This document shows, piece after piece, positions 1-64,000 of a stretch of DNA of 64,000 bases; within the stretch, counting starts at the first letter, position 1, and every line of letters starts with the position of its first letter. A program made the translations under genes and the position numbers. This DNA is from Cyanobacteria bacterium FACHB-502 (GTDB lineage Bacteria; Cyanobacteriota; Cyanobacteriia; Elainellales; Elainellaceae), in NCBI GenBank assembly GCA_014695325.1, contig JACJNZ010000092.1, forward strand, positions 62,001 to 126,000, in the 5' to 3' direction. A model generated the notes under the pieces. That model was not told the origin of the DNA. It was given only the letters and a program-made list of their open reading frames with translations, and ran no database searches.

Positions 1-539
1 CACAGATACACTAGCTGCCAGGAAATCCGATCTGCCAGGATCAACGCTAGCGATCCGGTGAGCAGCAGCGCGATGCGATACCCCAATACGGCAACGGCGG
101 CTCCGGCTCCGGTTTCCCGTTCTTCCAGCACATCGACTCGGTAGGCATCAACCGCGATATCCTGCGTCGCGCTCAAAAAGGCAATCAGCAGCGCATTCAG
201 GGCAAGCAACTGGAGGGTCTGTCGGGGGTTTTGCAGTGCCATCAAGCCGATCGCCAGCGTCAGCAAAACTTGGGAGACCAGCAGCCAGCCTCGTCTGCGT
301 CCCAGAAACGGCGGCACATAGCGATCGAGCAGCGGTGACCAGAGAAACTTGAGCGAATAGGGCAGTGCCACCAAGCTAAATAAGCCGATCGCCTTCAAGT
401 CCACCTGTTCCATTGTCATCCAGGCTTGCAGGGTTCGACTGGTCAGAAACAGCGGCAGCCCAGAGGCAAATCCTAGCAGTAGCAGCGCGGCAATTTTACG
501 ACTCTCAAAAACTTTTAGAAGCGATCGGGTTATGTGCAC
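1..539 (-). CDS. AmpG-like MFS permease, N-terminal part
   Basis: The minus strand encodes about 180 residues of a major-facilitator membrane protein that runs off the left edge. The start is taken as GTG at 539 because an in-frame TAA lies three codons upstream. The first helix contains the motif GFASGLPLFLTSRTLQAWM, typical of the AmpG/muropeptide permease branch, followed by SLKFLWSPLLDRYVPP and GRRRGW in the first cytoplasmic loop and QDIAVDAYRVD in helix 4. AmpG proteins import anhydro-muropeptides for cell-wall recycling in the inner membrane; in cyanobacteria the family is common but the substrate is usually untested. The C-terminal half is outside the window. Confident about the family, not about the substrate. 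Confidence 0.8.
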   Translation of the reverse strand, partial: MHITRSLLKVFESRKIAALLLLGFASGLPLFLTSRTLQAWMTMEQVDLKAIGLFSLVALPYSLKFLWSPLLDRYVPPFLGRRRGWLLVSQVLLTLAIGLMALQNPRQTLQLLALNALLIAFLSATQDIAVDAYRVDVLEERETGAGAAVAVLGYRIALLLTGSLALILADRISWQLVYL

Positions 540-867
540 GAGTTCTTAACAGACACAGCATCGAAATTTAGACTGATGCCATCTTGCCACAGGTCAGCAG
601 CACGTTAAAAGGATGATTAATAGCTGATGCCTAAGTGGTTGGAGCGAATTGGGAATTTGCAGGAAGTATGACGATCGCTGCATTGCTGCTACATCGATAC
701 TGCATTGATACAGCCTTGAGTCAAAATCTCTTCTTAGATAACTAAAACAGGAGGAGCGTATCTCAACTCTGAATCCGTTCTAAATCCGTAACGATCCTTT
801 CCTTACGGTTGGGCTAGGACTGCTGGTTGCTCAAGAAATAGGTTTGGAAAAACCCAGCTGGAGCAAA
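540..867. other. Intergenic region, no gene seen
   Basis: This spacer lies between the 5' end of the AmpG-like gene and the 3' end of the pilin-like gene. The open frames in it are short and lack recognisable protein features. It must carry the AmpG-like promoter, but I could not pick convincing -35/-10 boxes. Confidence 0.5.
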
Positions 868-1386
868 CTAGATCGAGTTGCAATCACTATTTTGAGCCGT
901 TCGAAGTGTCCCCAGAAGTGTTGCAACAATTACACAGCGTTTTCGGTTGCTGTTTCCAGCCGAAGTCGCGGTAATAATCATATTTACGCCTTTTGTCACC
1001 GTTCCACGCGAATCAAATTCGACAACGTTATTGGGGGTAGTGCTGCTATTGCTCACTGCGAGTGAGAGGATTCCAGGTCGAAGCTGAGCCTGGGTTGTTT
1101 CTTCGCCCAATCGTACTGGCGATCGGCTACCAACCTGGACAGTTGGAGGCGTTGCCGTCGGGTTAAAGGTCACCGTTTGCGATCGGCGCGTGCGGATTGC
1201 ATCTGCCTGTGCCTGCCGCAGTGTTTGCAGGATTTCATTTTGCGCCGTGTCTGCCCGTCGGGAAGCGGCGAATCCTTGCCAGCTTGGTGCAGCAATTGCG
1301 GCGAGAATGCCAGACATCAGCACTGCGACAAGCAGCTCGACTATCGTAAATCCGGCTGGTGCAGTCTGCCTAAATTCATATTTCAT
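868..1386 (-). CDS. GspH/FimT-type pseudopilin, HpsD-like
   Basis: A 172-residue type IV pilin-like protein. ATG at 1386 is chosen because it is preceded by a good Shine-Dalgarno (GGAGAC) and leaves a short leader. Near the N-terminus is a class III signal peptide, PAGFTIVELLVAVLMSGIL: cleavage would be after Gly, with Phe at +1 and the conserved Glu at +5, followed by a hydrophobic helix. The body (DTAQNEILQTLRQAQADAI) resembles GspH/FimT minor pilins. It is the last gene of a four-gene minus-strand cluster behind hpsA, hpsB and hpsC, the position hpsD holds in Nostoc punctiforme. Known of the system: Hps pseudopilins are needed for polysaccharide secretion and gliding of hormogonia. The assignment as HpsD rests on gene order; it could be another minor pilin. 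Confidence 0.75.
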   Translation of the reverse strand: MKYEFRQTAPAGFTIVELLVAVLMSGILAAIAAPSWQGFAASRRADTAQNEILQTLRQAQADAIRTRRSQTVTFNPTATPPTVQVGSRSPVRLGEETTQAQLRPGILSLAVSNSSTTPNNVVEFDSRGTVTKGVNMIITATSAGNSNRKRCVIVATLLGTLRTAQNSDCNSI

Positions 1387-1518
1387 CGTCTGTCTCCTGG
1401 TTTCTCGTGGTATCGCTTCAAGACGATAGACCTTCTTTTGCAAATCCTTGCCCTCTTTGTTGATCTCGCTCTCGCTGGTCTCTTTTTAGGGGCGAGGGTC
1501 TAATAAACGGAATCACTC

Positions 1519-2622
1519 CTAAGGTTGACGGGTTAGGACACCGCGCAGCAGTACTCTGGTCTCCAGTGTGGGCAGCAGTTCAGCTGATCGAGCGCTCAGA
1601 GCCGTGGAGATTCCAGGTCTGCCGACCGCACTACCGCGTAGATATAAAACGACATCCTGATATTCACCGACCGTTTGCAAGTTTTGGGTACCGGTTACTG
1701 TGGCTACTTCCTGGGTAGAAATGACGCAGGCATAGAAACTACGAGGCATTGGGGGCGAAGAAACACTGAGCATGGAGTCTGGCGGAGAGAGGCTGTAGGG
1801 TTTTCTTGCAGCTGTTCCGTCGTCACCAGGACAGCGAACGGTTGTGTTAAAGGTGGTTTGCCCGTCTACATAATCAACCAGCGTGTTAACCGTGCCTGAG
1901 GAAGCGGCAGGGCGACCTCCTGCAGCAGTTTGCAGGTTTACACCGCCCATGGAAGGCCACGTTGCAAAATTTCCTTCATCGCCAGGGTTGACATAGCCAG
2001 ATGTAATGGTTGTGCTATTCCCTTCAAACTGAGTTAATGCATAGCGCGTAATTCTCGCTCCTCCTCGCCAGGGAGTCCCTGAAGCAGGTCTTCGTTCGAG
2101 CGAATAAACCACTAACGCGTAGGACTGACCTGACATACAGCCCACTCCAGCGGGTGGATTGGCAGAAACACAGGCAGCTTTAACGGCATCCGGGAAAGGC
2201 TGATATTTCCAGAATGCAAGAATCGGCACCTTCCCTGACTCAGTAAGGGATGCAGGCAAATGCTGGGTCAGGGTTGGCATATATTCGCCGGTGTAAACAA
2301 AGACGGCTTCTCGAAGTTCATTGCTGATGTAGTCCATTGCAAGCTGCATTTCGCGCTGCGTTTCCGTGCGAGCTGACTCGCGCTGATCGGCTTGCATAAG
2401 CTGCACCACAATAAACATCAAGCCGGAGACCAGACCGCCACCGATCACGGCAACGACAAGCAGTTCCAGCAGTGTAAATCCTCGGTTGCTCGGTGTTGCT
2501 GCGATCGGAAGCAATTTCCCCTGGGGGGTCATCGACTTTGCCCGACTCGAATTGATTTGCTCTGGCTTTGCCTGAGGAATCAGCAGGCGTTTGAGCCGCG
2601 ATAGAAGGAAGCGTCTAGCCAT
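1519..2622 (-). CDS. hpsC: Hormogonium polysaccharide secretion pseudopilin HpsC-like
   Basis: A 367-residue protein with an extended N-terminus of about 47 residues and then a prepilin peptidase site NRGFTLLELLVVAVIGGG (cleavage after Gly, Phe +1, Glu +5) starting a single hydrophobic helix. The segment after it, rich in Arg/Glu/Gln, is typical of the amphipathic part of pilin helix alpha-1, and the C-terminal part is a globular secreted domain with several cysteines. Its length and its place after hpsB fit HpsC; the fold also resembles PilW-type minor pilins. It lies about 50 bases downstream of hpsB, so co-transcription is likely. The gene symbol is by synteny and motif, not by alignment. 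Confidence 0.78.
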   Translation of the reverse strand: MARRFLLSRLKRLLIPQAKPEQINSSRAKSMTPQGKLLPIAATPSNRGFTLLELLVVAVIGGGLVSGLMFIVVQLMQADQRESARTETQREMQLAMDYISNELREAVFVYTGEYMPTLTQHLPASLTESGKVPILAFWKYQPFPDAVKAACVSANPPAGVGCMSGQSYALVVYSLERRPASGTPWRGGARITRYALTQFEGNSTTITSGYVNPGDEGNFATWPSMGGVNLQTAAGGRPAASSGTVNTLVDYVDGQTTFNTTVRCPGDDGTAARKPYSLSPPDSMLSVSSPPMPRSFYACVISTQEVATVTGTQNLQTVGEYQDVVLYLRGSAVGRPGISTALSARSAELLPTLETRVLLRGVLTRQP

Positions 2623-2671
2623 AGGGGTTGGGTACTCTAAGGATGCACGGAGTTATCAGAAACATTGAGCG

Positions 2672-3517
2672 TCAGGGAGAACCCGCCGGAAATACGCTAG
2701 AACAGGACGCAATTCTTTGGCGATCGGCTTGGGAAAAGAAGCTGCACAGCGAGGTTCTTTCTTCGGTCCAGACTAGCTTTGTGTAGAAAGCGGCGAGGGG
2801 ACGTTTGCGGAGAGTGCCGCTGGTGAGCTGAAGTTGGGCAGGCTCGGTTCTCAGGTCGTTGGGTAACGTGAGCGCATTGCGGGATGCTTGCGGCGAAAAG
2901 TTTTCAGCTGCCTGAATCGGGTAAACCCGGATGCCAATATCAAACTCTGAGGGGCGCGACTGCTGACCTGTTGCTCCTTCTGATCTGGAAACTAAGCCAG
3001 GGGTACGAAAAATTTGCATTAGATACTCCGGCACGCAGTCGCCATCGACATCAATGGGCAACACCGCGTTAACGGCAACAGCAGGGGGAGATGAGCTTGG
3101 GTCAAACCGATTCGAGCATTCTGTTCCGGTCGGGTTCAGGCTTCGTAGCCGTGCATCGATCTGAGTCGGTGCAGCCACACTTGCCAGAGTTCCTGCCGTT
3201 GCTCCAGCCACTGACGCAGGGAGGCTTGCCGGAGCGTGCTGCCCCGTTGAAACCAGTGCCCGGATGCGATCGACCTCACCCTGAGCGACCTGGAGGGCTT
3301 GTTCTGCCCGGCGATTTTGGACTCGTGTAGCGGTGGCTAACACCAGTGGCGGGGCAACCATTGCGATTGTAATGACAATCAGCATGACTGCTACCAGGCA
3401 TTCCATGATGGTTAAGCCTTGCTCAGACCCGGATCGGGAGACGATCGACGGTTGGCGACCCGATCGCCAGAGCAGAAACCAGATTAAACGGTGGGCAGGA
3501 TGGGCAGACATAGACAT
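2672..3517 (-). CDS. hpsB: Hormogonium polysaccharide secretion pseudopilin HpsB-like
   Basis: A 281-residue type IV pilin-like protein. The class III leader ends in SEQGLTIMECLVAVMLIVI: cleavage after Gly, Leu +1, Glu +5, then a hydrophobic helix. A loop VDGDCVPEY around residue 165 looks like an acidic Asp-rich calcium-binding loop (inference), similar to loops in the neighbouring HpsA. The ATG at 3517 is preceded by AAGGAG-like bases in the leader. It sits between hpsA and hpsC on the same strand with a gap of about 165 bases after hpsA, and probably belongs to one transcription unit. Expected location is the inner membrane/periplasm as part of a pseudopilus acting with the type IV pilus motor. 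Confidence 0.8.
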   Translation of the reverse strand: MSMSAHPAHRLIWFLLWRSGRQPSIVSRSGSEQGLTIMECLVAVMLIVITIAMVAPPLVLATATRVQNRRAEQALQVAQGEVDRIRALVSTGQHAPASLPASVAGATAGTLASVAAPTQIDARLRSLNPTGTECSNRFDPSSSPPAVAVNAVLPIDVDGDCVPEYLMQIFRTPGLVSRSEGATGQQSRPSEFDIGIRVYPIQAAENFSPQASRNALTLPNDLRTEPAQLQLTSGTLRKRPLAAFYTKLVWTEERTSLCSFFSQADRQRIASCSSVFPAGSP

Positions 3518-3682
3518 CTCCTTGGCAGAACTCCTCCAGAACCATCAAACTCCAGAACAGGCAAATGCAGGACAAGCAAACTTTAGGACAAGCAAACTCT
3601 AGGACAGGCAAACGCAGATGGGCTTGAGGGAATGCCCTGCCGCAGGGGTTAGCAGCAAGGACATTCCATTGGGCGATCTTGC

Positions 3683-6600
3683 CTAGCTTGGGCGACAGCT
3701 ATTTGGCGCGACGCATTGGCTCAAACGTGCAATATAGGGATCATCCGCCGGAGGCTCTGAGTAGAACTCGCTGCGAGTTGAGTCAGGCTGCTGGAATCGT
3801 TCGGCAACTGGAGCCGGAGGTCCGTATTGCAGTGCCGGATCATAACCCCAGCGGCGATCTGGAGCCTCGTAGTAGCAAATGTCTTCTGTGCTCGTATCAT
3901 TCTGTGGACAACCCGCTCCCCTGGCAGGCGTGGCTCCCTGCTCCCAGGCATCCAGGTCAAACGGCGCAGTCGCATAGCTGCTGAAGTTGAGCTGAAGGAA
4001 TGCTCCAGAGAAGAACAGGTCTTTGTCTTTCCACCACTCGATGAAGCGAGGGAAGTTGTGCAACCCTCCGTAGCCCTGGTTAGAGCGCGTCGGAACGAGA
4101 CCTCCTACCACGATCGTGTTGATTCGTGTTGCGTTTGGCGCCTCGTTGATTGCCCGTCGTTGGCTCGTGCGATAAAAGCCGTCAGCTGCGCGGTATTCCC
4201 GGAAGCCGTCGTTCGCATTCCACTGAATGGGCATTCCACTGCGGCTAATCAAGAGGGGCGAATCCCCAATATCGGGGTTATTGCCAGATGCCAAATCTCG
4301 CAGAATCAGGGGATAGCTATCTGCAATGTTGGCAGTCACCCAGCGCGCCTGTTTCTGGGTGTTAGGCGGGTCAGCATTGGGCAGAACCGTCGGACGGTTT
4401 TGGTTCAGGAACGATGTGGTACGGGTACTGCATCCATAACGACCCTGTAGCGAAGAAGGTTCTACTTCCACTGTTCGACCACGCCGACCTGCGGTTGTCA
4501 TCGCATCTTGGATACTGCCATCGCAGAACCTAGACGACAGGATCGTGACGGCATCTGCCACAACTTCGCTCGGTCGGAACTGGTCGGTTGTAGACTTCGC
4601 AAAGTTTTCGTTTAAGGTTCCGTTTGCCCCACCGGAGCCACGCTGGTAGAAGTTACCGTAGTTCGCTGCCAGGGGAGCCGTAAACTCTTCGAGAGCAGCG
4701 GGGGCTGCATCAAAGGTGCGGTGCAGGTTGAAGTCGCCCAGAATGTAGGCAGGGTTGGCTGTCACAAAGGAGAGGCCCCGCCACAGGTTGTTTTCATTGG
4801 CAGCAGCTCCGCCCCTGACCAGAGAGATGCCCTGCTTTAAGCGGAACCCGTACGGACGACGATCGGGATCAGGCAGGTAATCCACAGGTTTTGGCGTGAT
4901 CCGGTTGGCAGCGTTCAGAGGGGGGTCGGTTGAAGCATAGGCATCGGCGTAGGTATTCATCTGGCAGGTCGCGGTCGTCTGCATACGCGCTTCGGTATTG
5001 CAGCTGCTCCAGCGATTGCTAGCCGGACGAACAATATTTGCCTCAGATACTGAATCTTCTCGGAAGGCGTACACAATACCGCTTCTGGGAAGCCAGTAGT
5101 CAGAGCCCACGCTGCTTTGGCTATTCCGCATCAGGTCGAGGTCGAGATCCAGGCTTCTGACCGTCATCATTTCCCGTCCGTTAAAGAAGGCATGATCCTT
5201 AAACATGACGGGGAACATTGCGCCAGGCGTGTTATTTGCGCCAGTCGCGCTAGTCAGCTGGAGCAGGCGAGGATAGTTTGCGTTGTTGGAGCTTTCTGCC
5301 GGGAAGGAGCAGGACACCGAGCAAACCTTAATCCAGTTACGGGCGTTGCCGTTGGGTGTACGACCATCCGTTACCCCAGTGACACTATCTGATAGCCCAG
5401 CACCTGTAGGCAGCAGCCAATCCTGCCCCGCCATAATCGTTCCCGTCGATCGATCGCGGAGTGCCCCACCCAGAGCAGTATGGCTGGCATTGGGCATTGG
5501 CAATCTGCGAGGACGCAGGGCAACATTCTCAGGACGCACCACGTTATAGGTCACCGTGGAATTCTGCAGTGAGATATAGGTTCCTCTGGTGCTCCGGTCT
5601 TCTGAGTCACGGACATAGAGGTCGTTTTCACTGCCTGCAATTCCCTGGTAGTCAGGATGGGAGATAAAGTCGTCTGTTCCAGCACCGTCAAGGGCTGCGG
5701 CAACCGTTGGGGCAGGGGTCGGATTGGTATCACTGGTTCCCGCAGGAAAGAGCGAATAGAGAATGGGATAGCGAGGACGATAGGAACAGAGATTGAAAAG
5801 CGCATCCTTGGGCGTGGTGTCGGTGGCAATGGCATTCCAGGCTTGGCATTGCCCTAATGGAGCCTGTGCTAATACCCGCTCTGTTTCGTTTCCTTCTTCT
5901 GCGCCTGTGTTTTCCCCATAGGCACCGTAAAAGCCAAACTGTCGATCGCGGGCAACTTGCTCCTTCGTAATAATGAGCTGAGCCAGGTAGATCTGGTCTT
6001 GGATAACCCGGCGGGCTGCCACATTTCCAGCACCCGGATCGTCGCGCCAGCGTTCTAACAGACGCACGTAGAACTCTGGGTTGCTGTTACGTTTCACTGC
6101 GGTCATGAACTCCCGCTCCGTACTCCTCATCAGTGCCAGATCTCTGAGAATGCGGCTGCCTGAAACTGAATCAGGCAGGGCTAAGTTTAAGGCTGGGTTG
6201 GCACTGCGAACCTTTTCGTTAATCTCACTCGCAGCCACCTCAGTCTCAGCATCAATCATCAGGTTAATCAGGCGAATGCGTCCCCGCAGACCAGAGAAGT
6301 ACGTGACGATTTGATCATTCGTCAGGCTGGAGAAGTTATCAACTGTGATTGTGACTCCTGGGGGAAGAGGGCTACCCAGTAGTCGTAGGGTAGGACTTCC
6401 GGGTAATGGAATGGCTTCCAGGGTAGCGTAATCAAGCTTTTCCAGGTAATCGACGTTGTATGCCAGCATACCCAGGGTGCAGGCAGCGGTGTGGAGCGTT
6501 GTCTTATCAGCAGGACTCAGGGAAGCATAACCACGACTTCCATAGATAGCCAGGACTCTCCGCAGCATCGAGAAATCACCCCACATCGCCATGCTGGGAT

Positions 6601-8860
6601 AGGGATGGACTTCGTTTCGACCTACTTGCGTTGCTGGAGGTTGGAAAGAGGGCGCGCCGCCGTTGGGATCGCCTGCAAAGTTCGCCAGATTTTTCAGGGC
6701 AGTGATCAGGCTACTGTTAGGGTTAGTAAACTCGTCCAGCCTGGGCGTTTCAAACTCCCAGCCATTTGTACCGCGACCCCGGAAGAAATCGCTAATCACC
6801 ATTGGGGTTGCCTGATCGCTGTACCCAGGAATGGCTGCCGTTCCCTGAAGGGGAGTCGCTAAATTTTCAAATATTGAACTTCTATCCAGGGTTCCAGCGG
6901 TTCCCGGATGTACAGTGGTGGCAATACAAGCCAGGGGAAAGTCGCGACCCGTTTGCGCACTGGCATGGTAGACCGCAGTTGCCTGAACCGCTGGCAGATT
7001 ATCGAACAGGGTGCGTCGCTGTCGCTGTTCGTTGCAGCGATTGGCTGCCGAGGAGCAACCTCCGGGCCAGGGGCGAAGCGGCTCTGATCCCGCACCCAGG
7101 GGATTACCGTCCGCTGAAAATCCACTTGCATCGGTGGGTCCGCCCCAGCCTGCCGCGTCGCCGAGTTCGAGCCGCTGCCCGACTACCAGCCGCAAACCTT
7201 CGAGCCTTGCCCGTCGTTCCCAGTAGCCATCAAGACCAACCTCTGAGTTTGCGCCGCCCTCAGGAGGATCAGCACTAATGAGATCTTGTCGATCGCTAGG
7301 GATGTCTTGCCCGATCGTGCTGCCGACGATCACTTGCTCAACTGGGAGGGGATTTTGGCGTCCGACTTTGGGCTTTGGACCAAGGCGATTATCCGCTCGG
7401 AAAATATCATCCAGGTAGGGTGTGGGCTGGGGCGATTGGATCAGTCTGCCTTGCGCACTATTGTTAAATATCCCATCCACCCAGTCCGTATCCGCAGCAT
7501 TTTGAGGATTGCCATTGGTAATGCTGGCTCCACGAGAACGTGACTCGTCCTGAGTTTGCAGAACTACAGGTTCCAGCGTTAAGTCGGTGATTGAAGGCTG
7601 CGGCGAAACACGGGTGCGATCGACCGAATCGTTGTTCCTATCAAAGGTTTGATTTAACTGCGCCAGATCCGCATCAATTTTGACTGAACTGTTATCGGTG
7701 TCGTCTCTGGTAATGCCCAGAATGAACTGCCCAGCAAAGGTTTCTGTATTGGTGCTATTCAGATTGCGAGCAACGGTCAACTCCGACTTGTCAAAAATAC
7801 AGGAGTTTGCCGAACTCACCAAAAAGCTGCGGAAGTTGTTTCCACCCAAAATAAAGCTGCCCTCGGTGTGCATCGCCCCGTTCCAGTTAAACGACGCACC
7901 CGGAAAGATCTCGAGGTCATTGCGGAACCAGGCAGCCCACTTAAAGCCCTGGGTTGCTTCCCGGTCTTGCTGAAACTCTAGCGTCGATACCGTTCCGTTT
8001 TGCGAATTCGGTACGACATAGGCATTGACCTGAAAATTCTTCCGCAGCCTGGTGCGGTTGTTAGGGTCAGGAAACCAGCCGTCGCCGTTTACAAGACTCA
8101 AGCCTGCCGCCCCTCCGTTAGAACGCTGGCAAGCCAGGTTTGCCTGGTTAGTATTACTGAGCGGTGCGTTTCGCACTTGCAGCCGTTCGGCACGATCCTC
8201 CAGGGCAGTCTGCCGGGAATCTTGTAGCGGATTGACAGGGGTGACGCCAGCCGCATTGTTTGCCGGAGCCGTCATGATAATGGAATAGAGAACGGTTGCA
8301 TCGGTTACACCGTCACCGTTTGTATCGGCAGGATACTTCCAGGCGTTATCCCGTAAACGATCGCCGTCAATGTCGAGACGTTCTTCCCCTGGCAGCGTGT
8401 AGGGATCAGGAGCATTGGGATCAGATGGAAAGCGTTGAGGTCCGGGGGAACCTGCAATATTCCGCCCATCGTTGAGCATCATGCCAAGCAACTGTCGCTG
8501 GCTGGGAACGCCCCCTGCACGAGGATCACGAAGCGGATCAAACAAAAACTCTAGCTTTGCCCTTGCCCGATCGATCGCCGGAGTTGCGGCATTGTAAATA
8601 ACCTGCTGTTGCCGTTCGCCGATCGTCTGCTGCGTCCGGGTATAAGTGCGATAGCCGATCGCGCCAACCGTCAGCGTGACGACCAGCAGCAGCAGTGCCG
8701 TGGTGGGCAGCACAAAACCTGCTTGAGGCTGAGGCTGTCTGCCAATCAAGAGCAACACACGCATGACCCAGCGCACGAAGCCTTTAATCCAGGTACGTGG
8801 CGATTTGATAAGGTGCTGCATCAGTTTAGGGATTGCCCTGATTTTCCGTGGGGTTGACAT
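3683..8860 (-). CDS. hpsA: Hormogonium polysaccharide biosynthesis protein HpsA-like, giant
   Basis: A 1725-residue protein, the longest in the window. The N-terminus has a basic stretch and then one hydrophobic segment at about residues 47-67 (GFVLPTTALLLLVVTLTVGA), pilin-like in placing Gly-Phe just before the helix, followed by a helical region QQQVIYNAATPAIDRARAK. The rest is a large extracytoplasmic region rich in Asn, Asp, Gly and Pro, with acidic loops such as DTNGDGVTDATV and DIDGDRLRDNAW that match the EF-hand/dockerin-style calcium-loop pattern. Size, membrane anchor and the pseudopilin genes behind it match HpsA of the Nostoc hps locus, whose biochemical role is unknown although the locus is needed for slime secretion and gliding. 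The hpsE-G glycosyltransferases do not follow within the window. Start ATG at 8860. Confidence 0.82.
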   Translation of the reverse strand: MSTPRKIRAIPKLMQHLIKSPRTWIKGFVRWVMRVLLLIGRQPQPQAGFVLPTTALLLLVVTLTVGAIGYRTYTRTQQTIGERQQQVIYNAATPAIDRARAKLEFLFDPLRDPRAGGVPSQRQLLGMMLNDGRNIAGSPGPQRFPSDPNAPDPYTLPGEERLDIDGDRLRDNAWKYPADTNGDGVTDATVLYSIIMTAPANNAAGVTPVNPLQDSRQTALEDRAERLQVRNAPLSNTNQANLACQRSNGGAAGLSLVNGDGWFPDPNNRTRLRKNFQVNAYVVPNSQNGTVSTLEFQQDREATQGFKWAAWFRNDLEIFPGASFNWNGAMHTEGSFILGGNNFRSFLVSSANSCIFDKSELTVARNLNSTNTETFAGQFILGITRDDTDNSSVKIDADLAQLNQTFDRNNDSVDRTRVSPQPSITDLTLEPVVLQTQDESRSRGASITNGNPQNAADTDWVDGIFNNSAQGRLIQSPQPTPYLDDIFRADNRLGPKPKVGRQNPLPVEQVIVGSTIGQDIPSDRQDLISADPPEGGANSEVGLDGYWERRARLEGLRLVVGQRLELGDAAGWGGPTDASGFSADGNPLGAGSEPLRPWPGGCSSAANRCNEQRQRRTLFDNLPAVQATAVYHASAQTGRDFPLACIATTVHPGTAGTLDRSSIFENLATPLQGTAAIPGYSDQATPMVISDFFRGRGTNGWEFETPRLDEFTNPNSSLITALKNLANFAGDPNGGAPSFQPPATQVGRNEVHPYPSMAMWGDFSMLRRVLAIYGSRGYASLSPADKTTLHTAACTLGMLAYNVDYLEKLDYATLEAIPLPGSPTLRLLGSPLPPGVTITVDNFSSLTNDQIVTYFSGLRGRIRLINLMIDAETEVAASEINEKVRSANPALNLALPDSVSGSRILRDLALMRSTEREFMTAVKRNSNPEFYVRLLERWRDDPGAGNVAARRVIQDQIYLAQLIITKEQVARDRQFGFYGAYGENTGAEEGNETERVLAQAPLGQCQAWNAIATDTTPKDALFNLCSYRPRYPILYSLFPAGTSDTNPTPAPTVAAALDGAGTDDFISHPDYQGIAGSENDLYVRDSEDRSTRGTYISLQNSTVTYNVVRPENVALRPRRLPMPNASHTALGGALRDRSTGTIMAGQDWLLPTGAGLSDSVTGVTDGRTPNGNARNWIKVCSVSCSFPAESSNNANYPRLLQLTSATGANNTPGAMFPVMFKDHAFFNGREMMTVRSLDLDLDLMRNSQSSVGSDYWLPRSGIVYAFREDSVSEANIVRPASNRWSSCNTEARMQTTATCQMNTYADAYASTDPPLNAANRITPKPVDYLPDPDRRPYGFRLKQGISLVRGGAAANENNLWRGLSFVTANPAYILGDFNLHRTFDAAPAALEEFTAPLAANYGNFYQRGSGGANGTLNENFAKSTTDQFRPSEVVADAVTILSSRFCDGSIQDAMTTAGRRGRTVEVEPSSLQGRYGCSTRTTSFLNQNRPTVLPNADPPNTQKQARWVTANIADSYPLILRDLASGNNPDIGDSPLLISRSGMPIQWNANDGFREYRAADGFYRTSQRRAINEAPNATRINTIVVGGLVPTRSNQGYGGLHNFPRFIEWWKDKDLFFSGAFLQLNFSSYATAPFDLDAWEQGATPARGAGCPQNDTSTEDICYYEAPDRRWGYDPALQYGPPAPVAERFQQPDSTRSEFYSEPPADDPYIARLSQCVAPNSCRPS

Positions 8861-9346
8861 ATCTGTCTGCCTGTTTTCTGCCTAGTCAGTGAGGTTCGAG
8901 AAAATGAGATTTTGACCTTTCAAAACTTCACATTTGAACCGTGTTTTTGGGATCAATTCTGCCAATCGGTCTCTGTAATCACCGTCTTAACAACTTCTAG
9001 CCGCTGGAACAACAGGAGAATCACGCGCAGGAAATCACAGGGAAACTCGAATTTGTTCAAAGTAAACAAGACATTATTAAACAAGTCTCAGTAAATTTAT
9101 CGAGGGAAAAGGTCTGAAATGTCAACCAGAGTAAACCCTGCCCGGATTGTGCCTATTTGCGCCTATTGCCGCATAGGATACCCGCCCCAACTGGAGAAAC
9201 GATCAAGCGCAGCCGCAGGTTTGAACCGCAACGCATTATAAAATCCGATGAAGCGATCGTCAGAGTCACGAAGATGAAGCCCAAATCATGAAGGCTCCTC
9301 TGAGCACAGCCCTCAAGCACACGCCGCCGCAATCAGCAAAAAGATC
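8861..9346. other. Intergenic region upstream of hpsA
   Basis: No gene is seen here. It separates hpsA from the rpmB terminator and should contain the hps promoter. A small perfect hairpin, CCTAT-TGCCGC-ATAGG, lies near 9160-9180. The longer open frames in it do not look coding. Confidence 0.45.
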
Positions 9347-9399
9347 AGCAAAATAAAAGAGACCTTTCTCACTAGGGCTTTTGCCTGAGAAAGATCTCT
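9347..9399 (-). terminator. Rho-independent terminator of rpmB
   Basis: On the minus strand the arms AGAGATCTTTCTCA (9399-9386) and TGAGAAAGGTCTCT (9371-9358) pair at 13 of 14 positions around a 14-base loop, followed by TTTTATTTT. It lies about 135 bases beyond the rpmB stop, with no other gene between. Confidence 0.8.
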
Positions 9400-9533
9400 G
9401 AAATAGAAAGCTCGAAAAAATAGAATTTCTCGATTGAGAAGGTTTCGACAGCGAATTTTGATAGTCAATAACGCGATCGAAATGAATTCAATTAAGCGCA
9501 GCAACACCCGATAAAAAGCGCAGAAAGCAGAAT

Positions 9534-9770
9534 TTATAGCTTGCTGAGATCCAGTCCCAGTTCGCGGGCAACTGCATCTAAACCCCGGTTGTTGAGCGTT
9601 TTGATTGCTTTGGTCGAAAGACGCAGCTTGATAAACCGCTTTCCCCCTTCCCACCAGATGCGCTTTTCCTGAAGATTAACTTCCTGCAATTTCTTGGTGC
9701 GGCGGTGCGAGTGAGACACGGCGTAGGCGTTGTTTGCCTTTTTGCCAGTAATTTGACAGCGACGAGCCAT
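9534..9770 (-). CDS. rpmB: 50S ribosomal protein L28 (bL28)
   Basis: A 78-residue basic protein beginning [20 protein letters not shown], the canonical L28 N-terminus, followed by [17 protein letters not shown] and the C-terminal [21 protein letters not shown]28 is a structural protein of the large ribosomal subunit. ATG at 9770 is chosen over an upstream in-frame start because it gives the family's exact N-terminus and length. It is a single gene between htpG (upstream, same strand) and a clear terminator, probably with its own promoter. Confidence 0.97.
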
Positions 9771-9814
9771 AGGATTTGACCTGGTTATTTCGACTTCGAT
9801 GGACACAATCCCTT

Positions 9815-9820
9815 AGTATA
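9815..9820 (-). promoter_or_regulatory. Possible -10 box of rpmB
   Basis: TATACT on the minus strand, about 45 bases before the rpmB ATG, in the short spacer behind htpG. No good -35 box is visible, so this is only a candidate. Confidence 0.3.
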
Positions 9821-9898
9821 GCAGCAGTGCAGAGCATCGCAGCCGGATTGCAAGCGATCGAGCAGCTTCTCTCCCTGTCCTGCTCTGCGGCTACTTTA

Positions 9899-11878
9899 CT
9901 ACTGCGTCAGGCGGGTTAGCACCTGATTCGATCGCTCCACAAACGATTTCATGCCGTCTGCGTCAAAGCCCCTTTGCGCCATCAATGCCAGATCGTAAAC
10001 GTGCTGACAGATGAGCGTAGACAATTCGCCCGAGGGAGACTGACCGCCCGCCTGAAGGATCTTGCCCTGGTTGATCGTCAGCAGATTTTGGATCAGGGGA
10101 TGTGCGGTGTTGACCAGCAGCGTATGTTCTTCCGGGAACTCAGCAGTTTGCTGCGTCAGCAGGGCAGTCATTTCGCTCATACGGCGCAGCTCTTCGGGAA
10201 GGAGGACGATCGCTGGAGGAGCCGCTTCTGCGTGGTCAGACTTGAGAGCCTCGGTGCGAATCGTTACCTTGGGCTTGCCTAGCGCCTGCTGAAACAGCTC
10301 TTTGACCTGCTCACTGCGAGTTTTATTCGTCGTCGGGTCAACGATTTCGCTAGATTTCTCTTTATCAATCAGCGTTTCATCCAAGTCAGAATCAACGCGG
10401 GAAAACTTGACTTCGGGATGCTCGCGCTCCAGGAAGCTGATGAAGTGGGAATCGATGAACGAATCCATAAACAGCACTTCTAAGCCCTGGCTCTTGTGGA
10501 GTTCCACGTAAGTCGCCTGAGAGGCTGGGTCAGTGCAGTAGTAAACCCGATTTTCGTGGCGGGCTTTGTTGCGCTCCAGATAGTCTTTGAGCGTGGTGTA
10601 GAATTTGCCGTCCAGGCTGTCTGCTGCCTGCTCCTTTGGCTCAACGTCCTGCCACAAATCGCCCTCTGCCGACTGCACCTGAACCGCTGACGTATCGCTC
10701 TTCGGTGTCCCTTCAAACGTGGTGCGGAAGATCAGGATATCTTCGACCTGCTTTTTGAACTTGTCGTCGTTCATCGAGCCGAACTTGACAAAGGTTCCCA
10801 GGTCTTGCCAGCAGCGAATATACTGAGTCCGATCGTCCCGATAAAGCTCCTTGAGGCGATCGCCTACTTTCTTCGCAATGTAGTCGGCAATTCTGCGGAC
10901 AGTGCGATCGTTCTGCAAAAAGCTGCGGGAAACGTTGAGTGGAATATCGGAGCTGTCGATCACGCCGCGCAGGGGCAGCAGGAAGCGGGGAATCACTTCC
11001 TCGCAGTTGTCGCTCACAAACACCTGATTGCAGAACAGCTTGATCTGCCCCTTGGTGACATCTACATCCGGCTTCAGCTTCGGAAAATAGAGGATGCCGT
11101 TGACCACAAACGGATAGTCCGTATTCAGGTGTACCCAGAGCAATGGCTCTTCCTGGAACGGATACAGGTAGCGGTAAAACTCCAGATAGTCTTCCTGGGT
11201 GAGGCTGTTGGGCGACTCCTTCCAGGGAGCTTTTTGCTTGTTGGTCTGTTCGCCGTCCAGCTTGATCGGGAAGGGCATGAAATCACAGTAGGTTTTGACC
11301 AACTGCTGAATCCGATACGGCTCCAGATATTCTTTTTCTTCCTCCATCAAGGTCAGCGTTATTGTCGTGCCAACCGCCTGGCGATCGGACTGCGAAAGCT
11401 CAAACTGAGTCGAACCGTCGCAAGACCAGTGAACGGGCTGCGATCCTTCTTTGTAAGACAGCGTATCGATCTGAACCTGCGACGCCACCATAAAAGATGA
11501 ATAGAAGCCCAGACCAAAGTGACCGATAATCGACTGATCGGTACTGTTCTTATATTTCTGGACGAACTCCTCTGCACTAGAGAAGGCGACCTGGTTGATG
11601 TATTTCTTCACCTCATCCGCCGTCATACCGATGCCGTTATCGGAAATCGACAGCGTGCCTTTCTCCTTATCAATGGCGATCGTAATTTCCGGTTCACCCG
11701 CGTCGCCCGTAAATTCCCCAGAGCGAGACACCATCCGCAGCTTTTGGATTGCATCTACTGCGTTGGAAATTAGCTCTCTCAGAAAAATCTCGTGGTCGGA
11801 GTAGAGCCATTTTTTGATGATCGGAAAAATATTTTCCGTATGGATGCTGATATTGCCCTGTTCCAGAATCGTGGTCAT
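9899..11878 (-). CDS. htpG: Molecular chaperone HtpG (Hsp90)
   Basis: A 659-residue Hsp90-family chaperone. The N-terminal GHKL ATPase domain is plain: FLRELISNAVDAIQKL at about 33-48 (with the catalytic Glu and the Mg-binding Asn), SISDNGIGMT (the ATP-binding Asp-Gly-Met loop) near residue 80 and GHFGLGFYSSFMVA near 119-132 (Gly-rich lid). The middle domain contains GVIDSSDIPLNVSRSFLQ, a strongly conserved Hsp90 stretch including the Arg that contacts ATP phosphate. The C-terminal dimerisation domain is divergent, as usual for cyanobacterial HtpG. It works as a cytosolic dimer in heat, light and oxidative stress. Length is normal; ATG at 11878. Confidence 0.97.
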   Translation of the reverse strand: MTTILEQGNISIHTENIFPIIKKWLYSDHEIFLRELISNAVDAIQKLRMVSRSGEFTGDAGEPEITIAIDKEKGTLSISDNGIGMTADEVKKYINQVAFSSAEEFVQKYKNSTDQSIIGHFGLGFYSSFMVASQVQIDTLSYKEGSQPVHWSCDGSTQFELSQSDRQAVGTTITLTLMEEEKEYLEPYRIQQLVKTYCDFMPFPIKLDGEQTNKQKAPWKESPNSLTQEDYLEFYRYLYPFQEEPLLWVHLNTDYPFVVNGILYFPKLKPDVDVTKGQIKLFCNQVFVSDNCEEVIPRFLLPLRGVIDSSDIPLNVSRSFLQNDRTVRRIADYIAKKVGDRLKELYRDDRTQYIRCWQDLGTFVKFGSMNDDKFKKQVEDILIFRTTFEGTPKSDTSAVQVQSAEGDLWQDVEPKEQAADSLDGKFYTTLKDYLERNKARHENRVYYCTDPASQATYVELHKSQGLEVLFMDSFIDSHFISFLEREHPEVKFSRVDSDLDETLIDKEKSSEIVDPTTNKTRSEQVKELFQQALGKPKVTIRTEALKSDHAEAAPPAIVLLPEELRRMSEMTALLTQQTAEFPEEHTLLVNTAHPLIQNLLTINQGKILQAGGQSPSGELSTLICQHVYDLALMAQRGFDADGMKSFVERSNQVLTRLTQ

Positions 11879-12043
11879 AGATTAGTGCCGCAGGGGTTAC
11901 AAGTTACAAGTACAAACTTTTGCCAGTCCGATGATTCTCTAGACTAGGCGATCGTTCCCATTGTAATCATTCTGGTTGACCCTACTTGAAGGATTACGGA
12001 TTCCCCTACCTTCTGCATCGGAGTTAGAGCGACAACAGCTACG

Positions 12044-12238
12044 CTACAGGGGAATGGTCTGAATGGTGATGAGAGCCCCGCGTTTGTAAAGCCGCATCAC
12101 TCCGCCCGGTCGAACCTGAACGAGTGCCCTTAAGAGGGAGCTGCTGAGCATCACCGCATTCTCAGGCCCAGAAATCGTCAGACTCTCGTTTGATCGGGAT
12201 TCGACCAGTTCCCTCAGTCCATCTTTAGGAAGGGTCAT
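12044..12238 (-). CDS. Small hypothetical protein, 64 residues
   Basis: A short protein beginning MTLPKDGLRELVES and containing NAVMLSSSLLRALVQVRPGG and RGALITIQTIPL. I do not recognise it. ATG at 12238 is preferred to an upstream in-frame start because GAGAG precedes it. It has regular codon use for this genome and a plausible alpha/beta pattern with no membrane segment or signal peptide, lying alone between htpG and the accessory island. Confidence 0.5.
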   Translation of the reverse strand: MTLPKDGLRELVESRSNESLTISGPENAVMLSSSLLRALVQVRPGGVMRLYKRGALITIQTIPL

Positions 12239-12402
12239 GGCTCTCTCAGTGGAGCGCAAGAAGCCATTCGCTCAACCTACCAATTTTCTTCGATCGCAAT
12301 ATTGAGGTTTGGGGCGATGCGAAGCAGTTCCCCCTTCGGGGTAATCGTCATTGATCAGAAACAGCCGTGGTCTAGGCTGTAATTCGATCGAAACACCCTT
12401 GA

Positions 12403-12609
12403 TTCGGGCTAATTCCGTTTTTAGGATCTTAGGCAGAATAAAAGGCAAAAAAAGACCGAAGAAACGCTCTAGGATTCAGGCTAATGGCTGGAATCAGGAG
12501 GATTATACGGAAAATATGTCGGGCTAATGTTCGATCGGAGCGATTAGACGGAATTCATTCAGCCTAATTGCCTGTATAGGGTAGATAGCCCGAACGTGTT
12601 CAGCCTAAT
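12403..12609. repeat. Five degenerate TTC[AG]G[CG]CTAAT repeats in a gene-free spacer
   Basis: The roughly 500-base spacer 12239-12743 has no gene. It holds five copies of an 11-base motif ending in CTAAT: near 12403 (TTCGGGCTAAT), 12475 (TTCAGGCTAAT), 12518 (GTCGGGCTAAT), 12558 and 12599 (both TTCAGCCTAAT). The last four are spaced 40-43 bases apart, and copies differ mainly at the central G/C. The function is unknown; it borders the cassette-like island. Confidence 0.5.
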
Positions 12610-12743
12610 TAAGAGTTAGCCTGCTAAGCTTTCGGAGGGGATGCATATCAAGCTTAGGCACAAATCCGTCCTTAAACTTTGGATGGTTCAGTTTAGAACC
12701 ACTAATTCTATAGTAGAAGAGAAAAACCACTACTACAGCACTT

Positions 12744-13607
12744 ATGTCAAGCACCCTGAATAAGCAACTTGAGTATTTCTTGAGAAGAGAAACTCTTGTT
12801 AAAGTTGCAAATAGCTTCCTTGTAGTTTTCGGTACCCTTTGGCTTTTTACGGAATCTGCTGCGTTCTTCTTTAATGAATATTTAAGCAATTATCGCTCAG
12901 TACTCCTTTTAGTGATTATTGCAAGTGCTTTTATCTCATCCTTGGCTTTATCCTTTCCTAAATTGCAATATAGTCGAGCATTTACTAGGCTGAATGTGGA
13001 AGTCGCTGTAAAGGTTGGCGATGTTTTGAAAGAAATTGAAAATGGTGCTTGTAACGTTGTTTTCGGCGCAAATGATACCTTTACTATTAGAACGGAGAAA
13101 ATAGCAGGTAAACAAAGCATTCGCTCTCAACTTGTAAACAAGTTTTATCAAGGGAAGTCGCATTTATTTGACAAGGATATTGTAGATTCTCTTAATGAAA
13201 AGAGACTTGTAGATGAAGTTAGCGAAACATATAAAGTTCCCGTTGGGAGTGTGGGGATAGTTAAACTAGGTGATATCAAAACTTTTTGTTTAGTAAATAA
13301 GGAAAAGGTGGTTGGTAAGACAACGAATATTAGTAAAGAGAATTTATGGCTAGCACTATGCAATTTGTGGGAGGCTGTCAAAAACAAAGGTGGTAACTAT
13401 CCTGTTATTGTTCCTGTTTTAGGTGCAGGGTTTGGTCGAGCACCTGCATCTCGCATTTCTTTAATTCAGCTAATCTTAATGTCTTTTGCAGTTTCAAATC
13501 GCGAGTTTCGTATTACGAAAAGGCTGACTATCATGATTCATGAACAAGATTACAGCCCCAGTGAGATGTCTGAGGTTATTGCTTTTATTGATACGCTTGA
13601 TTTATGA
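12744..13607 (+). CDS. Two-TM macro-domain protein, ThsA (type II Thoeris)-like
   Basis: A 287-residue protein. Two hydrophobic segments lie at about residues 21-43 (VANSFLVVFGTLWLFTESAA) and 51-71 (RSVLLLVIIASAFISSLALS). From about residue 84 to the end it resembles a macro domain: VKVGDVLKEIENG, then CNVVFGANDTF, and later VIVPVLGAGFGRAP, which sits where macro domains have the Gly-rich diphosphate-binding loop. A TM-TM-macro layout is that of the ThsA effector of type II Thoeris anti-phage systems, whose macro domain senses a TIR-made ADP-ribose derivative and whose TM part damages the membrane. No TIR-domain ThsB is adjacent, so the defence role is inference. The sequence is AT-richer than its neighbours and is followed at once by an attC-like repeat, consistent with acquisition. 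ATG at 12744. Confidence 0.65.
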   Translation: MSSTLNKQLEYFLRRETLVKVANSFLVVFGTLWLFTESAAFFFNEYLSNYRSVLLLVIIASAFISSLALSFPKLQYSRAFTRLNVEVAVKVGDVLKEIENGACNVVFGANDTFTIRTEKIAGKQSIRSQLVNKFYQGKSHLFDKDIVDSLNEKRLVDEVSETYKVPVGSVGIVKLGDIKTFCLVNKEKVVGKTTNISKENLWLALCNLWEAVKNKGGNYPVIVPVLGAGFGRAPASRISLIQLILMSFAVSNREFRITKRLTIMIHEQDYSPSEMSEVIAFIDTLDL

Positions 13608-13610
13608 CGC

Positions 13611-13699
13611 AGGCTAACAATTCGCTTGGAGCAGACTACCGTAGGGTTTTGGTATGTTACATAAGTCCTTGACAGCCGCTCAAGCGAATCGTTATGCGG
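13611..13699 (+). repeat. attC-like recombination site 1
   Basis: Imperfect inverted repeat just after the TM-macro gene. Left arm GGCTAACAATTCGCTTGGAGC (13612-13632, reading GCTAACAATTCGCTTGGAGC from 13613) and right arm GCTCAAGCGAATCGTTATGC (13678-13697) pair along almost their full length, with a TAAC/GTTA outer end, one A-C mismatch and one unpaired G in the left arm. That is the architecture of integron attC sites: R''/R' cores with AAC/GTT, L''/L' with an extrahelical base, and a variable centre. Orientation matches genes on the plus strand. Confidence 0.65.
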
Positions 13700-13823
13700 C
13701 TACGCCTTGGGTGTAATCAAACATTCATTTGCTGAGATTCAAATTGAAATAGCAAGAGGCTCTCAATTAGAGTGTGTTCTAAGATTGTTAATAGTGTTCA
13801 TGCTGCCGTTATGGAGGGTTTGA

Positions 13824-14255
13824 ATGGAAGCCCTAGAACGCCCTGCTGATAAACGCCCTAAAGATATTCTAAAGAAGTTGCTCCTTGAACTGAGCCCCGG
13901 CAACTACAGTACATTCGGGAAAATCTGTGATTGGAAAGTCTCACGCGGTTTCTCTGAATACGATTACTCAGGTTGGGAAGCTATTGAGGATGAATTTTTG
14001 CAGGAGTATATAAGAGTAGTATCAGAAATTCAAGAGGAATGGGGACAGCCTGACTTTAAGGGTAACCCTGAAAACGGAGGGTATCCAAAGTGGTTCCGAA
14101 TTTGGGCGATTGAAATGTGTTATTGGATCAAAGAAGAAGGAATTGCATATGTTGCCTTCCATAGAGAAGACCGGGAACTTCCCTACTGCATTACCCTCGG
14201 AGCAATCTCAGAAGATTCAATTGAAGAAATCAGTGAACTAGGTTTAGATAGATAA
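13824..14255 (+). CDS. Cassette-borne hypothetical protein, 143 residues
   Basis: I do not recognise this protein. It is acidic, rich in Trp and Tyr, with no signal peptide or membrane segment, so probably cytosolic. Visible stretches include FGKICDWKVSRGFSEYDYSG, GGYPKWFRIWAIEMCYWIKE and ISEDSIEEISELGLD. It starts at ATG 13824 with a strong GGAGG eleven bases upstream. It stands alone between two attC-like sites, the layout of an integron gene cassette, and small proteins of unknown function are typical cassette cargo. It lies next to a ThsA-like gene, so a defence-related or immunity role is possible but not shown by the sequence. Confidence 0.7.
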   Translation: MEALERPADKRPKDILKKLLLELSPGNYSTFGKICDWKVSRGFSEYDYSGWEAIEDEFLQEYIRVVSEIQEEWGQPDFKGNPENGGYPKWFRIWAIEMCYWIKEEGIAYVAFHREDRELPYCITLGAISEDSIEEISELGLDR

Positions 14256-14296
14256 GAACCTGGACTTGCACTGTCGGCTGAATACCCACTGTGAAC

Positions 14297-14385
14297 CGCA
14301 TAACAATTCCCATGCACACTGACCGTTGAAAGGTTGTCTGTCAAATGTAAAAATTCTCTACGGCGGGTGATAGGAACCGTTAGCT
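14297..14385 (+). repeat. attC-like recombination site 2
   Basis: Left arm GCATAACAATTCCCATGCAC (14299-14318) and right arm GTGATAGGAACCGTTAGC (14367-14384) pair with TAAC/GTTA outer cores, a two-base A-C mismatch and one extrahelical G in the left arm, exactly where site 1 has one. It is about 88 bases long, like sites 1 and 3, and ends 17 bases before the GNAT start codon. Confidence 0.62.
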
Positions 14386-14401
14386 GTCAAGGAGGATATC
14401 G

Positions 14402-14962
14402 ATGATCTCTCCACCTCTACCCACACAACAGATTGATACAGCACGATTGCGAATTCGCAGATTCACTCGCGAAGATATTGAGTTGTTCATCAGCTTTATG
14501 ACGGATTGCGAGTCCACGGCATTTCTTCCCTTTGCCCAGGAGCAGAAGAGCAGAGAGGGAGCCAAGCAGCTTGTTGAGTCCACCATCGAGTCATATAGCT
14601 CTGCACATCCCATGCTTGCCTTTGCGATCGAAGAACAGATGACCAGGCAGTTTGTGGGGTTCTGTGGCTTGAATCCGCACGACGAAGAGACGATAGAAAT
14701 AATGTACGCAGTGATGCCGAGCGCGAGACGGCAAGGGTATGCAACAGAGATCGCTACCGCACTTGCTCGTTACTCCCTTGATGAGCTTGGCTATCGTCGA
14801 GTGATCGCTTTGATTGTGCCAGCTAATCAGTATTCAAAGATCGTCGCTGCGCGGGTGGGGTTCAAGGATGGCGGCTTAGTCAGCAATGCAAGCTTTGCAG
14901 AGAAAGTGCATCAGTTCATCCTCGAACAGGAGCCAGCTAACACAGTAGTGGAGCGAACGTGA
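14402..14962 (+). CDS. GNAT family N-acetyltransferase
   Basis: A 186-residue acetyltransferase of the RimJ/RimL-like GNAT branch: N-terminal DTARLRIRRFTREDIELFIS, then the acetyl-CoA-binding motif region IMYAVMPSARRQGYATEIATA (motif A, with the R/Q-x-x-G-x-A loop at about 110-118), and IVPANQYSKIVAARVGFKDGG, the classic C-terminal 'N-x-x-S...GF' segment. It transfers an acetyl group from acetyl-CoA to an amine; the substrate cannot be told. ATG at 14402 has a GGAGG Shine-Dalgarno. It follows attC-like site 2 at once and its 3' end overlaps attC-like site 3, so it looks like a cassette gene; GNAT enzymes are common cassette cargo. Confidence 0.85.
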   Translation: MISPPLPTQQIDTARLRIRRFTREDIELFISFMTDCESTAFLPFAQEQKSREGAKQLVESTIESYSSAHPMLAFAIEEQMTRQFVGFCGLNPHDEETIEIMYAVMPSARRQGYATEIATALARYSLDELGYRRVIALIVPANQYSKIVAARVGFKDGGLVSNASFAEKVHQFILEQEPANTVVERT

Positions 14963-15018
14963 AGAGCCTTTGCGCTTCGTTTCAATGTTGTTTGTCACCG
15001 CTCACTTTAGCCATTAGC
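14936..15018 (+). repeat. attC-like recombination site 3, degenerate
   Basis: Left arm GCTAACACAGTAGTGGAGC (14936-14954) overlaps the end of the GNAT gene; right arm GCTCACTTTAGCCATTAGC (15000-15018). The inner GTGGAGC/GCTCAC pairing again leaves one extra G, and the outer cores are GCTAAC/ATTAGC, so the right core has ATT rather than GTT and may be inactive. Pairing between the cores is poorer than in sites 1 and 2. Confidence 0.5.
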
Positions 15019-15176
15019 TTGCAAGTTCTTATGGAGATGCCCGAGCACGAGGTTTGGTTGAGATAGGTTTAGGAATTTTTGATAGGGCAAATTATCTGAA
15101 AATACCCGCAAGGCTACTACAACACTTAGAACCTATTTCAGATACTGAAAGAGCTTATCAATGTGCTGTAAGTTAG
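15018..15176 (+). pseudogene. Fragment of an unrecognised gene
   Basis: An open frame of 52 codons without a start codon, running from directly behind attC-like site 3 to TAG at 15174-15176. It reads as protein (GDARARGLVEIGLGIFDRAN, then KIPARLLQHLEPISDTERAY) and looks like the 3' end of a longer gene. I cannot name the family. It supports the idea that genes were cut at the cassette boundary. Confidence 0.4.
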
Positions 15177-15233
15177 ACCGTAAAAGTGCATTACTAAGGA
15201 GTAGTTTAAGGCAACACTCATGAAGGCAATCCT

Positions 15234-15761
15234 GTGAATAAAGTTGCTGTATTTGGTAATGCTGGAGGTGGTAAGTCTACTCTCAGCAACCGTTTAGCAA
15301 AAATGACAGGTTTACCCATGGTTGCTTTAGACCTGTTGAAGTATACACCTGGCGGTGGCGAAGTTTCCTACGAGGAATATAAAGCTGCCCATAATCAACT
15401 CCTCCAACAAGACCAATGGATAATTGATGGATATGGGTCATTGGATACAGTATGGGAACGACTGGAGATAGCAGATACCTTAGTCTATGTAGATATGCCA
15501 GTTCTCCAACACTATTGGTGGGTAACGAAGCGATTCTTAAAGGGCTTTCTAGTTCCACCAACAAATTGGCCTGAGAATAGCCCGCTCTTAAAGGGTACGT
15601 TAAACAGCTACTACACGGTGTGGCTGTGCCATAAGAAGCTGACTCCAAAGTACCGAGAGTACGTGAATAAATCTAAGGAAAGCAAGCGAGTCTATCATCT
15701 TAAGTCTCCTAAGCATGTGAAGGAGTTCTACCAAGCTGTCGAACTAGAACTGGCAAAATAA
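15234..15761 (+). CDS. Adenylate kinase-like P-loop protein, FlaR type
   Basis: A 175-residue P-loop protein: VAVFGNAGGGKSTLSNRLA gives a Walker A at residues 8-16, then LPMVALDLLKYTPGG and QWIIDGYGSLDTVWERLE, the pattern of the small kinases annotated as 'DNA topology modulation protein FlaR' or adenylate kinase-like. The C-terminal part (HLKSPKHVKEFYQAVE) is the usual ending of that family. It likely binds ATP and phosphorylates a small substrate; the true substrate is unknown. GTG at 15234 is used because no in-frame ATG lies close upstream. It is the last intact gene of the accessory island before clpB. Confidence 0.75.
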   Translation: MNKVAVFGNAGGGKSTLSNRLAKMTGLPMVALDLLKYTPGGGEVSYEEYKAAHNQLLQQDQWIIDGYGSLDTVWERLEIADTLVYVDMPVLQHYWWVTKRFLKGFLVPPTNWPENSPLLKGTLNSYYTVWLCHKKLTPKYREYVNKSKESKRVYHLKSPKHVKEFYQAVELELAK

Positions 15762-15975
15762 AGGTTATTTGTGATTCCCCAAAACTCTCAAACAGCGGTC
15801 TGCCGTTCTGAAACGACCCAAGAGGTTGTTCGTCGATGAGATTGAGGGGAAAACAGTACATGCTCCGGCTAACAGATGATGGCAGCGGGCGATCGAAAAC
15901 CGCCGGTACTGAGTTTGGGTTACTTGGTTTGAAGTTACTTGCTGCCGCTGATTTGAGCCGTAAAGCAGACGATAT

Positions 15976-16146
15976 TATATCGCTGGCAGGGGTAAGGTCT
16001 CCTTTGGCACGAGAGCTGTAAAGGATAATAATCTGCGGACTATATTTCTCGCATAAATCGGAAACCACCTGAACGAGAAGAGCTGCGATCGCCTCATCTC
16101 CTGTTTGCCATACTGTACGACTGGCAGAGACGATCGCCGCCATCAC
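15976..16146 (-). pseudogene. Truncated minimal nucleotidyltransferase (MNT) domain
   Basis: The minus strand encodes about 57 residues ending in IIILYSSRAKGDLTPASDI, clearly the 'LYGSRARGD...SDID' active-site loop of MNT-type nucleotidyltransferases, the antitoxin half of HEPN/MNT pairs. After SDI the similarity stops: the second Asp of the metal-binding D-x-D is missing and the frame continues into sequence that does not look like protein. The conserved GS is also SS. I take it as a decayed remnant at the edge of the accessory island. Confidence 0.55.
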
Positions 16147-16150
16147 CCCC

Positions 16151-16183
16151 TAAAAAAGCCCCCTGCCGCGAATCGACAGAGGG
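16151..16183 (-). terminator. Rho-independent terminator of clpB
   Basis: On the minus strand CCCTCTG (16183-16177) pairs with CAGGGGG (16165-16159) allowing one G-U pair, over an 11-base loop, then C and six T residues. It lies 36 bases past the clpB stop codon. Confidence 0.8.
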
Positions 16184-16218
16184 TTAATCAATTAAACGAT
16201 CGTGCTAATGACCGCAAC

Positions 16219-18849
16219 CTACAGAGCTGCCAGCAGTTCTGCCGAAAGGCGCTTCAGTGCCAACCGCTCGTTTTCGATATCGACGTAGATCGTATCGCCG
16301 TCGTGGAATTCTCCGCGCAGAATGGCTTTAGCGATCGGCGTTTCCAGTTCGCGCTGGATGGCTCGCTTGAGGGGGCGTGCGCCAAATACCGGGTCGTAGC
16401 CCACTTCTGCCAGGAAGTCGAGGGCAGCTTCGGACAAGCGGAGCGACATCTTGCGATCGTCCAAACGCTGGGACAGACGATTGACCTGAAGCTGGACAAT
16501 TTGCCGCAATTCAGAGCGTTGCAGGCTGTGGAAGATGATCAGCTCATCTACCCGGTTCAGGAACTCTGGGCGGAAGTTCGATCGCAGAGCATCCATCACG
16601 CGCGATCGCATTTCCTCGTAAAGTTCATCGTTGCCTGCCAGGTCGAGAATGTACTGCGACCCAATGTTGCTGGTCATGATGATCACGGTGTTCTTGAAAT
16701 CGACCGTGCGACCCTGCGAGTCCGTCACGCGACCGTCATCGAGGATTTGCAGCATGATGTTGAACACATCGGGATGTGCTTTCTCAATCTCATCAAACAA
16801 AATTACCGCATAGGGACGACGACGAATCGCCTCGGTCAGCTGACCGCCTTCCTCATATCCCACATATCCGGGAGGCGCACCGATCAAACGAGAAACGGCG
16901 TGCTTCTCCATGTACTCAGACATATCGATTCGCACCATTGCTTCTTCGGTGTCAAACAGGTATGCCGCCAGAGCCTTCGCCAATTCCGTCTTACCGACCC
17001 CGGTCGGACCCAGGAAGATAAAGCTGGCGATCGGTCGATTGGGGTCAGCCAACCCAGCACGAGAACGCTGAATTGCGTCTGCAACTGCCGTCACTGCCTC
17101 ATGTTGACCCACAACGCGCCGATGCAGCTCGTCTTCCAGGTACAGGAGTTTCTGCATTTCAGACTCGACCAGCTTGCTCACCGGGATGCCCGTCCACTTG
17201 GAAATGATTTCCGCAATGTCGGACTCGGTCACTTCTTCGCGCAGCATTGATTTACCGCTGGTTTGCGTCTCGGTCAGCCGCTTTTCAGCTTCTTGCAGCT
17301 TGCGTTGCAGGTCGGTGAGTTTGCCGTATTTCAGTTCCGCTGCGCGGTTGAGGTCGTAGTCGCGCTCCGCCTGCTGCACTTCCAGGTTGACGCGATCGAT
17401 CTCTTCTTTGAGCGTCTGGATCTCAGTGATCACTTCCTTCTCGGACTGCCACTGAGCATTCAGCGTAGTATGCTCTTCCTTCAGATCAGACAGCTCTTTG
17501 TCAAGGCGATCGAGCCGTTCGCGGGAACCCGCATCGCTTTCTTTTTGCAGCGACAGCTTTTCCATTTCAAGCTGAAGGATTTTGCGATCGACCTCATCCA
17601 GTTCCTCCGGCTTAGAAGTGATTTCCATTTTCAGCTTGGCAGCTGCTTCGTCTACCAAGTCAATGGCTTTGTCTGGCAGGAAGCGATCGGAGATATAGCG
17701 GTTCGACAGGGTAGCCGCAGCCACCAGCGAAGAGTCGGAAATCTTGACTCCGTGGTGAACCTCGTACCGTTCCTTGAGACCCCGCAAGATCGAGATCGTG
17801 TCTTCCACCGAAGGCTGATCCACATACACCTGCTGGAATCGCCGCTCCAGGGCTGCGTCCTTCTCGATGTACTTGCGGTATTCGTCCAGCGTGGTCGCAC
17901 CAATACAGCGGAGTTCCCCTCTTGCCAGCATGGGTTTAAGCAGGTTTCCCGCATCCATCGCGCCCTGGGTTGCCCCTGCACCGACAACAGTGTGAATTTC
18001 ATCGATAAATAGAATAATGCTGCCATTGGAATCCGTGACTTCCTTTAGCACTGCCTTGAGCCGCTCCTCAAACTCGCCGCGAAACTTGGCTCCGGCGATC
18101 AGTGCACCCATGTCCAGCGCGATCAGCTTGCGGTCTTTCAGCGATTCGGGCACGTCACCCGCCAGAATGCGCTGTGCCAGTCCTTCCGCGATCGCCGTCT
18201 TACCCACGCCCGGTTCGCCAATCAGCACAGGGTTATTCTTCGTGCGGCGCGAGAGAATTTGAATCGTGCGGCGAATTTCGTCATCGCGTCCAATCACCGG
18301 ATCAAGCTTGCCCTGACGCGCCGCCTCGGTCAGATCCCTCCCATACTTCTCTAGAGCTTCGTACTTGCCCTCTGGGTTTTGATCCGTCACTTTCTGGTTT
18401 CCTCTTACCTGATCCACAGTATTCTTTAGTCTATTCTCGTTTAGCTTAAATTCCTGGAACAAGCTCTTGCCGAAGCGATCGTCTCTTGCATACGCCAGCA
18501 GCAGGTGTTCGACCGAAATATACTCGTCGCCATACTCTTTCCGCAGCGTTTCAGCCCGATCGAGCAGAGTATCGAGTGAGCGACCCAGATACACCGAACT
18601 GCCTGCACCCGACACTTTCGGCTGTTTTTGAATGTATTTTTCCGTGTACTCGCGGACGCGCTGCACGTTCACACCGAGCTTGTTTAGAATACTCGTTGCC
18701 AGTCCTTCTGGCTGCTCCAGAATCGCCAGCATCAAATGCTCTGACTCAAGCTGCTGATGCTGTGCCTGTTTTGCAATATCGGGAGTCCGAACGATCGCCT
18801 CCCACGCTTTCTCAGTGAATTGATTTGGGTTAGTTGGCTGCATAGGCAC
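16219..18849 (-). CDS. clpB: ATP-dependent disaggregase ClpB
   Basis: An 876-residue Hsp100 AAA+ protein of normal ClpB length. Order: N-terminal Clp_N repeats ([20 protein letters not shown] onward), first AAA domain with Walker [16 protein letters not shown] (about 206-220) and Walker [10 protein letters not shown], the coiled-coil M domain (about 400-530) that marks ClpB rather than ClpC/ClpA, second AAA domain with Walker [16 protein letters not shown] and Walker [21 protein letters not shown], and the C-terminal D2-small domain. It has no ClpP-binding loop that I can see, in keeping with ClpB. It rescues aggregated proteins with DnaK in the cytosol. Single gene with its own terminator; no CIRCE element was seen upstream. 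Confidence 0.97.
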
Positions 18850-19164
18850 TGAGGGGAATGAAGAATCGCAGGGTCATACTTTTAGCAGTGATGGGGATGC
18901 CGCTCACCTGCCACTCAATACCACTGACCCCAGTGACTTTATTTTAGGGAGAATTATGAAGACGAGGCGATCGGGCATCACACCTTTTGATGGCGTAATC
19001 TCGTCCCTTCGTGAAGGATTATGACTAGGCAGATAAAGGATTGGCGCGGGTAGCGTGTAATCGTTCTACAGAAGTTTCTGCGCTCTACACATCACGAGCA
19101 ACGCTTGAGCGGATTCCACTGCTTTCTATTCAGTTCAATTCACGCTATTTAATTCACGGTGCGA
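18850..19164. other. Intergenic region upstream of clpB
   Basis: No gene seen. It must contain the clpB heat-shock promoter and the 3' side of the DoxX gene. I looked for a CIRCE inverted repeat (TTAGCACTC-N9-GAGTGCTAA) and did not find one. Confidence 0.4.
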
Positions 19165-19590
19165 TTAACCTTCCTGCCTCAGCGAAGCAGATGATTTTGC
19201 CCTTGTTCTTCTCCTGGATGCGTCGATACTCCAGATCCCTGGACCATGAGCCGCAATATAGAGAAAAAGGAAACAGTAGAGCATGGCTAACTCACCTCCG
19301 TTAACGATCGGGAGAAAGCCTTTTGAAGCATGCAGCATAAAGTAAGCGACTGCCATTTCACCGCTGGCAATAAAGGCCGCATAGCTTGTCAGCAGTCCGA
19401 TCGCAATCAATAAGCCGCAAACTAACTCCAGCAGTCCCCCAAATCCCAGGAATGAGGTGATGGAGAGGGGTGGTTTACCACCTGGAATACCCAATATCTT
19501 TTGAGTGCCATGCAGAGCAAAGGACAATCCTGCAACGATTCGCAAAATTGCGTAAATGTAGGGGGAGTAGCGGGCAAGAAATGGATTCAT
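19165..19590 (-). CDS. DoxX family membrane protein
   Basis: A 141-residue protein with four predicted membrane helices: ILRIVAGLSFALHGTQKILG, ITSFLGFGGLLELVCGLLIA, YAAFIASGEMAVAYFMLHA and GELAMLYCFLFLYIAAHGPG. The first helix with HGTQK and the last with AAHGPG are hallmarks of the DoxX family. Family members are small inner-membrane proteins linked to redox or thiol stress in several bacteria; the activity here is unknown. Another, shorter DoxX-like protein is encoded on the other strand 440 bases away. ATG at 19590. Confidence 0.85.
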   Translation of the reverse strand: MNPFLARYSPYIYAILRIVAGLSFALHGTQKILGIPGGKPPLSITSFLGFGGLLELVCGLLIAIGLLTSYAAFIASGEMAVAYFMLHASKGFLPIVNGGELAMLYCFLFLYIAAHGPGIWSIDASRRRTRAKSSASLRQEG

Positions 19591-20030
19591 ATTTCTCAGT
19601 ATTTTTCAGTTCGTAGGTTGTTTGTTTACTCTAGAAGAGATTAGTACGCAGAGTGGACTTCGATCGCCTGAAAGACCTGCTGCAATTGATGCAGTAAACC
19701 TCGCAGGCTGCCGATGTCGGCTTGGGGTTAACTTGTTCAGCAGCAATCTGGTTAGTTATCAAAATTCATTCATTTCTACTTCTTCCTTAAGATGGGTTTT
19801 GCTAAACCAGTTTGTAATAGATTAGCTTATCTGAACTAGCGCGATCGCCTGCTCTCTCATCTCATGATTCTGTCATTCAGGCAGTTGGTGAAGCAAGTTC
19901 CCTATAGACGATCGCAGCTTTAACTCACCCAAGTTAGTAGAAGCCAAAGACAATCAACTCAGAATTGATTTAGCCGAATATATTAGCTAAATACAAAGCA
20001 CAGATTTTTGTTCATTTTTTGTTCAGCAGT
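19591..20030. other. Divergent promoter region, no gene seen
   Basis: This gap separates two divergently transcribed DoxX-like genes and must hold both promoters. Open frames in it are short and not protein-like. No clear operator repeat was spotted. Confidence 0.4.
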
Positions 20031-20495
20031 ATGATGCAGCAGTACAAACCGCTCTTTCGGTTCATTCTTGCCCTGGCAGTGGTGGCGATCGGTGCTACGC
20101 ATTTTACCAGCCCAGACTCCCACATTAGAATTGTGCCATCCGTCCTTCCTCATCCCTTGGCACTGGTCTATGGGAGTGGAGTGATTGAGATCCTTGCTGG
20201 AATTGGGTTGCTCATTCCTCGTGCCAGTCATGCAGCCGCTTGGGTTTTGGTTGTACTTTTCATTGCTATTTTTCCAGCGAACCTCAACCAGGCAATTCAT
20301 AATATTCCAGTCTCAGCAATGCCGCATGATCCGCCGCTGATTTGGTTGCGTTTTCCTTTTCAGGTCTGCTTAGTCCTTTGGGCTTGGTGGCTGACTAGAG
20401 CCGATGAGGCTGTAGAAACAATGGGCGCGATCGAGCCAGACTCTGATACACCTAAAATCATCCCTGAGAGCAAGGTAAATTCCAATGAACGGTAG
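20031..20495 (+). CDS. DoxX-like membrane protein
   Basis: A 154-residue protein with four hydrophobic segments: LFRFILALAVVAIGATHFTS, PLALVYGSGVIEILAGIGLL, AAWVLVVLFIAIFPANLNQA and a last one ending QVCLVLWAWWLT, then a polar acidic tail. 'GATHF' in helix 1 and 'GxxEIxAGxGLL' in helix 2 match the DoxX-like/DUF4260-type small membrane proteins. ATG at 20031 is used; the frame extends to a TTG 12 bases earlier. It leads a string of small plus-strand genes typical of stress-linked accessory genes. Confidence 0.7.
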   Translation: MMQQYKPLFRFILALAVVAIGATHFTSPDSHIRIVPSVLPHPLALVYGSGVIEILAGIGLLIPRASHAAAWVLVVLFIAIFPANLNQAIHNIPVSAMPHDPPLIWLRFPFQVCLVLWAWWLTRADEAVETMGAIEPDSDTPKIIPESKVNSNER

Positions 20496-20522
20496 CAACT
20501 TGGGTGGTAAAGGAGAATTACA

Positions 20523-20618
20523 ATGCAATTGAATTTAATGCTGCTCTGGATCACGCTTTCGTTTGTCGTTGTTGGAGCAATCATGCTGCTGCTGCAACCC
20601 GTGATCGATTTCCATTAA
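20523..20618 (+). CDS. Single-helix 31-residue membrane peptide
   Basis: A very small open frame starting MQLNLMLLWITLSF and ending LLLQPVIDFH, almost wholly one hydrophobic helix. It follows the DoxX-like gene by 27 bases and has a strong AAAGGAG Shine-Dalgarno eight bases before ATG, better than many larger genes here. No family recognised; the ribosome site and membrane-helix composition make translation likely. Confidence 0.5.
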   Translation: MQLNLMLLWITLSFVVVGAIMLLLQPVIDFH

Positions 20619-20818
20619 ACCAGGCAATCAGAGCAACAAGAGAAATACCGGAAGTGTAAATCACCCTAGCCTTCTGACCCTGGCAGTTATGACGTAGCAG
20701 TGTTGTAGATTGCCAGGCAGGAATTTGAAGCACTGCGATCCGTCATTGGAAAGACGTTATCGGGGGGCAATCTTTTTAGGATCGTCCGCAACGCAAGAAT
20801 TTAGCTTAAGGCAGAACA

Positions 20819-21037
20819 ATGACAAAGCAGTTTAAGAAGGGCGACAAGGTTGAATGGGATTCTTCGGGTGGAACCACTCATGGCGTGATTAAAGAAATTA
20901 TCACTGAACCCACCGATTTCAAGAATCATCATTTTGAAGCATCGAAGGACAAACCTGAGTATTTAGTTGAAAGTGAAAAAAGCGGCAAAGAAGCAATTCA
21001 TAAAGCCGAAGAACTGAGGAAAGTGAAAGAGAAGTAG
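20819..21037 (+). CDS. DUF2945 / hypervirulence-associated Tudor-domain protein
   Basis: A 72-residue protein, FKKGDKVEWDSSGGTTHGVI followed by KDKPEYLVESEKSGKEAIHK, the pattern of DUF2945 (HVA1, a small Tudor/SH3-like barrel). Highly charged and cytosolic. Function unknown; family members often sit beside DUF3140 and general-stress genes, as here: the DUF3140 gene starts one base after this stop, so the two are surely co-transcribed. Confidence 0.85.
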   Translation: MTKQFKKGDKVEWDSSGGTTHGVIKEIITEPTDFKNHHFEASKDKPEYLVESEKSGKEAIHKAEELRKVKEK

Positions 21038-21038
21038 C

Positions 21039-21308
21039 ATGGTACACCACACGGACACCGAAAACGAAACCGTTCTACGCGAATTTCGAGAAGCGGTTAA
21101 TATGCCTGCGAAGGAACTTGAACACTGGCTAAAAACCGAAGAGTCGCAGTCGGTAGGCATGAAAGAACACGAAGGTGACGAATCTACGGGACATCAAACA
21201 GGTCGTCATCTCGTAGAACTACTGCACAAGAAACGGTCAGACTACAGCGAGGATGACTATAACCAGATGCGCCGTGTGGTGAGCTATATTCATCGTCATT
21301 CTGCATAA
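21039..21308 (+). CDS. DUF3140 domain protein
   Basis: An 89-residue charged protein: REFREAVNMPAKELEHWLKT, GDESTGHQTGRHLVELLHKK and DYNQMRRVVSYIHRH are the conserved segments of DUF3140, a family described with DNA-binding or stress annotation but no proven role. It begins one base after the stop of the DUF2945 gene, a pairing seen in many actinobacteria, proteobacteria and cyanobacteria, suggesting a functional pair that has moved together. ATG at 21039. Confidence 0.85.
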   Translation: MVHHTDTENETVLREFREAVNMPAKELEHWLKTEESQSVGMKEHEGDESTGHQTGRHLVELLHKKRSDYSEDDYNQMRRVVSYIHRHSA

Positions 21309-21428
21309 AGACTGGATGGAGATATCACTCATACTCGCTGGCGGTATTCATTAAAGAACTGGGGACATGAACCGCTCAAAGATTAAAGTTCAGCACAAGT
21401 TCAGCATAAGTTCAGCAGGAGCAGTACG

Positions 21429-21935
21429 ATGCGATCGAATGAACAACGCTACCGTGACCGAGTAGAGCAGAACGATGCTCACGATAGAGAGCTTGTAGAT
21501 GATCATCTAAGTTCCTCTGTTCAAACGGATGACCCAACATCAAACCAGCGCAATCAGGATGAGATAGCAGAACGCTTTATGCGATCGCTACAGCAAATTG
21601 AAGTAACCGGAGACGTTGAACCACTTGTTGCTTTGTTTGCAGACAACGCGGATGTTCTTAATCTGGCAATGTCTGAACCGCTTCAGGGACAGCAGCACAT
21701 TCGGCAGTTCTGGCAAAAATATCTGTCGGTGTTCGATCGCATTCATTCCCGTTTTACCCATGTGGCAGAGGGAAACGGAACGATTACGCTGGAATGGATT
21801 TCAGAAGGAGCTTTGTCATCGGGCGAACCTTTCAGCTATCGAGGGGTAAGCATTCTGGAAACGAAGAATGGGCGAGTGCAACATTTTCGCACTTACTATG
21901 ATTCCGCCGCATTCTTGCCGCAAGGCGCAAAATAG
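21429..21935 (+). CDS. SnoaL-like / NTF2-like domain protein
   Basis: A 168-residue protein with a polar N-terminal stretch of about 45 residues and an NTF2-like cone domain: AERFMRSLQQIEVTGDVEPL, ALFADNADVLNL, LQGQQHIRQFWQKYL, RFTHVAEGNGTITLEW and VSILETKNGRVQHFRTYYDS are all in the places expected for SnoaL_2. This fold binds small hydrophobic ligands or acts as an isomerase/cyclase; the substrate cannot be inferred. It follows DUF2945-DUF3140 on the same strand with a 120-base gap. ATG at 21429. Confidence 0.75.
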   Translation: MRSNEQRYRDRVEQNDAHDRELVDDHLSSSVQTDDPTSNQRNQDEIAERFMRSLQQIEVTGDVEPLVALFADNADVLNLAMSEPLQGQQHIRQFWQKYLSVFDRIHSRFTHVAEGNGTITLEWISEGALSSGEPFSYRGVSILETKNGRVQHFRTYYDSAAFLPQGAK

Positions 21936-22068
21936 CCACAGCCTTGTGCCCTGCGACTGCATCTCGCATCCATTGTGGTCGCCTGTATGCCGTCCTCTAA
22001 CTTGTTGATATTGCAGGCATCTATGCCCACAGAGCGAGGATCGGGCGATCGCTTCTTCAGCACTATGA

Positions 22069-22257
22069 GATTGTGACTTTGCAACACGAGCAAACCTGCC
22101 TCACCTTCTCATCTATCCAATTAATCAGGATTTAGATGTGTCTACTGCGTTTCGCTGTCATGATGGCGAAATGTTTCTCTCGACTGGATTCCGCGTTCTC
22201 CAGGTTGGTCTGCTCGGTGTATCAGTTTCGACCTATCTGATTGATGAAACGGCATAA
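22069..22257 (+). other. Unrecognised 62-codon open frame before the oxidoreductase
   Basis: The 335-base spacer 21936-22271 holds an open frame ending TAA at 22255-22257 that reads as plausible protein (CHDGEMFLSTGFRVLQVGLL, then STYLIDET) but lacks an ATG near its beginning and has no family I know. It may be the remnant of a gene; the adjacent oxidoreductase starts 14 bases later. Confidence 0.3.
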
Positions 22258-22271
22258 TCGGAGAAACTTCA

Positions 22272-23405
22272 ATGACTTCTTCTCAAAACCCATCTGCAAA
22301 CAATCATCACAAAATTCGCTATGCCATTGTTGGACTTGGCTGGTTTGCCCAGCAAGCTGCAATGCCCGCCTTTTCCCAATCCGAGAATTCTGAGCTAGTC
22401 GCCCTTGTTTCTGACGACCCGACTAAGCTTCAGGAGCTGGGTCAGAAGTACAACGTACAACATACCTATCCCTACGAGCAGTACGAAGAGTGCCTGACCA
22501 GCGGCGCAGTAGATGCCGTTTATATTGCGCTGCCGAACCACCTGCACCGCGAATATACCGTGCGAGCTGCCGAGCAGGGAATTCATGTGCTATGCGAAAA
22601 GCCAATGGCAGTCACCGCAGAAGAATGTGAGGAAATGATTTCCACTTGCGAAAGCAAAAACGTCAAGCTAATGATTGCCTATCGCTTACACCTGGAACCC
22701 GCCAATCTAGAAGCGATCGAAGTGGTGCAATCCGGGCAGATCGGCGAGCCGCGCATTTTTAACTCGGTCTTCACCCAACAGGTGACTGACGAAAGCAACA
22801 TTCGTTTACAGCATGAAACAGGGGGTGGCACGCTCGACGACATTGGAATCTACTGCATCAATGCAGCGCGGTATTTATTCCAGGACGAACCCACTGAAGT
22901 GTTTGCCTTTGCTGCCAACCGTGGAGAAAAGCGATTCAGCGAAGTCGAAGAAATGGTGACCGCAATTTTGCGCTTCTCGAATGAACGACTGGCAACCTTT
23001 ACTGTCAGCTTTGGCGCAGCTTCGGTTTCAACTTATCAGGTGGTTGGAACCAAAGGCGATTTGCGGTTAGATCCTGCCTATAGCTGGAACGGGGAACTGA
23101 AGCATTACCTCACAATCAACGGTGAAACTCAGGAACGCAGTTTCCCAGACCACAGCCAGCTTGCTGCTGAGTTCACCTATTTCTCGAACTGTATTCTCCA
23201 AGATTCACAGCCAGAGCCATCGGGACAAGAAGGTTTAAACGATGTTCGCATTATTCGCTCGCTTTACCAATCGATCAAAACCGGTCAGCCGGTGAAGATT
23301 GCGCGGCTAGATGAGCATCAGCGTCCGACAGTGGATCAGGCGATCGCGTCCCCTCCCAATCCAGAGCAGCCTGACTTGGTAAATGCTGCCACTCCTAGCA
23401 ATTGA
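22272..23405 (+). CDS. Gfo/Idh/MocA family NAD(P)-dependent oxidoreductase
   Basis: A 377-residue enzyme. The N-terminal Rossmann fold begins IRYAIVGLGWFAQQAAMPAF with the G-x-G-x-x-A loop at about 18-23. AVYIALPNHLHREYTVRAAE and VLCEKPMAVTAEECEEMI follow; EKP holds the family's catalytic Lys at about residue 109. The C-terminal alpha/beta domain contains HETGGGTLDDIGIYCINAAR with the usual GG-x-x-x-D-x-G-x-Y/H motif. Relatives oxidise sugar or inositol-type substrates (glucose-fructose oxidoreductase type); which sugar is not evident. ATG at 22272 behind GGAGA. The isochorismatase fragment overlaps its last four bases. Confidence 0.9.
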   Translation: MTSSQNPSANNHHKIRYAIVGLGWFAQQAAMPAFSQSENSELVALVSDDPTKLQELGQKYNVQHTYPYEQYEECLTSGAVDAVYIALPNHLHREYTVRAAEQGIHVLCEKPMAVTAEECEEMISTCESKNVKLMIAYRLHLEPANLEAIEVVQSGQIGEPRIFNSVFTQQVTDESNIRLQHETGGGTLDDIGIYCINAARYLFQDEPTEVFAFAANRGEKRFSEVEEMVTAILRFSNERLATFTVSFGAASVSTYQVVGTKGDLRLDPAYSWNGELKHYLTINGETQERSFPDHSQLAAEFTYFSNCILQDSQPEPSGQEGLNDVRIIRSLYQSIKTGQPVKIARLDEHQRPTVDQAIASPPNPEQPDLVNAATPSN

Positions 23406-23545
23406 AACCGCTAAGTCAAACAACGGGTGGGAACAGGGTGTCTGGGTCAACCCAATCCACAGAAGCATTGCGCGGGCTGACAGGCAGAGGACATTCAAAT
23501 TTCTTTTGCCGATGTTGGACTGGTAAATCCCCAAAGCAGTGGATA

Positions 23546-23737
23546 ATGATCGGAAAAGACTGCTTTCAGATATCCTTTCCCCCGTTTCGCCTATTTAAGC
23601 AGCGGCAACAATTGGTAGATTACCTTTGTGATCATCAGCTTCAGCAGGTTGCCGTGGTTGGAATCGACACTGATATGTGCGTCTTACAAATTGCGATGGA
23701 TTTGTGGCGTTATGGATTTGTGGCGTTGCTGAATTAG
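23546..23737 (+). pseudogene. Isochorismatase-like cysteine hydrolase, fragment
   Basis: About 62 codons recognisable as the middle of a small isochorismatase-fold hydrolase: MIGKDCF, then FKQRQQLVDYLCDHQLQQVA and VVGIDTDMCVLQIAMDLW, where the Cys is the catalytic one. The N-terminal D-x-Q part is missing; codons before 23546 do not look related although the frame is open from 23402; and the 3' end stops early after RYGFVALLN. A dispersed repeat lies directly downstream. I take it as a decayed gene. Confidence 0.6.
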
Positions 23738-23764
23738 GATGTGAATGGTGCAAATTTAGCTTCT

Positions 23765-23798
23765 GCATTGCCCCCTAAATCCCCCAGTGCTGGGGGCG
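23765..23798. repeat. Dispersed GC-rich repeat, CCCCCTAAATCCCCC family
   Basis: GCATTGCCCCCTAAATCCCC followed by CAGTGCTGGGGGC; CCCCCAG-TG-CTGGGGG forms a small hairpin. Related copies occur near 31212, 32563, 42883, 43562, 56263 and 60182 in this window, all between genes. Confidence 0.7.
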
Positions 23799-23848
23799 TA
23801 TCATATGCTTATTCAGCAGCAAGAACACAGATAAGATCAACGGATAAC

Positions 23849-24442
23849 TTAAATCTCATAGTGCCATAACTCCTTCTGCTGCAAAATAATTTTTTGGAGT
23901 GGCAACCGCTGAATATATTGCTGCTGCTCAAGCAGGCTCAAAGTTCGGGTGACGGTAATTCGAGTAATGCCAATCAGGTCTGCTAAATCCTGATGCGTTA
24001 GGCGTAGATCAATCAAGCAACCGTCCACCGTGGTTTGACCAAAGCGATCGGCTAACCACTGAAGCAGCCTCAGCAGCATGACATCAGCACGCTTAGAACC
24101 ACGAATGACCATTAGGGCTTCCAGGTAGTTAACATGGGTTAGTAGCGTATCTGCTAAATCCGGAACCTCATTAATTGCGATCGGAGTCGCTTTCACTGGA
24201 GTCAAGCACTCGATTTGATAGGGATTCACTTGAGTTAGCGATCGTCCAACGCAGTTCCCTGCTCCCCAGAGACCGAGTACAATAAGCGTTCCATCCTCTG
24301 ACCAAGTTACTGTTCTGACAAATCCTGATTCAATCTTCCAGAGTATATTGGAGCGGCAGTCAATCACACTACGGGCATTAAATCGGTGAACAGAGAACTG
24401 TGGGGTTGCCTGTTTCCAAGGTGGGAGAGTTACAGCAGTCAT
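23849..24442 (-). CDS. Crp/Fnr family transcription regulator
   Basis: A 197-residue regulator. The N-terminal part resembles a cyclic-nucleotide-binding-type beta-roll (WKIESGFVRTVTWSEDGTLI, LGLWGAGNCVGRSL) but without the Arg-Ser phosphate cassette needed for cAMP, so the effector is unclear. The C-terminal winged helix is typical: DLRLTHQDLADLIGITRITV followed by TRTLSLLEQQQYI. It is last on the minus strand behind the ssu genes, 53 bases past the end of ssuB2, so it may be co-transcribed and regulate sulfonate use. Synechococcus CysR, a regulator of sulfur acquisition, is of this family (known); equivalence is inference. Confidence 0.82.
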   Translation of the reverse strand: MTAVTLPPWKQATPQFSVHRFNARSVIDCRSNILWKIESGFVRTVTWSEDGTLIVLGLWGAGNCVGRSLTQVNPYQIECLTPVKATPIAINEVPDLADTLLTHVNYLEALMVIRGSKRADVMLLRLLQWLADRFGQTTVDGCLIDLRLTHQDLADLIGITRITVTRTLSLLEQQQYIQRLPLQKIILQQKELWHYEI

Positions 24443-24495
24443 CGCTTATTCCTATTGCTGAAATTGTTATTGCTGAGAATTGGGATAAGCAAAAC

Positions 24496-25287
24496 CTAGG
24501 AATGGAACGTGCCCAAAATACGATCGAGAATTTGGGTTTTCAAATCGGCAAAAGCGGCACTTCCAGGATTGCGCAGACGCGGAAGGGGAATCGATAGATC
24601 CAGATCAACGCTGCCATGATTTAAAACAATGACGCGATCGGCAAGATAAACAGCTTCTTCGACATCGTGTGTCACTAAAATGGCAGTGAACTGCTGCTCC
24701 TGCCAGAGCGTTTGGATCAACTGCTGCATCTCAAGCCGGGTCAGGGCATCTAACGCACCCAGGGGTTCATCTAACAGTAGAAGCCGAGGCTGGCTGACCA
24801 GGGCACGTGCAAGAGCAACTCGCTGCCGTTGCCCACCAGAAAGCTGCGTGATCCATGATTGAGATCGATCACCTAAACCAACCTGTTCCAGTGCCCACCG
24901 GCTGCGCTGCCGCCCTTGTTTACTCAAACCTAAGGCTACATTGTCCAGGACTCGCCGCCACGGTAAGAGTCGCGCATCCTGAAACATGATTCTTGTAGTA
25001 GGATTTAATCCATTTACAGGTTGCCCATCCAGGTTAATCTGTCCGTTTGTGGGAGAATCTAATCCAGCAATCAGGCGCAGAAGTGTGCTCTTACCGCAGC
25101 CGCTTCGCCCAACGATCGCAGTAAACTCCCCTGGACGTATCGATAGATTGATCTTTTGTAAAACCGAAACCGAACCAAAGGATTTTTCTAGCTGATGAAT
25201 TCTAATTTCAGTTCCATAACTATGCCTTGATCGATCGTTTTTTTCGTTAGAAAACCGATTCTCAATGGGTTGCCTTAATGTATTCAT
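24496..25287 (-). CDS. Sulfonate/taurine-type ABC importer ATPase, SsuB-like (second copy)
   Basis: A 263-residue ATP-binding subunit. Walker A is [17 protein letters not shown] at about 59-75, the Q-loop region is FQDARLLPW, the signature [15 protein letters not shown], Walker [13 protein letters not shown] and the switch His lies in [11 protein letters not shown]. 'DARLLPW' is typical of the nitrate/sulfonate/taurine (SsuB/TauB) family. It follows its permease by about 110 bases on the same strand and would pair with it. A non-conserved 25-residue N-terminal extension precedes the domain. A second SsuB lies upstream in the same cluster. Confidence 0.88.
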
Positions 25288-25399
25288 ACTCTCCTCCCTA
25301 ATGCCATTGCATCAAATTATTTAGTTATCCAAAAATTTTCTGTTTCTATTCTGGAACCTAGTCATCTCTTGTCTTTCCAACCTTCATTCTCTTATCTTT

Positions 25400-26212
25400 T
25401 CATTCGTTATCTAACTTCTGACTAGGATGCCAGGGCAGCCACCATTGCTCTAAGCCGCGCACGATCGAATCCGCCAGTTTACCCAGCAGCGCGTACAGCA
25501 AAATACTCAGCACCACAACGTCCGTCTGCATAAACTCTCTGGCATTCATTGCCATGTAGCCGATGCCTGAATTCGCCGCGATCGTCTCTGCTACAATCAG
25601 CGTCAGCCACATTAAGCCCAACGCATACCGCACTCCCACTAGCACTCCTGGTAACGCACCGGGCAGGATAATTTTCCAGAACAGTTCCCACGATCGGAGT
25701 CCATAAACTTTTCCCATTTCAACTAAACCAGGATCGATCGATCGAATGCCGTGAAAGGTATTGATATAGACAGGAAAGAGAACGCCGATTGCGACTAGAA
25801 ATATTCGTGCCGGGTCGCCAATGCCAAACCAGAGAATAACCAACGGAATCATCGCCAGGTGCGGAATATTACGAATCATCTGCACTGAGCTATCGGTAAA
25901 ACTTTCGGCAAGTTTAGAAACGCCGTTGAGAACGCCGAGGAATAAGCCGATGCCCCCGCCGATTGCAAACCCAACTAACGCTCGCCAGGTGCTAATCTGG
26001 ACGTTTTTGAACAGTTCTCCGCTAACCGTGAGCTTAATTGCGGCGTCTAAAACCTGTGTTGGTGCAGGCAAAATGCGAGTGGCAATCAGTCCTGCCTGAG
26101 CAAGAATTTGCCAGATCACCAGAAGGGCGATCGGCACAAGCCAGGGAAGAAACTGCTGCCAGGGAAGCCGTTCCCAGCTTAATCGTGATCCTCTTTTTTG
26201 TAGGAGTTGCAT
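25400..26212 (-). CDS. Sulfonate-type ABC importer permease, SsuC-like (second copy)
   Basis: A 270-residue inner-membrane permease of the SsuC/TauC branch with about six helices: LVPIALLVIWQILAQAGLIA, ALVGFAIGGGIGLFLGVLNG, IFLVAIGVLFPVYINTF and others. RNIPHLAMIPLVILWFGIGD is the conserved cytoplasmic-loop segment and EMGKVYGLRSWELFWKIILP with GALPGVLVGVRYALGL is the EAA-type ATPase contact. ATG at 26212 is chosen over an in-frame TTG upstream. No binding protein directly precedes it, only a fragment, so it may share one of the SsuA proteins of the cluster. Confidence 0.88.
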   Translation of the reverse strand: MQLLQKRGSRLSWERLPWQQFLPWLVPIALLVIWQILAQAGLIATRILPAPTQVLDAAIKLTVSGELFKNVQISTWRALVGFAIGGGIGLFLGVLNGVSKLAESFTDSSVQMIRNIPHLAMIPLVILWFGIGDPARIFLVAIGVLFPVYINTFHGIRSIDPGLVEMGKVYGLRSWELFWKIILPGALPGVLVGVRYALGLMWLTLIVAETIAANSGIGYMAMNAREFMQTDVVVLSILLYALLGKLADSIVRGLEQWWLPWHPSQKLDNE

Positions 26213-26304
26213 AGTAGGTCGGTGAGTCAATCAATAGGTGAGTCAATCAGTAAAAGCGTAATTAGCGAAGAATTGCGATTGCGGCTACAGATTGGTGTAC
26301 GTCT

Positions 26305-26490
26305 CTAGCCCAGAAGTTGCCGGACAAAGCAATTGGCAAATATCAATTTATTTGGAAACCGCCTTCTGTACATCCAATCTGCCCGCTCTTGAATGCCGTC
26401 AATTACCTGTGCAGTAAGTGGCTCCACCTGTTCGACCAGTCGTTCCTGCCCCAACTGCTTCACGGTATCTGGCTTCAAGTCAGTTAAGAG
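26305..26490 (-). pseudogene. Open-frame remnant between the dehydrogenase and ssuC2
   Basis: On the minus strand, in the same frame directly after the dehydrogenase stop, 61 sense codons run to TAG (26307-26305): DLKPDTVKQLGQERLVEQVE, then PLTAQVIDGIQERADWMYRR. It reads as real protein and resembles the C-terminal helices of a periplasmic binding protein, which is what one expects upstream of a permease gene, but I cannot prove the family. Most likely the end of a deleted ssuA-type gene. Confidence 0.35.
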
Positions 26491-27672
26491 CTACGAATAA
26501 AAGTCTGGAGTCGGGAATTGATCGTTCAATACCCAGTCACCGATCGCTTTCACTTTGTAATCAACTGGGTCGTGCAGGGTGAAGGTCCGCAGATTGCGCC
26601 AATATCGATCGAATCCATAGCGAGAATGAGTCGAGCGCGTTCCCATCACATCGAAAATTTTGCTGGTAAGCTCCAGTCCTAACTTAGTGACAAAGGCTTT
26701 TGCTGTTGCAATCGCGATCGCACATTCTCCCCGTTCGACTGCACTAAGATTCTCCTGTTTCTCCCAGGCGGTTTGAACAAGCTGGGTCGCGCGATCGGTC
26801 AGTAAGATTGCTGCTTCCAGGTTCATCCACATTTCCCCGTAGTGTTGAAGGATGTAGGGATCATCAGTTGCCTTTTCAACACCAGAGGTCAGCCAGGCAC
26901 GGGTACTGGTTTGTGTATATTCCTTTGCCGCTGCAAAAGCACCGAGCGTGATCCCTAAGTAGATATTGGTGAAAGTGATTTGCGTTAAACAGGAGCGAAA
27001 AGTTTTGAAGACTGCGCGAGCAGGATCGGGAGTAAGAATTTCATCCGCTTCGATGAATACATTGTTAAACGTGATGCTGCCGCTATCTGTTTGTCGCTGT
27101 CCCATATTGTCCCAATCCTGATTGACCACAACACCCTCTCGCTGGGTGGGGACGATCGCAATCCGAAAGCCCTCAACGTCCTCCTGCACTATGGTGAGCG
27201 GAATCAAATCAGAATCGACAGAACCAGAACAAAAACTCTTCGTGCCATTGATGCGGAAGTGGCTGCCTTCGGGCGTTAGGATCACTCTACGATCGAGCGG
27301 ATTAAACCCATTGCACCAAACCCAATTGTTCTTTGTCGTTAGTGTGTAGTAGTGTTTTCTCTGCTTAAGGCTGCCAAAGAGATGAGGGGAAACGACACTC
27401 AGATGATGATAGGAAAACACATGGGCGATCGAACTATCGACTTCGGCGAACTTGCGGGTGATCTTGAGAACTGTATCCCATCCTTCTCCCAATCCCTCAT
27501 ACTCCTGAGGAATGATCAGCTTCAGCAGGCCACTTTTCCGCAGACGATCGCGTTCTGCTAGCGGTGTTCCACCCGCCTTGTCCCGCTCGATTGCAGTTTG
27601 AGCAAACTCAGCGGCAAGAGTATTGGCTTGAGCGAGGTAGTCAATCGAGGTGAATTTGGGAAGAAGTTGCAT
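26491..27672 (-). CDS. Acyl-CoA dehydrogenase-fold flavin monooxygenase, SfnB/DszC-like
   Basis: A 393-residue flavoprotein of the acyl-CoA dehydrogenase fold. RKSGLLKLIIPQEYEGLGEG, EVDSSIAHVFSYHHLS, WVWCNGFNPLDRR and FRINGTKSFCSGSVDSDLIP are the stretches expected for the DszC/SfnB subgroup, and the C-terminus contains KIFDVMGTRSTHSRYGFDRY. DszC oxidises dibenzothiophene and SfnB/SfnC-type relatives act in dimethylsulfone and sulfonate metabolism using reduced flavin. No acyl-CoA context is near; the gene is embedded between two SsuBC pairs, so a desulfurisation step fed by SsuE is the natural inference. ATG at 27672, 42 bases after ssuB1. Confidence 0.82.
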   Translation of the reverse strand: MQLLPKFTSIDYLAQANTLAAEFAQTAIERDKAGGTPLAERDRLRKSGLLKLIIPQEYEGLGEGWDTVLKITRKFAEVDSSIAHVFSYHHLSVVSPHLFGSLKQRKHYYTLTTKNNWVWCNGFNPLDRRVILTPEGSHFRINGTKSFCSGSVDSDLIPLTIVQEDVEGFRIAIVPTQREGVVVNQDWDNMGQRQTDSGSITFNNVFIEADEILTPDPARAVFKTFRSCLTQITFTNIYLGITLGAFAAAKEYTQTSTRAWLTSGVEKATDDPYILQHYGEMWMNLEAAILLTDRATQLVQTAWEKQENLSAVERGECAIAIATAKAFVTKLGLELTSKIFDVMGTRSTHSRYGFDRYWRNLRTFTLHDPVDYKVKAIGDWVLNDQFPTPDFYS

Positions 27673-27713
27673 GAGATTAGCTGGGTGGAGGAGAAAGATG
27701 AGTCGATGGGTGA

Positions 27714-28499
27714 TTAGAAACTTGCTTTGATCAGGGGGCGATCGTTCAGGGGTTCAATGGTTGGAAGCTCTTCGAGGGAAAGATCAAGCTCAAGGAGCAG
27801 GCGTTCTTTCCACTCCTGGAGGTCTTGCTCCGTGCGTCTGCGGGGACGAGGGAAATTGAGCTTAAATTCTCGGTGGACTCGTCCAGGATTGCCGCGCATC
27901 ACGATAATGCGATCGCTCATGACCAAAGCTTCTTCAACATCGTGGGTCACGAAAATGAGCGTGGGGCGATCTTCACTCCAGATTTGCAGCAAGTGATCCT
28001 GAAGTTTCATGCGAGTAAAAGCATCCAGGGCGCTAAACGGCTCATCCAGTAACAGAATCGAAGGCTGAGTCACTAGGGCACGGGCGATCGACACACGTTG
28101 CGCCATTCCTCCTGATAATTGACGGGGCAGAGCGTGGGCGAATTCGGTCAGTCCTACTTTTGCCAGCGTTGAGGCGACCCGTTGCGTTTGCTGGTCAGGA
28201 GCCATTTTCTCTAAACCAAACCGCACATTATCCCAAACCGTAAGCCAGGGCATCAAACGGGGTTCCTGAAAGATAATGCCGACTTCAGGATGAGGAGAAG
28301 TAATGGGTTCATTATCGATCGAAACTGTTCCTGCCGTGGGGTGCTCTAGTCCTGCAATCAGACGCAGCAAGGTGCTTTTACCGCAGCCGCTCGTTCCAAT
28401 CAGGCTGACAATCTCTCCGGGCTGTATCTGGAGATTCAAATTGTCTAGCGCAATGAAGCCATTTTTGAATCGCTTGTAGACGTTCTCGATCCGCAGCAT
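27714..28499 (-). CDS. ssuB: Sulfonate ABC importer ATPase, SsuB-like
   Basis: A 261-residue ATPase with Walker [18 protein letters not shown] (about 35-51), Q-loop FQEPRLMPW, signature LSGGMAQRVSIARAL, Walker B ILLLDEPFSALD and switch [24 protein letters not shown] is characteristic of SsuB/TauB. It lies 71 bases downstream of its permease gene and 42 upstream of the DszC-like gene, in one minus-strand unit. ATPase of an importer for alkanesulfonates, working at the cytoplasmic face. Confidence 0.9.
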   Translation of the reverse strand: MLRIENVYKRFKNGFIALDNLNLQIQPGEIVSLIGTSGCGKSTLLRLIAGLEHPTAGTVSIDNEPITSPHPEVGIIFQEPRLMPWLTVWDNVRFGLEKMAPDQQTQRVASTLAKVGLTEFAHALPRQLSGGMAQRVSIARALVTQPSILLLDEPFSALDAFTRMKLQDHLLQIWSEDRPTLIFVTHDVEEALVMSDRIIVMRGNPGRVHREFKLNFPRPRRRTEQDLQEWKERLLLELDLSLEELPTIEPLNDRPLIKASF

Positions 28500-28570
28500 T
28501 TTCAGAGTTGCCTTTTGCCTAATTTTTTGTCTGAACCGTTCTGAACAGTAATGTAAGGCTTTCCTAACGA

Positions 28571-29395
28571 TTACAAGGCGGAAAGATAGGAATCTTGCCA
28601 GCTTAAAAACCGCTTGCCGATCGCCGCTAACAGCAGATCTGTTAATTTGCCGCAGAGCGCAAACAGGAGAATGCTAGCGATAATGATGTCCGGTCGTCCC
28701 GTCGTTTGTCCGTCTACTAGTAAATAGCCCAGTCCGCTGCTGGCTCCCATAATTTCTGCTGCAACGACAAACATCCAGCCTAGCCCCAATCCGCTCCGCA
28801 GTCCCACAACATAGGTAGGCAGTGTTGCAGGCAGAAACACACGCCAGATGAGCTTGAATTGGCTGAGCCGATAAACCTTACCGACCTCAACTAATTTACG
28901 ATCGACATGCTGAATTCCAGTCATCAGATTGAGATACACGGGGAAGAATACGCCTACAGCAATCAGGGTAATCTTAGAAGATTCATAGATGCCCAACCAG
29001 AGAATGAATAAGGGAACCCAGGCGAGAGAGGGAATATTACGCAACGCCTGAAGCAGTGGATCAAGCAAACGATAAGCTACACGAGAATAGCCAGTGAATG
29101 ATCCCAGAATCGTTGCGGCGAATGCTCCGAGGAAAAATCCGAGCAATACCCGATAGAAAGTTACAGTGATGTGCTCGAATAGCTCTCCGGACAACGTGAG
29201 GCTCAGAAGGGTAAAGGCGATCGTAGAAGGCGCAGGCAACAGATTTGGAGGAAAGACACTCGCCGCAGAGAAAATCTCCCAGAGGACAAGCAAAATTGCT
29301 GGAATGAGCAGCCCAACCCATCCACTGGAAGACGACTGACTTTGAGAAGGAACTCGATTGAAGATGCGCAACGCCGGTGCAGCAAAACGATTCAT
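28571..29395 (-). CDS. ssuC: Sulfonate ABC importer permease, SsuC-like
   Basis: A 274-residue inner-membrane permease with about six helices. WVGLLIPAILLVLWEIFSAA opens the first helix; LRNIPSLAWVPLFILWLGIY is the conserved loop, VEVGKVYRLSQFKLIWRVFL the EAA-type contact with SsuB, and LGLGWMFVVAAEIMGASSGL a late helix. ATG at 29395 is preferred; a GTG twelve codons earlier is possible but has no ribosome site. It sits between the binding protein gene (58 bases upstream) and ssuB. Confidence 0.9.
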   Translation of the reverse strand: MNRFAAPALRIFNRVPSQSQSSSSGWVGLLIPAILLVLWEIFSAASVFPPNLLPAPSTIAFTLLSLTLSGELFEHITVTFYRVLLGFFLGAFAATILGSFTGYSRVAYRLLDPLLQALRNIPSLAWVPLFILWLGIYESSKITLIAVGVFFPVYLNLMTGIQHVDRKLVEVGKVYRLSQFKLIWRVFLPATLPTYVVGLRSGLGLGWMFVVAAEIMGASSGLGYLLVDGQTTGRPDIIIASILLFALCGKLTDLLLAAIGKRFLSWQDSYLSAL

Positions 29396-29452
29396 GGGCA
29401 AACCCGTTGAAGATTCACTGGAAAGATTCACTGAAAAATTTGAAAAGCTGTT

Positions 29453-30520
29453 CTAAGGCTTGACCACTTTTTTCACAAATTCTGGATCGATTAAGTCTGT
29501 TGCAACTTGCTCCACGTTGATCGAAGACTGAATTACACCGCTCTTTTTCAGTACATCTCCGGCGGCTGTAATCACGGTTCTCTGACTATCGCCGATCGTA
29601 GAGTCCGATAAATCGGTTCGCTCAAGCTGCTTTGCTGCCACTGCATCGCTCAACTTGGCTTCCTTCGTCAGAATTGCCCTCAATTCCCTAGGATTGTCGA
29701 TCGCCCACAGCCGCGCCTTTTCGTAGGCTGCAATCACCCGTTCCACATAGGCAGGATATTCCTGGACAAATGCCTCCCGCACGTTCAGAACGCCTTGACT
29801 AATGAAGTTCGGATTGCGATAAAACAGGCGAGATCCCTTCTCTAGCTCCGTTTTTGCCATGTGGGGATCGAGTCCTGCCCAGGCATCAACATCGCCCCGC
29901 TCCAGAGCCGCCCGACCGTCTGTATGTTGAAGTGGAACCAGTTCAATGTCTTTCTCAGAGAGCCCAACTTCATCTAGAGCACGTAGCAAAAAGATGTAAG
30001 GATCAGTTCCTTTGGTTGCTGCAACACGCTTTCCCTTTAAATCCTCAACTTTGTTGATTGGGGAATCTGCCCGCGTTACGAGAGCCGTCCACTCTGGCTT
30101 CGAGTAAACGTACACTGCTTTGATGGGATTTCCATTCGCTTTTCCAAGCAGTGCAGCTGCCCCTGCGGTTGAGCCAAAATCAATACTGCGGCTATTGAGG
30201 AATTCTAGAGCTTTGTTGCTGCCGACGCTCTGAGTCCATTCTACTTTGACGTTATCCTTCGCTAACTCCTCCTCCAGCCAGCCTTTTTCTTTGAGAACCA
30301 GGCTTACTGGATTGTAGTAGGCGTAATCCACTTTAATTGTGTCAGGTTTAGCAGCAGCCGAGCCATTTGGAGCCGTCTGAGCCGTTTGACTACTGCAACT
30401 GCTAACGACCAGCACTAGACTAAGCGCAACGGAAAATAGAGCCGCAAATCCGGGTAGATATTTAGCCGTAAAGCGGCGACGGATTGCTTTGAGATCGATG
30501 AATCGACTGAACGTTTTCAT
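29453..30520 (-). CDS. ssuA: Sulfonate-binding lipoprotein, SsuA-like
   Basis: A 355-residue periplasmic binding protein. The signal peptide ends in LVLVVSSCSSQ, a lipobox, so it is probably a lipoprotein at the outer face of the inner membrane. The mature part shows the SsuA pattern: VDYAYYNPVSLVLKEKGWLE, LEFLNSRSIDFGSTAGAAAL, VEDLKGKRVAATKGTDPYIF and ERGDVDAWAGLDPHM. It should capture alkanesulfonates for the SsuBC transporter encoded just downstream. ATG at 30520 gives a complete signal peptide with basic N-region. Confidence 0.9.
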   Translation of the reverse strand: MKTFSRFIDLKAIRRRFTAKYLPGFAALFSVALSLVLVVSSCSSQTAQTAPNGSAAAKPDTIKVDYAYYNPVSLVLKEKGWLEEELAKDNVKVEWTQSVGSNKALEFLNSRSIDFGSTAGAAALLGKANGNPIKAVYVYSKPEWTALVTRADSPINKVEDLKGKRVAATKGTDPYIFLLRALDEVGLSEKDIELVPLQHTDGRAALERGDVDAWAGLDPHMAKTELEKGSRLFYRNPNFISQGVLNVREAFVQEYPAYVERVIAAYEKARLWAIDNPRELRAILTKEAKLSDAVAAKQLERTDLSDSTIGDSQRTVITAAGDVLKKSGVIQSSINVEQVATDLIDPEFVKKVVKP

Positions 30521-30592
30521 GGGGGGGGCGATCGGATTAATGAGCTAGGAACGTGGAAGAGAATGTTTGCAGTTTAGGTTCACAATCGTTAT

Positions 30593-31153
30593 TTAACGAC
30601 CTGCACCAACCGCGAAGCGAGTAGGCTGAATGATTGAAACCAGCTCATACACAGAATTTTGCAAACGCTGCTCAATTTCGCTATCAATAAACTGGTATTC
30701 GCCGCTGTCTTGCTTTTGTAATTGCGAATCCACAATGTACACACCTGCGAGAATACTTCTTGCGCCCAGTGTGGAGAGAACAGGCTTCAGTGCGTAGTCG
30801 ATCGACAAAAGGTGAGCGATCGTGCCTCCTGTTGCGATTGGAAGAATGACTTTACGAGAGAGCGCATTCTGCGGCAGCAAATCGAGTAATGCCTTTAAGA
30901 CGCCTGTATAAGCAGCTTTATAGACGGGTGTAGAGATAATGACTGCATCAGCAGATTCGATCGCAGCAACAACCTGCTTGATATCCGGGTGATCAAATTT
31001 AGCAAACAGCAGAGCCTCCGCATTGATGTCTCGAACGGAGACAATCTGGTGATCAATTTGTTCACGGTCAAGAATCTTCTGAGCGTACTCTAGAACTGCG
31101 TAGGTTCGGGAGGGATGCGCCGGACTTCCACCAATTAGAACAACCTTCGACAT
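30593..31153 (-). CDS. ssuE: NAD(P)H-dependent FMN reductase SsuE
   Basis: A 186-residue flavodoxin-fold reductase. MSKVVLIGGSPAHPSRTYAV is the phosphate-binding N-terminus of SsuE; SADAVIISTPVYKAAYTGVL carries the conserved flavin-contact motif TPVYK and IATGGTIAHLLSIDYALKPV is the second signature. SsuE supplies FMNH2 to the SsuD monooxygenase whose gene lies about 100 bases upstream on the same strand. ATG at 31153 with a good AGGAG site is preferred to a TTG three codons earlier. Confidence 0.92.
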   Translation of the reverse strand: MSKVVLIGGSPAHPSRTYAVLEYAQKILDREQIDHQIVSVRDINAEALLFAKFDHPDIKQVVAAIESADAVIISTPVYKAAYTGVLKALLDLLPQNALSRKVILPIATGGTIAHLLSIDYALKPVLSTLGARSILAGVYIVDSQLQKQDSGEYQFIDSEIEQRLQNSVYELVSIIQPTRFAVGAGR

Positions 31154-31255
31154 GACAAACAACTCCTAAAATTTTCAAAGTCTCCCCTTGCGCTTTCAAA
31201 GCAGCAATCAACAAATGGGGAATTTAGAGGGGAATGCAAAACACAAGATACTTCT

Positions 31256-32392
31256 CTAACTGGGACTGACGGGGAGCTTGTCGTTGGCCATAATTTCCCC
31301 GATCGGGCTCATATAACGACTGGGAGCCAACAGCGGCACATTCTCCAGCGGCAGTTTCGGAAAAACAAGTTCGGCAAAGCGATACGCCTCTTCCAGATGG
31401 GGATAGCCGGACAGTACAAAGGTGTCAATGCCAAGATCGGCATACTCCTGCATTCTTGCCGCGATCGTATCTGAATCACCGACCAGAGCAGTTCCTGCAC
31501 CACCCCGTACTAGACCAACGCCTGCCCATAGATTAGGGCTGACCTCCAGGCTGTCACGCTTACCGTTGTGAAGCTGTAACATCCGACGTTGTCCTTCTGA
31601 CTCGGCTTTACCCAGGGCTGCTTGTGCTGCTGCGATCGTCTGATCGTCTAGATATTTGATCAAATCATTGGCTGCATCCCAGGCTTGCGCTGTCGTTTCA
31701 CGGACAATAACGTGCAGACGAATTCCAAATCGGAGGGTGCGTCCCTGCTCGGCTGCCAATCGCTTCACCTCGCTGATTTTTTCTGCAACCTGTGCAGGCG
31801 GTTCGCCCCAAGTGAGATAGAGATCGACGTGCTTTGCCGCAACCTGTTTGGCGATCGCAGAAGATCCCCCAAAATACAGCGGTGGATAGGGTGTTTGCAC
31901 TGGGGGAAATAGCAGTCTGCCGTTTCGCACATCCAGGTGTTGACCTTGGAAGTTAACGGTTTCACCCTGCATCACTTCGCGCCAAACCGATAGAAACTCA
32001 TCCGTTAGCTCATAGCGTTCGCTGTGGCCGAGATGCACACCGTCTGCTGCCATTTCTGCGGAGTCGCCACCTGTCACGACGTTAATCAGTAAGCGACCTT
32101 GAGACAGGCGATCGAATGTAGCTGCCATCCGAGCCGCAACGCCAGGAGAAGTCAAACCGGGACGAATCGCCACCAGAAACTTCATTCGCTTCGTCACCGG
32201 AACTAAAGACGCAGCTGTAATCCAGGCATCTTCACAGGATTTGCCCGTGGGAAGCAGTGCCCCGAAGTAGCCCAGTGAGTCGATCGCGCCTGCTAATTGG
32301 CGCAGGTATTCGGGCGTAATCGCTCTGCCGCCGACCGAGGTGCCTAAATAACGACCATCTCCGTGAGTGGGAATAAACCAAAGTACATTCAT
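31256..32392 (-). CDS. ssuD: FMNH2-dependent alkanesulfonate monooxygenase SsuD
   Basis: A 378-residue luciferase-like TIM-barrel enzyme of the usual SsuD length. It begins [17 protein letters not shown] and contains [19 protein letters not shown] (with the Cys region of the active site), [37 protein letters not shown] and the late [20 protein letters not shown] followed by [20 protein letters not shown]. It releases sulfite from alkanesulfonates with O2 and FMNH2 from SsuE. The gene is in the middle of the ssu cluster between a binding protein gene and ssuE. Confidence 0.95.
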
Positions 32393-32562
32393 CGAAAATG
32401 CCTCAAATTCGTTTGACGACCAAATGTTGCAGCAATTGAGTTAGCCTGAGTGAGTCAAGTCATTCAGAATTTATTTGAGAAGGTGGTGTGCTGATCCAAA
32501 CTGCCTTTCTAGCTATCTAATTCTGGGAAACTGCACTTGCTGATCGGTTCGAAGTTTCCTAG

Positions 32563-32586
32563 TGGAATTTAGGGGGCAATGCAGAA
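32563..32586. repeat. Dispersed GC-rich repeat, GGAATTTAGGGGGCAATGCA copy
   Basis: In the 216-base gap between ssuD and the second binding-protein gene, GGAATTTAGGGGGCAATGCA is the reverse complement of the repeat at 23765. A weaker copy (AATTTAGAGGGGAATGCA) lies at about 31220-31238 in the ssuE-ssuD gap. Confidence 0.65.
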
Positions 32587-32608
32587 TTTTCACTTCTCAA
32601 ACAAGTTC

Positions 32609-33688
32609 TTAACCTTTCCACACAGCATCATTAATGTTGATTGATTTGGGAATTAGCTTCAGCTTGTAGAATGTATCTGCAATTTGCTGCTGACCATTCA
32701 CCACTTGGGAATCGATCGGTTTAACACCGTATCCTCGTCGCGTTTCTGCCAGATCCAATGACGCTTTATCGATCTTTAGTTCCGCTGAAAGAAACTGCGC
32801 TACTTCATTAGCATTCCCTTTTGCCCAATCGCTTACCTTCGTCAGTTCATCCACAACAGCTTTTACCAAAGCAGGCTGTTCGCTTGTAAACTTCTGGGTG
32901 GACAGGAAGAAACCATGGTTTGCCACAATGCCTTTGCCGTCACGAAGGACTCTTGCACCAAGTGCCTTTTCGGTCGCGGCAAAAAACGGATCCCAAATTA
33001 CCCAGGCATCCACACCACCTTGCTCAAAAGCAGGACGCGCATCACCCGGCGGCAGAAACACTGTTTGCACATCGGTATAGCTCAAACCTGCTTCCTCCAA
33101 CGCTTTTACCAGCAGATAATGGACGTTGGAGCCTTTGTTGAGCGCGACTCTCTTGCCCTTTAAATCAGCCACGCTTTGAATTGGTGAATCTTTGCGAACC
33201 AAAATTGCTTCTGCGGCTCCACCCAATGGCTCATAGGCAACGTAAGCCAGCGGTGCGCCTGCTGCCTGAGCAAAAACAGGTGGCGTTTCTCCCGTGTAGG
33301 CAAAGTCGATACTGCCCACGTTCAACGCTTCCAGCATTTGCGGTCCCGCAGCAAACTCGTTCCACTCGACGGTTGTTTCTTCTGATTGCAGGCGTTTCTC
33401 CAAATCACCCCTACTTTTAAGGAGATTCAGAGCCGTTGCCGACTTCTGATAACCGATTCTCACGACCGAGTTGGTGGCCGCAGGAGCCGCAGGCGCATTT
33501 GTAGGGCGATTGGTTGCACTGGGAGCCGTGCAGGCAGCGACCGCCAGACTTAAGCCCAAACTTACTACCATGAGCAAGAAGAAGCGTCGGGTAGGGGAAA
33601 GGCGCATCCTGGAGGGTGTCATTGCTTGATAGCAGCGGGATGCGCCAGAGAAAAGCTTTACCGTAAGAGAATCAAACCATCGCCACAT
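32609..33688 (-). CDS. Sulfonate-binding lipoprotein, SsuA-like (second)
   Basis: A 359-residue binding protein. RRFFLLMVVSLGLSLAVAAC is a lipoprotein signal with lipobox VAAC, so the ATG at 33688 leaves a long leader; ATGs at 33622 or 33607 would give a standard one and may be the real start. The mature part has VRIGYQKSATALNLLKSRGD, LEALNVGSIDFAYTGETPPV, VADLKGKRVALNKGSNVHYL and EQGGVDAWVIWDPF, the classical SsuA pattern of E. coli type. It is first in the minus-strand ssu unit and may serve either SsuBC pair. Confidence 0.9.
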   Translation of the reverse strand: MWRWFDSLTVKLFSGASRCYQAMTPSRMRLSPTRRFFLLMVVSLGLSLAVAACTAPSATNRPTNAPAAPAATNSVVRIGYQKSATALNLLKSRGDLEKRLQSEETTVEWNEFAAGPQMLEALNVGSIDFAYTGETPPVFAQAAGAPLAYVAYEPLGGAAEAILVRKDSPIQSVADLKGKRVALNKGSNVHYLLVKALEEAGLSYTDVQTVFLPPGDARPAFEQGGVDAWVIWDPFFAATEKALGARVLRDGKGIVANHGFFLSTQKFTSEQPALVKAVVDELTKVSDWAKGNANEVAQFLSAELKIDKASLDLAETRRGYGVKPIDSQVVNGQQQIADTFYKLKLIPKSININDAVWKG

Positions 33689-34042
33689 GAGAATTTCCAG
33701 AAGAAGTTAAGTCTGAGTAAGAAGCCTTAAACGTTGCTTGAAGTCCAACTAATGTGCGCTATTGCGATCGAGCTGTACAAATCAATCTGTTCAAAACCAA
33801 TCAATTTAAGGCTGTAAATCAAGTCCTTTGGGGAAGTGTTCTTGATGCTGAATCAACCTTTTTCTTCCAGGAAACTTGCTTTGTATTGACCTTAAAGCAA
33901 TCCTGAACTAAGGAAGAGCCAGAAACGAATCTACGGTAATTTGGTAGGGTTACCGATATTTGCATAAACAGCACTATGCCATAGTGCGATCGCAATTGCA
34001 AGCGTTTTTCAATTCGATCTGGCTTGAATTAGAGATCGCAAG
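33689..34042. other. Promoter region of the ssu cluster
   Basis: No gene seen. This 354-base AT-rich spacer precedes the first ssu gene and should contain its promoter and operator. I saw no clear palindrome that could be assigned to the Crp/Fnr regulators. Confidence 0.4.
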
Positions 34043-35599
34043 TTAGTGGTCGCAGGCTATCACTTTCTTTCGGTAATCAATTGCTTCATCGGAAGAAACT
34101 GCTTCGTTGCCGCTGAACTTAGATTTGTTATTGGTAAAGGATTTGAGGAGCGTCTGGGCAACTCGCTGCCCTTGGATGCGAATTTCTGGAACAGCAGTGG
34201 TTTCCCAAAAATTGCCCTTTCGGGGAGAACCAATCGTAAAAATTTGTTGAGAGATCCTGCCCTCGTCATCGATCAATGCCCCATTTTCTGCAACTGCTAA
34301 GCCCAGATGAAGCGGATCAGAACAAACAAGTCCTGTAGCCAGAAGCTGTTCAATCAGAGGACTATTAACTTGGCGATAGTCACATTCAGAACCAGTACAG
34401 TTCAACACCAGATGCGATCGCACCTCGATCAAATCCTGACTTCCGCGTTTGCGAATGACTGTGGTCACCTCTGATCGCGTTTCGTGGAAAGCTTGAATAC
34501 GTCCGGCATGGATCTGAAGTTGTCTAGTATGCAGCAATTGATTCAATTCCTGGGCAATCGTGGGCGCAACTCGATGTCGATGCACCTCCCAGTAGGGACG
34601 CAGATGCCGCAAAAAGCGACGCTGTTCTTCTAGGGACAAACGCTGCCAGAGCGATTCTGTTTGGGGGCGCAGTGCATCCATGACCGATCGCCAGTCATAC
34701 CCCTGAAGTCTTGCCCGGTCGACTTCCTGCCGCACCCATCGCCAGAGCGATCGCACTGTCCTGCCTTCAGGCAAAGAAACGTTGTAAGCCGGAACCAATT
34801 GGTGTGATTGGGGGATTAAACCCCGACGGGAAACCAGATGAATTGCTCCGCAGTGTCCGCGCTGCTTCAGGGTCATTACCTGATCGATCGCCGTCAACCC
34901 TGACCCAATCAGGAGAACGGAGGCTGAGGAGGATAAACGGCTGAGCCAATCTTCATTCCAGGCTGATCTCACATATCGATCGCTCTCATAAAAACGAGAA
35001 TCTGATATCGCCGGGTTACGAGGTGGTGGATTGCCAAAAGCAAGAACAACGCGATCGACAACGAGAGAGATTCCGGTTTGTAAAACAAGTTCTAGCTGAG
35101 ATTGCTGGGGATGAATTGCCGTGACGATATCTCTATGACATCGTAAATGAGCGATCGAGGAATACCTGACTGCATCCTGTAGCACCGACTGAATATATTC
35201 CCCATAAATTCGGCGGGGAACGAAAGCAGCAATATCAGCATCGGACGAGAAATTGTGCTGGAGCCAGTGCAGGAAATGATTTGGCTGATCCGCAAAGAAG
35301 CTCATCTTACCGGCAGGAACATTAAGCAGATGGCAATCCTGCCTGGTTCCGTACGCGACTCCTTCACCGATCGAATTTTGATCAATCAAAAAAATCTCTA
35401 GAGGGTTAGTTGCCTGTTTCAGTAGATGAACAGCAACCATAACGCCACTCAGCCCACCACCCACAATGCCGATCCTCATAGAAGCTGAGGCGAACGATTT
35501 TGCTGGGATTGTAGTGCGCATCGTCCGATCGCTGAGCCACTGTGAAGCCGTTTCACGCTCGGTGTAATCAAGCAGTTGAGGATCAATCAAATGAGTCAT
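34043..35599 (-). CDS. FAD/NAD(P)-binding protein
   Basis: A 518-residue flavoprotein of the FAD-NAD(P)-binding family (PF13454 type). The dinucleotide fold starts at about residue 41: MRIGIVGGGLSGVMVAVHLL, G-x-G-x-x-G. IFLIDQNSIGEGVAYGTRQD and HLLNVPAGKMSFFADQPNHF are conserved in this family, and SSASVLLIGSGLTAIDQVM is a second nucleotide fold for NAD(P)H. The substrate is unknown; the family is a poorly characterised set of putative oxygenases/oxidoreductases often near sulfur or nitrogen scavenging genes. It lies upstream of the ssu genes on the same strand and is divergent from a Crp/Fnr regulator. Confidence 0.8.
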   Translation of the reverse strand: MTHLIDPQLLDYTERETASQWLSDRTMRTTIPAKSFASASMRIGIVGGGLSGVMVAVHLLKQATNPLEIFLIDQNSIGEGVAYGTRQDCHLLNVPAGKMSFFADQPNHFLHWLQHNFSSDADIAAFVPRRIYGEYIQSVLQDAVRYSSIAHLRCHRDIVTAIHPQQSQLELVLQTGISLVVDRVVLAFGNPPPRNPAISDSRFYESDRYVRSAWNEDWLSRLSSSASVLLIGSGLTAIDQVMTLKQRGHCGAIHLVSRRGLIPQSHQLVPAYNVSLPEGRTVRSLWRWVRQEVDRARLQGYDWRSVMDALRPQTESLWQRLSLEEQRRFLRHLRPYWEVHRHRVAPTIAQELNQLLHTRQLQIHAGRIQAFHETRSEVTTVIRKRGSQDLIEVRSHLVLNCTGSECDYRQVNSPLIEQLLATGLVCSDPLHLGLAVAENGALIDDEGRISQQIFTIGSPRKGNFWETTAVPEIRIQGQRVAQTLLKSFTNNKSKFSGNEAVSSDEAIDYRKKVIACDH

Positions 35600-35797
35600 G
35601 CAGGCTCTCCAATCCTTCTAATCTTGCTGGCTAATGTTTCTGAGCTGCTTGGATGAAACGAAATTGAATTTCAATTGAATTGTAATTCAGCCAGAATTTA
35701 TGTCAAGAGCAGAGTCCCTTGAAGCCGCCCCCTGAAGATGCGATGATGGGTAGATAGTTGAGCGGCAAATCTGACCTTCAGACTGGCACTTTGGGCG

Positions 35798-36580
35798 ATG
35801 GGCAAGCGCACCGAACGCAACCTGCTAGACATCCTGGTTCAACAGAATTACCTGTTCAAGAATCTGGATAAGAAATGGCTGGCAGCACACCTTCCGGTCG
35901 AGACTCTGGTTGCCGAAAAGATCTATTCCAATCGATTGGTTTACACCGCGTTCCGTCCCGATTCCTACATTGAGGTGCTGTACCTGATTCTGGAAGGCGG
36001 ACCTGTGATTATTCGTAGTGCCCCACTCGATCGCATTATTGCCCTCAGCTATCCGGGCGGCTGTTTTGGGATGCGCAGTTTACCTGTTGGTTATGGCAGT
36101 GCAGGCTATGCGTTTCCCAGCCAAGTTGAAGCATACAAAACGACAAGCGTGATCAAAATTCCGCTCACCGTTTTACAACAGATTTACGAAACAAATGAAA
36201 CCTTCCGCAGTCGCTACGATAAGCTGTTCGAGTTGCGCGAAAAGTTTCAATATCACCTGCTCAATTGCAGCACCTACCCACCTCAAGCTGTAGCATCACT
36301 GCTGCGAGCACTCGTGTATCAGGAACGATCGCTGGGCAATCAACCAAACGGAGAAGGCATTTATACCTTTGATTTACCGATCGACATTATTGCCCGTGCT
36401 TGTCAGTTAAATCATCGCACCGTCGAGCAAGTGATTAAAGGAATGCACAAAGTCGGACTGGTTGAACCCACAAAAGATAGCGATACCTCAAATGATATTT
36501 TGCGCGTGATTGATGCAGAAGGTTTAAAGGAAACCTACAGCGCAACCAGAGATAAAGTATCGTGGTGGCCCCTCAAGTAG
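35798..36580 (+). CDS. Crp/Fnr-like transcription regulator
   Basis: A 260-residue protein. The N-terminal beta-roll is divergent (LYLILEGGPVIIRSAPLDRI, SYPGGCFGMRSLPVGYGSAG), with a long middle helix (TFRSRYDKLFELREKFQYHL) as in Crp proteins, and a C-terminal winged helix including LPIDIIARACQLNHRTVEQV. It lacks the cAMP-binding Arg-Ser pair. It is divergent from the FAD protein and upstream of the ssu region, so it may be the local regulator for sulfur acquisition; this is inference from position. ATG at 35798. Confidence 0.7.
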   Translation: MGKRTERNLLDILVQQNYLFKNLDKKWLAAHLPVETLVAEKIYSNRLVYTAFRPDSYIEVLYLILEGGPVIIRSAPLDRIIALSYPGGCFGMRSLPVGYGSAGYAFPSQVEAYKTTSVIKIPLTVLQQIYETNETFRSRYDKLFELREKFQYHLLNCSTYPPQAVASLLRALVYQERSLGNQPNGEGIYTFDLPIDIIARACQLNHRTVEQVIKGMHKVGLVEPTKDSDTSNDILRVIDAEGLKETYSATRDKVSWWPLK

Positions 36581-37239
36581 GGCAAACGATTCAGTCTCAA
36601 AGTCCTAGAAAAGGGGAATGCCCAGGATAAATCTGATGAAGTTGCTGCCACTTTCACCCTGGAGACGATCGGTATACCCCAGTAGACACACTCTTCCAGT
36701 CTAATTACTCCCTACCTAAATGATGGAAGAGGGCTACAGGTAGTCAAAGTCCGATCGCTACACTAAGCAAGGATTTCATCGCAATTTCATCACTGCCTAC
36801 TATTGTAGAAATAACTAAATGGTCATAATTTTTGCCCTATTCCTTTCAGGAGGGGCTTTTTCTTTCTCTGAAGCTTGTGGGTACACGAGAACTACCGACA
36901 AGCTTGATTCCCTGGGGTAGAGCTAAGACCGGGAAACTTATGCAGGGATGTTTCTGACAGGGATAGGTAATTGAACGAGAGCGCGAATTACAGCGTCTAT
37001 TTCAAGCTATCTGATTAAAGATAGGAAAGAAAAAGCTTGCAACAATAGAAAGTGACACAAAAAACTGTGATTTGAGTACTTAACTCTGACACTTTCGCTG
37101 AGATTACTCGATAGGTTTGATAGAGCGTTTGATAGAAACAAGCACAATGGGCAATTGATCGTCTTGGCAGCAGGGGAACGTTGCAATTGCAGCGATAGCG
37201 ATCGTTTGTTCGCTATCGTTTAACCTGAGCGAGCAACTG
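36581..37239. other. Gene-free region left of oriC
   Basis: No protein-like open frame. The region is unusually free of genes for this density and lies immediately left of the DnaA-box cluster, so it may belong to the origin region. One weak DnaA-box-like TTGTGGGTA occurs near 36886. Confidence 0.4.
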
Positions 37240-37600
37240 TCACACTTCCATTTTAAAAGTTTTGGTAAAAACTACCATTACTAAAAACAAACTTTACTGC
37301 AAAAAGTTAAGAAATGTGAAGCAAATTTAGCCTGTGGAAAACTTGCGTCTTTCCTGTGGAAAACTTGTTGAAAAGTAGTGGAAAAGCTATTCTTTAAAGG
37401 GGATAGCGAAAGTGAGTATAATTACCTATGTGATAAAAGCAGCAGTTTTCCCACAGGTTTTCCACAGGAACGATCACTTGAACCTCAACTCATCTAAGCA
37501 TTTCGCAACTTTTTCCCTATTTTCCACAGGCTCTATTACTGCTAGATCTCTTTAAAACTATTTAAGAATAATCAGATCAAACGATCGAGCGATCGAGCAA
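37240..37600. other. Putative chromosomal replication origin, oriC
   Basis: Four perfect copies of the cyanobacterial DnaA-box TTTTCCACA lie within 200 bases: 37333-37341 and 37355-37363 on the minus strand (TGTGGAAAA), 37458-37466 and 37520-37528 on the plus strand. Two one-mismatch copies lie at 37377-37385 and 37447-37455. Just left, 37252-37330 is very AT-rich (repeated AAAACT/TTTT runs) and could be the unwinding element. The cluster is 280 bases upstream of dnaN, the usual oriC position in many cyanobacteria, and the two pairs of boxes point towards each other. Confidence 0.82.
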
Positions 37601-37808
37601 AAAGGCTTGATTGAATGCGAATCGACAAGGGTGTTACGATCTGCATCCAGATTGGAAGCGTGTAGGCAAACCCTGAGAAATCCTTTACTCACTTTCTCAG
37701 ATCCACGCTATATTTCTGCCAGCATGGGTTCTTTGGCATAGCAACCCGAAGTCAAACCGTGTTCCGCCTGTCTGCGATTTCCTCCCCCGTTTACGTTCAC
37801 TTCCGTCC

Positions 37809-38942
37809 ATGAAACTCATCTGCACCCAAAGCGAACTGAATACGCATCTCTCCCTGGTCGGTCGCGCGGTTCCTTCCCGTCCGAGTCATCCGGTTTTGGC
37901 AAATGTCCTGTTGACCGCGAATGACGAAACCCAGCAGGTCAGTCTAACAGGCTTTGATCTGAGCCTGGGCGTTCAAACCAGTTTTGCAGCACAGGTTCAG
38001 GAGGCAGGAACGCTAACGCTTCCGGCAAAGCTACTGTCAGACATCGTTTCTCGGCTGCCCGAAGGCGAAATTACCCTGTCTGACGAGGGCAATGAAGCTT
38101 TGGTGACGCTCACCTGTTCATCGGGACGCTATCAGGTGCGGGGTATGGGGGCAGAAGATTATCCAGAACTGCCTGCGATCGAGGATGGAAACATTGCCCA
38201 GCTTCCTGTTGAGGCACTGATTGAAGGGCTGCGCGGTTCGCTCTTTGCGACCAGTTCTGACGAGTCGAAGCAGGTGCTCACGGGCGTTCACATTACCGCA
38301 GAAGCCGACGGATTAGAATTTGCCGCCACTGATGGACATCGCCTCTCCGTGGTGCAGACCGTGAGTGAGGATAATCAAAACGAGGCGGAGTTTGGCGTCA
38401 CCGTGCCCGGCAAGGCACTGCGGGAGCTGGAGCGGATGCTGCAAACTAATGGAACTGGAACAGCGATTACGGTACGGTTTGACCAGGGACAGCTTATCTT
38501 CGTCTGGGAAGGCAATCAACGCCTCACCAGTCGCCTGCTCGAAGGGCAGTATCCCAACTATCGCCAGCTTATTCCTCGCCAGTTTTCCCGCCAGATGACA
38601 CTCGATCGCCGCCAGGTCATTAGCGCGCTGGAACGAATTGCAGTCCTGGCAGACCAGAAAAATAGCATTGTCAAACTCAGCCTCAACAGCGTTGTGCAGG
38701 AGCTTGTCCTCTCGGTAGACGCGCAGGATGTAGGTAGTGGGCGGGAGGCGATCGCCGCTCAAATTTCTGGTGACGATCTAGAGATTGCCTTTAACGTGAA
38801 ATACCTGCTGGAAGGGCTGAAGGCATTGAATACCACAGAGATACAGATGCAGTTTAATACGGCAACTAGCCCCTCCATTCTGACCCCAGTGGGCGGCGTG
38901 AAGATGACCTACCTGGTGATGCCTGTTCAGGTTCGTAGTTGA
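37809..38942 (+). CDS. dnaN: DNA polymerase III beta subunit (sliding clamp)
   Basis: A 377-residue sliding clamp of normal length. MKLICTQSELNTHLSLVGRA starts domain 1; LPAKLLSDIVSRLPEGEITL, GADEYPELP-type GMGAEDYPELPAIEDGN, TGVHITAEADGLEFAATDGH RLS and the C-terminal MTYLVMPVQVRS are hallmark DnaN stretches (the last supports the protein-binding pocket VMPVR/MPMRL). It forms a dimeric ring that tethers polymerase III to DNA. It transcribes away from the putative origin at 37.3-37.5 kb. ATG at 37809. Confidence 0.97.
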   Translation: MKLICTQSELNTHLSLVGRAVPSRPSHPVLANVLLTANDETQQVSLTGFDLSLGVQTSFAAQVQEAGTLTLPAKLLSDIVSRLPEGEITLSDEGNEALVTLTCSSGRYQVRGMGAEDYPELPAIEDGNIAQLPVEALIEGLRGSLFATSSDESKQVLTGVHITAEADGLEFAATDGHRLSVVQTVSEDNQNEAEFGVTVPGKALRELERMLQTNGTGTAITVRFDQGQLIFVWEGNQRLTSRLLEGQYPNYRQLIPRQFSRQMTLDRRQVISALERIAVLADQKNSIVKLSLNSVVQELVLSVDAQDVGSGREAIAAQISGDDLEIAFNVKYLLEGLKALNTTEIQMQFNTATSPSILTPVGGVKMTYLVMPVQVRS

Positions 38943-39089
38943 AGTCTGACTGTATTTTTTGCTTCAAAGATATTTTTGTTTCAAGGATACTTTCGCCAAG
39001 CTGAAAAATTTGATTTTGAGCGATCGTTCTGAAGAAGAACCTTGCAAAAGCGATCGCTCAACCCACAAGAAGAGCCTGAATTAGAAAAA

Positions 39090-39290
39090 GGGGTAGGGCA
39101 ACACAGCTATCTGCTAGAGATTCATGATTTTCTTGCTATCTCTTTATGGCAACTTTGACCAATTTCAGGAGATGCCTATTAGGCTGATAGCAGGGTGAGT
39201 GACTACCCTACCCAAGACCGGGGCAGGCAGTTATGGGGGCTCATGGACTGCTTGCTTCCCCTTGGGTACTCGTCAAGAGTCGCAGAGCGA
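39090..39290 (+). ncRNA. Strongly structured region, candidate small RNA
   Basis: Between dnaN and the GAF gene there is no protein frame but strong pairing. GGGTAGGG (39091-39098) matches CCCTACCC (39206-39213) perfectly; inside it GCTATC (39106-39111) matches GATAGC (39186-39191). Then CCCAAG (39211-39216) pairs with CTTGGG (39261-39266) around GGG-GCAGT/ACTGC-CCC arms, and ACTC-GTCAA-GAGT follows. The nested stem of about 120 bases plus a 56-base hairpin is the shape of a structured RNA (6S-like in size). Strand is not determined by the pairing; plus is assumed. I do not recognise a known family. Confidence 0.4.
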
Positions 39291-39397
39291 TTTGAACGAG
39301 TGATATAAACTACCACAGCAAAAACCGATTCAATTTCGGTCATCTTCAAACATCGGCGCTAAGGTTTTGCAGTGAGAAAAGTATGCTGTGTTCCAGG

Positions 39398-40015
39398 CTA
39401 ATCCTCAAGCAGAGCTGTTTTGCGGCGATCGATATTCACGATCACAGAAGACGTTGATAGCGTTTTTGCACCCTGCTGCATAGTCTGCACGTCGATTTCT
39501 CGCCAGTCTTTCGGACTCTGGCAGTGATGAGCAACCAGTAATCCCCACAGACGCACCTGCTGATTTGATTCATCTTGCAGCGGAACCAGAATCGGCACGA
39601 CGAGATTCGCTCGTACCTGCATTCCTTTCAGGAAACTCCGATGGCACTCGGCGATCGGTTCAGTGTCAATATCAGATATGGCTCGAACTCTGCCTTTTAG
39701 ATATTGCTCTGCATATTCGCCGTTAAAGCACTCGTCGGGTCCGGTTTCGCCGTAGATGGAATATTTTGTGTCGCTTAGAGCTTCAAAGGTGACGCGCCCT
39801 TCCCATTCTCGATAGAAGTAATAAAGGGCAACGCGATCGACTTGAAGCTGTTCGCGCAATTCGTTGGCTGTTTTTTGGACTAAATCATCGCGCTCAAGAT
39901 TGTGCGACAGCCGTCGAATCAGCTTTTGCAAGCCCTGATCAAAGGAAGTCTCAGACGCAGACGATGAGCGATCGAAACGATTTTGCACAGACTTAATGAT
40001 GGAAAACAGTAACAA
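39398..40015 (-). CDS. Stand-alone DXCF-type cyanobacteriochrome GAF protein
   Basis: A 205-residue protein made of little more than one GAF domain. It has the two cysteine motifs of a DXCF cyanobacteriochrome: GPDECFNGEY (Asp94-x-Cys96-Phe97) and AECHRSFLKGMQVRANLVVP (Cys124-His125), the bilin-attachment Cys-His, then WGLLVAHHCQSPKDW, as in CBCR GAF domains. Such proteins bind phycocyanobilin/phycoviolobilin and switch between blue/teal and green-type states (known). No kinase, GGDEF, HAMP or methyl-accepting domain is attached, so output must come from a partner. The start may be the TTG at 40015 or GTG nearby; N-terminus is uncertain. An unknown gene lies just upstream on the same strand. 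Confidence 0.8.
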   Translation of the reverse strand: MLLFSIIKSVQNRFDRSSSASETSFDQGLQKLIRRLSHNLERDDLVQKTANELREQLQVDRVALYYFYREWEGRVTFEALSDTKYSIYGETGPDECFNGEYAEQYLKGRVRAISDIDTEPIAECHRSFLKGMQVRANLVVPILVPLQDESNQQVRLWGLLVAHHCQSPKDWREIDVQTMQQGAKTLSTSSVIVNIDRRKTALLED

Positions 40016-40111
40016 TAAACCAGCGTACTTCTAATCTAGCTCTGGTTTAGCTTTAGGGCAATCACTCGATAGCAAGAGGTTGATGCAAAGCAGTTTCCTG
40101 GCAAGAATTAA

Positions 40112-40441
40112 CTATCCGGCAGTTTTTAAAAGCTGATTGAGCTGCTGTACGAGCGGATCGCGCTGCTGTTGCTTAATCCGTTTGTAAGCGATCGCTAAAC
40201 CCATTGCGAGACGGTCTTCGATCGCGGCTGCGGTTTGCTTTGATCGACAGGAATTCGCTAGCTTCTGGTAACTTTCTGCTCGGAACAGCGTGATGACTAA
40301 CTCTTGAAACAATGCTGCATCAAAACAGGAAATCGTTTCCCGCAGTTCTGAGTCAGCAATCAGCAGTTGCTTTGCCTTACAGCGAATGACTGCCCGCATT
40401 GGCTGAATCGGTTGAGCAAGTTCCATAAACTGTCTTTGCAT
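40112..40441 (-). CDS. Hypothetical protein upstream of the GAF photoreceptor
   Basis: A 109-residue protein (ATG at 40441, or 40426) that I do not recognise. It is mostly helical and basic, with MRAVIRCKAKQLLIADSELR and AAIEDRLAMGLAIAYKRIKQ, and has no signal or membrane segment. It precedes the CBCR-type GAF gene by about 96 bases on the same strand and could be co-transcribed with it, so it is a candidate partner; nothing in its sequence shows this. Confidence 0.5.
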   Translation of the reverse strand: MQRQFMELAQPIQPMRAVIRCKAKQLLIADSELRETISCFDAALFQELVITLFRAESYQKLANSCRSKQTAAAIEDRLAMGLAIAYKRIKQQQRDPLVQQLNQLLKTAG

Positions 40442-40856
40442 TTGAAAGAATGCTGTGAAGTATATCGTCTTACCAAAATCAGACTCAATCTTCTCGCGAT
40501 AGATCTAAGAGATCTCAACCTGTAGCAAAGGAGGGAGATTTGAATCGAGTGCTATTCAGATCTCGATTGCGACTTTTCAAATAGGCTCTGCCGGGCTGCT
40601 CGCACCGGTTAATGTCTCCTCACTTTAGGTTGAGGATGAGCGTTAGACATGACTAATGCCGATTAGTTTAGCCAATGCAACTTTACAATCTGCCAAACGC
40701 AAAACCTAATTCTCTGCTGCGTTCAGAACTTGAAGAATCCCTAATTAATTGACTCAAAAGGGACACCAGCCCAGTATGTTTTTAGATCGGGGCACTGCGG
40801 GCAAGACTCTAACTGTCCCAGCTTCGGCATTTTATTGCGTTTATTTTAGATGCGCT
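40442..40856. other. Intergenic region upstream of acs, with a hairpin
   Basis: No gene seen. At about 40612-40650 ATGTCT pairs with AGACAT and CCTCA with TGAGG around the loop CTTTAGGT, a stem-loop that may be a regulatory element in the acs leader or a terminator-like structure without a T-run. An open frame in phase with acs extends left, but the Acs family starts at 40857. Confidence 0.35.
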
Positions 40857-42827
40857 ATGAGTGAATCCACGATCGAATCCATTCTGCAAGAAAATCGTTT
40901 ATTCCCCGCGACTGCCGCATTTGCCCAGCAGGCCCAGATCAAGAGCTTGGAGGAATACCAGCAGCTCTATGATCGCGCCAAAGCTGACCCAGAAGCGTTT
41001 TGGGCAGAACTGGCAGAACAGGAGCTGCACTGGTTTCAAAAGTGGGACAAAGTGCTGGACTGGCAGCCACCGTTTGCCAAGTGGTTTGTGAATGGCAAAA
41101 TTAATATCTCCTACAACTGCCTCGATCGCCACCTGACCACCGAGCGACGCAACAAAGCTGCGCTGATCTGGGAAGGCGAACCGGGCGATTCGCGCACGCT
41201 CACTTATGCCCAGCTTCATCGGGAGGTCTGTCAATTTGCCAATGTGCTGAAGCAGTTGGGCGTGAAAAAGGGCGATGTAGTGGGCATTTATATGCCGATG
41301 ATTCCCGAAGCAGCGATCGCGATGCTTGCCTGTGCCCGAATTGGTGCGCCGCATACAGTGGTGTTTGGCGGATTTAGTGCGGATGCCCTGCGCGATCGGC
41401 TCAACGACGGCAAAGCAAAGCTGGTGATCACCGCAGACGGAGGGTGGCGGAAAGATGCGATCGTGCCCCTCAAAGAACAGGTGGATAAAGCACTGGCAAA
41501 TGGGGCGGCTCCAAGCGTGGAAAACGTGCTGGTGGTGCAGCGAACGGCGCAATCGATTCAAATGGAACCCGGACGCGATCACTGGTGGCATGACCTGCGT
41601 CCGAATGCTTCGGCAGACTGTCCCGCAGAGCCGATGGACAGCGAGGATATGCTGTTTATTCTCTATACGTCGGGCAGTACGGGCAAACCGAAGGGCGTGG
41701 TTCACACCACGGGCGGCTACAACCTCTACACCCACATAACCACCAAGTGGATCTTTGATCTGCGCGATACGGATGTTTACTGGTGTACGGCAGATGTGGG
41801 CTGGATCACCGGACACAGCTATATCGTTTATGGTCCATTGTCGAACGGGGCAACCACGCTGATGTATGAAGGTGCGCCGCGTCCCTCTAATCCGGGCTGC
41901 TTCTGGGATGTGATCGAGAAGTACGGCGTGAATATTTTCTATACGGCTCCCACGGCGATTCGGGCGTTTATCAAAGCGGGGGAAGAGATACCGAATGCTC
42001 GCAATCTGTCTTCGCTGCGGCTTCTAGGAACGGTGGGCGAACCCATTAACCCCGAAGCCTGGATGTGGTATCACCGTGTGATTGGCGGCGAACGCTGTCC
42101 GATCGTCGATACGTGGTGGCAAACCGAGACGGGTGGTATCATGATCTCCCCGCTTCCGGGTGCCATTCCGGCAAAACCGGGTTCTGCAACTCGTCCGTTC
42201 CCCGGCATTCTGGCAGAGATCCTCGATCTGGAGGGCAATTCGGTTCCGGCCAATGAAGGCGGCTATCTAGCAGTCAAGCACCCCTGGCCTGGCATGATGC
42301 GAACGGTCTACGGCGACCCCGATCGCTTCCGACGCACCTACTGGGAACACATTCCGCCGCGAGAGGGCAACTACTTCTACTTCGCAGGTGACGGGGCACG
42401 GCAGGATGAAGACGGCTATTTCTGGGTGATGGGTCGTGTGGATGACGTGATCAACGTGGCAGGACACCGCCTGGGCACGATGGAAATTGAGTCTGCGCTG
42501 GTGTCTCATCCTGCTGTGGCAGAAGCCGCTGTCGTCGGCAAACCCGATGAGCTAAAGGGAAGCGAAGTCGTCGCCTTTGTCACCCTGGAAGGAACCCACT
42601 CGCCCAGCCCAGAACTCGCTGCCGAACTGAAAAAGCACGTCGGTCAGGAAATTGGCGCGATCGCCCGTCCAGGAGAAATTCGCTTCAGCGATGCCTTGCC
42701 CAAAACGCGATCGGGCAAAATCATGCGGCGACTCTTGCGCTCTCTGGCAGCTGGCGAAGAAGTTTCTGGCGATACTTCAACCCTGGAAGATCGATCGGTC
42801 TTGGACAAGCTGCGGCAGGGAGTTTAG
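40857..42827 (+). CDS. acs: Acetyl-CoA synthetase
   Basis: A 656-residue AMP-forming acetate-CoA ligase of normal length. ATG at 40857 ([20 protein letters not shown]) gives the family's N-terminus. Motifs: [36 protein letters not shown], the P-loop-like [56 protein letters not shown] (acetate pocket with the Trp), [20 protein letters not shown] (hinge and CoA) and near the end [13 protein letters not shown], whose Lys is the acetylation-regulated catalytic one. It activates acetate for central metabolism in the cytosol. A + strand terminator lies about 215 bases after the stop. Confidence 0.97.
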
Positions 42828-42882
42828 CTTGAGGCTGTAGTTTGTTGAGTTTTAGAGTCTGTTTGATTAGTCGCAAAGCTCC

Positions 42883-43015
42883 TGCATCGCCCCCTAAATC
42901 CTCCAATGCTAGGGGACTTTGAAACGTTAAACCTATCTGTTGCAGAAGGATTGTCTGCGTTGGTTCGGTTTCCCTCAGAACTGGGGGGTTCGGGGGGCGG
43001 TTCGGCGCAGGGGGA
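42883..43015. repeat. Dispersed GC-rich repeats behind acs
   Basis: TGCATCGCCCCCTAAATCCT followed by CCAATGCTAGGGGACTTTGA (42883-42926) is a fuller copy of the repeat at 23765, here with the ACTTTGA extension. A second unit near 42959-43003 reads TTCGGTTTCCCTCAGAACTG then a run of G (GGGGGG), the companion type seen again at 56183. Confidence 0.65.
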
Positions 43016-43041
43016 TGACTTTTAAGGTTCTTAAAGTTTTT

Positions 43042-43069
43042 GGGGCGATCGTCTCGCCCCTTTCGTTTT
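43042..43069 (+). terminator. Rho-independent terminator, probably of acs
   Basis: GGGGCGA (43042-43048) and TCGCCCC (43054-43060) form a perfect 7-bp stem over a five-base loop, followed by TTTCGTTTT on the plus strand. It ends just before the stop of the convergent small gene. Confidence 0.7.
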
Positions 43070-43075
43070 GCTAAC

Positions 43076-43276
43076 TTATTGCTCCAGCACACTCATAAAT
43101 TTTCCTGGGGCAAAGGGAGCCGGAATAATGGGGGTGAAGTGAACCCGGTCGTTCACCAATCGCCTCACATAGAACTCGTTGATCTTGTGATTCACCCAGT
43201 CCCTTGAGCCAACAATCCAGACCTGACCTTTTTCGTCAGGCGAAAGCGGCAGCAGTTCATTGAACTCTGTAGTCAT
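43076..43276 (-). CDS. Small hypothetical protein, 66 residues
   Basis: Begins MTTEFNELLPLSPDEKGQVW and contains IVGSRDWVNHKINEFYVRRL and HFTPIIPAPFAPGKFMSVLE. I do not recognise a family, but the composition and start (ATG at 43276) look genuine, and proteins of this kind are conserved in cyanobacteria in my experience (not checked). Convergent with acs. Confidence 0.55.
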   Translation of the reverse strand: MTTEFNELLPLSPDEKGQVWIVGSRDWVNHKINEFYVRRLVNDRVHFTPIIPAPFAPGKFMSVLEQ

Positions 43277-43650
43277 GATATTTTTACCTCACTGATGCAG
43301 TGTGAACTGTAGAGAAGAAAAGCCTAAGGCGTGGTTCCCAACCACTCATTTCGCATCAGCGAGGCACGATCGAATAAAATCAATGCAGCCTAGCCTCCTG
43401 CCAACTCAGGAAGTTAGGTTAGCTGGTTAGGCAGTGTTCCCGCACTCCTAATCAGCGTCCTCACCTTAAGCTTTGTCTACTGGTACTGAAAAACCAGTGT
43501 TGATCAGGATAGGGCAAAGACTTGATACGCACAAGCGTACTGGAAGAATTTATCCGAACTCGCCCCCCTAGCCCCCTAATTCTGGGCGGAACCGGACTTT
43601 TGCTAAGGTGTCCTGATAGATGGGCGATCGTCCTGATTTTGGTAATAGCT
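43277..43650. other. Intergenic region with a dispersed repeat
   Basis: No gene assigned. At 43562-43600 the copy CCCCCCTAGCCCCCTAATTC then TGGGCGGAACCGGAC belongs to the same GC-rich repeat family. The frame of the next gene is open through this repeat, so the true start is taken downstream of it. Confidence 0.45.
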
Positions 43651-44313
43651 ATGAATCATCTTGGCACGAAGACTTTGCAAATAATTAACGATTCTGAAAA
43701 GCTAATTCAAATTGAGAGAAGCATTAGTCAGGTAATTCGTTCCGAACCTAAATCAGCATTGATTAGAGATTTAATTCTCATAAAAACAGCAGAATGGATC
43801 GCTGTTCCTACATTAAGCTTTCCAAATTTTAACTTGATTTTAGAGTATCAAAGTCAGACACAACTGAATACTGATAACAAGAATTTGTATGGTGTTATTC
43901 TACCGATATTTGGTATCCCTTTTTCTGTTTGTGAAGTTCCTTTATCATCCGAAGGAATTCAAGAATTCTACTCTATTTTAGGGGCTTCACCCTTTAGCCC
44001 TGTATTATTTAGTGGAGACCAAAAACCCAATTGGATGATTATATGCATGGAATCAGAGTTTTACATCATTGTAGGGACATTTGAAACAGTCGAACACTTG
44101 CTTGGATGCACATACGCGGAAGCCTTTAGACACTTTCGTACTTTCATCAATGGGTTTAACAGATCTGAGTCAGCATCCCCGCTATCACAAAGGTTCTACA
44201 CCTACTATAGTTTTGTTAACAGTCAGCTTGAAAAGTATCAGCAGGCTAGTACCGGCACTGAACTGCTTCTAACTCTTAATGATGACGATCTCATCAAGGC
44301 TGTAATTGGCTAG
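43651..44313 (+). CDS. Hypothetical protein, 220 residues
   Basis: I do not recognise this protein. ATG at 43651 is chosen because everything upstream in frame is repeat DNA. It is an alpha/beta cytosolic-looking protein: MNHLGTKTLQIINDSEKLIQ, FNLILEYQSQTQLNTDNKNL, VILPIFGIPFSVCEVPLSS, KPNWMIICMESEFYIIVGTF and RHFRTFINGFNRSESASPLS. Codon use is AT-richer than in acs. Lies in a pocket of unknown genes with an orphan antitoxin and a transposase fragment, so it is probably accessory. Confidence 0.6.
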   Translation: MNHLGTKTLQIINDSEKLIQIERSISQVIRSEPKSALIRDLILIKTAEWIAVPTLSFPNFNLILEYQSQTQLNTDNKNLYGVILPIFGIPFSVCEVPLSSEGIQEFYSILGASPFSPVLFSGDQKPNWMIICMESEFYIIVGTFETVEHLLGCTYAEAFRHFRTFINGFNRSESASPLSQRFYTYYSFVNSQLEKYQQASTGTELLLTLNDDDLIKAVIG

Positions 44314-44320
44314 GCTCTTG

Positions 44321-44349
44321 TAGAATGCGTTAGCGACAGCGTAATGCAT
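44321..44349. repeat. Dispersed ATGCGTTAGCG-type palindromic repeat
   Basis: AATGCGTTAGCGACAGCGTA followed by ATGCAT, a near-palindrome in the 93-base gap between two unknown genes. Copies occur at 45580, 52803, 52910 and 56361 (GATGCGTTAGCGAAGCGTAA-type in other cyanobacterial genomes). Confidence 0.7.
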
Positions 44350-44406
44350 GATCCCGCTGCCCTATATGACGGCTTGAGGAATTCGAGACGAACTATCGGA
44401 GAAATT

Positions 44407-44907
44407 ATGGGAACAGCATACGAAGTTGCTTTAGTTTGTAACCTAAAACCTACTCTGTCTCCGCAAATTATGGAGACTTTAAACTATCTAACGCGCTCAC
44501 AGGATTACGATTTTCCTAAAGCAATTAGCCACCTTTTTTTTGATGTTGACTTTGGCGACGAATGGAGAATTATCATTGCCAATAATTACCCACGGGGCGG
44601 AGAGGATTTTTCTCCTCAGGCTTGCAGAAGTGTACTGAGCAATAATCAGCTTTGCTTTCGAGTTTTGCTAGACGACGACACGTTCTACAACGTGGGATGG
44701 TTCCTCCTGGATTGGCTCGCAACGATTAGCAATACTCAGGGGCTTGTTGGCTACCGGATTGATATTGTACGTTCTGAATGTACACTCATCTTTTTTAAGA
44801 ATGAACAGGTAATTGAACATCAATCATTGCCATCGGAAATTCCAGAGCCTCTGAAAGAAACTTTTAATAGAGTATTGGGGGGAACTGGATTTTTCCCGTA
44901 TGAGTGA
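44407..44907 (+). CDS. Hypothetical protein, 166 residues
   Basis: Not recognised. ATG at 44407 follows TCGGAGAAATT, a good Shine-Dalgarno. It begins MGTAYEVALVCNLKPTLSPQ and contains WRIIIANNYPRGGEDFSPQA, CRSVLSNNQLCFRVLLDDDT and YNVGWFLLDWLATISNTQGL; an alpha/beta cytosolic protein with a Trp-rich middle and no signal. It follows the other unknown gene on the same strand, possibly as a pair. Confidence 0.6.
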   Translation: MGTAYEVALVCNLKPTLSPQIMETLNYLTRSQDYDFPKAISHLFFDVDFGDEWRIIIANNYPRGGEDFSPQACRSVLSNNQLCFRVLLDDDTFYNVGWFLLDWLATISNTQGLVGYRIDIVRSECTLIFFKNEQVIEHQSLPSEIPEPLKETFNRVLGGTGFFPYE

Positions 44908-45008
44908 AGCGGTGAGAATAGTTTTAGCCAAGATATTGCTATCAGTCCTCAGACGCTTGCCTTCCAACCCCTTCGCTACAATAAAGCACAAAACAACTCT
45001 CCGCGTTT

Positions 45009-45239
45009 ATGTCCATCAGCGTCAACCTACCTGAAACCCCTGAACAACTTGCGGCTTTAATCGATCGCATCCAGGCAGGCGAAGAGCTTTTGCTGATCAA
45101 AGAAGGAGTCGCAATCGCTCACCTGGTTCCCACCCATCCTCGGATTCCTGGACAGGACAAAGGCAGAGTGATGATTGCCCCTGACTTTAACGCACCTCTT
45201 CCAGAAGACATCTTGAATGATTTTGTGAATCCCACCTAA
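45009..45239 (+). CDS. Phd/YefM-type antitoxin, orphan
   Basis: A 76-residue protein resembling the N-terminal part of Phd/YefM antitoxins: MSISVNLPETPEQLAALIDR, IQAGEELLLIKEGVAIAHLV. 'GEELLLIKEGVAIAHLVP' matches the GExv.itrnGkpvA.LvP pattern of this family, and the flexible C-terminus (LPEDILNDF) would block a PIN- or RelE-type toxin. No toxin gene follows; instead a decayed transposase begins within 35 bases, so the partner may have been lost. ATG at 45009. Confidence 0.75.
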   Translation: MSISVNLPETPEQLAALIDRIQAGEELLLIKEGVAIAHLVPTHPRIPGQDKGRVMIAPDFNAPLPEDILNDFVNPT

Positions 45240-45270
45240 CAGAATTGCATTGGGAAATTGTGATCAAATT

Positions 45271-45521
45271 GGTAGCGTAAAGCAACGCTTTTGGGAGCAT
45301 ACGATTCGGGATGAGGCGGATTGCGCGGCATTGTGATTATATTCATTACAACCCGGTGCGACATGGGTTATGCGGTTGCTTTGCAGTTCCCCTTCTGAGG
45401 TAATCGGGCAGTGGATTGGCAGTATTCGAGTTTTCACCGGTTTGTGGCGCAGGGGGTGTACTCGAAGGATTGGGGAATGCGGGGGGAATGGGTGCCGTTT
45501 TTGGAAGGGGGCGATGGATGA
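45271..45521 (+). pseudogene. Decayed REP-associated tyrosine transposase (RAYT) remnant
   Basis: Read across frames, the plus strand gives QRFWEHTIRDEADCAAL, then in another frame DYIHYNPVRHGLC, then SSFHRFVAQGVYSKDWG and MRGEWVPFLEGGDG ending in TGA at 45519-45521. That is the C-terminal half of a Y1_Tnp / Transposase_17 protein with at least two frameshifts; the catalytic HUH region is absent. It is next to an orphan antitoxin and dispersed palindromic repeats, some of which such enzymes may have moved. Confidence 0.75.
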
Positions 45522-45579
45522 TGAGAATGTTGCGCTAAGGGTTGTTGGATGTTTGAGGGGAGTGTTTGGGGTTTGGGTC

Positions 45580-45608
45580 ATGCGTTACGCTGTCGCTAAC
45601 GCATCCTA
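45580..45608. repeat. Dispersed ATGCGTTA-type palindromic repeat
   Basis: ATGCGTTACGCTGTCGCTAA followed by CGCATCCTA, the inverse-orientation copy of the repeat at 44321, between the transposase remnant and the GNAT gene. Confidence 0.7.
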
Positions 45609-45626
45609 CAAGATCTACGATCGGAC

Positions 45627-46070
45627 TTAAACAGGTTTTCGCTTCACAAATTTGATTTGTCGATCGCTTTGCACTTCCCCAACTTCCCAGCCAAGATGCT
45701 GATAAAAGCCGTATGCTCTTAAGCTGGGCTGATTTCCGGTGTAAAGCTGAATTTTGGTTGTGCCTTGTGACCAGAGCCACTCTTCTGCTTGCTGCATCAG
45801 TGCCCGACCTGCGCCGCGACCTTCAAAAGCAGGTAAGACAAACAGCCCGAAGACCATTCGTTCAGCCGCATTTGCAAAAGAGAAGCCCACTGCCTGCCCG
45901 TCGATTTCTGCAATCCAGGCGCGGCAATGGGTTTGTAGCATTTGGGCGATCGTTTCAGGAGTCACGCCCAGCCTTGCCAGTTCCTCCCGCGACTGATGGT
46001 TTTCCACCACGCTCGTTCGGATGTGAAACAGCGTCTCAATGTCGTCTAAACGGGCAAGGCGGATCTGCAT
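45627..46070 (-). CDS. GNAT family N-acetyltransferase
   Basis: A 147-residue single-domain GNAT enzyme: MQIRLARLDDIETLFHIRTS, then the acetyl-CoA loop VLPAFEGRGAGRALMQQAEE (with R-G-x-G-x-A) and AYGFYQHLGWEVGEVQSDRQ. Acetylates an unknown amine. It begins five bases after the stop of the RND pump gene on the same strand, so it is probably co-transcribed with the pump, though the functional link is unclear. Confidence 0.88.
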   Translation of the reverse strand: MQIRLARLDDIETLFHIRTSVVENHQSREELARLGVTPETIAQMLQTHCRAWIAEIDGQAVGFSFANAAERMVFGLFVLPAFEGRGAGRALMQQAEEWLWSQGTTKIQLYTGNQPSLRAYGFYQHLGWEVGEVQSDRQIKFVKRKPV

Positions 46071-46075
46071 GGGAG

Positions 46076-49000
46076 CTAGACTTCCGACCTCACTGTTTCT
46101 GGCTGCTCCAATTCTGTCGCTGGCTCTGGGTCACGAAAATCGCGCTTGTGTTTCGGGAAGATGCGATCAGTCGCGTTCTTCGCAACGATGTACAGGATCG
46201 GCAGAATGAACAGACTGAGGAAGGTCGAGATTAAATAGCCGCCGAACAGGGCAGTACCGATCGATTGACGGCTGGCTGCTCCGGCTCCAGTTGCAATTAG
46301 GAGTGGGAAGAAGCCCACCAGACCCGAAAAGGATGTCATCAGAATCGGGCGGAGACGATCCTGGGCAGCTTCGATCGCCGCCTGGGTTGTCGTCAGTCCT
46401 TCTTCGCGGAGCTGGTTGGCATATTCCACGACGAGAATCGCGTTTTTGCTGGCGAGGCCGATTAGCACCACCAGACCGATCTGGCAGTAAATATCGTTCG
46501 ACAAGCCCCGGAAATACTGCATTCCCAGCGCACCTAGCACCGCAAGCGGCACGGTCAGCAGAATGATCACTGGATCGACTACGCTTTCATACTGCGCTGC
46601 CAGCACCAGAAACACCAGAATAATCCCTAAGCCAAAGACGATCGGAGCCTGACCGCCCGATTCGACTTCCTCTAGCGCGGTTCCTGTCCACTCAAAGCCC
46701 ATGCCTGCGGGAAGAACTTGCTGAGCGGTTTGTGCCATTGTGTCAAGTGCCTGACCGGAACTCACGCCCGGAGCCGCATTCCCCTGAATCGAAATCGATC
46801 GAAACAGGTTGTAGTGGGTAATGGTCTGGGCGGTCGTTGCCGGAGTCACCGTGACCAAGTTACTGAGGGGAACCATCTGTCCGCTTGCCGATCGCGCGTA
46901 GAACTGCCCAATGTCATTGGGGTTCGCTCGAAACTGCTGGTCTGCCTGGAGATAAACGCGATAGTTGCGCTGATCCAGGTTAAAGTCGTTGACGTACTGC
47001 GACCCCAGAAAGCTTTGCAGCGTGTTGAAAATATCGTCAATGTTGACACCGAGCGATTTTGCCCGTTCGCGGTTGACTTCGATCGTGAGCTGCGGTGTAT
47101 TGGCGGAATAGGTGGTAAACACGCCCTGCACGCTCGGATTCTGGTTTGCCGCACCCAGGAATTTTTGCATCTCGCCCAAAAACGCCGTTAGGGGCAGGTT
47201 GCCGCGCCGATCCTGCAACTCCATCTGGAAGCCGCCAAAGTTGCCGACTCCCTCGATCGACGGTGGATTGAGCGCAAAGATTCTCGCTTTCGGGATGCCA
47301 AAGTAGCCCATTTGCGCTTTTTGAATCACTGACTCGACGCGCTGTTCGGCGGCGGTTCGCTCTTCCCACGGTTTCAGCAACGTGAACATAATGCCCTGGT
47401 TCGACGCGACCCCGGCAAAGCTGAAGCCTGTCACCGCAAAGTTAGACTCGACTTCGGGCAACTGCCGCACCTGCTCCGATGCCTGATCCATAATGCGCTT
47501 CGTGTAGTTGAGCGACACGCCTTCGGGAGCCTGCACCAGCGTAATAAAGTAGCCCTGGTCTTCTGCAGGTAGAAACGCCGAGGGAACGAAACGATAGAAC
47601 CAGGCAGTAAAGGCAAGTGCCGCCACAAAAAAGACCACCATTAAATAGCGGAAGCGGATCACGCTGTGCAACAGGCGACGATAGCGGCGGCGATATGCTT
47701 CCTGAAAGCGGTTAAACCCTCTAAAGAATCCGGCTAAAGGTCCGCGACCTTCACGACGCTCTCGCAGCAGCAGAGCAGACAGCATCGGCGACAGCGTGAG
47801 CGCGTTAAAGGTAGAAATCGTGATCGAAAAGGCGATCGTCAAGGCAAATTGCCGATAAATTGCCCCGGTGGTTCCTGGAAAAAATGCCACGGGAATGAAA
47901 ACTGCCATCAGCACCAGCGAAGTTGCAATCACGGCTCCGCTCAGTTCCTTCATGGACTGCACGGCAGCTTGATAGGGAGTCATGCCTCGATCCTGCACTT
48001 TGGCGGCGACGGATTCGACAACCACGATCGCATCGTCCACCACAATCCCCGTTGCCAGGGTCAAGCCGAACAAGGTTAGCGTGTTGATGGAAAAGCCAAA
48101 GAGTTTCGCAAACAGGAAGGTTCCCAGCAGCGAAACAGGAATTGCCACTGTCGGCACGATAATGGTGCGCCAGTCTTGCAGAAACAAAAACAGCACCAAA
48201 ACGACCAGAATCACCGATTCGACCAGGGTTTGCACCACGTCGCGCAGCGATTCCGACACGAACATGGTGGTATCAAAGGCGATCGCGTACTTCAAGCCGG
48301 GCGGAAAGGTTTTGCTGAGCTGCTCTAGCTCTCTACGGATTGCTTCGGCTGCCTGGATTGCGTTTGTGCCTGGACGCTGAGTGACCCCCAGACCCACGGC
48401 TTCCAGGTTGTTATAGGTGAGGAACGTGCCGTAGTTTTCCGCGCCCAGTTCGACCCGTCCGACATCTCTAAGGCGAGTCAGGCTGCCGTCATTGCCCGTT
48501 TTCAGCACCAGATTTTCAAATTCGCTAGCACTATTCAAGCGGCTCACTGCCCGCAGGCTAAGCTGAAAGTCCTGGTTATCCGCCGCAGGCTGCTGACCGA
48601 TTTGTCCGGCTCCGACCTGAATATTTTGTTCGCGGATTGCGCTTGCCACATCCTGCACGGTGAGACTGCGACTTGCCAATCGATTTGGGTCAAGCCAGAG
48701 CCGCATTGCATATCGCCGTTCCCCGAAGATCTGGATATCGCCCACACCGTCGATCCGCCGCAGCGCGTCCAGCATCAGCAGATCGGCATAGTTGCTCATA
48801 AAGAGGCTGTCGTATTCGCCGTTCTCGCTGTAAAGGGCGATCGCCATCAAAAAGTTGCTTTGCTGCTGGTTAACCGTCACCCCGGTTTGAATCACCGATT
48901 CCGGTAGAAGCGGTTCAACTCGCGATACCCGGTTTTGTACGTTTACCGTGGCAATGTCCGGATCTTGGTTGGCAGCAAACGTAACCGTAATCTGGCTAGT

Positions 49001-49261
49001 GCCGTCACTGCCGCTAGACGAGCTGAGGTAGCGCATTCCCTCAATCCCGTTGATTTCGCGCTCCAGTACGTTAGTGACGCCGCTTTCGACTGTTTCTGCG
49101 TCTGCGCCCTGATAGTTTGCCGTAACGACCACCTGTTTGGGGCTGATGTCGGGGAATTGGGCGATCGGCAGTGTGGGCAGCGCGATCAGCCCCAGAAACA
49201 CAATGACAATGGAACAGACAGCGGTAAAGATCGGACGTTGGATGAAGAATTTGGCAAACAT
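46076..49261 (-). CDS. RND efflux pump, HAE1/AcrB family
   Basis: A 1061-residue inner-membrane pump: MFAKFFIQRPIFTAVCSIVI starts TM1; GIEGMRYLSSSSGSDGTSQI is the typical first porter segment; TLATGIVVDDAIVVVESVA in TM4 carries the two proton-relay Asp residues; a second six-helix bundle follows with VPLAVLGALGMQYFRGLSND and RLRPILMTSFSGLVGFFPLL. This is the hydrophobe/amphiphile efflux-1 type; drugs, solvents or signals could be substrates. It is 136 bases downstream of the adaptor gene on the same strand; the outer-membrane TolC partner is not in the window. Length and motifs are intact. Confidence 0.95.
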   Translation of the reverse strand: MFAKFFIQRPIFTAVCSIVIVFLGLIALPTLPIAQFPDISPKQVVVTANYQGADAETVESGVTNVLEREINGIEGMRYLSSSSGSDGTSQITVTFAANQDPDIATVNVQNRVSRVEPLLPESVIQTGVTVNQQQSNFLMAIALYSENGEYDSLFMSNYADLLMLDALRRIDGVGDIQIFGERRYAMRLWLDPNRLASRSLTVQDVASAIREQNIQVGAGQIGQQPAADNQDFQLSLRAVSRLNSASEFENLVLKTGNDGSLTRLRDVGRVELGAENYGTFLTYNNLEAVGLGVTQRPGTNAIQAAEAIRRELEQLSKTFPPGLKYAIAFDTTMFVSESLRDVVQTLVESVILVVLVLFLFLQDWRTIIVPTVAIPVSLLGTFLFAKLFGFSINTLTLFGLTLATGIVVDDAIVVVESVAAKVQDRGMTPYQAAVQSMKELSGAVIATSLVLMAVFIPVAFFPGTTGAIYRQFALTIAFSITISTFNALTLSPMLSALLLRERREGRGPLAGFFRGFNRFQEAYRRRYRRLLHSVIRFRYLMVVFFVAALAFTAWFYRFVPSAFLPAEDQGYFITLVQAPEGVSLNYTKRIMDQASEQVRQLPEVESNFAVTGFSFAGVASNQGIMFTLLKPWEERTAAEQRVESVIQKAQMGYFGIPKARIFALNPPSIEGVGNFGGFQMELQDRRGNLPLTAFLGEMQKFLGAANQNPSVQGVFTTYSANTPQLTIEVNRERAKSLGVNIDDIFNTLQSFLGSQYVNDFNLDQRNYRVYLQADQQFRANPNDIGQFYARSASGQMVPLSNLVTVTPATTAQTITHYNLFRSISIQGNAAPGVSSGQALDTMAQTAQQVLPAGMGFEWTGTALEEVESGGQAPIVFGLGIILVFLVLAAQYESVVDPVIILLTVPLAVLGALGMQYFRGLSNDIYCQIGLVVLIGLASKNAILVVEYANQLREEGLTTTQAAIEAAQDRLRPILMTSFSGLVGFFPLLIATGAGAASRQSIGTALFGGYLISTFLSLFILPILYIVAKNATDRIFPKHKRDFRDPEPATELEQPETVRSEV

Positions 49262-49397
49262 GAGGATTGCGGGTGAGAGGTCAGAAGAGCCAGCGCATTG
49301 GAAAGTTGAGGATTGCGGATTGAATCTCTTGTGGGATGGGAAATAGTGGGATGGGGAATATATGGGATAGGGAATAAAGGGATGGAGCGTGAATTCC

Positions 49398-50687
49398 TTA
49401 TGGGCTTGGGCTGGTGGCAGGACTGGGAGACGGGCTGCCTGCGGGAGCGATCGTGATGGGTGCGCTATCGGTCAGGTTCAACACGCCAGAGACAATTACC
49501 TGATCGCCCGGATTCAAGCCCGATCGCACCTGGTAGGCGTTGCCTTGAATGTCGCCCAGTTCGACTTTGCGCTGACGAGCAATTTGCTGGGGTTGTCCAT
49601 CGGGTCCGGGCTGACCCTGTTCTACCACAAATACAAATGTTTCACCTGCAATCCTCGTTACTGCATCGGTTGGAACTAGCACGCCAGGCTGACTGTTCCA
49701 GATCACGCGGGCACGCACAAACTGTCCGTCGCGCAACTGACCTCCGCTCGGAAAACTCGCTTTTGCCAGCACCGATTGCTGTGCCGTATTAACCTGCGGC
49801 GAGATAAAGCTAATTTGTCCAGAGCCGATCGCCTGTCCCTGCTCGTTCACCAACTGCACCGGCAACCCGATGCGGAGTTCAGGCGCACGCTCGATCGGTA
49901 CAGAGATATTCAAATCCAGATTTTGATTTTGAATGATGTTGGTGATCACGGTGCTCGACGTTACAAAGTCACCCACCTTGACCGGGATGGTGCTGACTAC
50001 TCCAGCGATCGGGGCAGTCACCCGACTTTCACTCAAATCCGCTCCGGCAGTTGCCTGATCTGCCTGGGCACGACCGACACGGGCATTTGCTTCATTCAAA
50101 GCAGCCACCACCGCCCGCACGTTTTGTTCTGCTGCTTGCAGGGCAGCCACCGCCGTATCGCGGTTGTTCCGGGCACGATCGAGGTTTTGGCGTGACTCAG
50201 CCCCTTCTGCAGTAAGCTGCTGGAACCGGGCAAACTCCGATTCTTGCAGCCGCACATCTGCCTGGGCACGCTGTCTTTCTGCCTGGGCTGCACTCACCTG
50301 GGCCTGTGCCGTGGTGCGAGCTGCCTGAGCTGCTGCTACATCTGCCGCTGCGCCGCTGACTTCGGCTTGATTTTGCTCTGCGCTCAGCTCCACGATCGGT
50401 GTACCGGGTTGCACCCGATCGCCTGACGCGACAAAAAGATTCACAATTCGCCCATCGGTTTCGGGACGCAGCTCAACTTTACGCTGGGCTTCTAACGCGC
50501 CGACAAACTCAGAAGTGGTCTCAACCCGGTTGGTTTCGATCGGTTGTACCTGAACGGGAAAAGCGGGGGGTCCTTGAGGTCCGCCTTCGCCGCCACGACT
50601 GCATCCAGTCACGATCGCAGAAATCATTAGCGTTGCGCCGAGGATCTGACGCGACAAAGAGAGGGGGAGCCTGCTCAATTTAGCCAT
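49398..50687 (-). CDS. RND efflux periplasmic adaptor lipoprotein, AcrA-like
   Basis: A 429-residue membrane-fusion protein. The signal ends GATLMISAIVTGCSRGG, a lipobox (VTGC), so it is a lipoprotein. VELRPETDGRIVNLFVASGD begins the barrel-sandwich domain, a long Ala/Gln/Arg-rich coiled coil follows (about residues 110-210), then DLSESRVTAPIAGVVSTIPV and the beta-barrel (LRIGLPVQLVNEQGQAIGSG), as in AcrA/MexA. It links the RND pump to an outer-membrane channel. ATG at 50687 is preferred to GTG three codons earlier. It is the first gene of the pump unit. Confidence 0.94.
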   Translation of the reverse strand: MAKLSRLPLSLSRQILGATLMISAIVTGCSRGGEGGPQGPPAFPVQVQPIETNRVETTSEFVGALEAQRKVELRPETDGRIVNLFVASGDRVQPGTPIVELSAEQNQAEVSGAAADVAAAQAARTTAQAQVSAAQAERQRAQADVRLQESEFARFQQLTAEGAESRQNLDRARNNRDTAVAALQAAEQNVRAVVAALNEANARVGRAQADQATAGADLSESRVTAPIAGVVSTIPVKVGDFVTSSTVITNIIQNQNLDLNISVPIERAPELRIGLPVQLVNEQGQAIGSGQISFISPQVNTAQQSVLAKASFPSGGQLRDGQFVRARVIWNSQPGVLVPTDAVTRIAGETFVFVVEQGQPGPDGQPQQIARQRKVELGDIQGNAYQVRSGLNPGDQVIVSGVLNLTDSAPITIAPAGSPSPSPATSPSP

Positions 50688-51569
50688 GCTGAACACCAGA
50701 AGAAGAAATGAGTGCGATCGAAACTTAAGGAAAAATCGAACTTAAGGAAAAAGCAGAGGGAAAAGCGGTTTGCTGGGCAGATTCCTGGGAGAGAATTGGG
50801 CTGACCCAAAATGGTCCGAGTTGCCAAACTTGTCCGGGTTGAAAGATGCGCTAGCTCATAACATCGTCCTTTGTGAAAGCTTTTGCGGTGCTTCTCTCAA
50901 ACCATTCTCAAACGATGATTAGTGATGACTTAGGAGTGATTACTTGAGGAAATTGACTGCAATAATTCGCAGGGAATGAGTTTCGTAGTCTGACCGAGCC
51001 GAAGAGCGTTTTTTACAGTTTATGAATCTCTTTATGAATCTTAAGGTTTTTAACAGAAAGGCTCAACACCTCGATCGCTGCATAAACTGACATGTTCCAA
51101 AGTGCTTCTCAGAATACTGGATGCCTGAACTGTTACCGCTACACCCGAATGGAGGATTCTGAATTACTGCCTATTCGATTACCTAACGGGGAACCGCTGC
51201 GATCGTTTCTGGATAAGGATTTACTGTCTCCTCTTTTAGATTGTGCTCTCTGCTACCGAATCTCACTCTGCTTTAGAGGATAACGAACAAGGACAGCATA
51301 AATATAATGCTGCTGTAGAAATGTCTGGATACAGCAGTGTGGGGTCAGGCTTTGAAAGAGGTTGCCATGAGCCCTGTGAGGTCGGAATGAGAGCGAGGCA
51401 AAGCAGTTTCCCTTAAGGGCAATTGGCTGAAAAAAAGTCGCGTCGGGCGATCGGCGAGAAGAGTTTAGGGAAGCTCTAATCCTGAAACCATAACAGTGAA
51501 TCGGGACAACAGGCAGTCGGGAACAAGTTTGTCGGGATCAGTATTGCAAGCACATTGGAGATTGGGCTA
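50688..51569. other. Long intergenic region, divergent promoters
   Basis: About 880 bases between the efflux adaptor and the binding-protein gene with no gene I can support; a 63-codon frame at 51092-51283 has no protein-like features or ribosome site. It holds two divergent promoters. I searched by eye for an NtcA site (GTA-N8-TAC) upstream of the N-scavenging genes and found none convincing. Confidence 0.45.
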
Positions 51570-52769
51570 GTGAGTAGTAAAAAGTATTTTGGTCTATCGC
51601 GTCGTCAGGTTGTTCGGGGTCTGCTAGCAACCACTGCCTTTGGCATCACTGCAAAGTTGGGCACGGGCTGTAGTCCGTCTGGCACAACGAATCAGGCCAG
51701 TGTGGGTGGCAGTGCAGCCGGGGGCGCTGAGGAATTGCCCGTTGGTTTTATCTACGTCGGCCCCAAGGATGACTATGGCTATAACCAGGCACATGCCCAA
51801 GGCGCGGCAGGCACGGCGAAGGCAGTCCCAGGTGTAAAGCTGCTCGAAGAAGCAAATGTGCCTGAAACCACAGCCGTTGCTGAATCAATGCGCAACATGA
51901 TCGATATCGACGGCGCGAAGGTGCTGTTTCCAACCTCCTTTGGCTATTTTGATCCCCACATTCTCAAGATGGCAGCGGAATACCCAGATGTACAGTTCTT
52001 CCACGCAGGCGGGCTCTACAAAGAAGGGACGCATCCCAAGAATGTCGGCAGCTATTTTGGCTACATCGATGAAGCGCAATATGTGGCAGGTGTTGTTGCC
52101 GCACTGACTTCGAAGACGGGCAAACTGGGCTTCATTGGGGCAAAGCCGATTCCGCAAGTACTACGAAACATCAACAGTTTTACCCTGGGAGCGCGGAGCG
52201 TCAAGCCGTCTGCCACGACGCAGGTGGTCTTCACAGGCAACTGGGCAGAGCCGATCAAAGAAGCCGAAGCCGCAAACAGCATGGCAGACCAGGGCATTGA
52301 CGTGATCACCTGCCACGTGGATAGCCCCAAAGTTGTGATGGAAACCGCCGAAAAGCGCGGCATTTTCTCTTCGGGCTACCATGCTAATCAGTCTGCGCTG
52401 GCTCCCAAAGGCTATCTTACGGGCGCAGAGTGGGACTGGACGAATATCTACTCGCGCATCACTCAGGATGTGAAAGCAGGCAAAACCCTCAGCGATGGCA
52501 GCATTCCCCATCTACTGCGGGGCGGCTTGAAAGATGGATTCTGTAAAGTTTCAGACTATGGTCCGGCAGTCAGCTCGGAAACAAAGCAAAAAGCCGATGC
52601 CGTGAAAGCCCAGTTTATGGACGGCAGCATGGTCATTTATAAGGGCGGACTGAAGGACAACAAAGGCAATGTGATTATCCCTGCCGGACAGGACCAAAAG
52701 CAGCAAGATCCCAAACTGGAGGAAATGAACTACCTCGTGGAAGGAGTGATTGGGTCGATCGGCAGCTAA
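51570..52769 (+). CDS. BMP family ABC transporter binding lipoprotein
   Basis: A 399-residue periplasmic binding protein of the basic membrane protein (BMP/Bmp, PF02608) family. The N-terminus LSRRQVVRGLLATTAFGITA has a twin-arginine motif and ends in a lipobox-like GTGC. ELPVGFIYVGPKDDYGYNQA and GTAGTAKAVPG-type AAGTAKAVPGVKLLEEANVP, ESMRNMIDIDGAKVLFPTSF and GLGAKPIPQ-like FIGAKPIPQVLRNINSFTLG are typical. BMP transporters import nucleosides or purine-like compounds; its neighbours suggest nitrogen-rich amides such as biuret or allantoin-type compounds (inference). GTG at 51570 with GGAG is chosen over TTG at 51555. Confidence 0.88.
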   Translation: MSSKKYFGLSRRQVVRGLLATTAFGITAKLGTGCSPSGTTNQASVGGSAAGGAEELPVGFIYVGPKDDYGYNQAHAQGAAGTAKAVPGVKLLEEANVPETTAVAESMRNMIDIDGAKVLFPTSFGYFDPHILKMAAEYPDVQFFHAGGLYKEGTHPKNVGSYFGYIDEAQYVAGVVAALTSKTGKLGFIGAKPIPQVLRNINSFTLGARSVKPSATTQVVFTGNWAEPIKEAEAANSMADQGIDVITCHVDSPKVVMETAEKRGIFSSGYHANQSALAPKGYLTGAEWDWTNIYSRITQDVKAGKTLSDGSIPHLLRGGLKDGFCKVSDYGPAVSSETKQKADAVKAQFMDGSMVIYKGGLKDNKGNVIIPAGQDQKQQDPKLEEMNYLVEGVIGSIGS

Positions 52770-52802
52770 TCAAGCCTCTGCTCGGTTAGTAGGTTGTAGT
52801 CG

Positions 52803-52944
52803 CAGGATGGGTTAACGCAGTGTAACGCCTCACCCGCCAAGCATTAACGCACCCTTACAGATCGTGGGATACATCCAAACAAGCCCGCTTTTTTATCGCT
52901 TGGAAGACCGATGGGTTAGGCATTGCCGTAACGCATCCTGTGAG
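52803..52944. repeat. Two dispersed GGATGGGTTA-type repeats
   Basis: In the 221-base gap before the permease gene, AGGATGGGTTAACGCAGTGT (from 52803) and GATGGGTTAGGCATTGCCGT then AACGCATCCTGTGAG (52910-52944) are diverged copies of the palindromic repeat seen at 44321, 45580 and 56361. Confidence 0.6.
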
Positions 52945-52990
52945 ACTTCAGAACTCAACATTTCACTCAGTTATCATTTCCCTTAACCCT

Positions 52991-54085
52991 ATGCAAAGTT
53001 GGCGAAGAACGCTCGAAGCAGTCTGTTTGCCGATCGCTGCCATTCTGGTGGGGCTGCTGCTGTTTGGTGTCTTTTGTACGGCAGTGGGCGCAAACCCGAT
53101 CGCCGTGTATGGTTCGATCTGGAAATCTGCCTTTGGTCGATGGAATACGTTTCAAAATACGCTGATCCGGGCGGCTCCGCTGATGCTGTCGTCCCTCTGT
53201 ACTGCCTTACCCGCTCGACTCGGACTGGTGATCATTGGCAACGAAGGGGCACTCGTGGTCGGCGGACTGGCGGCAGTGGCGATCGGTTTAGGACTGGGAA
53301 CCTCGGTTGCGCCCACAATCGTTCAAATTGGCATGGCGATCGCAGGCATGATCGCAGGTGGTATCTGGATTGCGATTGCAGGTGGGCTGCGCCACTACCG
53401 CGCGGTAAATGAAACGATTAGCAGTTTGTTGCTGAACTATATTGCGATCGCCCTGCTGAGTCATCTGGTGGGCGGACCGATGCGCGACCCCAACTCGCTC
53501 AACAAACCCTCGACCTATCCCTTGGCAGAAGTGAATATGCTAAGCGTGATTCCGGGAATGCGAGTTCACTGGGGCTTGGTGTTTGGCGTGATCGCCTGCA
53601 TCATTACCTATTTTCTAATGCAGCGCACGGTGTTTGGCTTCGCGGCACGCACGGCAGGCGGCAACATTCGAGCGGCGCGGATTGCAGGTCTTCCCGTCGG
53701 CAAGCTGACGCTGATGGTGTGCTTTCTGGCAGGAGCCTGTGCTGGACTCGCAGGCATGGTGGAAGTCGCAGCCGTGCAGGGCGCAGCGAATGAATCCCTG
53801 AACGTCGGGTATGGCTATGGCGGCATTCTCGTCGCGTTTGCGGCAAGACACAATCCCTTAGCAGCGGTGCTGGTGTCGCTGCTAGTGGGCGGCATTCTGG
53901 CAAGCGGCGGCATTCTTCAGCGTGCCCACAATCTACCCGATGCCACCGTGCTGGTGTTCCAGGGGATTATCTTCCTTTGCGTGCTGTACAGCGATTCCCT
54001 ATTTGGCAAGTTTGCCTTTTTTAAGGAGCGTCCGGCTTCCCCGCCCCCTGCCCCGACTGTGCAAAGTCCCACTGTTCCCACCTGA
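52991..54085 (+). CDS. BMP-type ABC importer permease 1
   Basis: A 364-residue inner-membrane permease of the branched BPD_transp_2 type (NupP/YufP branch). Helices include PIAAILVGLLLFGVFCTAVG, GLVIIGNEGALVVGGLAAVA and ACAGLAGMVEVAAVQGAANE. GFAARTAGGNIRAARIAGLP is the cytoplasmic loop that contacts the ATPase, and NIRAARIAGL plus GGGGILVAF-like GYGGILVAFAARHNPLAAVL are conserved in this family. ATG at 52991; upstream in-frame bases lie in the repeats. Expected to pair with the next permease and the double-ATPase encoded at 57174. Confidence 0.88.
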   Translation: MQSWRRTLEAVCLPIAAILVGLLLFGVFCTAVGANPIAVYGSIWKSAFGRWNTFQNTLIRAAPLMLSSLCTALPARLGLVIIGNEGALVVGGLAAVAIGLGLGTSVAPTIVQIGMAIAGMIAGGIWIAIAGGLRHYRAVNETISSLLLNYIAIALLSHLVGGPMRDPNSLNKPSTYPLAEVNMLSVIPGMRVHWGLVFGVIACIITYFLMQRTVFGFAARTAGGNIRAARIAGLPVGKLTLMVCFLAGACAGLAGMVEVAAVQGAANESLNVGYGYGGILVAFAARHNPLAAVLVSLLVGGILASGGILQRAHNLPDATVLVFQGIIFLCVLYSDSLFGKFAFFKERPASPPPAPTVQSPTVPT

Positions 54086-54114
54086 ACCCCGCAGCATCTA
54101 AAAGGAGTCGATCG

Positions 54115-55050
54115 ATGACTACAGAAGTTACGCAGGCACTTGGCTGGTGGGGCGTTCCGCTGGCGATCATTGCAGGAACCATGCGCGGCGGCACACCCTT
54201 TCTGTTTGTCAGCCTGGGAGAATGCCTGACCGAAAAGAGCGGCAAAATTAACCTTGGCTTAGAAGGAACGCTGCTGCTGGGTGCAATGGCGGCTTACGGC
54301 ACATCCTATCTCACAGGTTCGCCCTGGCTGGGAGTGCTAGCGGCAGGATTAGCAGGAGCGTTTCTGGGCTGCATTCACGGCTGGCTATCGCAGCAGTTTC
54401 GGGTCAACGATGTGGCGGTCGGCATTGCCATGATTATTTTTGGCAGCGGACTCGCTTTTTTCTTTGGAAAGCCGTTTATTCAGCCTTCTGCACCGCAGTT
54501 GCCCACCTTTAATCTGGGAGCCTGGAGCGGTAATCCGGCAGTACAGTCTGCGCTGGCAGTTAGTCCTTTGTTTTTGCTGGGGCTGGCGATCGCTCCTGTA
54601 ATGCGCTGGTTTTTTCGATCGACCCGCTGGGGCCTCTACATCCGGGCAGCCGGGGATAGCCCTGAGGCAGCGAAAGCAATGGGCATCTCGATTTTCAAAG
54701 TGCGGCTAATCAGCGTGATTGTTGGCAGTTTTCTCGCAGGCATCGGCGGCGCGGCACTATCGCTCTACTATCCGGGCGTGTGGACAGAGCGCATTTCAAG
54801 CGGACAAGGCTTGATGGCGGTCGCGCTGGTGATTTTCGCCCGCTGGAATCCAGTCAACTGTCTCTGGGCTTCGCTGCTGTTTGGCGGCGCACAGGCGCTT
54901 GGACCGGCCCTGCAATCGGTGGGCATCAAGGAAGGCTATTACCTGTTCAATGCCGCGCCCTATGTACTGACGTTGTTCATTATGATCTTCACCTGCTCTC
55001 CCAAACGATCGCTCTTTGGCGCACCAGGGGCATTGGGCATGGAGAATTAG
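54115..55050 (+). CDS. BMP-type ABC importer permease 2
   Basis: A 311-residue permease of the NupQ/YufQ branch. GTMRGGTPFLFVSLGECLTE and SGKINLGLEGTLLLGAMAAY are the family signature (E-x-x-G-x-x-N-x-G-x-E-G); ALVRRLL-like RWGLYIRAAGDSPEAAKAMG is the ATPase contact and LISVIVGSFLAGIGGAALSL a late helix. It starts 29 bases after permease 1. Together with permease 1, the binding protein and the ATPase it makes a full BMP-type importer. Confidence 0.9.
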   Translation: MTTEVTQALGWWGVPLAIIAGTMRGGTPFLFVSLGECLTEKSGKINLGLEGTLLLGAMAAYGTSYLTGSPWLGVLAAGLAGAFLGCIHGWLSQQFRVNDVAVGIAMIIFGSGLAFFFGKPFIQPSAPQLPTFNLGAWSGNPAVQSALAVSPLFLLGLAIAPVMRWFFRSTRWGLYIRAAGDSPEAAKAMGISIFKVRLISVIVGSFLAGIGGAALSLYYPGVWTERISSGQGLMAVALVIFARWNPVNCLWASLLFGGAQALGPALQSVGIKEGYYLFNAAPYVLTLFIMIFTCSPKRSLFGAPGALGMEN

Positions 55051-55097
55051 CGGGGCGATCGATCGAATTCATTCTTGTAACTCTGAGGAATCCAATC

Positions 55098-56120
55098 ATG
55101 AGTGGACTGGGTGGCTTAAACAAAACTCCGAATGGTGTCGTGATGGGACTGGTGCAGCTTCAGCTTCCCGTCGTCGTCACGCCCGCTGATCTGGCAGCGC
55201 AAACGCAGCGCATCTGCCACATGGTGGCAAAAGCAAGACGAAATATGCCGACGATGGATCTGGTGGTCTTCCCGGAATATTCGCTGCATGGGCTCTCAAT
55301 GGACACTAATCCAGAAATCATGTGTCGGCTGGATGGCGCAGAAGTTGGGGCATTTCAGCAAGCCTGCCGCGACAACAAAATCTGGGGCTGCTTCTCGATC
55401 ATGGAATACAATCCGCAGGGCAACCCCTACAACAGCGGCATCATCATTGACGACAAAGGCGAACTTAAGCTCTACTACCGTAAGCTGCATCCCTGGGTTC
55501 CGGTTGAACCTTGGGAGCCAGGCAATTTAGGAATTCCGGTCTGTGAGGGACCCAATGGCAGCACGATCGCCCTTATCATCTGCCACGATGGAATGTTCCC
55601 CGAAATGGCGCGAGAATGTGCCTACAAAGGCGCAGAAATCATGATTCGCACCGCAGGCTACACAGCTCCAATTCGCCACTCCTGGCAAATCACCAACCAA
55701 GCAAACGCTTTCTGTAATCTGATGTACACCGCTTCGGTCTGTATGTGTGGCAGCGACGGCACGTTTGACTCGATGGGCGAAGGAATGTTTGTCAACTTCG
55801 ACGGCACGCCGCTCGTGATGGGCAGCCACCGCCCGGATGAGATTATTACCGCAGAACTGCGCCCCGATCTGGTACGCGAAGCCCGTCAGCAATGGAGCGT
55901 CGAAAATAACATCTACCAGTTCGGACATCGTGGCTATGTGGCAGTTAAAGGCGGCGCACAGGACTGCCCCTACACCTATATGCAGGATCTTGTTAACGGC
56001 AACTATCGCCTTCCCTGGGAAGATTCAGTCGTCCACACCGACGGCACATCCTGTGGCTTTCCCGCTCCCACCCGCACCTACGAAGGAATGCCTGCTTCGG
56101 TTCCAGAGCCTTCTCACTAA
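55098..56120 (+). CDS. amiF: Formamidase (nitrilase family), AmiF-like
   Basis: A 340-residue nitrilase-fold amidase. It starts MSGLGGLNKTPNGVVMGLVQ, like H. pylori AmiF (length 334), and keeps the Glu-Lys-Cys catalytic set: Glu60 in DLVVFPEYSLHGLSMDT, Lys129 in LYYRKLHPWVPVEPWEPG and Cys162 in ALIICHDGMFPEMARE. GNLGIPVCEGPNGSTIALI and ENNIYQFGHRGYVAVKGGA are further AmiF-like stretches. It would hydrolyse formamide to formate and ammonia; a related aliphatic amide is also possible. ATG at 55098 is chosen because an upstream frame would overlap the permease gene. Lies inside the BMP importer locus, so an imported amide is the likely substrate. Confidence 0.88.
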   Translation: MSGLGGLNKTPNGVVMGLVQLQLPVVVTPADLAAQTQRICHMVAKARRNMPTMDLVVFPEYSLHGLSMDTNPEIMCRLDGAEVGAFQQACRDNKIWGCFSIMEYNPQGNPYNSGIIIDDKGELKLYYRKLHPWVPVEPWEPGNLGIPVCEGPNGSTIALIICHDGMFPEMARECAYKGAEIMIRTAGYTAPIRHSWQITNQANAFCNLMYTASVCMCGSDGTFDSMGEGMFVNFDGTPLVMGSHRPDEIITAELRPDLVREARQQWSVENNIYQFGHRGYVAVKGGAQDCPYTYMQDLVNGNYRLPWEDSVVHTDGTSCGFPAPTRTYEGMPASVPEPSH

Positions 56121-56169
56121 CAGAAATCTCCAGGGAAGATGTTTCAAAAAGGGATGATCCTGACCCGCG

Positions 56170-56392
56170 CCGCCCCCTTCGTTTCCCAATTCTGGGGGGA
56201 ACCGAACCAATGCAGGCATTCCTTTTGTAACAGGTAGCTTGTAACAGGCAGTTCTAACTGTTTCAAAGTCCCCCAAAGTTGGAGGATTTAGGGGGCAATG
56301 TAGAACCGCTAATCCCATCTAACCCCTGCTTAGTCCGATCGCCCCCAAAGCCCTGAAACCCATACGTTACGCTTCGCTAACCCATCCTACGA
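56170..56392. repeat. Cluster of three dispersed repeats
   Basis: The 307-base gap between amiF and biuH carries three elements: CCCAATTCTGGGGGGAACCG near 56186-56205, GTCCCCCAAAGTTGGAGGAT with TTAGGGGGCAATGTAGAAC (56269-56306), and CATACGTTACGCTTCGCTAA with CCCATCCTAC (56361-56390). No gene in between. Confidence 0.65.
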
Positions 56393-56427
56393 ACTAAAAC
56401 TTCTGCCAACTAAAACTTTTGCCAACT

Positions 56428-57135
56428 ATGGGTATCTTCCTCCCCGCCGACCCTTATCCCTACCCCTACAACGGTGACTTCCGCCCTGCTAACACCGCCC
56501 TGATTATCATCGATATGCAGATCGACTTCTGTGGTGAAGGTGGTTACGTCGATCGTATGGGCTATGATTTGTCCCTCACCCGTGCACCGATCGCCCCTCT
56601 CCAGCGATTGCTTAAAACCATGCGCGAAGCGGGCTTTCACATTATCCATACCCGCGAAGGACACCGCCCCGATCTATCTGATCTGCCGGAGAACAAGCAG
56701 TGGCGATCGCGGCAAATCGGTGCAGGCATCGGTGATCCCGGACCCTGCGGCAAAATCCTGGTTAGAGGCGAACCTGGCTGGGAAATTATCCCCGAACTTG
56801 CTCCCCTTCCCGGCGAACCGATCATCGATAAACCGGGCAAAGGCTCCTTCTACGCGACCGATCTGGATCTGCTGCTGAAGCGCAAAGGTATCCAAAACCT
56901 GATTCTCACGGGCATCACCACTGATGTCTGCGTCCACACAACGATGCGCGAAGCAAACGATCGCGGCTACGAATGCCTTATCCTCTCCGACTGCACAGGT
57001 GCAACCGACTATGGCAACTACCTCGCTGCCCTCAAAATGGTGACGATGCAGGGCGGGGTCTTCGGTGCGGTCTCCACCTCCGAGGCTGTCCTGGAAGCGA
57101 TCGAATCCTCCATCCTCCTTTCCGTCTCCCCCTAA
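56428..57135 (+). CDS. biuH: Biuret hydrolase (isochorismatase fold), BiuH-like
   Basis: A 235-residue cysteine hydrolase very like Rhizobium Biu[61 protein letters not shown] and [20 protein letters not shown] are nearly the same. The catalytic triad is present: Asp29 (IIIDMQ), Lys135 (IDKPGKGSF) and Cys168 (ITTDVCV); from memory BiuH uses Asp36, Lys142, Cys175, each shifted by seven, and its active-site Gln215 corresponds to Gln208. It cleaves biuret to allophanate and ammonia, a step of s-triazine and cyanuric acid breakdown. ATG at 56428 is chosen over an in-frame TTG. No allophanate hydrolase is in the window. Confidence 0.85.
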
Positions 57136-57173
57136 CTCCCCTCTCTCCCTGAATCCATTCCCCCACTGACCCC

Positions 57174-58724
57174 ATGACAACCACTATCTCTGCCCTTGAA
57201 TCGATCGCCGAAACCGAAAAACCCCCCGAACTCGAAGTCGTTAATATGACCAAACGATTCGGGAGCTTGGTTGCCCTCGATCGCGTCTCCCTCTCGCTCA
57301 AATCCGGCACATTCCATGCGTTGTTGGGCGAAAACGGAGCCGGAAAAAGTACGCTTGTGAAGTGCATTATGGGCTTTTACCGCGCTGATGAAGGCGGAGT
57401 GCTGCTTCAAAAACAGGCGCGATCGATCGAGAGTCCGCGCGATGCCCAGCGATACCACATTGGCATGGTGTACCAGCATTTCACGTCGGTTCCGGCGATG
57501 ACCGTGGCAGAAAATCTGGTGCTGTCCCAGGCACACGGTTCGCGGCTGATCAACTGGAAACAGGAGTTCGATCGCCTGCAAGCATTTATGGATTGTGCCC
57601 CATTCCAGGTTCCGCTCGATTTGCCGATCGCCCAGCTTGCTGCTGGACAAAAGCAGAAGCTTGAGATCCTAAAGCAGCTTTACTTGAAGAACAAAATCCT
57701 GATTCTGGATGAGCCGACTTCGGTGCTGACCCCCGACGAAGCGGATGAAGTGCTGGGGCTGATTCGCCAGGAAGTAACCGCCGGAAAGCTGAGTGTGCTG
57801 CTGATTAGCCACAAGTTCCGGGAAGTGACCGCCTTTGCCGATGAAGTGACCGTGCTTCGCAAAGGCAAGTTTGCCGGACATGGCTATGTTTCTGACCTGA
57901 CCGTGGCAGACATGGCAGAAATGATGATGGGGGAACGTCGCGAACCGCGAGAAGTGCCCAAAACGCCTCAGGAACAGAAAACTCCTGTGCTGCAAATCAT
58001 CGATCTGCACGCAGATAAAGACAGCGGCGTCGAAGCGGTCAAAGGAGTCAACCTGACCGTTCACAAAGGCGAAATCGTCGGCATTGCAGGCGTATCGGGT
58101 AACGGACAGAAAGAACTGGTGGAAGTGCTGGCAGGTCAGCGATCGGCAACCGCAGGACAGGTGCTAGTCAACGGAAAACCCTACCGCGCCACCCGCACTG
58201 ACATTGCCCAGCAGGGCGTTTTTGTGCTGCCCGAAGAACCCCTTCGCAATGCTTGTGTGCCTCACATGAGTGTGGCTGAAAACATGGCACTCCGCACCTT
58301 CGATCGCCCCCCGCAATCCAAAGGCATCATGCTCATTCTGCGGGCAATTCGGCAGGCGGCAGTCGGGCTGATTCAACAGTTCTCTGTCAAAACCCCTTCT
58401 CCCGAAACGCCAATTCACAATCTCTCCGGCGGCAATGTGCAAAGAGCAGTCCTGGCACGAGAGTTATCTTCAGAGCAAATCAATCTGCTGATTGCGGCAA
58501 ACCCTTGCTTTGGCTTAGATTTCTCTGCTGTCGAATTCATTCATGCCCAGATCGTTGAAGCCCGAAATCGCGGTGTCGCGGTTCTACTGGTTAGCGAAGA
58601 CCTGGACGAGTTGCTCACCCTCTCCGATCGCCTTATCGTGATCAGCGGCGGACAGTTCGCCTACGAAAGTCCCACTGCTACTGCCGATTTTGCCCAAATC
58701 AGCCACAGCATGGCAGGACACTAA
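57174..58724 (+). CDS. BMP-type ABC importer ATPase with two nucleotide-binding domains
   Basis: A 516-residue double ABC ATPase (RbsA/NupO type). Domain 1: Walker A GENGAGKSTLVKC (52-64), Q-loop VYQHFTSVPAMTV, signature QLAAGQKQKLEILKQLY, Walker B KILILDEPTSVLTPDE, His in VLLISHKF. Domain 2 has a degenerate Walker A GVSGNGQKELVEVLAG, signature LSGGNVQRAVLAREL and a Walker B-like NLLIAANPCFGLD without the usual Glu, as in this family, so only one site should hydrolyse ATP. It completes the importer with the two permeases and the binding protein, although amiF and biuH lie between. Confidence 0.92.
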   Translation: MTTTISALESIAETEKPPELEVVNMTKRFGSLVALDRVSLSLKSGTFHALLGENGAGKSTLVKCIMGFYRADEGGVLLQKQARSIESPRDAQRYHIGMVYQHFTSVPAMTVAENLVLSQAHGSRLINWKQEFDRLQAFMDCAPFQVPLDLPIAQLAAGQKQKLEILKQLYLKNKILILDEPTSVLTPDEADEVLGLIRQEVTAGKLSVLLISHKFREVTAFADEVTVLRKGKFAGHGYVSDLTVADMAEMMMGERREPREVPKTPQEQKTPVLQIIDLHADKDSGVEAVKGVNLTVHKGEIVGIAGVSGNGQKELVEVLAGQRSATAGQVLVNGKPYRATRTDIAQQGVFVLPEEPLRNACVPHMSVAENMALRTFDRPPQSKGIMLILRAIRQAAVGLIQQFSVKTPSPETPIHNLSGGNVQRAVLARELSSEQINLLIAANPCFGLDFSAVEFIHAQIVEARNRGVAVLLVSEDLDELLTLSDRLIVISGGQFAYESPTATADFAQISHSMAGH

Positions 58725-58770
58725 CCCTAACCCTCTAAATTCCTCCCCCTCCATCTCTCCATCCTCATCC

Positions 58771-59433
58771 ATGTCCCTTCCCCCCACCTCCCTCCTTCTC
58801 TTCTCCCTGGCTGCCATGACCCTTGCCCTCATCCCCGGGCCTGCAACGCTCTACATTGTGGCGCGAGGCATTCATCAGGGACGATTAGCAGGCATTGTCT
58901 CATCCTGGGGCATTGCTTCGGGGAATCTGGTGCATATTGCGGCAGCCGCACTCGGGATCTCAACATTGCTGCTGTCCTCTGCTCTGGCGTTTAGCGTCGT
59001 TAAATATTTGGGTGCGGCGTATTTGATCTATCTGGGAATTCAGCAGTTCCTCGATCGATCGCCTCAAAGGGGGAATGGCTTCCCATCGCCTGACCCCACC
59101 CTCCAAACGCCAAAACCCCAAAGCCTTAAACAAATCTTTGCTCAGGGATTCGTCGTCAACGCCCTGAACCCGAAAGCCGCTCTGTTCTTTGTCGCGTTTT
59201 TGCCGCAGTTCATCGATCCAACGAGAAGTGTTTTGGCGCAGGTGCTGTTCTTGGGTGCAGTGTTCACCCTTGTTGCTAACGTAATCGACAGCGGTTATGC
59301 CCTCATTTCAGGAACGCTGGGTGGCTGGCTCAGCCAAAATCGCCGCTTTCGTAAAACGCAAAAGTATGTCGCAGGTGGAACCTACATTGGGCTGGGTATG
59401 GCAACCGCTCTGACAGGTTCTCCCAGCAAATAA
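58771..59433 (+). CDS. LysE/RhtB family translocator
   Basis: A 220-residue membrane protein with about six helices. LLLFSLAAMTLALIPGPATL is the N-terminal LysE/RhtB signature (x-x-P-G-P), then IVSSWGIASGNLVHIAAAAL, VVKYLGAAYLIYLGIQQFLD and QGFVVNALNPKAALFFVAFL with the conserved NPK. The family exports amino acids and related compounds. ATG at 58771 is used; the frame is open further upstream into the ATPase gene. In this locus it may relieve the cell of surplus amino acid or amide, inferred from context only. Confidence 0.9.
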   Translation: MSLPPTSLLLFSLAAMTLALIPGPATLYIVARGIHQGRLAGIVSSWGIASGNLVHIAAAALGISTLLLSSALAFSVVKYLGAAYLIYLGIQQFLDRSPQRGNGFPSPDPTLQTPKPQSLKQIFAQGFVVNALNPKAALFFVAFLPQFIDPTRSVLAQVLFLGAVFTLVANVIDSGYALISGTLGGWLSQNRRFRKTQKYVAGGTYIGLGMATALTGSPSK

Positions 59434-59454
59434 AGTTTCTTTTCTGGAAACAAT

Positions 59455-60144
59455 ATGACCTTAATTAATGCACAGCCCTATCCGTACAGCCTTCCTGATG
59501 AATTAAATCGTCTGGCACTTGTAATCATTGACATGCAGCGCGATTTCTTAGAGCCGGGCGGCTTCGGTGATGCCTTGGGTAACGATGTCACGCGACTTCA
59601 GGCGATCGTCCCTACGCTCAAATCGCTGCTGACCTGTTTTCGGGAAAACCGTCTACCTATAATTCACACGCTGGAATGTCATCGACCAGATTTATCCGAC
59701 TGTCCTTTGGCAAAGCGCGATCGAGGAAAAGGCACACTCAAGATCGGCGACGCGGGACCCATGGGACGTATTCTGATCGCAGATGAACCGGGAAATGCCA
59801 TTATTCCAGAGCTTCAGCCGCTCCCTGACGAAATTGTGATTCAAAAGCCTGGAAAAGGCGCATTTTACGCGACGCCGCTTCAGTCGATTTTGCAGGAGCG
59901 CGGCATTACCCATTTGCTGTTTACAGGGGTTACAACCGAAGTCTGTGTGCAAACGACGATGCGCGAAGCCAACGATCGCGGCTATGAATGCCTGATGGTT
60001 GAAGACTGCACCGAAAGCTATTTCCCCGAATTTAAGCAGGCGACGCTAGAAATGGTTCGCGCTCAAGGAGGTATCGTTGGCTGGACAGCGATCGCTTCAG
60101 CCGTGATGACAGGACTCCAAACCGCAAGAACCGCAATGGTTTGA
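59455..60144 (+). CDS. Second BiuH/TrtA-like isochorismatase hydrolase
   Basis: A 229-residue cysteine hydrolase, paralogous to biuH four kb upstream: [51 protein letters not shown]-like [40 protein letters not shown] and [20 protein letters not shown]. Triad Asp26, Lys131, Cys164 is intact and Gln204 matches the BiuH active-site Gln. It differs in the region after HRPDLSD, where the [18 protein letters not shown] stretch is replaced, so it probably acts on a different ureide, e.g. triuret (TrtA type) or ureidoacrylate. It starts 21 bases after the LysE gene and is likely co-transcribed. Confidence 0.82.
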
Positions 60145-60181
60145 TTGAATCACGTCTGAAAATTCTGATTACCTTGCTTGC

Positions 60182-60222
60182 TCAAAGCTTCCCAAAGTTT
60201 GGAATTTAGGGGCGATGCAGGG
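60182..60222. repeat. Dispersed GC-rich repeat
   Basis: CTTCCCAAAGTTTGGAATTT then AGGGGCGATGCAGGG, a further copy of the CCCCCTAAATCC family in reverse orientation, between the convergent hydrolase and EVE genes. Confidence 0.6.
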
Positions 60223-60282
60223 TTTCCGATACTTCTTAAACAGCTTCCAAAAGCCAGTCAATCAAAAGCTAGTGAACTGTGC

Positions 60283-60741
60283 CTAAACGATCTGCACCTG
60301 ACTCAGAATTTTTTGCGCGATCGCCCTTTCCACCGGCATGACTGACAATCGATTTCCCTGACGAATAACCGAGAGTTCTTCGGGGGTGAACTGCTGCCGC
60401 AGCATTTCCAGGCTGAGGATTTGGGTAAACTTTTTTTCAAACTCCACCTGAACGGTTTGCCAGCGGGGACTGTCGGGGGTTGACTTGGGATCGTAATATT
60501 CGCTTTGCGGATCAAACTGAGTGGGATCAGCGAGATTCACTTGTACGACTTGCATCAGCCCCACGATGCCGGGAGGCGTGGTATTGGAGTGATAGAAAAA
60601 CACCCGATCGCCCACCTGCATCGACCGCATAAAATTACGCGCCTGGTAGTTTCGCACCCCGTCCCACAGGGATTGGTGATCACGTTTTAGGTCGTCAATG
60701 CCGTAGACCGACGGCTCAGATTTCATTAACCAGTAATTCAT
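60283..60741 (-). CDS. EVE domain protein
   Basis: A 152-residue protein almost wholly one EVE (PUA-like) domain: MNYWLMKSEPSVYGIDDLKR, WDGVRNYQARNFMRSMQVGD, VFFYHSNTTPPGIVGLMQVV and FEKKFTQILSLEMLRQQFTP are the classical segments. EVE domains bind modified bases in DNA or RNA; single-domain bacterial forms are widespread housekeeping-like proteins, and fusion forms occur in restriction systems. Nothing here suggests a restriction partner. ATG at 60741. Confidence 0.93.
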   Translation of the reverse strand: MNYWLMKSEPSVYGIDDLKRDHQSLWDGVRNYQARNFMRSMQVGDRVFFYHSNTTPPGIVGLMQVVQVNLADPTQFDPQSEYYDPKSTPDSPRWQTVQVEFEKKFTQILSLEMLRQQFTPEELSVIRQGNRLSVMPVERAIAQKILSQVQIV

Positions 60742-60791
60742 GCAGTCGTTTACAGCCCGTGCAGGATCAGAATGGCATCCAGATCATGGCA

Positions 60792-61334
60792 TTAAGATGC
60801 TTTTGCCTCAAACTGATAGGCATAGGTCTTGAGCAGGTCGCTCACCTGGTCTAAAAGTTCTCTACCGCTATTTTTAGCGATTGCCTGTCGCTCTGGGAAG
60901 AAGACAGGCTGATTCAGGTTGCAAGCGATCGCCTCTTTGACTTGCTCTTCAATCAGGGGTTGAAGCTCCTCTCTGGCACGGAACCGCTGATAGTCTGCGC
61001 CTTCTTCGGTGGTTGCATAGAGCGGCGGCAGGCGGTTGAGCGCGTAGGCAGCAATATCGCCCAGATCGAGGGTGCAATCGCTGGCAGCTTCGATTTCAGC
61101 AACGCGGGCGATCGCTTCCGTGAGCACTAGCTCTTCCATCAAGTTAATAAACTGCTTGCGCGGCACTGCCACCACTTCTCCGGTGAGTAAGGCTCCCATT
61201 AAGCGATCGAGTGCCATGTACTCTTCGATCGACAGTTCAGCCGTCGTATCGCAGATGCGCCCCACTTCAGCCTCCATTGCAGGCGTGAGATAGCCATCTT
61301 CAAGAGCCTGTTCAACAATTTTCTCGATACTCAT
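60792..61334 (-). CDS. ComFB-type protein, probable c-di-GMP receptor
   Basis: A 180-residue protein. The N-terminal part is helical (MSIEKIVEQALEDGYLTPAM); the C-terminal part is a ComFB domain: NLMEELVLTEAIARVAEIEA, SDCTLDLGDIAAYALNRLPP and LYATTEEGADYQRFRAREEL, the last being the hallmark of cyanobacterial ComFB proteins. Cyanobacterial ComFB/CdgR proteins bind c-di-GMP and affect cell size, competence or motility (known). It is about 50 bases upstream of the EVE gene on the same strand. ATG at 61334. The exact role in this organism is inference. Confidence 0.82.
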   Translation of the reverse strand: MSIEKIVEQALEDGYLTPAMEAEVGRICDTTAELSIEEYMALDRLMGALLTGEVVAVPRKQFINLMEELVLTEAIARVAEIEAASDCTLDLGDIAAYALNRLPPLYATTEEGADYQRFRAREELQPLIEEQVKEAIACNLNQPVFFPERQAIAKNSGRELLDQVSDLLKTYAYQFEAKAS

Positions 61335-61497
61335 AGAATTCTTCCTGGAAATGCGGTAGTTTCAGCCTGGTATTTCAATTCGAGCCGTTATTGAGTTGAT
61401 CGCGAGCTGCTTGAAAGCTTGCTGTGCTTCTAGCTTGCCCGCCTCCTAACAAAAATCACATCGCTAAAAACCGCATTCAGTGAAGATTAAATGAGCA

Positions 61498-62394
61498 TTA
61501 CTCAAAGCCCGTGTATCGCCAAGGCACGGGATCTACGGACTCGCCATGCACATTTAGCCCCCAGTGCAGATTTGGTCCTGTTGCCGATCCGGTTGCGCCC
61601 AGTGCGCCAATGCGCTGACCTGACTGCACAAAGTCGCCTTCTTTCACGTCGATCCGGCTGAGGTGAATAAAGATGCTCGTCACTCCCTGACCGTGATCAA
61701 TGCCGATCGTATTGCCGTGCAGCCGAAAACCCTCAGCTTCACGCCCGACCAGCGCAACTCGCCCCGCCGCTGGAGCCACTACCGGATCACCTGTGGGAGC
61801 GGCGTAATCTACGCCCCGGTGATAGTAGTCCTGAGCAAACTCGCCATTATAGTAGCGGCGAACTCCGTACACGGACGTAATTTCCCCCTGGTTCGGACGC
61901 ACAAATGCTCCGTTCCAGAATTTCTGCGGAGAGACGATCGCCTTAAACGCATCCACTCGATCGAATTCAGCATTCGTGCCATCGGAGCCGCCGCCGCTCA
62001 CCCAGATACTCTGACTCGGAAACGATCGACTGCGGAGCTGGACTGCCAGATTTTGCACGGCATCGCCTGCTTTCACCTGGATCGTCAATTGTCCGGGACG
62101 ATCGAGCGGCGTGGTTGCCAAGAGTGCCCGGTAGCGGTTATTGCCGATCGCAAAGGTGGGATAAGTTTTTTGCTGAAAAGTGACGGTGGGAACAGTTGCC
62201 CCATCGCCCTGCACAACAACGGAAAGGGTATCGCCAAGCTGAGGATTGGTTGGAGTGATCTGCGCCTGGATTGCGTGCGCCGGAGTCGAAAGCCAGAGAA
62301 CGATCGCCGCACTGCTCAGCAAAATTCCAAGCTGAAGCCGAAATTTCCACAGAAAACGCCGAACTAAGCCAGCGCGAGAAACAAGGTAGGACAT
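61498..62394 (-). CDS. M23 family peptidoglycan endopeptidase
   Basis: A 298-residue secreted protein. The signal FRLQLGILLSSAAIVLWLST ends at PAHA, cleaved before IQAQIT. After an immunoglobulin-like domain (about residues 40-150) the LytM domain begins: YYHRGVDYAAPTGDPVVAPA (zinc-binding His and Asp), GNTIGIDHGQGVTSIFIHLS (H-x-H type) and GSATGPNLHWGLNVHGESVD (LHWGL) carry the metal ligands and catalytic His. It cuts peptidoglycan cross-links in the periplasm. ATG at 62394 is preferred, giving a normal signal; the frame is open to 62478. Confidence 0.9.
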   Translation of the reverse strand: MSYLVSRAGLVRRFLWKFRLQLGILLSSAAIVLWLSTPAHAIQAQITPTNPQLGDTLSVVVQGDGATVPTVTFQQKTYPTFAIGNNRYRALLATTPLDRPGQLTIQVKAGDAVQNLAVQLRSRSFPSQSIWVSGGGSDGTNAEFDRVDAFKAIVSPQKFWNGAFVRPNQGEITSVYGVRRYYNGEFAQDYYHRGVDYAAPTGDPVVAPAAGRVALVGREAEGFRLHGNTIGIDHGQGVTSIFIHLSRIDVKEGDFVQSGQRIGALGATGSATGPNLHWGLNVHGESVDPVPWRYTGFE

Positions 62395-62572
62395 AGGGTG
62401 TGAGGAGGGATAGGGCATTTTGGACAGAAGATTAGCATTTTTGCCCCAGAGTTCCAACCAGAATGCAGGTTTTATCACGCAATCCTTGTAAGGGAGATCC
62501 CCAGGGCACGGAAAAGTCTGTATGCTTTAGATTAAAAGACTTTAACTTTTTTCTCACTCTGATAAGAAACCT

Positions 62573-64000
62573 GTGCAAGAAGACTTTCGGCTGATTGTCG
62601 ATTTGGTGGTGGTACTTGCGGCTGCGGCAGGCGGGGGGCTGCTGGCGGCATTACTGAGACAGCCCGTGCTGCTTGGGTATTTGCTAGGTGGAGCGATCGT
62701 TGGTCCAGCGGGACTCGGCTTGGTGAAAGAACTAATTCAGGTGGAAACCCTGGCACAGTTTGGCGCGGCGTTTCTGCTGTTTGCGCTGGGCGTTGAGTTT
62801 TCCTTTGCGGAGCTGAAAAAAGTTCAGGGCATTAGTCTGGGCGGCGGCGGTCTGCAAATTCTCACCACAATCCTAGTGACGACACTGGTGGCGATCGGTG
62901 TGGGCTGGGTGGAGTCTCCAACCCAGGGAGTCTTTTTAGGCGCGATTTTGTCGCTGTCTTCGACGGCAGTGGTGCTGAAGTGCCTGATGGAAAAGGGTGA
63001 AACCGAAACCGCTCACGGGCGCGTCATGCTGGGAATTCTGGTCGTGCAGGATCTCGCACTGGGGCTAATGCTGGCGGTGTTGCCCGCGCTTAACCGTCCG
63101 TCTGAGGAAATTGGGCTGGCAGTGGGCATTGCCCTGCTGAAAACGGCTCTGATTGCGGGTGGGGCGATCGTTGCCGGGATCTGGCTGATTCCTCCCCTGC
63201 TGCGCCTTCTGGCAAAAACCGAAAGCCGCGAACTATTTCTGCTGGGGGTAGTTGCCCTCTGTCTCGGCATTGCGCTGATGACTGAGTATCTGGGGCTATC
63301 GATCGAGATGGGAGCGTTCATCGCTGGACTCATGATCTCGGAGGTGGAATACGCCGACCAGACGCTCACCTACGTGGAGCCGATTCGGGATATTTTTGCC
63401 AGTCTGTTTTTTGCGGCGATTGGGATGCTGATCGACCCAGTGTTTATCTGGAACAACCTGGAGCTGATTCTGGGACTGGTGACGATCGTGTTTATTGGCA
63501 AATTCCTGATTGTAACCCCGCTGGTTCGCGCTTTCCGCTATCCGCTAAAAACCTCGCTAATTGTGGGACTGGGGCTATCGCAGATCGGGGAATTTTCCTT
63601 TGTGCTTGCCAGTAAGGGTCAGGTTTTGGGATTAGTTTCTCGCCGTGTCTATTTGCTGATTCTGGGAACGACTGCGGTAACGCTGGTGATTACGCCCTTT
63701 GTGCTGCGCCTGGTGCCTCAGTTGGTCGTTTGGGCAGATGCAGTTCCCTGGTTGAAAGCGTTGCTGGATGGGGGCGAGGAGCCAATGGAGGTGCCTGAGA
63801 ATCTGCCGCGACAGGGGCATCTAGTGATTTGTGGCTATGGTGGTATCGGGCGAAATATTTTGCAGCTTTTGCAAAGCCATGACCAGTCTGTGGTGGTGAT
63901 CGACCAGTCGGAGCAGGTGATTCAGCAGCTTCGGGACGCGGGAATTCCTTATGTTTATGGCAATGCTGCCAGTTTGCATGTGCTGGAGGCTGCCGGAGTC
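62573..64000 (+). CDS. KefB-like CPA2 cation:proton antiporter, partial
   Basis: The first 476 codons of a monovalent cation:proton antiporter-2 run off the right edge. GTG at 62573. The N-terminal Na_H_Exchanger domain has about twelve helices: QPVLLGYLLGGAIVGPAGLG, FGAAFLLFALGVEFSFAELK, GAILSLSSTAVVLKCLMEKG and VVQDLALGLMLAVLPALN are typical; IGEFSFVLASKGQ is the late conserved segment. A TrkA-N/RCK domain starts at about residue 420 (HLVICGYGGIGRNILQLLQ, G-x-G-x-x-G). It exchanges K+ or Na+ for protons with nucleotide or glutathione control. The C-terminus is outside the window. Confidence 0.92.
   Translation, partial: MQEDFRLIVDLVVVLAAAAGGGLLAALLRQPVLLGYLLGGAIVGPAGLGLVKELIQVETLAQFGAAFLLFALGVEFSFAELKKVQGISLGGGGLQILTTILVTTLVAIGVGWVESPTQGVFLGAILSLSSTAVVLKCLMEKGETETAHGRVMLGILVVQDLALGLMLAVLPALNRPSEEIGLAVGIALLKTALIAGGAIVAGIWLIPPLLRLLAKTESRELFLLGVVALCLGIALMTEYLGLSIEMGAFIAGLMISEVEYADQTLTYVEPIRDIFASLFFAAIGMLIDPVFIWNNLELILGLVTIVFIGKFLIVTPLVRAFRYPLKTSLIVGLGLSQIGEFSFVLASKGQVLGLVSRRVYLLILGTTAVTLVITPFVLRLVPQLVVWADAVPWLKALLDGGEEPMEVPENLPRQGHLVICGYGGIGRNILQLLQSHDQSVVVIDQSEQVIQQLRDAGIPYVYGNAASLHVLEAAGV

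Follow-up and report, generated by a model that had tools for sequence, protein, structure and literature searches.

A covariant hairpin with a GGGGGCU loop downstream of dnaN: candidate core of a new small RNA gene in two families of cyanobacteria

The window, that is, the whole stretch of 64,000 nucleotides of cyanobacterial DNA analysed here, contains dnaN (37809–38942, plus strand; Pfam DNA_pol3_beta domains) and, converging on it from the far side of a short spacer, a GAF-domain gene (39398–40015, minus strand). The spacer (38943–39397) has no open reading frame of 60 or more amino acids, in agreement with a preliminary description that called it protein-free. That description had noted a long stem pairing GGGTAGGG at 39091 with CCCTACCC at 39206, an inner stem pairing GCTATC at 39106 with GATAGC at 39186, and a hairpin closed by CCCAAG at 39211 and CTTGGG at 39261, with CCC 39211–39213 common to the long stem and the hairpin. 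It proposed a structured RNA, either 6S-like or linked to the replication origin. All these elements are present in the DNA and the observation is confirmed; the question is which of the pairings belong to a conserved RNA, and whether that RNA has a gene of its own. Among the stems first described, only the 3' hairpin (39211–39266) is part of a conserved RNA. With a probability of about 0.7, in our estimate, the locus is a stand-alone gene of a new family of trans-acting small RNAs (sRNA), roughly 75 nt long, driven by an OmpR/PhoB-type regulator and using its GGGGGCU loop as a seed.

The 191-nt stretch that we folded is more stable than its shuffled counterparts on the plus strand (-71.6 against -58.2 kcal/mol, sd 4.0, z -3.3), with a weaker excess on the minus strand (z -2.25). 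Long-range pairing contributes little that is conserved. When the stretch was dinucleotide-shuffled 1000 times, 20% of the products contained a perfect inverted repeat of 8 bp, so the long stem (39091–39098 with 39206–39213) is unremarkable on its own; GGGTAGGG/CCCTACCC has no perfect 8-bp counterpart in 12 other members from f1, the window's family, and in a same-genus genome we could make out, by eye, a 9-nt equivalent that carries one mismatch. Across 20 homologs, the inner stem (39106–39111 with 39186–39191) is paired in 52.8% of cells compared to 41.4% in shuffles, and a possible third stem in 51.6% compared to 46.8%. A nested fold (P2/P3) had seemed compensatory with three genomes and was built into our first search model; it was dropped because 20 homologs gave pairing of only 53% and 52%. 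A conserved promoter block follows the 5' arms of the long stems, which therefore fall outside the inferred transcript, and the inner stem spans that promoter. We judge both stems to be products of chance, and found no evidence that the long stem and the hairpin act as alternative folds. The locus illustrates how a chance inverted repeat, here near dnaN, can adjoin a genuine hairpin.

Homologs were gathered with successive models. A DNA search of 98 genomes identified G001 (88%), from the same genus, and G006 (83%) as clear relatives, besides many short chance-level matches; short-pattern matching yielded 24 stretches, 10 of them cyanobacterial and 14 from unrelated phyla, which were taken as chance. 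Model R1, built from three sequences with a fold like that first proposed, matched 24 of 291 genomes at E ≤ 0.1, and reading these loci revealed an upstream half that aligns on a TAnnnT box with unvarying spacing and a downstream half that varies in sequence while keeping two hairpins. Model R2 (promoter plus hairpin P5, 13 sequences) matched 42 of the 388 genomes of the class at E ≤ 0.05, one of them (G050) twice at a single palindromic place. The covariance search with R3 (39 sequences) matched 52 of 388 at E ≤ 0.01, one match apiece: 22 in f1, 28 in f16 (apparently Leptolyngbyaceae) and one each in f4 and f24. Two of these, in G002 (f1) and G220 (f24), are without the loop motif and look false on reading; G002 also has a different, weak R2 match, and the weak R3 match in G220 (locus L184, about 1013–1150) lies just upstream of an apparent response-regulator start and seems only repeat-like promoter DNA. 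The other 50 look true, and counts of loop, promoter, tail and terminator below refer to these 50 members. The element is single-copy in the window's own genome. In other families gshB, which neighbours the element in f16 (see below), served as an anchor; the gene was present in 29 of 30 genomes, and R2 reached at best 10.8 bits (E 1.7) across 30 loci around it. Judged from these matches, the RNA would be common to many filamentous cyanobacteria of f1 and f16, with one further genome.

Hairpin P5 (39211–39266, plus strand) is the conserved structural core. In a model-fitted alignment of 45 rows (A7), which is biased toward the helix by construction and includes three opposite-strand palindromic rows (L105+, L096-, L092-), 99.1% of 450 cells are paired, 82 cells are changed on both sides, and 8 of the 10 pairs show both-sided change; none of 500 shuffles equalled this percentage, and slid controls were 30–50% paired. 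An alignment of 20 homologs made with MAFFT, and not fitted to a model, gave 99.0% of 200 cells paired, with both-sided change at 5 of 10 pairs. RNAalifold, applied to 39 homologs, recovered P5 as the sole consensus helix, with 12 bp, 10 of which show both-sided change. (Our 39-row alignment, A8, excludes the three palindromic rows.) Since the shape is kept while its letters change, we consider the hairpin real, and, with 41 G-U cells but just 4 unpaired ones when the plus strand is read, we take that strand to be the RNA strand. Compensatory change in relatives, the check first suggested for the whole fold, therefore favours the CCCAAG/CTTGGG hairpin strongly and lends no support to the long and inner stems.

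A second hairpin, P4 (39192–39209, AGGGT..ACCCT), lies near the inferred 5' end of the RNA and persists as its sequence changes. Its stability is modest, with a mean z of -1.35 and p ≤ 0.05 in 12 of the 42 A7 rows scored (three of the 45 were too short; L105+ was included). Together, P4 and P5 make up the fold of the 75-nt RNA 39192–39266, at -37.0 kcal/mol compared to -27.9 for shuffles (z -2.75). The apical loop of P5 carries GGGGGCT (39235–39241), a candidate seed or binding site, which a script found exactly in 49 of 50 members and which is visible in the fiftieth (L146); this conservation is partly a matter of selection, as the models that found the members contain the motif. Several members, mostly of f16, have a second GGGGGCT or GGGGCT directly after P5 (L074, L075, L079, L100, L110, L112 and L116). 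By eye, the homologs share no conserved start codon or reading frame.

The upstream half reads as promoter DNA rather than RNA, so that the structured-RNA proposal stands for 39192–39266 and fails for the sequence before it. A block of four direct repeats with a period of about 11 bp (ATTCATGATTTTCTTGCTATCTCTTTATGGCAACTTTGACCA, 39120–39161, plus strand) is defined by a profile of 42 columns and 33 bits, built from 34 of the 39 A8 rows after five with weak or cut promoters had been dropped. Its self-similarity peaks at lag 11, with a mean correlation of 0.44; no other lag between 5 and 15 exceeds 0.22. At a fixed distance follows a -10 type box, TAGGCT in the window (39180–39185, plus strand) and TAnnnT in relatives. 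In 39 members the block reaches 10 bits or more, and all of these have the box 18 or 19 nt downstream of it; the block scores less in the remaining 11 (G008, G013, G021, G024, G029, G033, G062, G133, G159, G171 and G321). Both this spacing and the repeat period suit a response regulator of the OmpR/PhoB type.

We propose that such a regulator would bind the four repeats and help RNA polymerase to use the TAGGCT box, giving a transcript that starts near 39192 (about 39191–39193), extends for about 75 nt or longer, and folds into the short hairpin P4 followed by the long hairpin P5, which would present the nearly invariant GGGGGCU loop. Most likely the RNA acts in trans, its loop pairing with mRNAs that bear AGCCCC near their start codons; alternatively, the partner of the loop may be a protein. 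A more specific version can be offered as a tentative suggestion, with the odds somewhat against it: an undescribed regulatory RNA of two families, controlled by a PhoB-type regulator through the four-repeat array, in which the stem is interchangeable and the GGGGGCU loop serves one conserved partner, be it a set of mRNAs or a protein. Being single-copy and retained in two families, and combining a constant loop with a variable stem and a predicted multi-repeat promoter of its own, such an RNA makes a clear candidate for a regulator, and it sits in filamentous cyanobacteria that are largely unstudied; the well-studied cyanobacterial sRNAs come, to our knowledge, from a few model strains, all outside the f1 and f16 lineages.

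The nature of the repeats raises the possibility that the sRNA is controlled by phosphate, the repeats being Pho boxes bound by SphR/PhoB; this would be a narrower form of the explanation just given and not an alternative to it. Pho box promoters likewise consist of tandem direct repeats with an 11-bp period and a pyrimidine-T-T start. A scoring profile built from the boxes printed in those parts of PMC1906773 that we drew on peaks on the sRNA promoters at period 11 only, where four units score 3.2 compared to -10.3 in shuffles (sd 6.1). Measured against the consensus CTTAACCT (three or more 8-bp boxes in tandem, separated by 3-bp linkers), the period is present and the match is weak. Three units score 4.2 on the sRNA promoters, less than the 11.1 of regions upstream of PstS-like genes, a comparison between unequal lengths (about 60 and 480 nt). 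Conversely, the 42-nt sRNA promoter profile fails to find PstS-like promoters, being not clearly above background upstream of 30 PstS-like genes or of 19 psaA genes. The layout differs too, since the sRNA promoter has four weaker units placed 18–19 nt from the -10 box, whereas the E. coli boxes described in the same parts of PMC1906773 lie about 10 bp from theirs. Phosphate control is a specific idea that we regard as unlikely, if still worth keeping in mind.

A stand-alone gene should be free of its neighbours, and here the window proved atypical. At the G001 and G006 loci the element is not adjacent to dnaN; it lies 3' of, and on the same strand as, a gene for a DUF697/dynamin-type GTPase; the G001 copy additionally faces a GAF gene, as in the window. 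The most economical explanation is a rearrangement in the window genome that brought the element next to dnaN, making this neighbourhood a local one. The GTPase gene is directly upstream on the same strand in 10 of 24 genomes, and gshB is convergent with the element at 16 of the 20 f16 loci examined; as the models never used these neighbours, they support the orthology of the copies. Elsewhere the upstream gene differs, being dnaN in the window and other open reading frames in G012, G025 and others (in these two, presumably alanyl-tRNA synthetase). At sequence level, then, the element has a predicted promoter of its own and no fixed neighbouring gene, as one would ask of the gene for a trans-acting bacterial sRNA, the further hallmarks of which are a transcript of 50–300 nt and base-paired targets.

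The same arrangement bears on the view that the element is not independently transcribed, P5 being a DNA or 3'-UTR element, a shared hairpin for the termination or processing of transcripts from the upstream gene. The recurrent position directly behind the GTPase gene would suit such a role, as would the length and stability of P5 and the T-rich 3' flanks (T5 runs near the hairpin) of 10 of the 50 members. Against it, upstream genes vary between genomes, a promoter block at fixed spacing intervenes between the upstream gene and the hairpin, and a terminator would not be expected to have an invariant loop; we hold this view to be improbable. As for a Rho-independent terminator downstream of P5, terminator-like sites occur within 250 nt in only 1 of 50 members, and this candidate was rejected. 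As most members lack a U-tract at P5, the predicted 3' end of the sRNA is uncertain.

Downstream of P5, a minority of members have an optional conserved tail, yACnTCAnC-N14-ATTTCGG (39310–39339 in the window, plus strand). Of the 50 members, 16 have ATTTCGG downstream, at most 215 nt away, and none has it upstream; the internal spacing of the tail is near-constant (for example at L107, L110, L112, L116, L102, L104 and L105). In many members the tail could be translated as a C-terminal stretch of 11 residues ending in NFG; by eye, L112 and L185 have in-frame stops, for which reason a coding role was set aside. Read on the minus strand, the end of the window's tail folds into a terminator-like hairpin that would suit the GAF gene.

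If the locus is a stand-alone sRNA gene, the question becomes whether its family is already known. An Rfam scan, suggested at the outset, assigned nothing: at gathering thresholds, cmscan assigned no Rfam 15 family to the window, and relaxing the cutoff to E ≤ 10 brought up four matches in the spacer, all at chance level (E 5.3 to 6.8) and none to a bacterial sRNA. Twenty homolog loci gave no match at gathering thresholds and five gave none at E up to 0.5. The Yfr2 family, also of small cyanobacterial RNAs, is characterized by a fixed loop motif; the loop of the new RNA is GGGGGCU, and it has no Rfam match. Searches of open-licence PMC papers brought up none recognisable as a description of the RNA, and none on GGGGGCU in cyanobacteria.

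PsrR1 (SyR1), a trans-acting sRNA associated with light stress, is one of the nearest known systems, being likewise an intergenic sRNA gene behind repeats of the OmpR-family type; the parts of PMC6091082 and PMC13421787 used here describe it as a 131-nt cyanobacterial RNA in the regulon of RpaB, an OmpR-family regulator. Its region was located by transferring the S. elongatus PCC 7942 coordinates given in the relevant part of PMC6091082 to genome G065, which we take to be PCC 6301. The putative PsrR1 region differs from ours in having an HLR1-like site, GTTACAAA-AG-TTTACAGA, and a clear T8 terminator, and unfiltered R3 found no match in it (best 2.4 bits). HLR1 repeats follow KTTACAWW-N2-KTTACAWW with period 10, according to the parts of PMC13421787 and PMC9241938 consulted; two such units at period 10 score -2.87 on the sRNA promoters, below the -1.58 of shuffles, and an RpaB/HLR1 promoter was rejected. 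That the element is a diverged PsrR1, an RNA characterized by induction in high light and by PSI and phycobilisome mRNAs as targets, is very improbable.

Least credible of all is the nested fold as a 6S-like or origin-linked RNA: its stems exist in the window and resemble 6S RNA (RF00013) in size, but they are not conserved, the genome's own 6S RNA is on contig C52 (85.6 bits) with no RF00013 match in the spacer at gathering thresholds or at E up to 10, the spacer contains no DnaA-type box (0 in 38943–39397, against four TTTTCCACA at 37333–37528), and the G001 and G006 copies lie away from dnaN. Those four TTTTCCACA boxes form two pairs in opposed orientation a short way 5' of dnaN and mark a candidate replication origin. 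Further upstream, at 35798–36580, the window encodes a protein of 260 amino acids with no Pfam hit, which we presume from its reading to be a regulator of the CRP/FNR type.

Follow-up and report, generated by a model that had tools for sequence, protein, structure and literature searches.

Nearly every cyanobacteriochrome described has been investigated as a domain excised from a kinase, cyclase or chemoreceptor. A gene that encodes one GAF domain only, and that carries both the DXCF and the Cys-His cysteines of this photoreceptor class, raises the questions of (i) whether it is a complete gene; (ii) what kind of photoswitch its product would be; and (iii) which protein reads a light-switched GAF domain in trans. 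We considered these questions for such a gene in the window, i.e., the 64,000-nucleotide stretch of a contig from Cyanobacteria bacterium FACHB-502 analyzed here.

The open reading frame on the minus strand at 39398–40015 was confirmed as 205 residues long when read from a TTG codon, and the original prediction of a single GAF domain with DECF and ECH and no output domain holds: Pfam detects one domain only (GAF, PF01590; 71.2 bits, residues 42–187), and both motifs were located, DECF at 39725–39736 and the Cys-His pair of ECH at 39641–39646, both on the minus strand. On sequence grounds, the true start is more likely the GTG at 39988, since the two closest relatives retain the VQNRFDRS that follows it, and numerous orthologues begin at the matching valine or methionine; the first nine residues of the 205-residue version are probably not translated. 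The resulting gene (39398–39988, minus strand), our preferred reading given the open frame, the conserved start, the Pfam domain and the AlphaFold model, would encode 196 residues; in this numbering, used below, the DECF cysteine is Cys87 and the ECH cysteine Cys115. Upstream, an in-frame stop codon falls a few codons before the TTG and limits the open frame to about 210 codons; downstream lies a convergent dnaN gene. The GAF frame therefore does not belong to a longer one.

A contig scan with the GAF protein as query returned 21 relatives (50–62% identity). Of these, 20 are complete proteins that consist of a single free-standing GAF domain and contain motifs resembling GPDECFNGEYA and CHRDFLR. 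In Tychonema sp. LEGE 07203 (locus L029, 5974–6318), the orthologue is cut off after its DECF half, before the canonical cysteine, and this copy is a probable pseudogene in one lineage. Among 386 cyanobacterial genomes sampled across the phylum, 57 contain an orthologue, essentially one per genome, at a cut-off of E ≤ 3e-40 and at least 45% identity; every match lies in an open frame of 165–213 residues. The next matches, starting at E = 1e-38 and with at most 45% identity, are found inside proteins of approximately 380–2200 residues. Within the family to which the window's genome belongs, the orthologue is present in 17 of 36 genomes, in a single copy and in frames of 179–236 residues, and the profile scores of these free-standing GAF domains (246–281 bits) are well separated from those of multi-domain GAF domains (at most 184 bits). 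Overall, the free-standing orthologues occupy open frames of 165–236 residues, and no member is fused to another domain.

In a maximum-likelihood tree of 60 free-standing GAF domains, 33 multi-domain GAF domains and three solved ones, all of the free-standing domains form one clade (100/100 support) with a long stem, apart from the multi-domain GAF domains; as the multi-domain GAF domains were few and had been selected for their resemblance to the query, the tree speaks to the coherence of the family and not to its exact sister group. The gene is thus neither a truncated remnant nor an exception, but one copy of an old family that many cyanobacteria maintain in free-standing form, and the rarity that the original prediction implied for a free-standing photoreceptor of this kind gives way to a widespread family. 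In the open-access literature searched, we found no paper naming a stand-alone or single-domain cyanobacteriochrome family, and a widespread, always free-standing orthologous family seems not to have been spelled out in the papers searched. A conserved, naturally single-domain family would provide a natural photoswitch about 165 residues long.

Both cysteines are kept in all 60 orthologues, which argues against a chance occurrence of the DECF and ECH motifs. Within the DXCF motif, cysteine and phenylalanine are invariant (60/60 each) and aspartic acid is nearly so (56/60), while the histidine that follows the canonical cysteine is invariant along with several arginine, tryptophan, tyrosine and histidine residues; in alignment numbering, the invariant positions include both cysteines, Phe102, Arg114, His130, Trp162 and Trp176. 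A second set of residues is typical of the free-standing family and uncommon in multi-domain GAF domains, namely Arg47, Tyr71 and Tyr73 (within YYFY), Thr81, Gly97, Asn103 (within DECFN) and Ile126 in the same numbering; these residues may outline a pocket or partner surface peculiar to the family. Codon comparisons indicate that the gene is under purifying selection and its protein maintained: dN/dS is approximately 0.08 against a genome of the same genus (G386) and approximately 0.08–0.11 in comparisons with the two nearest relatives, where synonymous sites are close to saturation; other pairs range from 0.03 to 0.4.

An AlphaFold2 model built from the family alignment (pLDDT 90.1, pTM 0.83) shows the whole GAF core together with a long helix at the N-terminus. 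The top matches of this model in a Foldseek search of the PDB are cyanobacteriochrome GAF domains (miRFP670nano; 6oap, from a dual sensor kinase; TePixJ, 4fof and 4glq; and RcaE), and the nearest solved chains, by sequence as well as by fold, all belong to bilin-binding cyanobacteriochrome GAF domains. The GAF domain of the protein is of the bilin type and no PHY domain accompanies it; the protein also has the canonical Cys115-His116 pair, which is also aligned with the Cys-His of 6oap, and a second cysteine within Asp-Xaa-Cys-Phe. These are sequence features expected of a cyanobacteriochrome of the DXCF subfamily. A close parallel is the blue/green DXCF domain of TePixJ (PDB 3vv4, 4fof, 4glq), which has the same fold (TM-scores by target of 0.82 for 4fof and 0.85 for 4glq) and the two cysteines at the same profile positions, DPCF aligning with DECF and ECH with ECH. 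However, the TePixJ domain is part of a methyl-accepting phototaxis receptor, is about 32% identical to the window's GAF domain, and lacks the clade-specific YYFY and DECFN residues. The closest multi-domain relatives by score, the DXCF GAF domains of DDCFSGEYAHLY type (loci L131, L132 and L133), likewise contain DDCF and Cys-His, but they reside in proteins of about 600–940 residues and fall outside the free-standing clade. RcaE, although the best single-sequence match in the PDB, lacks the DXCF cysteine; membership of the window's protein in the green/red (RcaE/CcaS) subfamily was rejected, as RcaE has PQEVF in place of DECF and branches elsewhere in the tree. The predicted class, a free-standing cyanobacteriochrome of the DXCF type, is supported by the aligned motifs and by orthologues that are all free-standing.

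In characterized DXCF proteins, the canonical cysteine holds the bilin, while the DXCF cysteine forms a reversible bond to C10 and promotes the formation of phycoviolobilin; the dark state absorbs blue light, and the photoproduct is usually green- or teal-absorbing (PMC11284453, PMC5578081). By analogy, Cys115 would attach phycocyanobilin covalently, and Cys87 would provide a second, light-labile thioether to bilin C10 in the dark state and probably drive isomerization to phycoviolobilin. The dark state would be expected to absorb at approximately 400–430 nm and the photoproduct in the green or teal; blue light would break the second bond and isomerize the 15,16 double bond, and the altered GAF surface or dimer state would be read by a separate protein. 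Not every DXCF sequence gives a blue/green cycle; teal and orange photoproducts, among others, have also been described (PMC5578081).

We consider it about 75% probable that the gene encodes a free-standing DXCF-type dual-cysteine photoswitch with a blue-absorbing dark state that signals in trans. For this reading, the fold, the cysteines, their conservation, the free-standing state and the selection on the gene were computed, and bilin binding and the photocycle are transferred from the characterized DXCF proteins. Signaling in trans follows from the absence of an output domain in every orthologue, so that the original prediction was presumably right in stating that a freestanding GAF domain must act through a partner. 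Alternatively, light could alter the oligomeric state of the protein and the signal be read out in this way, as happens with short LOV proteins. These proteins and photoactive yellow protein each consist of a lone photosensory domain without an output domain, and are alike in principle to the free-standing GAF domain, although their folds and chromophores are unrelated. More tentatively, an old, essentially single-copy blue/green photoswitch could deliver a trans-acting light signal to a common partner encoded elsewhere in these genomes, a proposal that we regard as plausible but somewhat less than an even bet; in the openly available papers that were searched, we found no such trans-acting mode established for cyanobacteriochromes.

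Clustering the neighborhoods of 60 loci revealed no conserved partner gene across the family, the contexts being lineage-specific only, and promoter and terminator scans gave no operon signals better than those of shuffled sequences. In the window, the neighbors are dnaN and acs. In 13 genomes of family f6, which we take to be Nostocaceae, ndhH lies directly upstream of the GAF gene on the same strand, and in 12 a Methyltransf_28 gene lies downstream. In family f13, petH and an OmpR-type regulator are found near the GAF gene; at two loci (L130, 7235–10022, and L129) it is situated between petH, which encodes a CpcD-linked ferredoxin-NADP reductase, and the response regulator gene, all on the same strand. 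Other contexts include chlI at three loci and a coaBC-like gene in Chamaesiphon.

Since ndhH of Nostoc (Anabaena) sp. PCC 7120 is alr3355 (PMC8147232), and alr3356 is numbered directly after it, the place that the GAF gene occupies in the 13 f6 genomes, Alr3356 is, by this synteny, very probably the orthologue. It differs from the window's gene in lying next to ndhH. Alr3356 has been reported as a cyanobacteriochrome, expression of its gene rises 3.94-fold once furA is switched off, and FurA binds the promoter in vitro (PMC4788461); that report cites Ma et al. (2012, FEBS J 279:4095), whose subject is seven GAF domains that bind bilin and absorb blue light. Hence, the window's gene is not the first of its group: a probable orthologue in Nostoc has already been described both as a cyanobacteriochrome and as a FurA-repressed gene. 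FurA control of alr3356 would tie the free-standing GAF domain to iron and redox state.

This regulation, together with the missing output domain and the ability of DXCF GAF domains to isomerize phycocyanobilin to phycoviolobilin (PMC11284453), is also consistent with a bilin-handling protein rather than a signal transducer, be it a phycoviolobilin former or a sink for free bilin or blue light, e.g., under iron or redox stress. We regard this as unlikely, because the bilin is covalently attached in the cyanobacteriochrome class, which makes catalytic turnover improbable, and because the photocycle residues are invariant, which a mere sink would presumably not require.

Signaling by a photoswitch remains the preferred reading, and its target could in principle be suggested by the f6 context. 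Human NDUFAF7 methylates NDUFS2, the NdhH homologue, and the GAF protein might act, with ndhH and the NDUFAF7/MidA-like product of the Methyltransf_28 gene, on the assembly or activity of NDH-1 (complex I) in these presumed Nostocaceae. Despite the recurrent gene order in f6, we give this little credence, as the ndhH context is absent from the other families, including that of the window. Moreover, a gap of approximately 0.3–0.7 kb separates the end of ndhH from the GAF gene, and FurA binds a promoter belonging to the probable Nostoc orthologue itself, so the co-location may be a matter of history only.

The original prediction had put forward the gene just upstream in the window (40112–40441, minus strand) as a candidate signaling partner. 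Its 109-residue product has no Pfam or NCBIfam match above cut-off, and the gene is under purifying selection (dN/dS approximately 0.07 against G386); of the related genomes searched within the window's family, about half have it. A dedicated partner expressed from the same transcript would fit its position, on the same strand and about 100 bp from the GAF gene, and this adjacency is kept in G386 and G391. However, the two genes adjoin only in these genomes and that of the window; they lie on different contigs in four genomes (G389, G392, G395 and G400), the 109-residue gene occurs without the GAF gene in three (G393, G011 and G394) and the GAF gene without the 109-residue gene in two (G396 and G401), and the two are never neighbors in the other families looked at. 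Given this dissociated distribution, the proposed partnership was not upheld, and we consider it very unlikely.

Finally, that the frame derives from a larger photoreceptor gene broken by frameshift, truncation or pseudogene formation, the outcome that the original prediction had itself named as telling against it, can be dismissed almost entirely, for although most cyanobacteriochrome GAF domains sit in large proteins, and all but about five of the 104 GAF-domain matches in this 6.6-Mb genome are in frames of at least 380 residues, nearly all of them within large multi-domain proteins, the free-standing orthologues, their single clade and their dN/dS values refute it, and the gene is flanked by convergent dnaN and the 109-residue gene, with no output-domain frame alongside.

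Two further features of the window were recorded. A 260-residue protein encoded at 35798–36580 reads like a Crp-type regulator, with no Pfam match at E ≤ 0.001. The listed TTG start of the acetyl-CoA synthetase-like open reading frame at 40749–42827 is probably too far upstream, and an in-frame ATG fits better.
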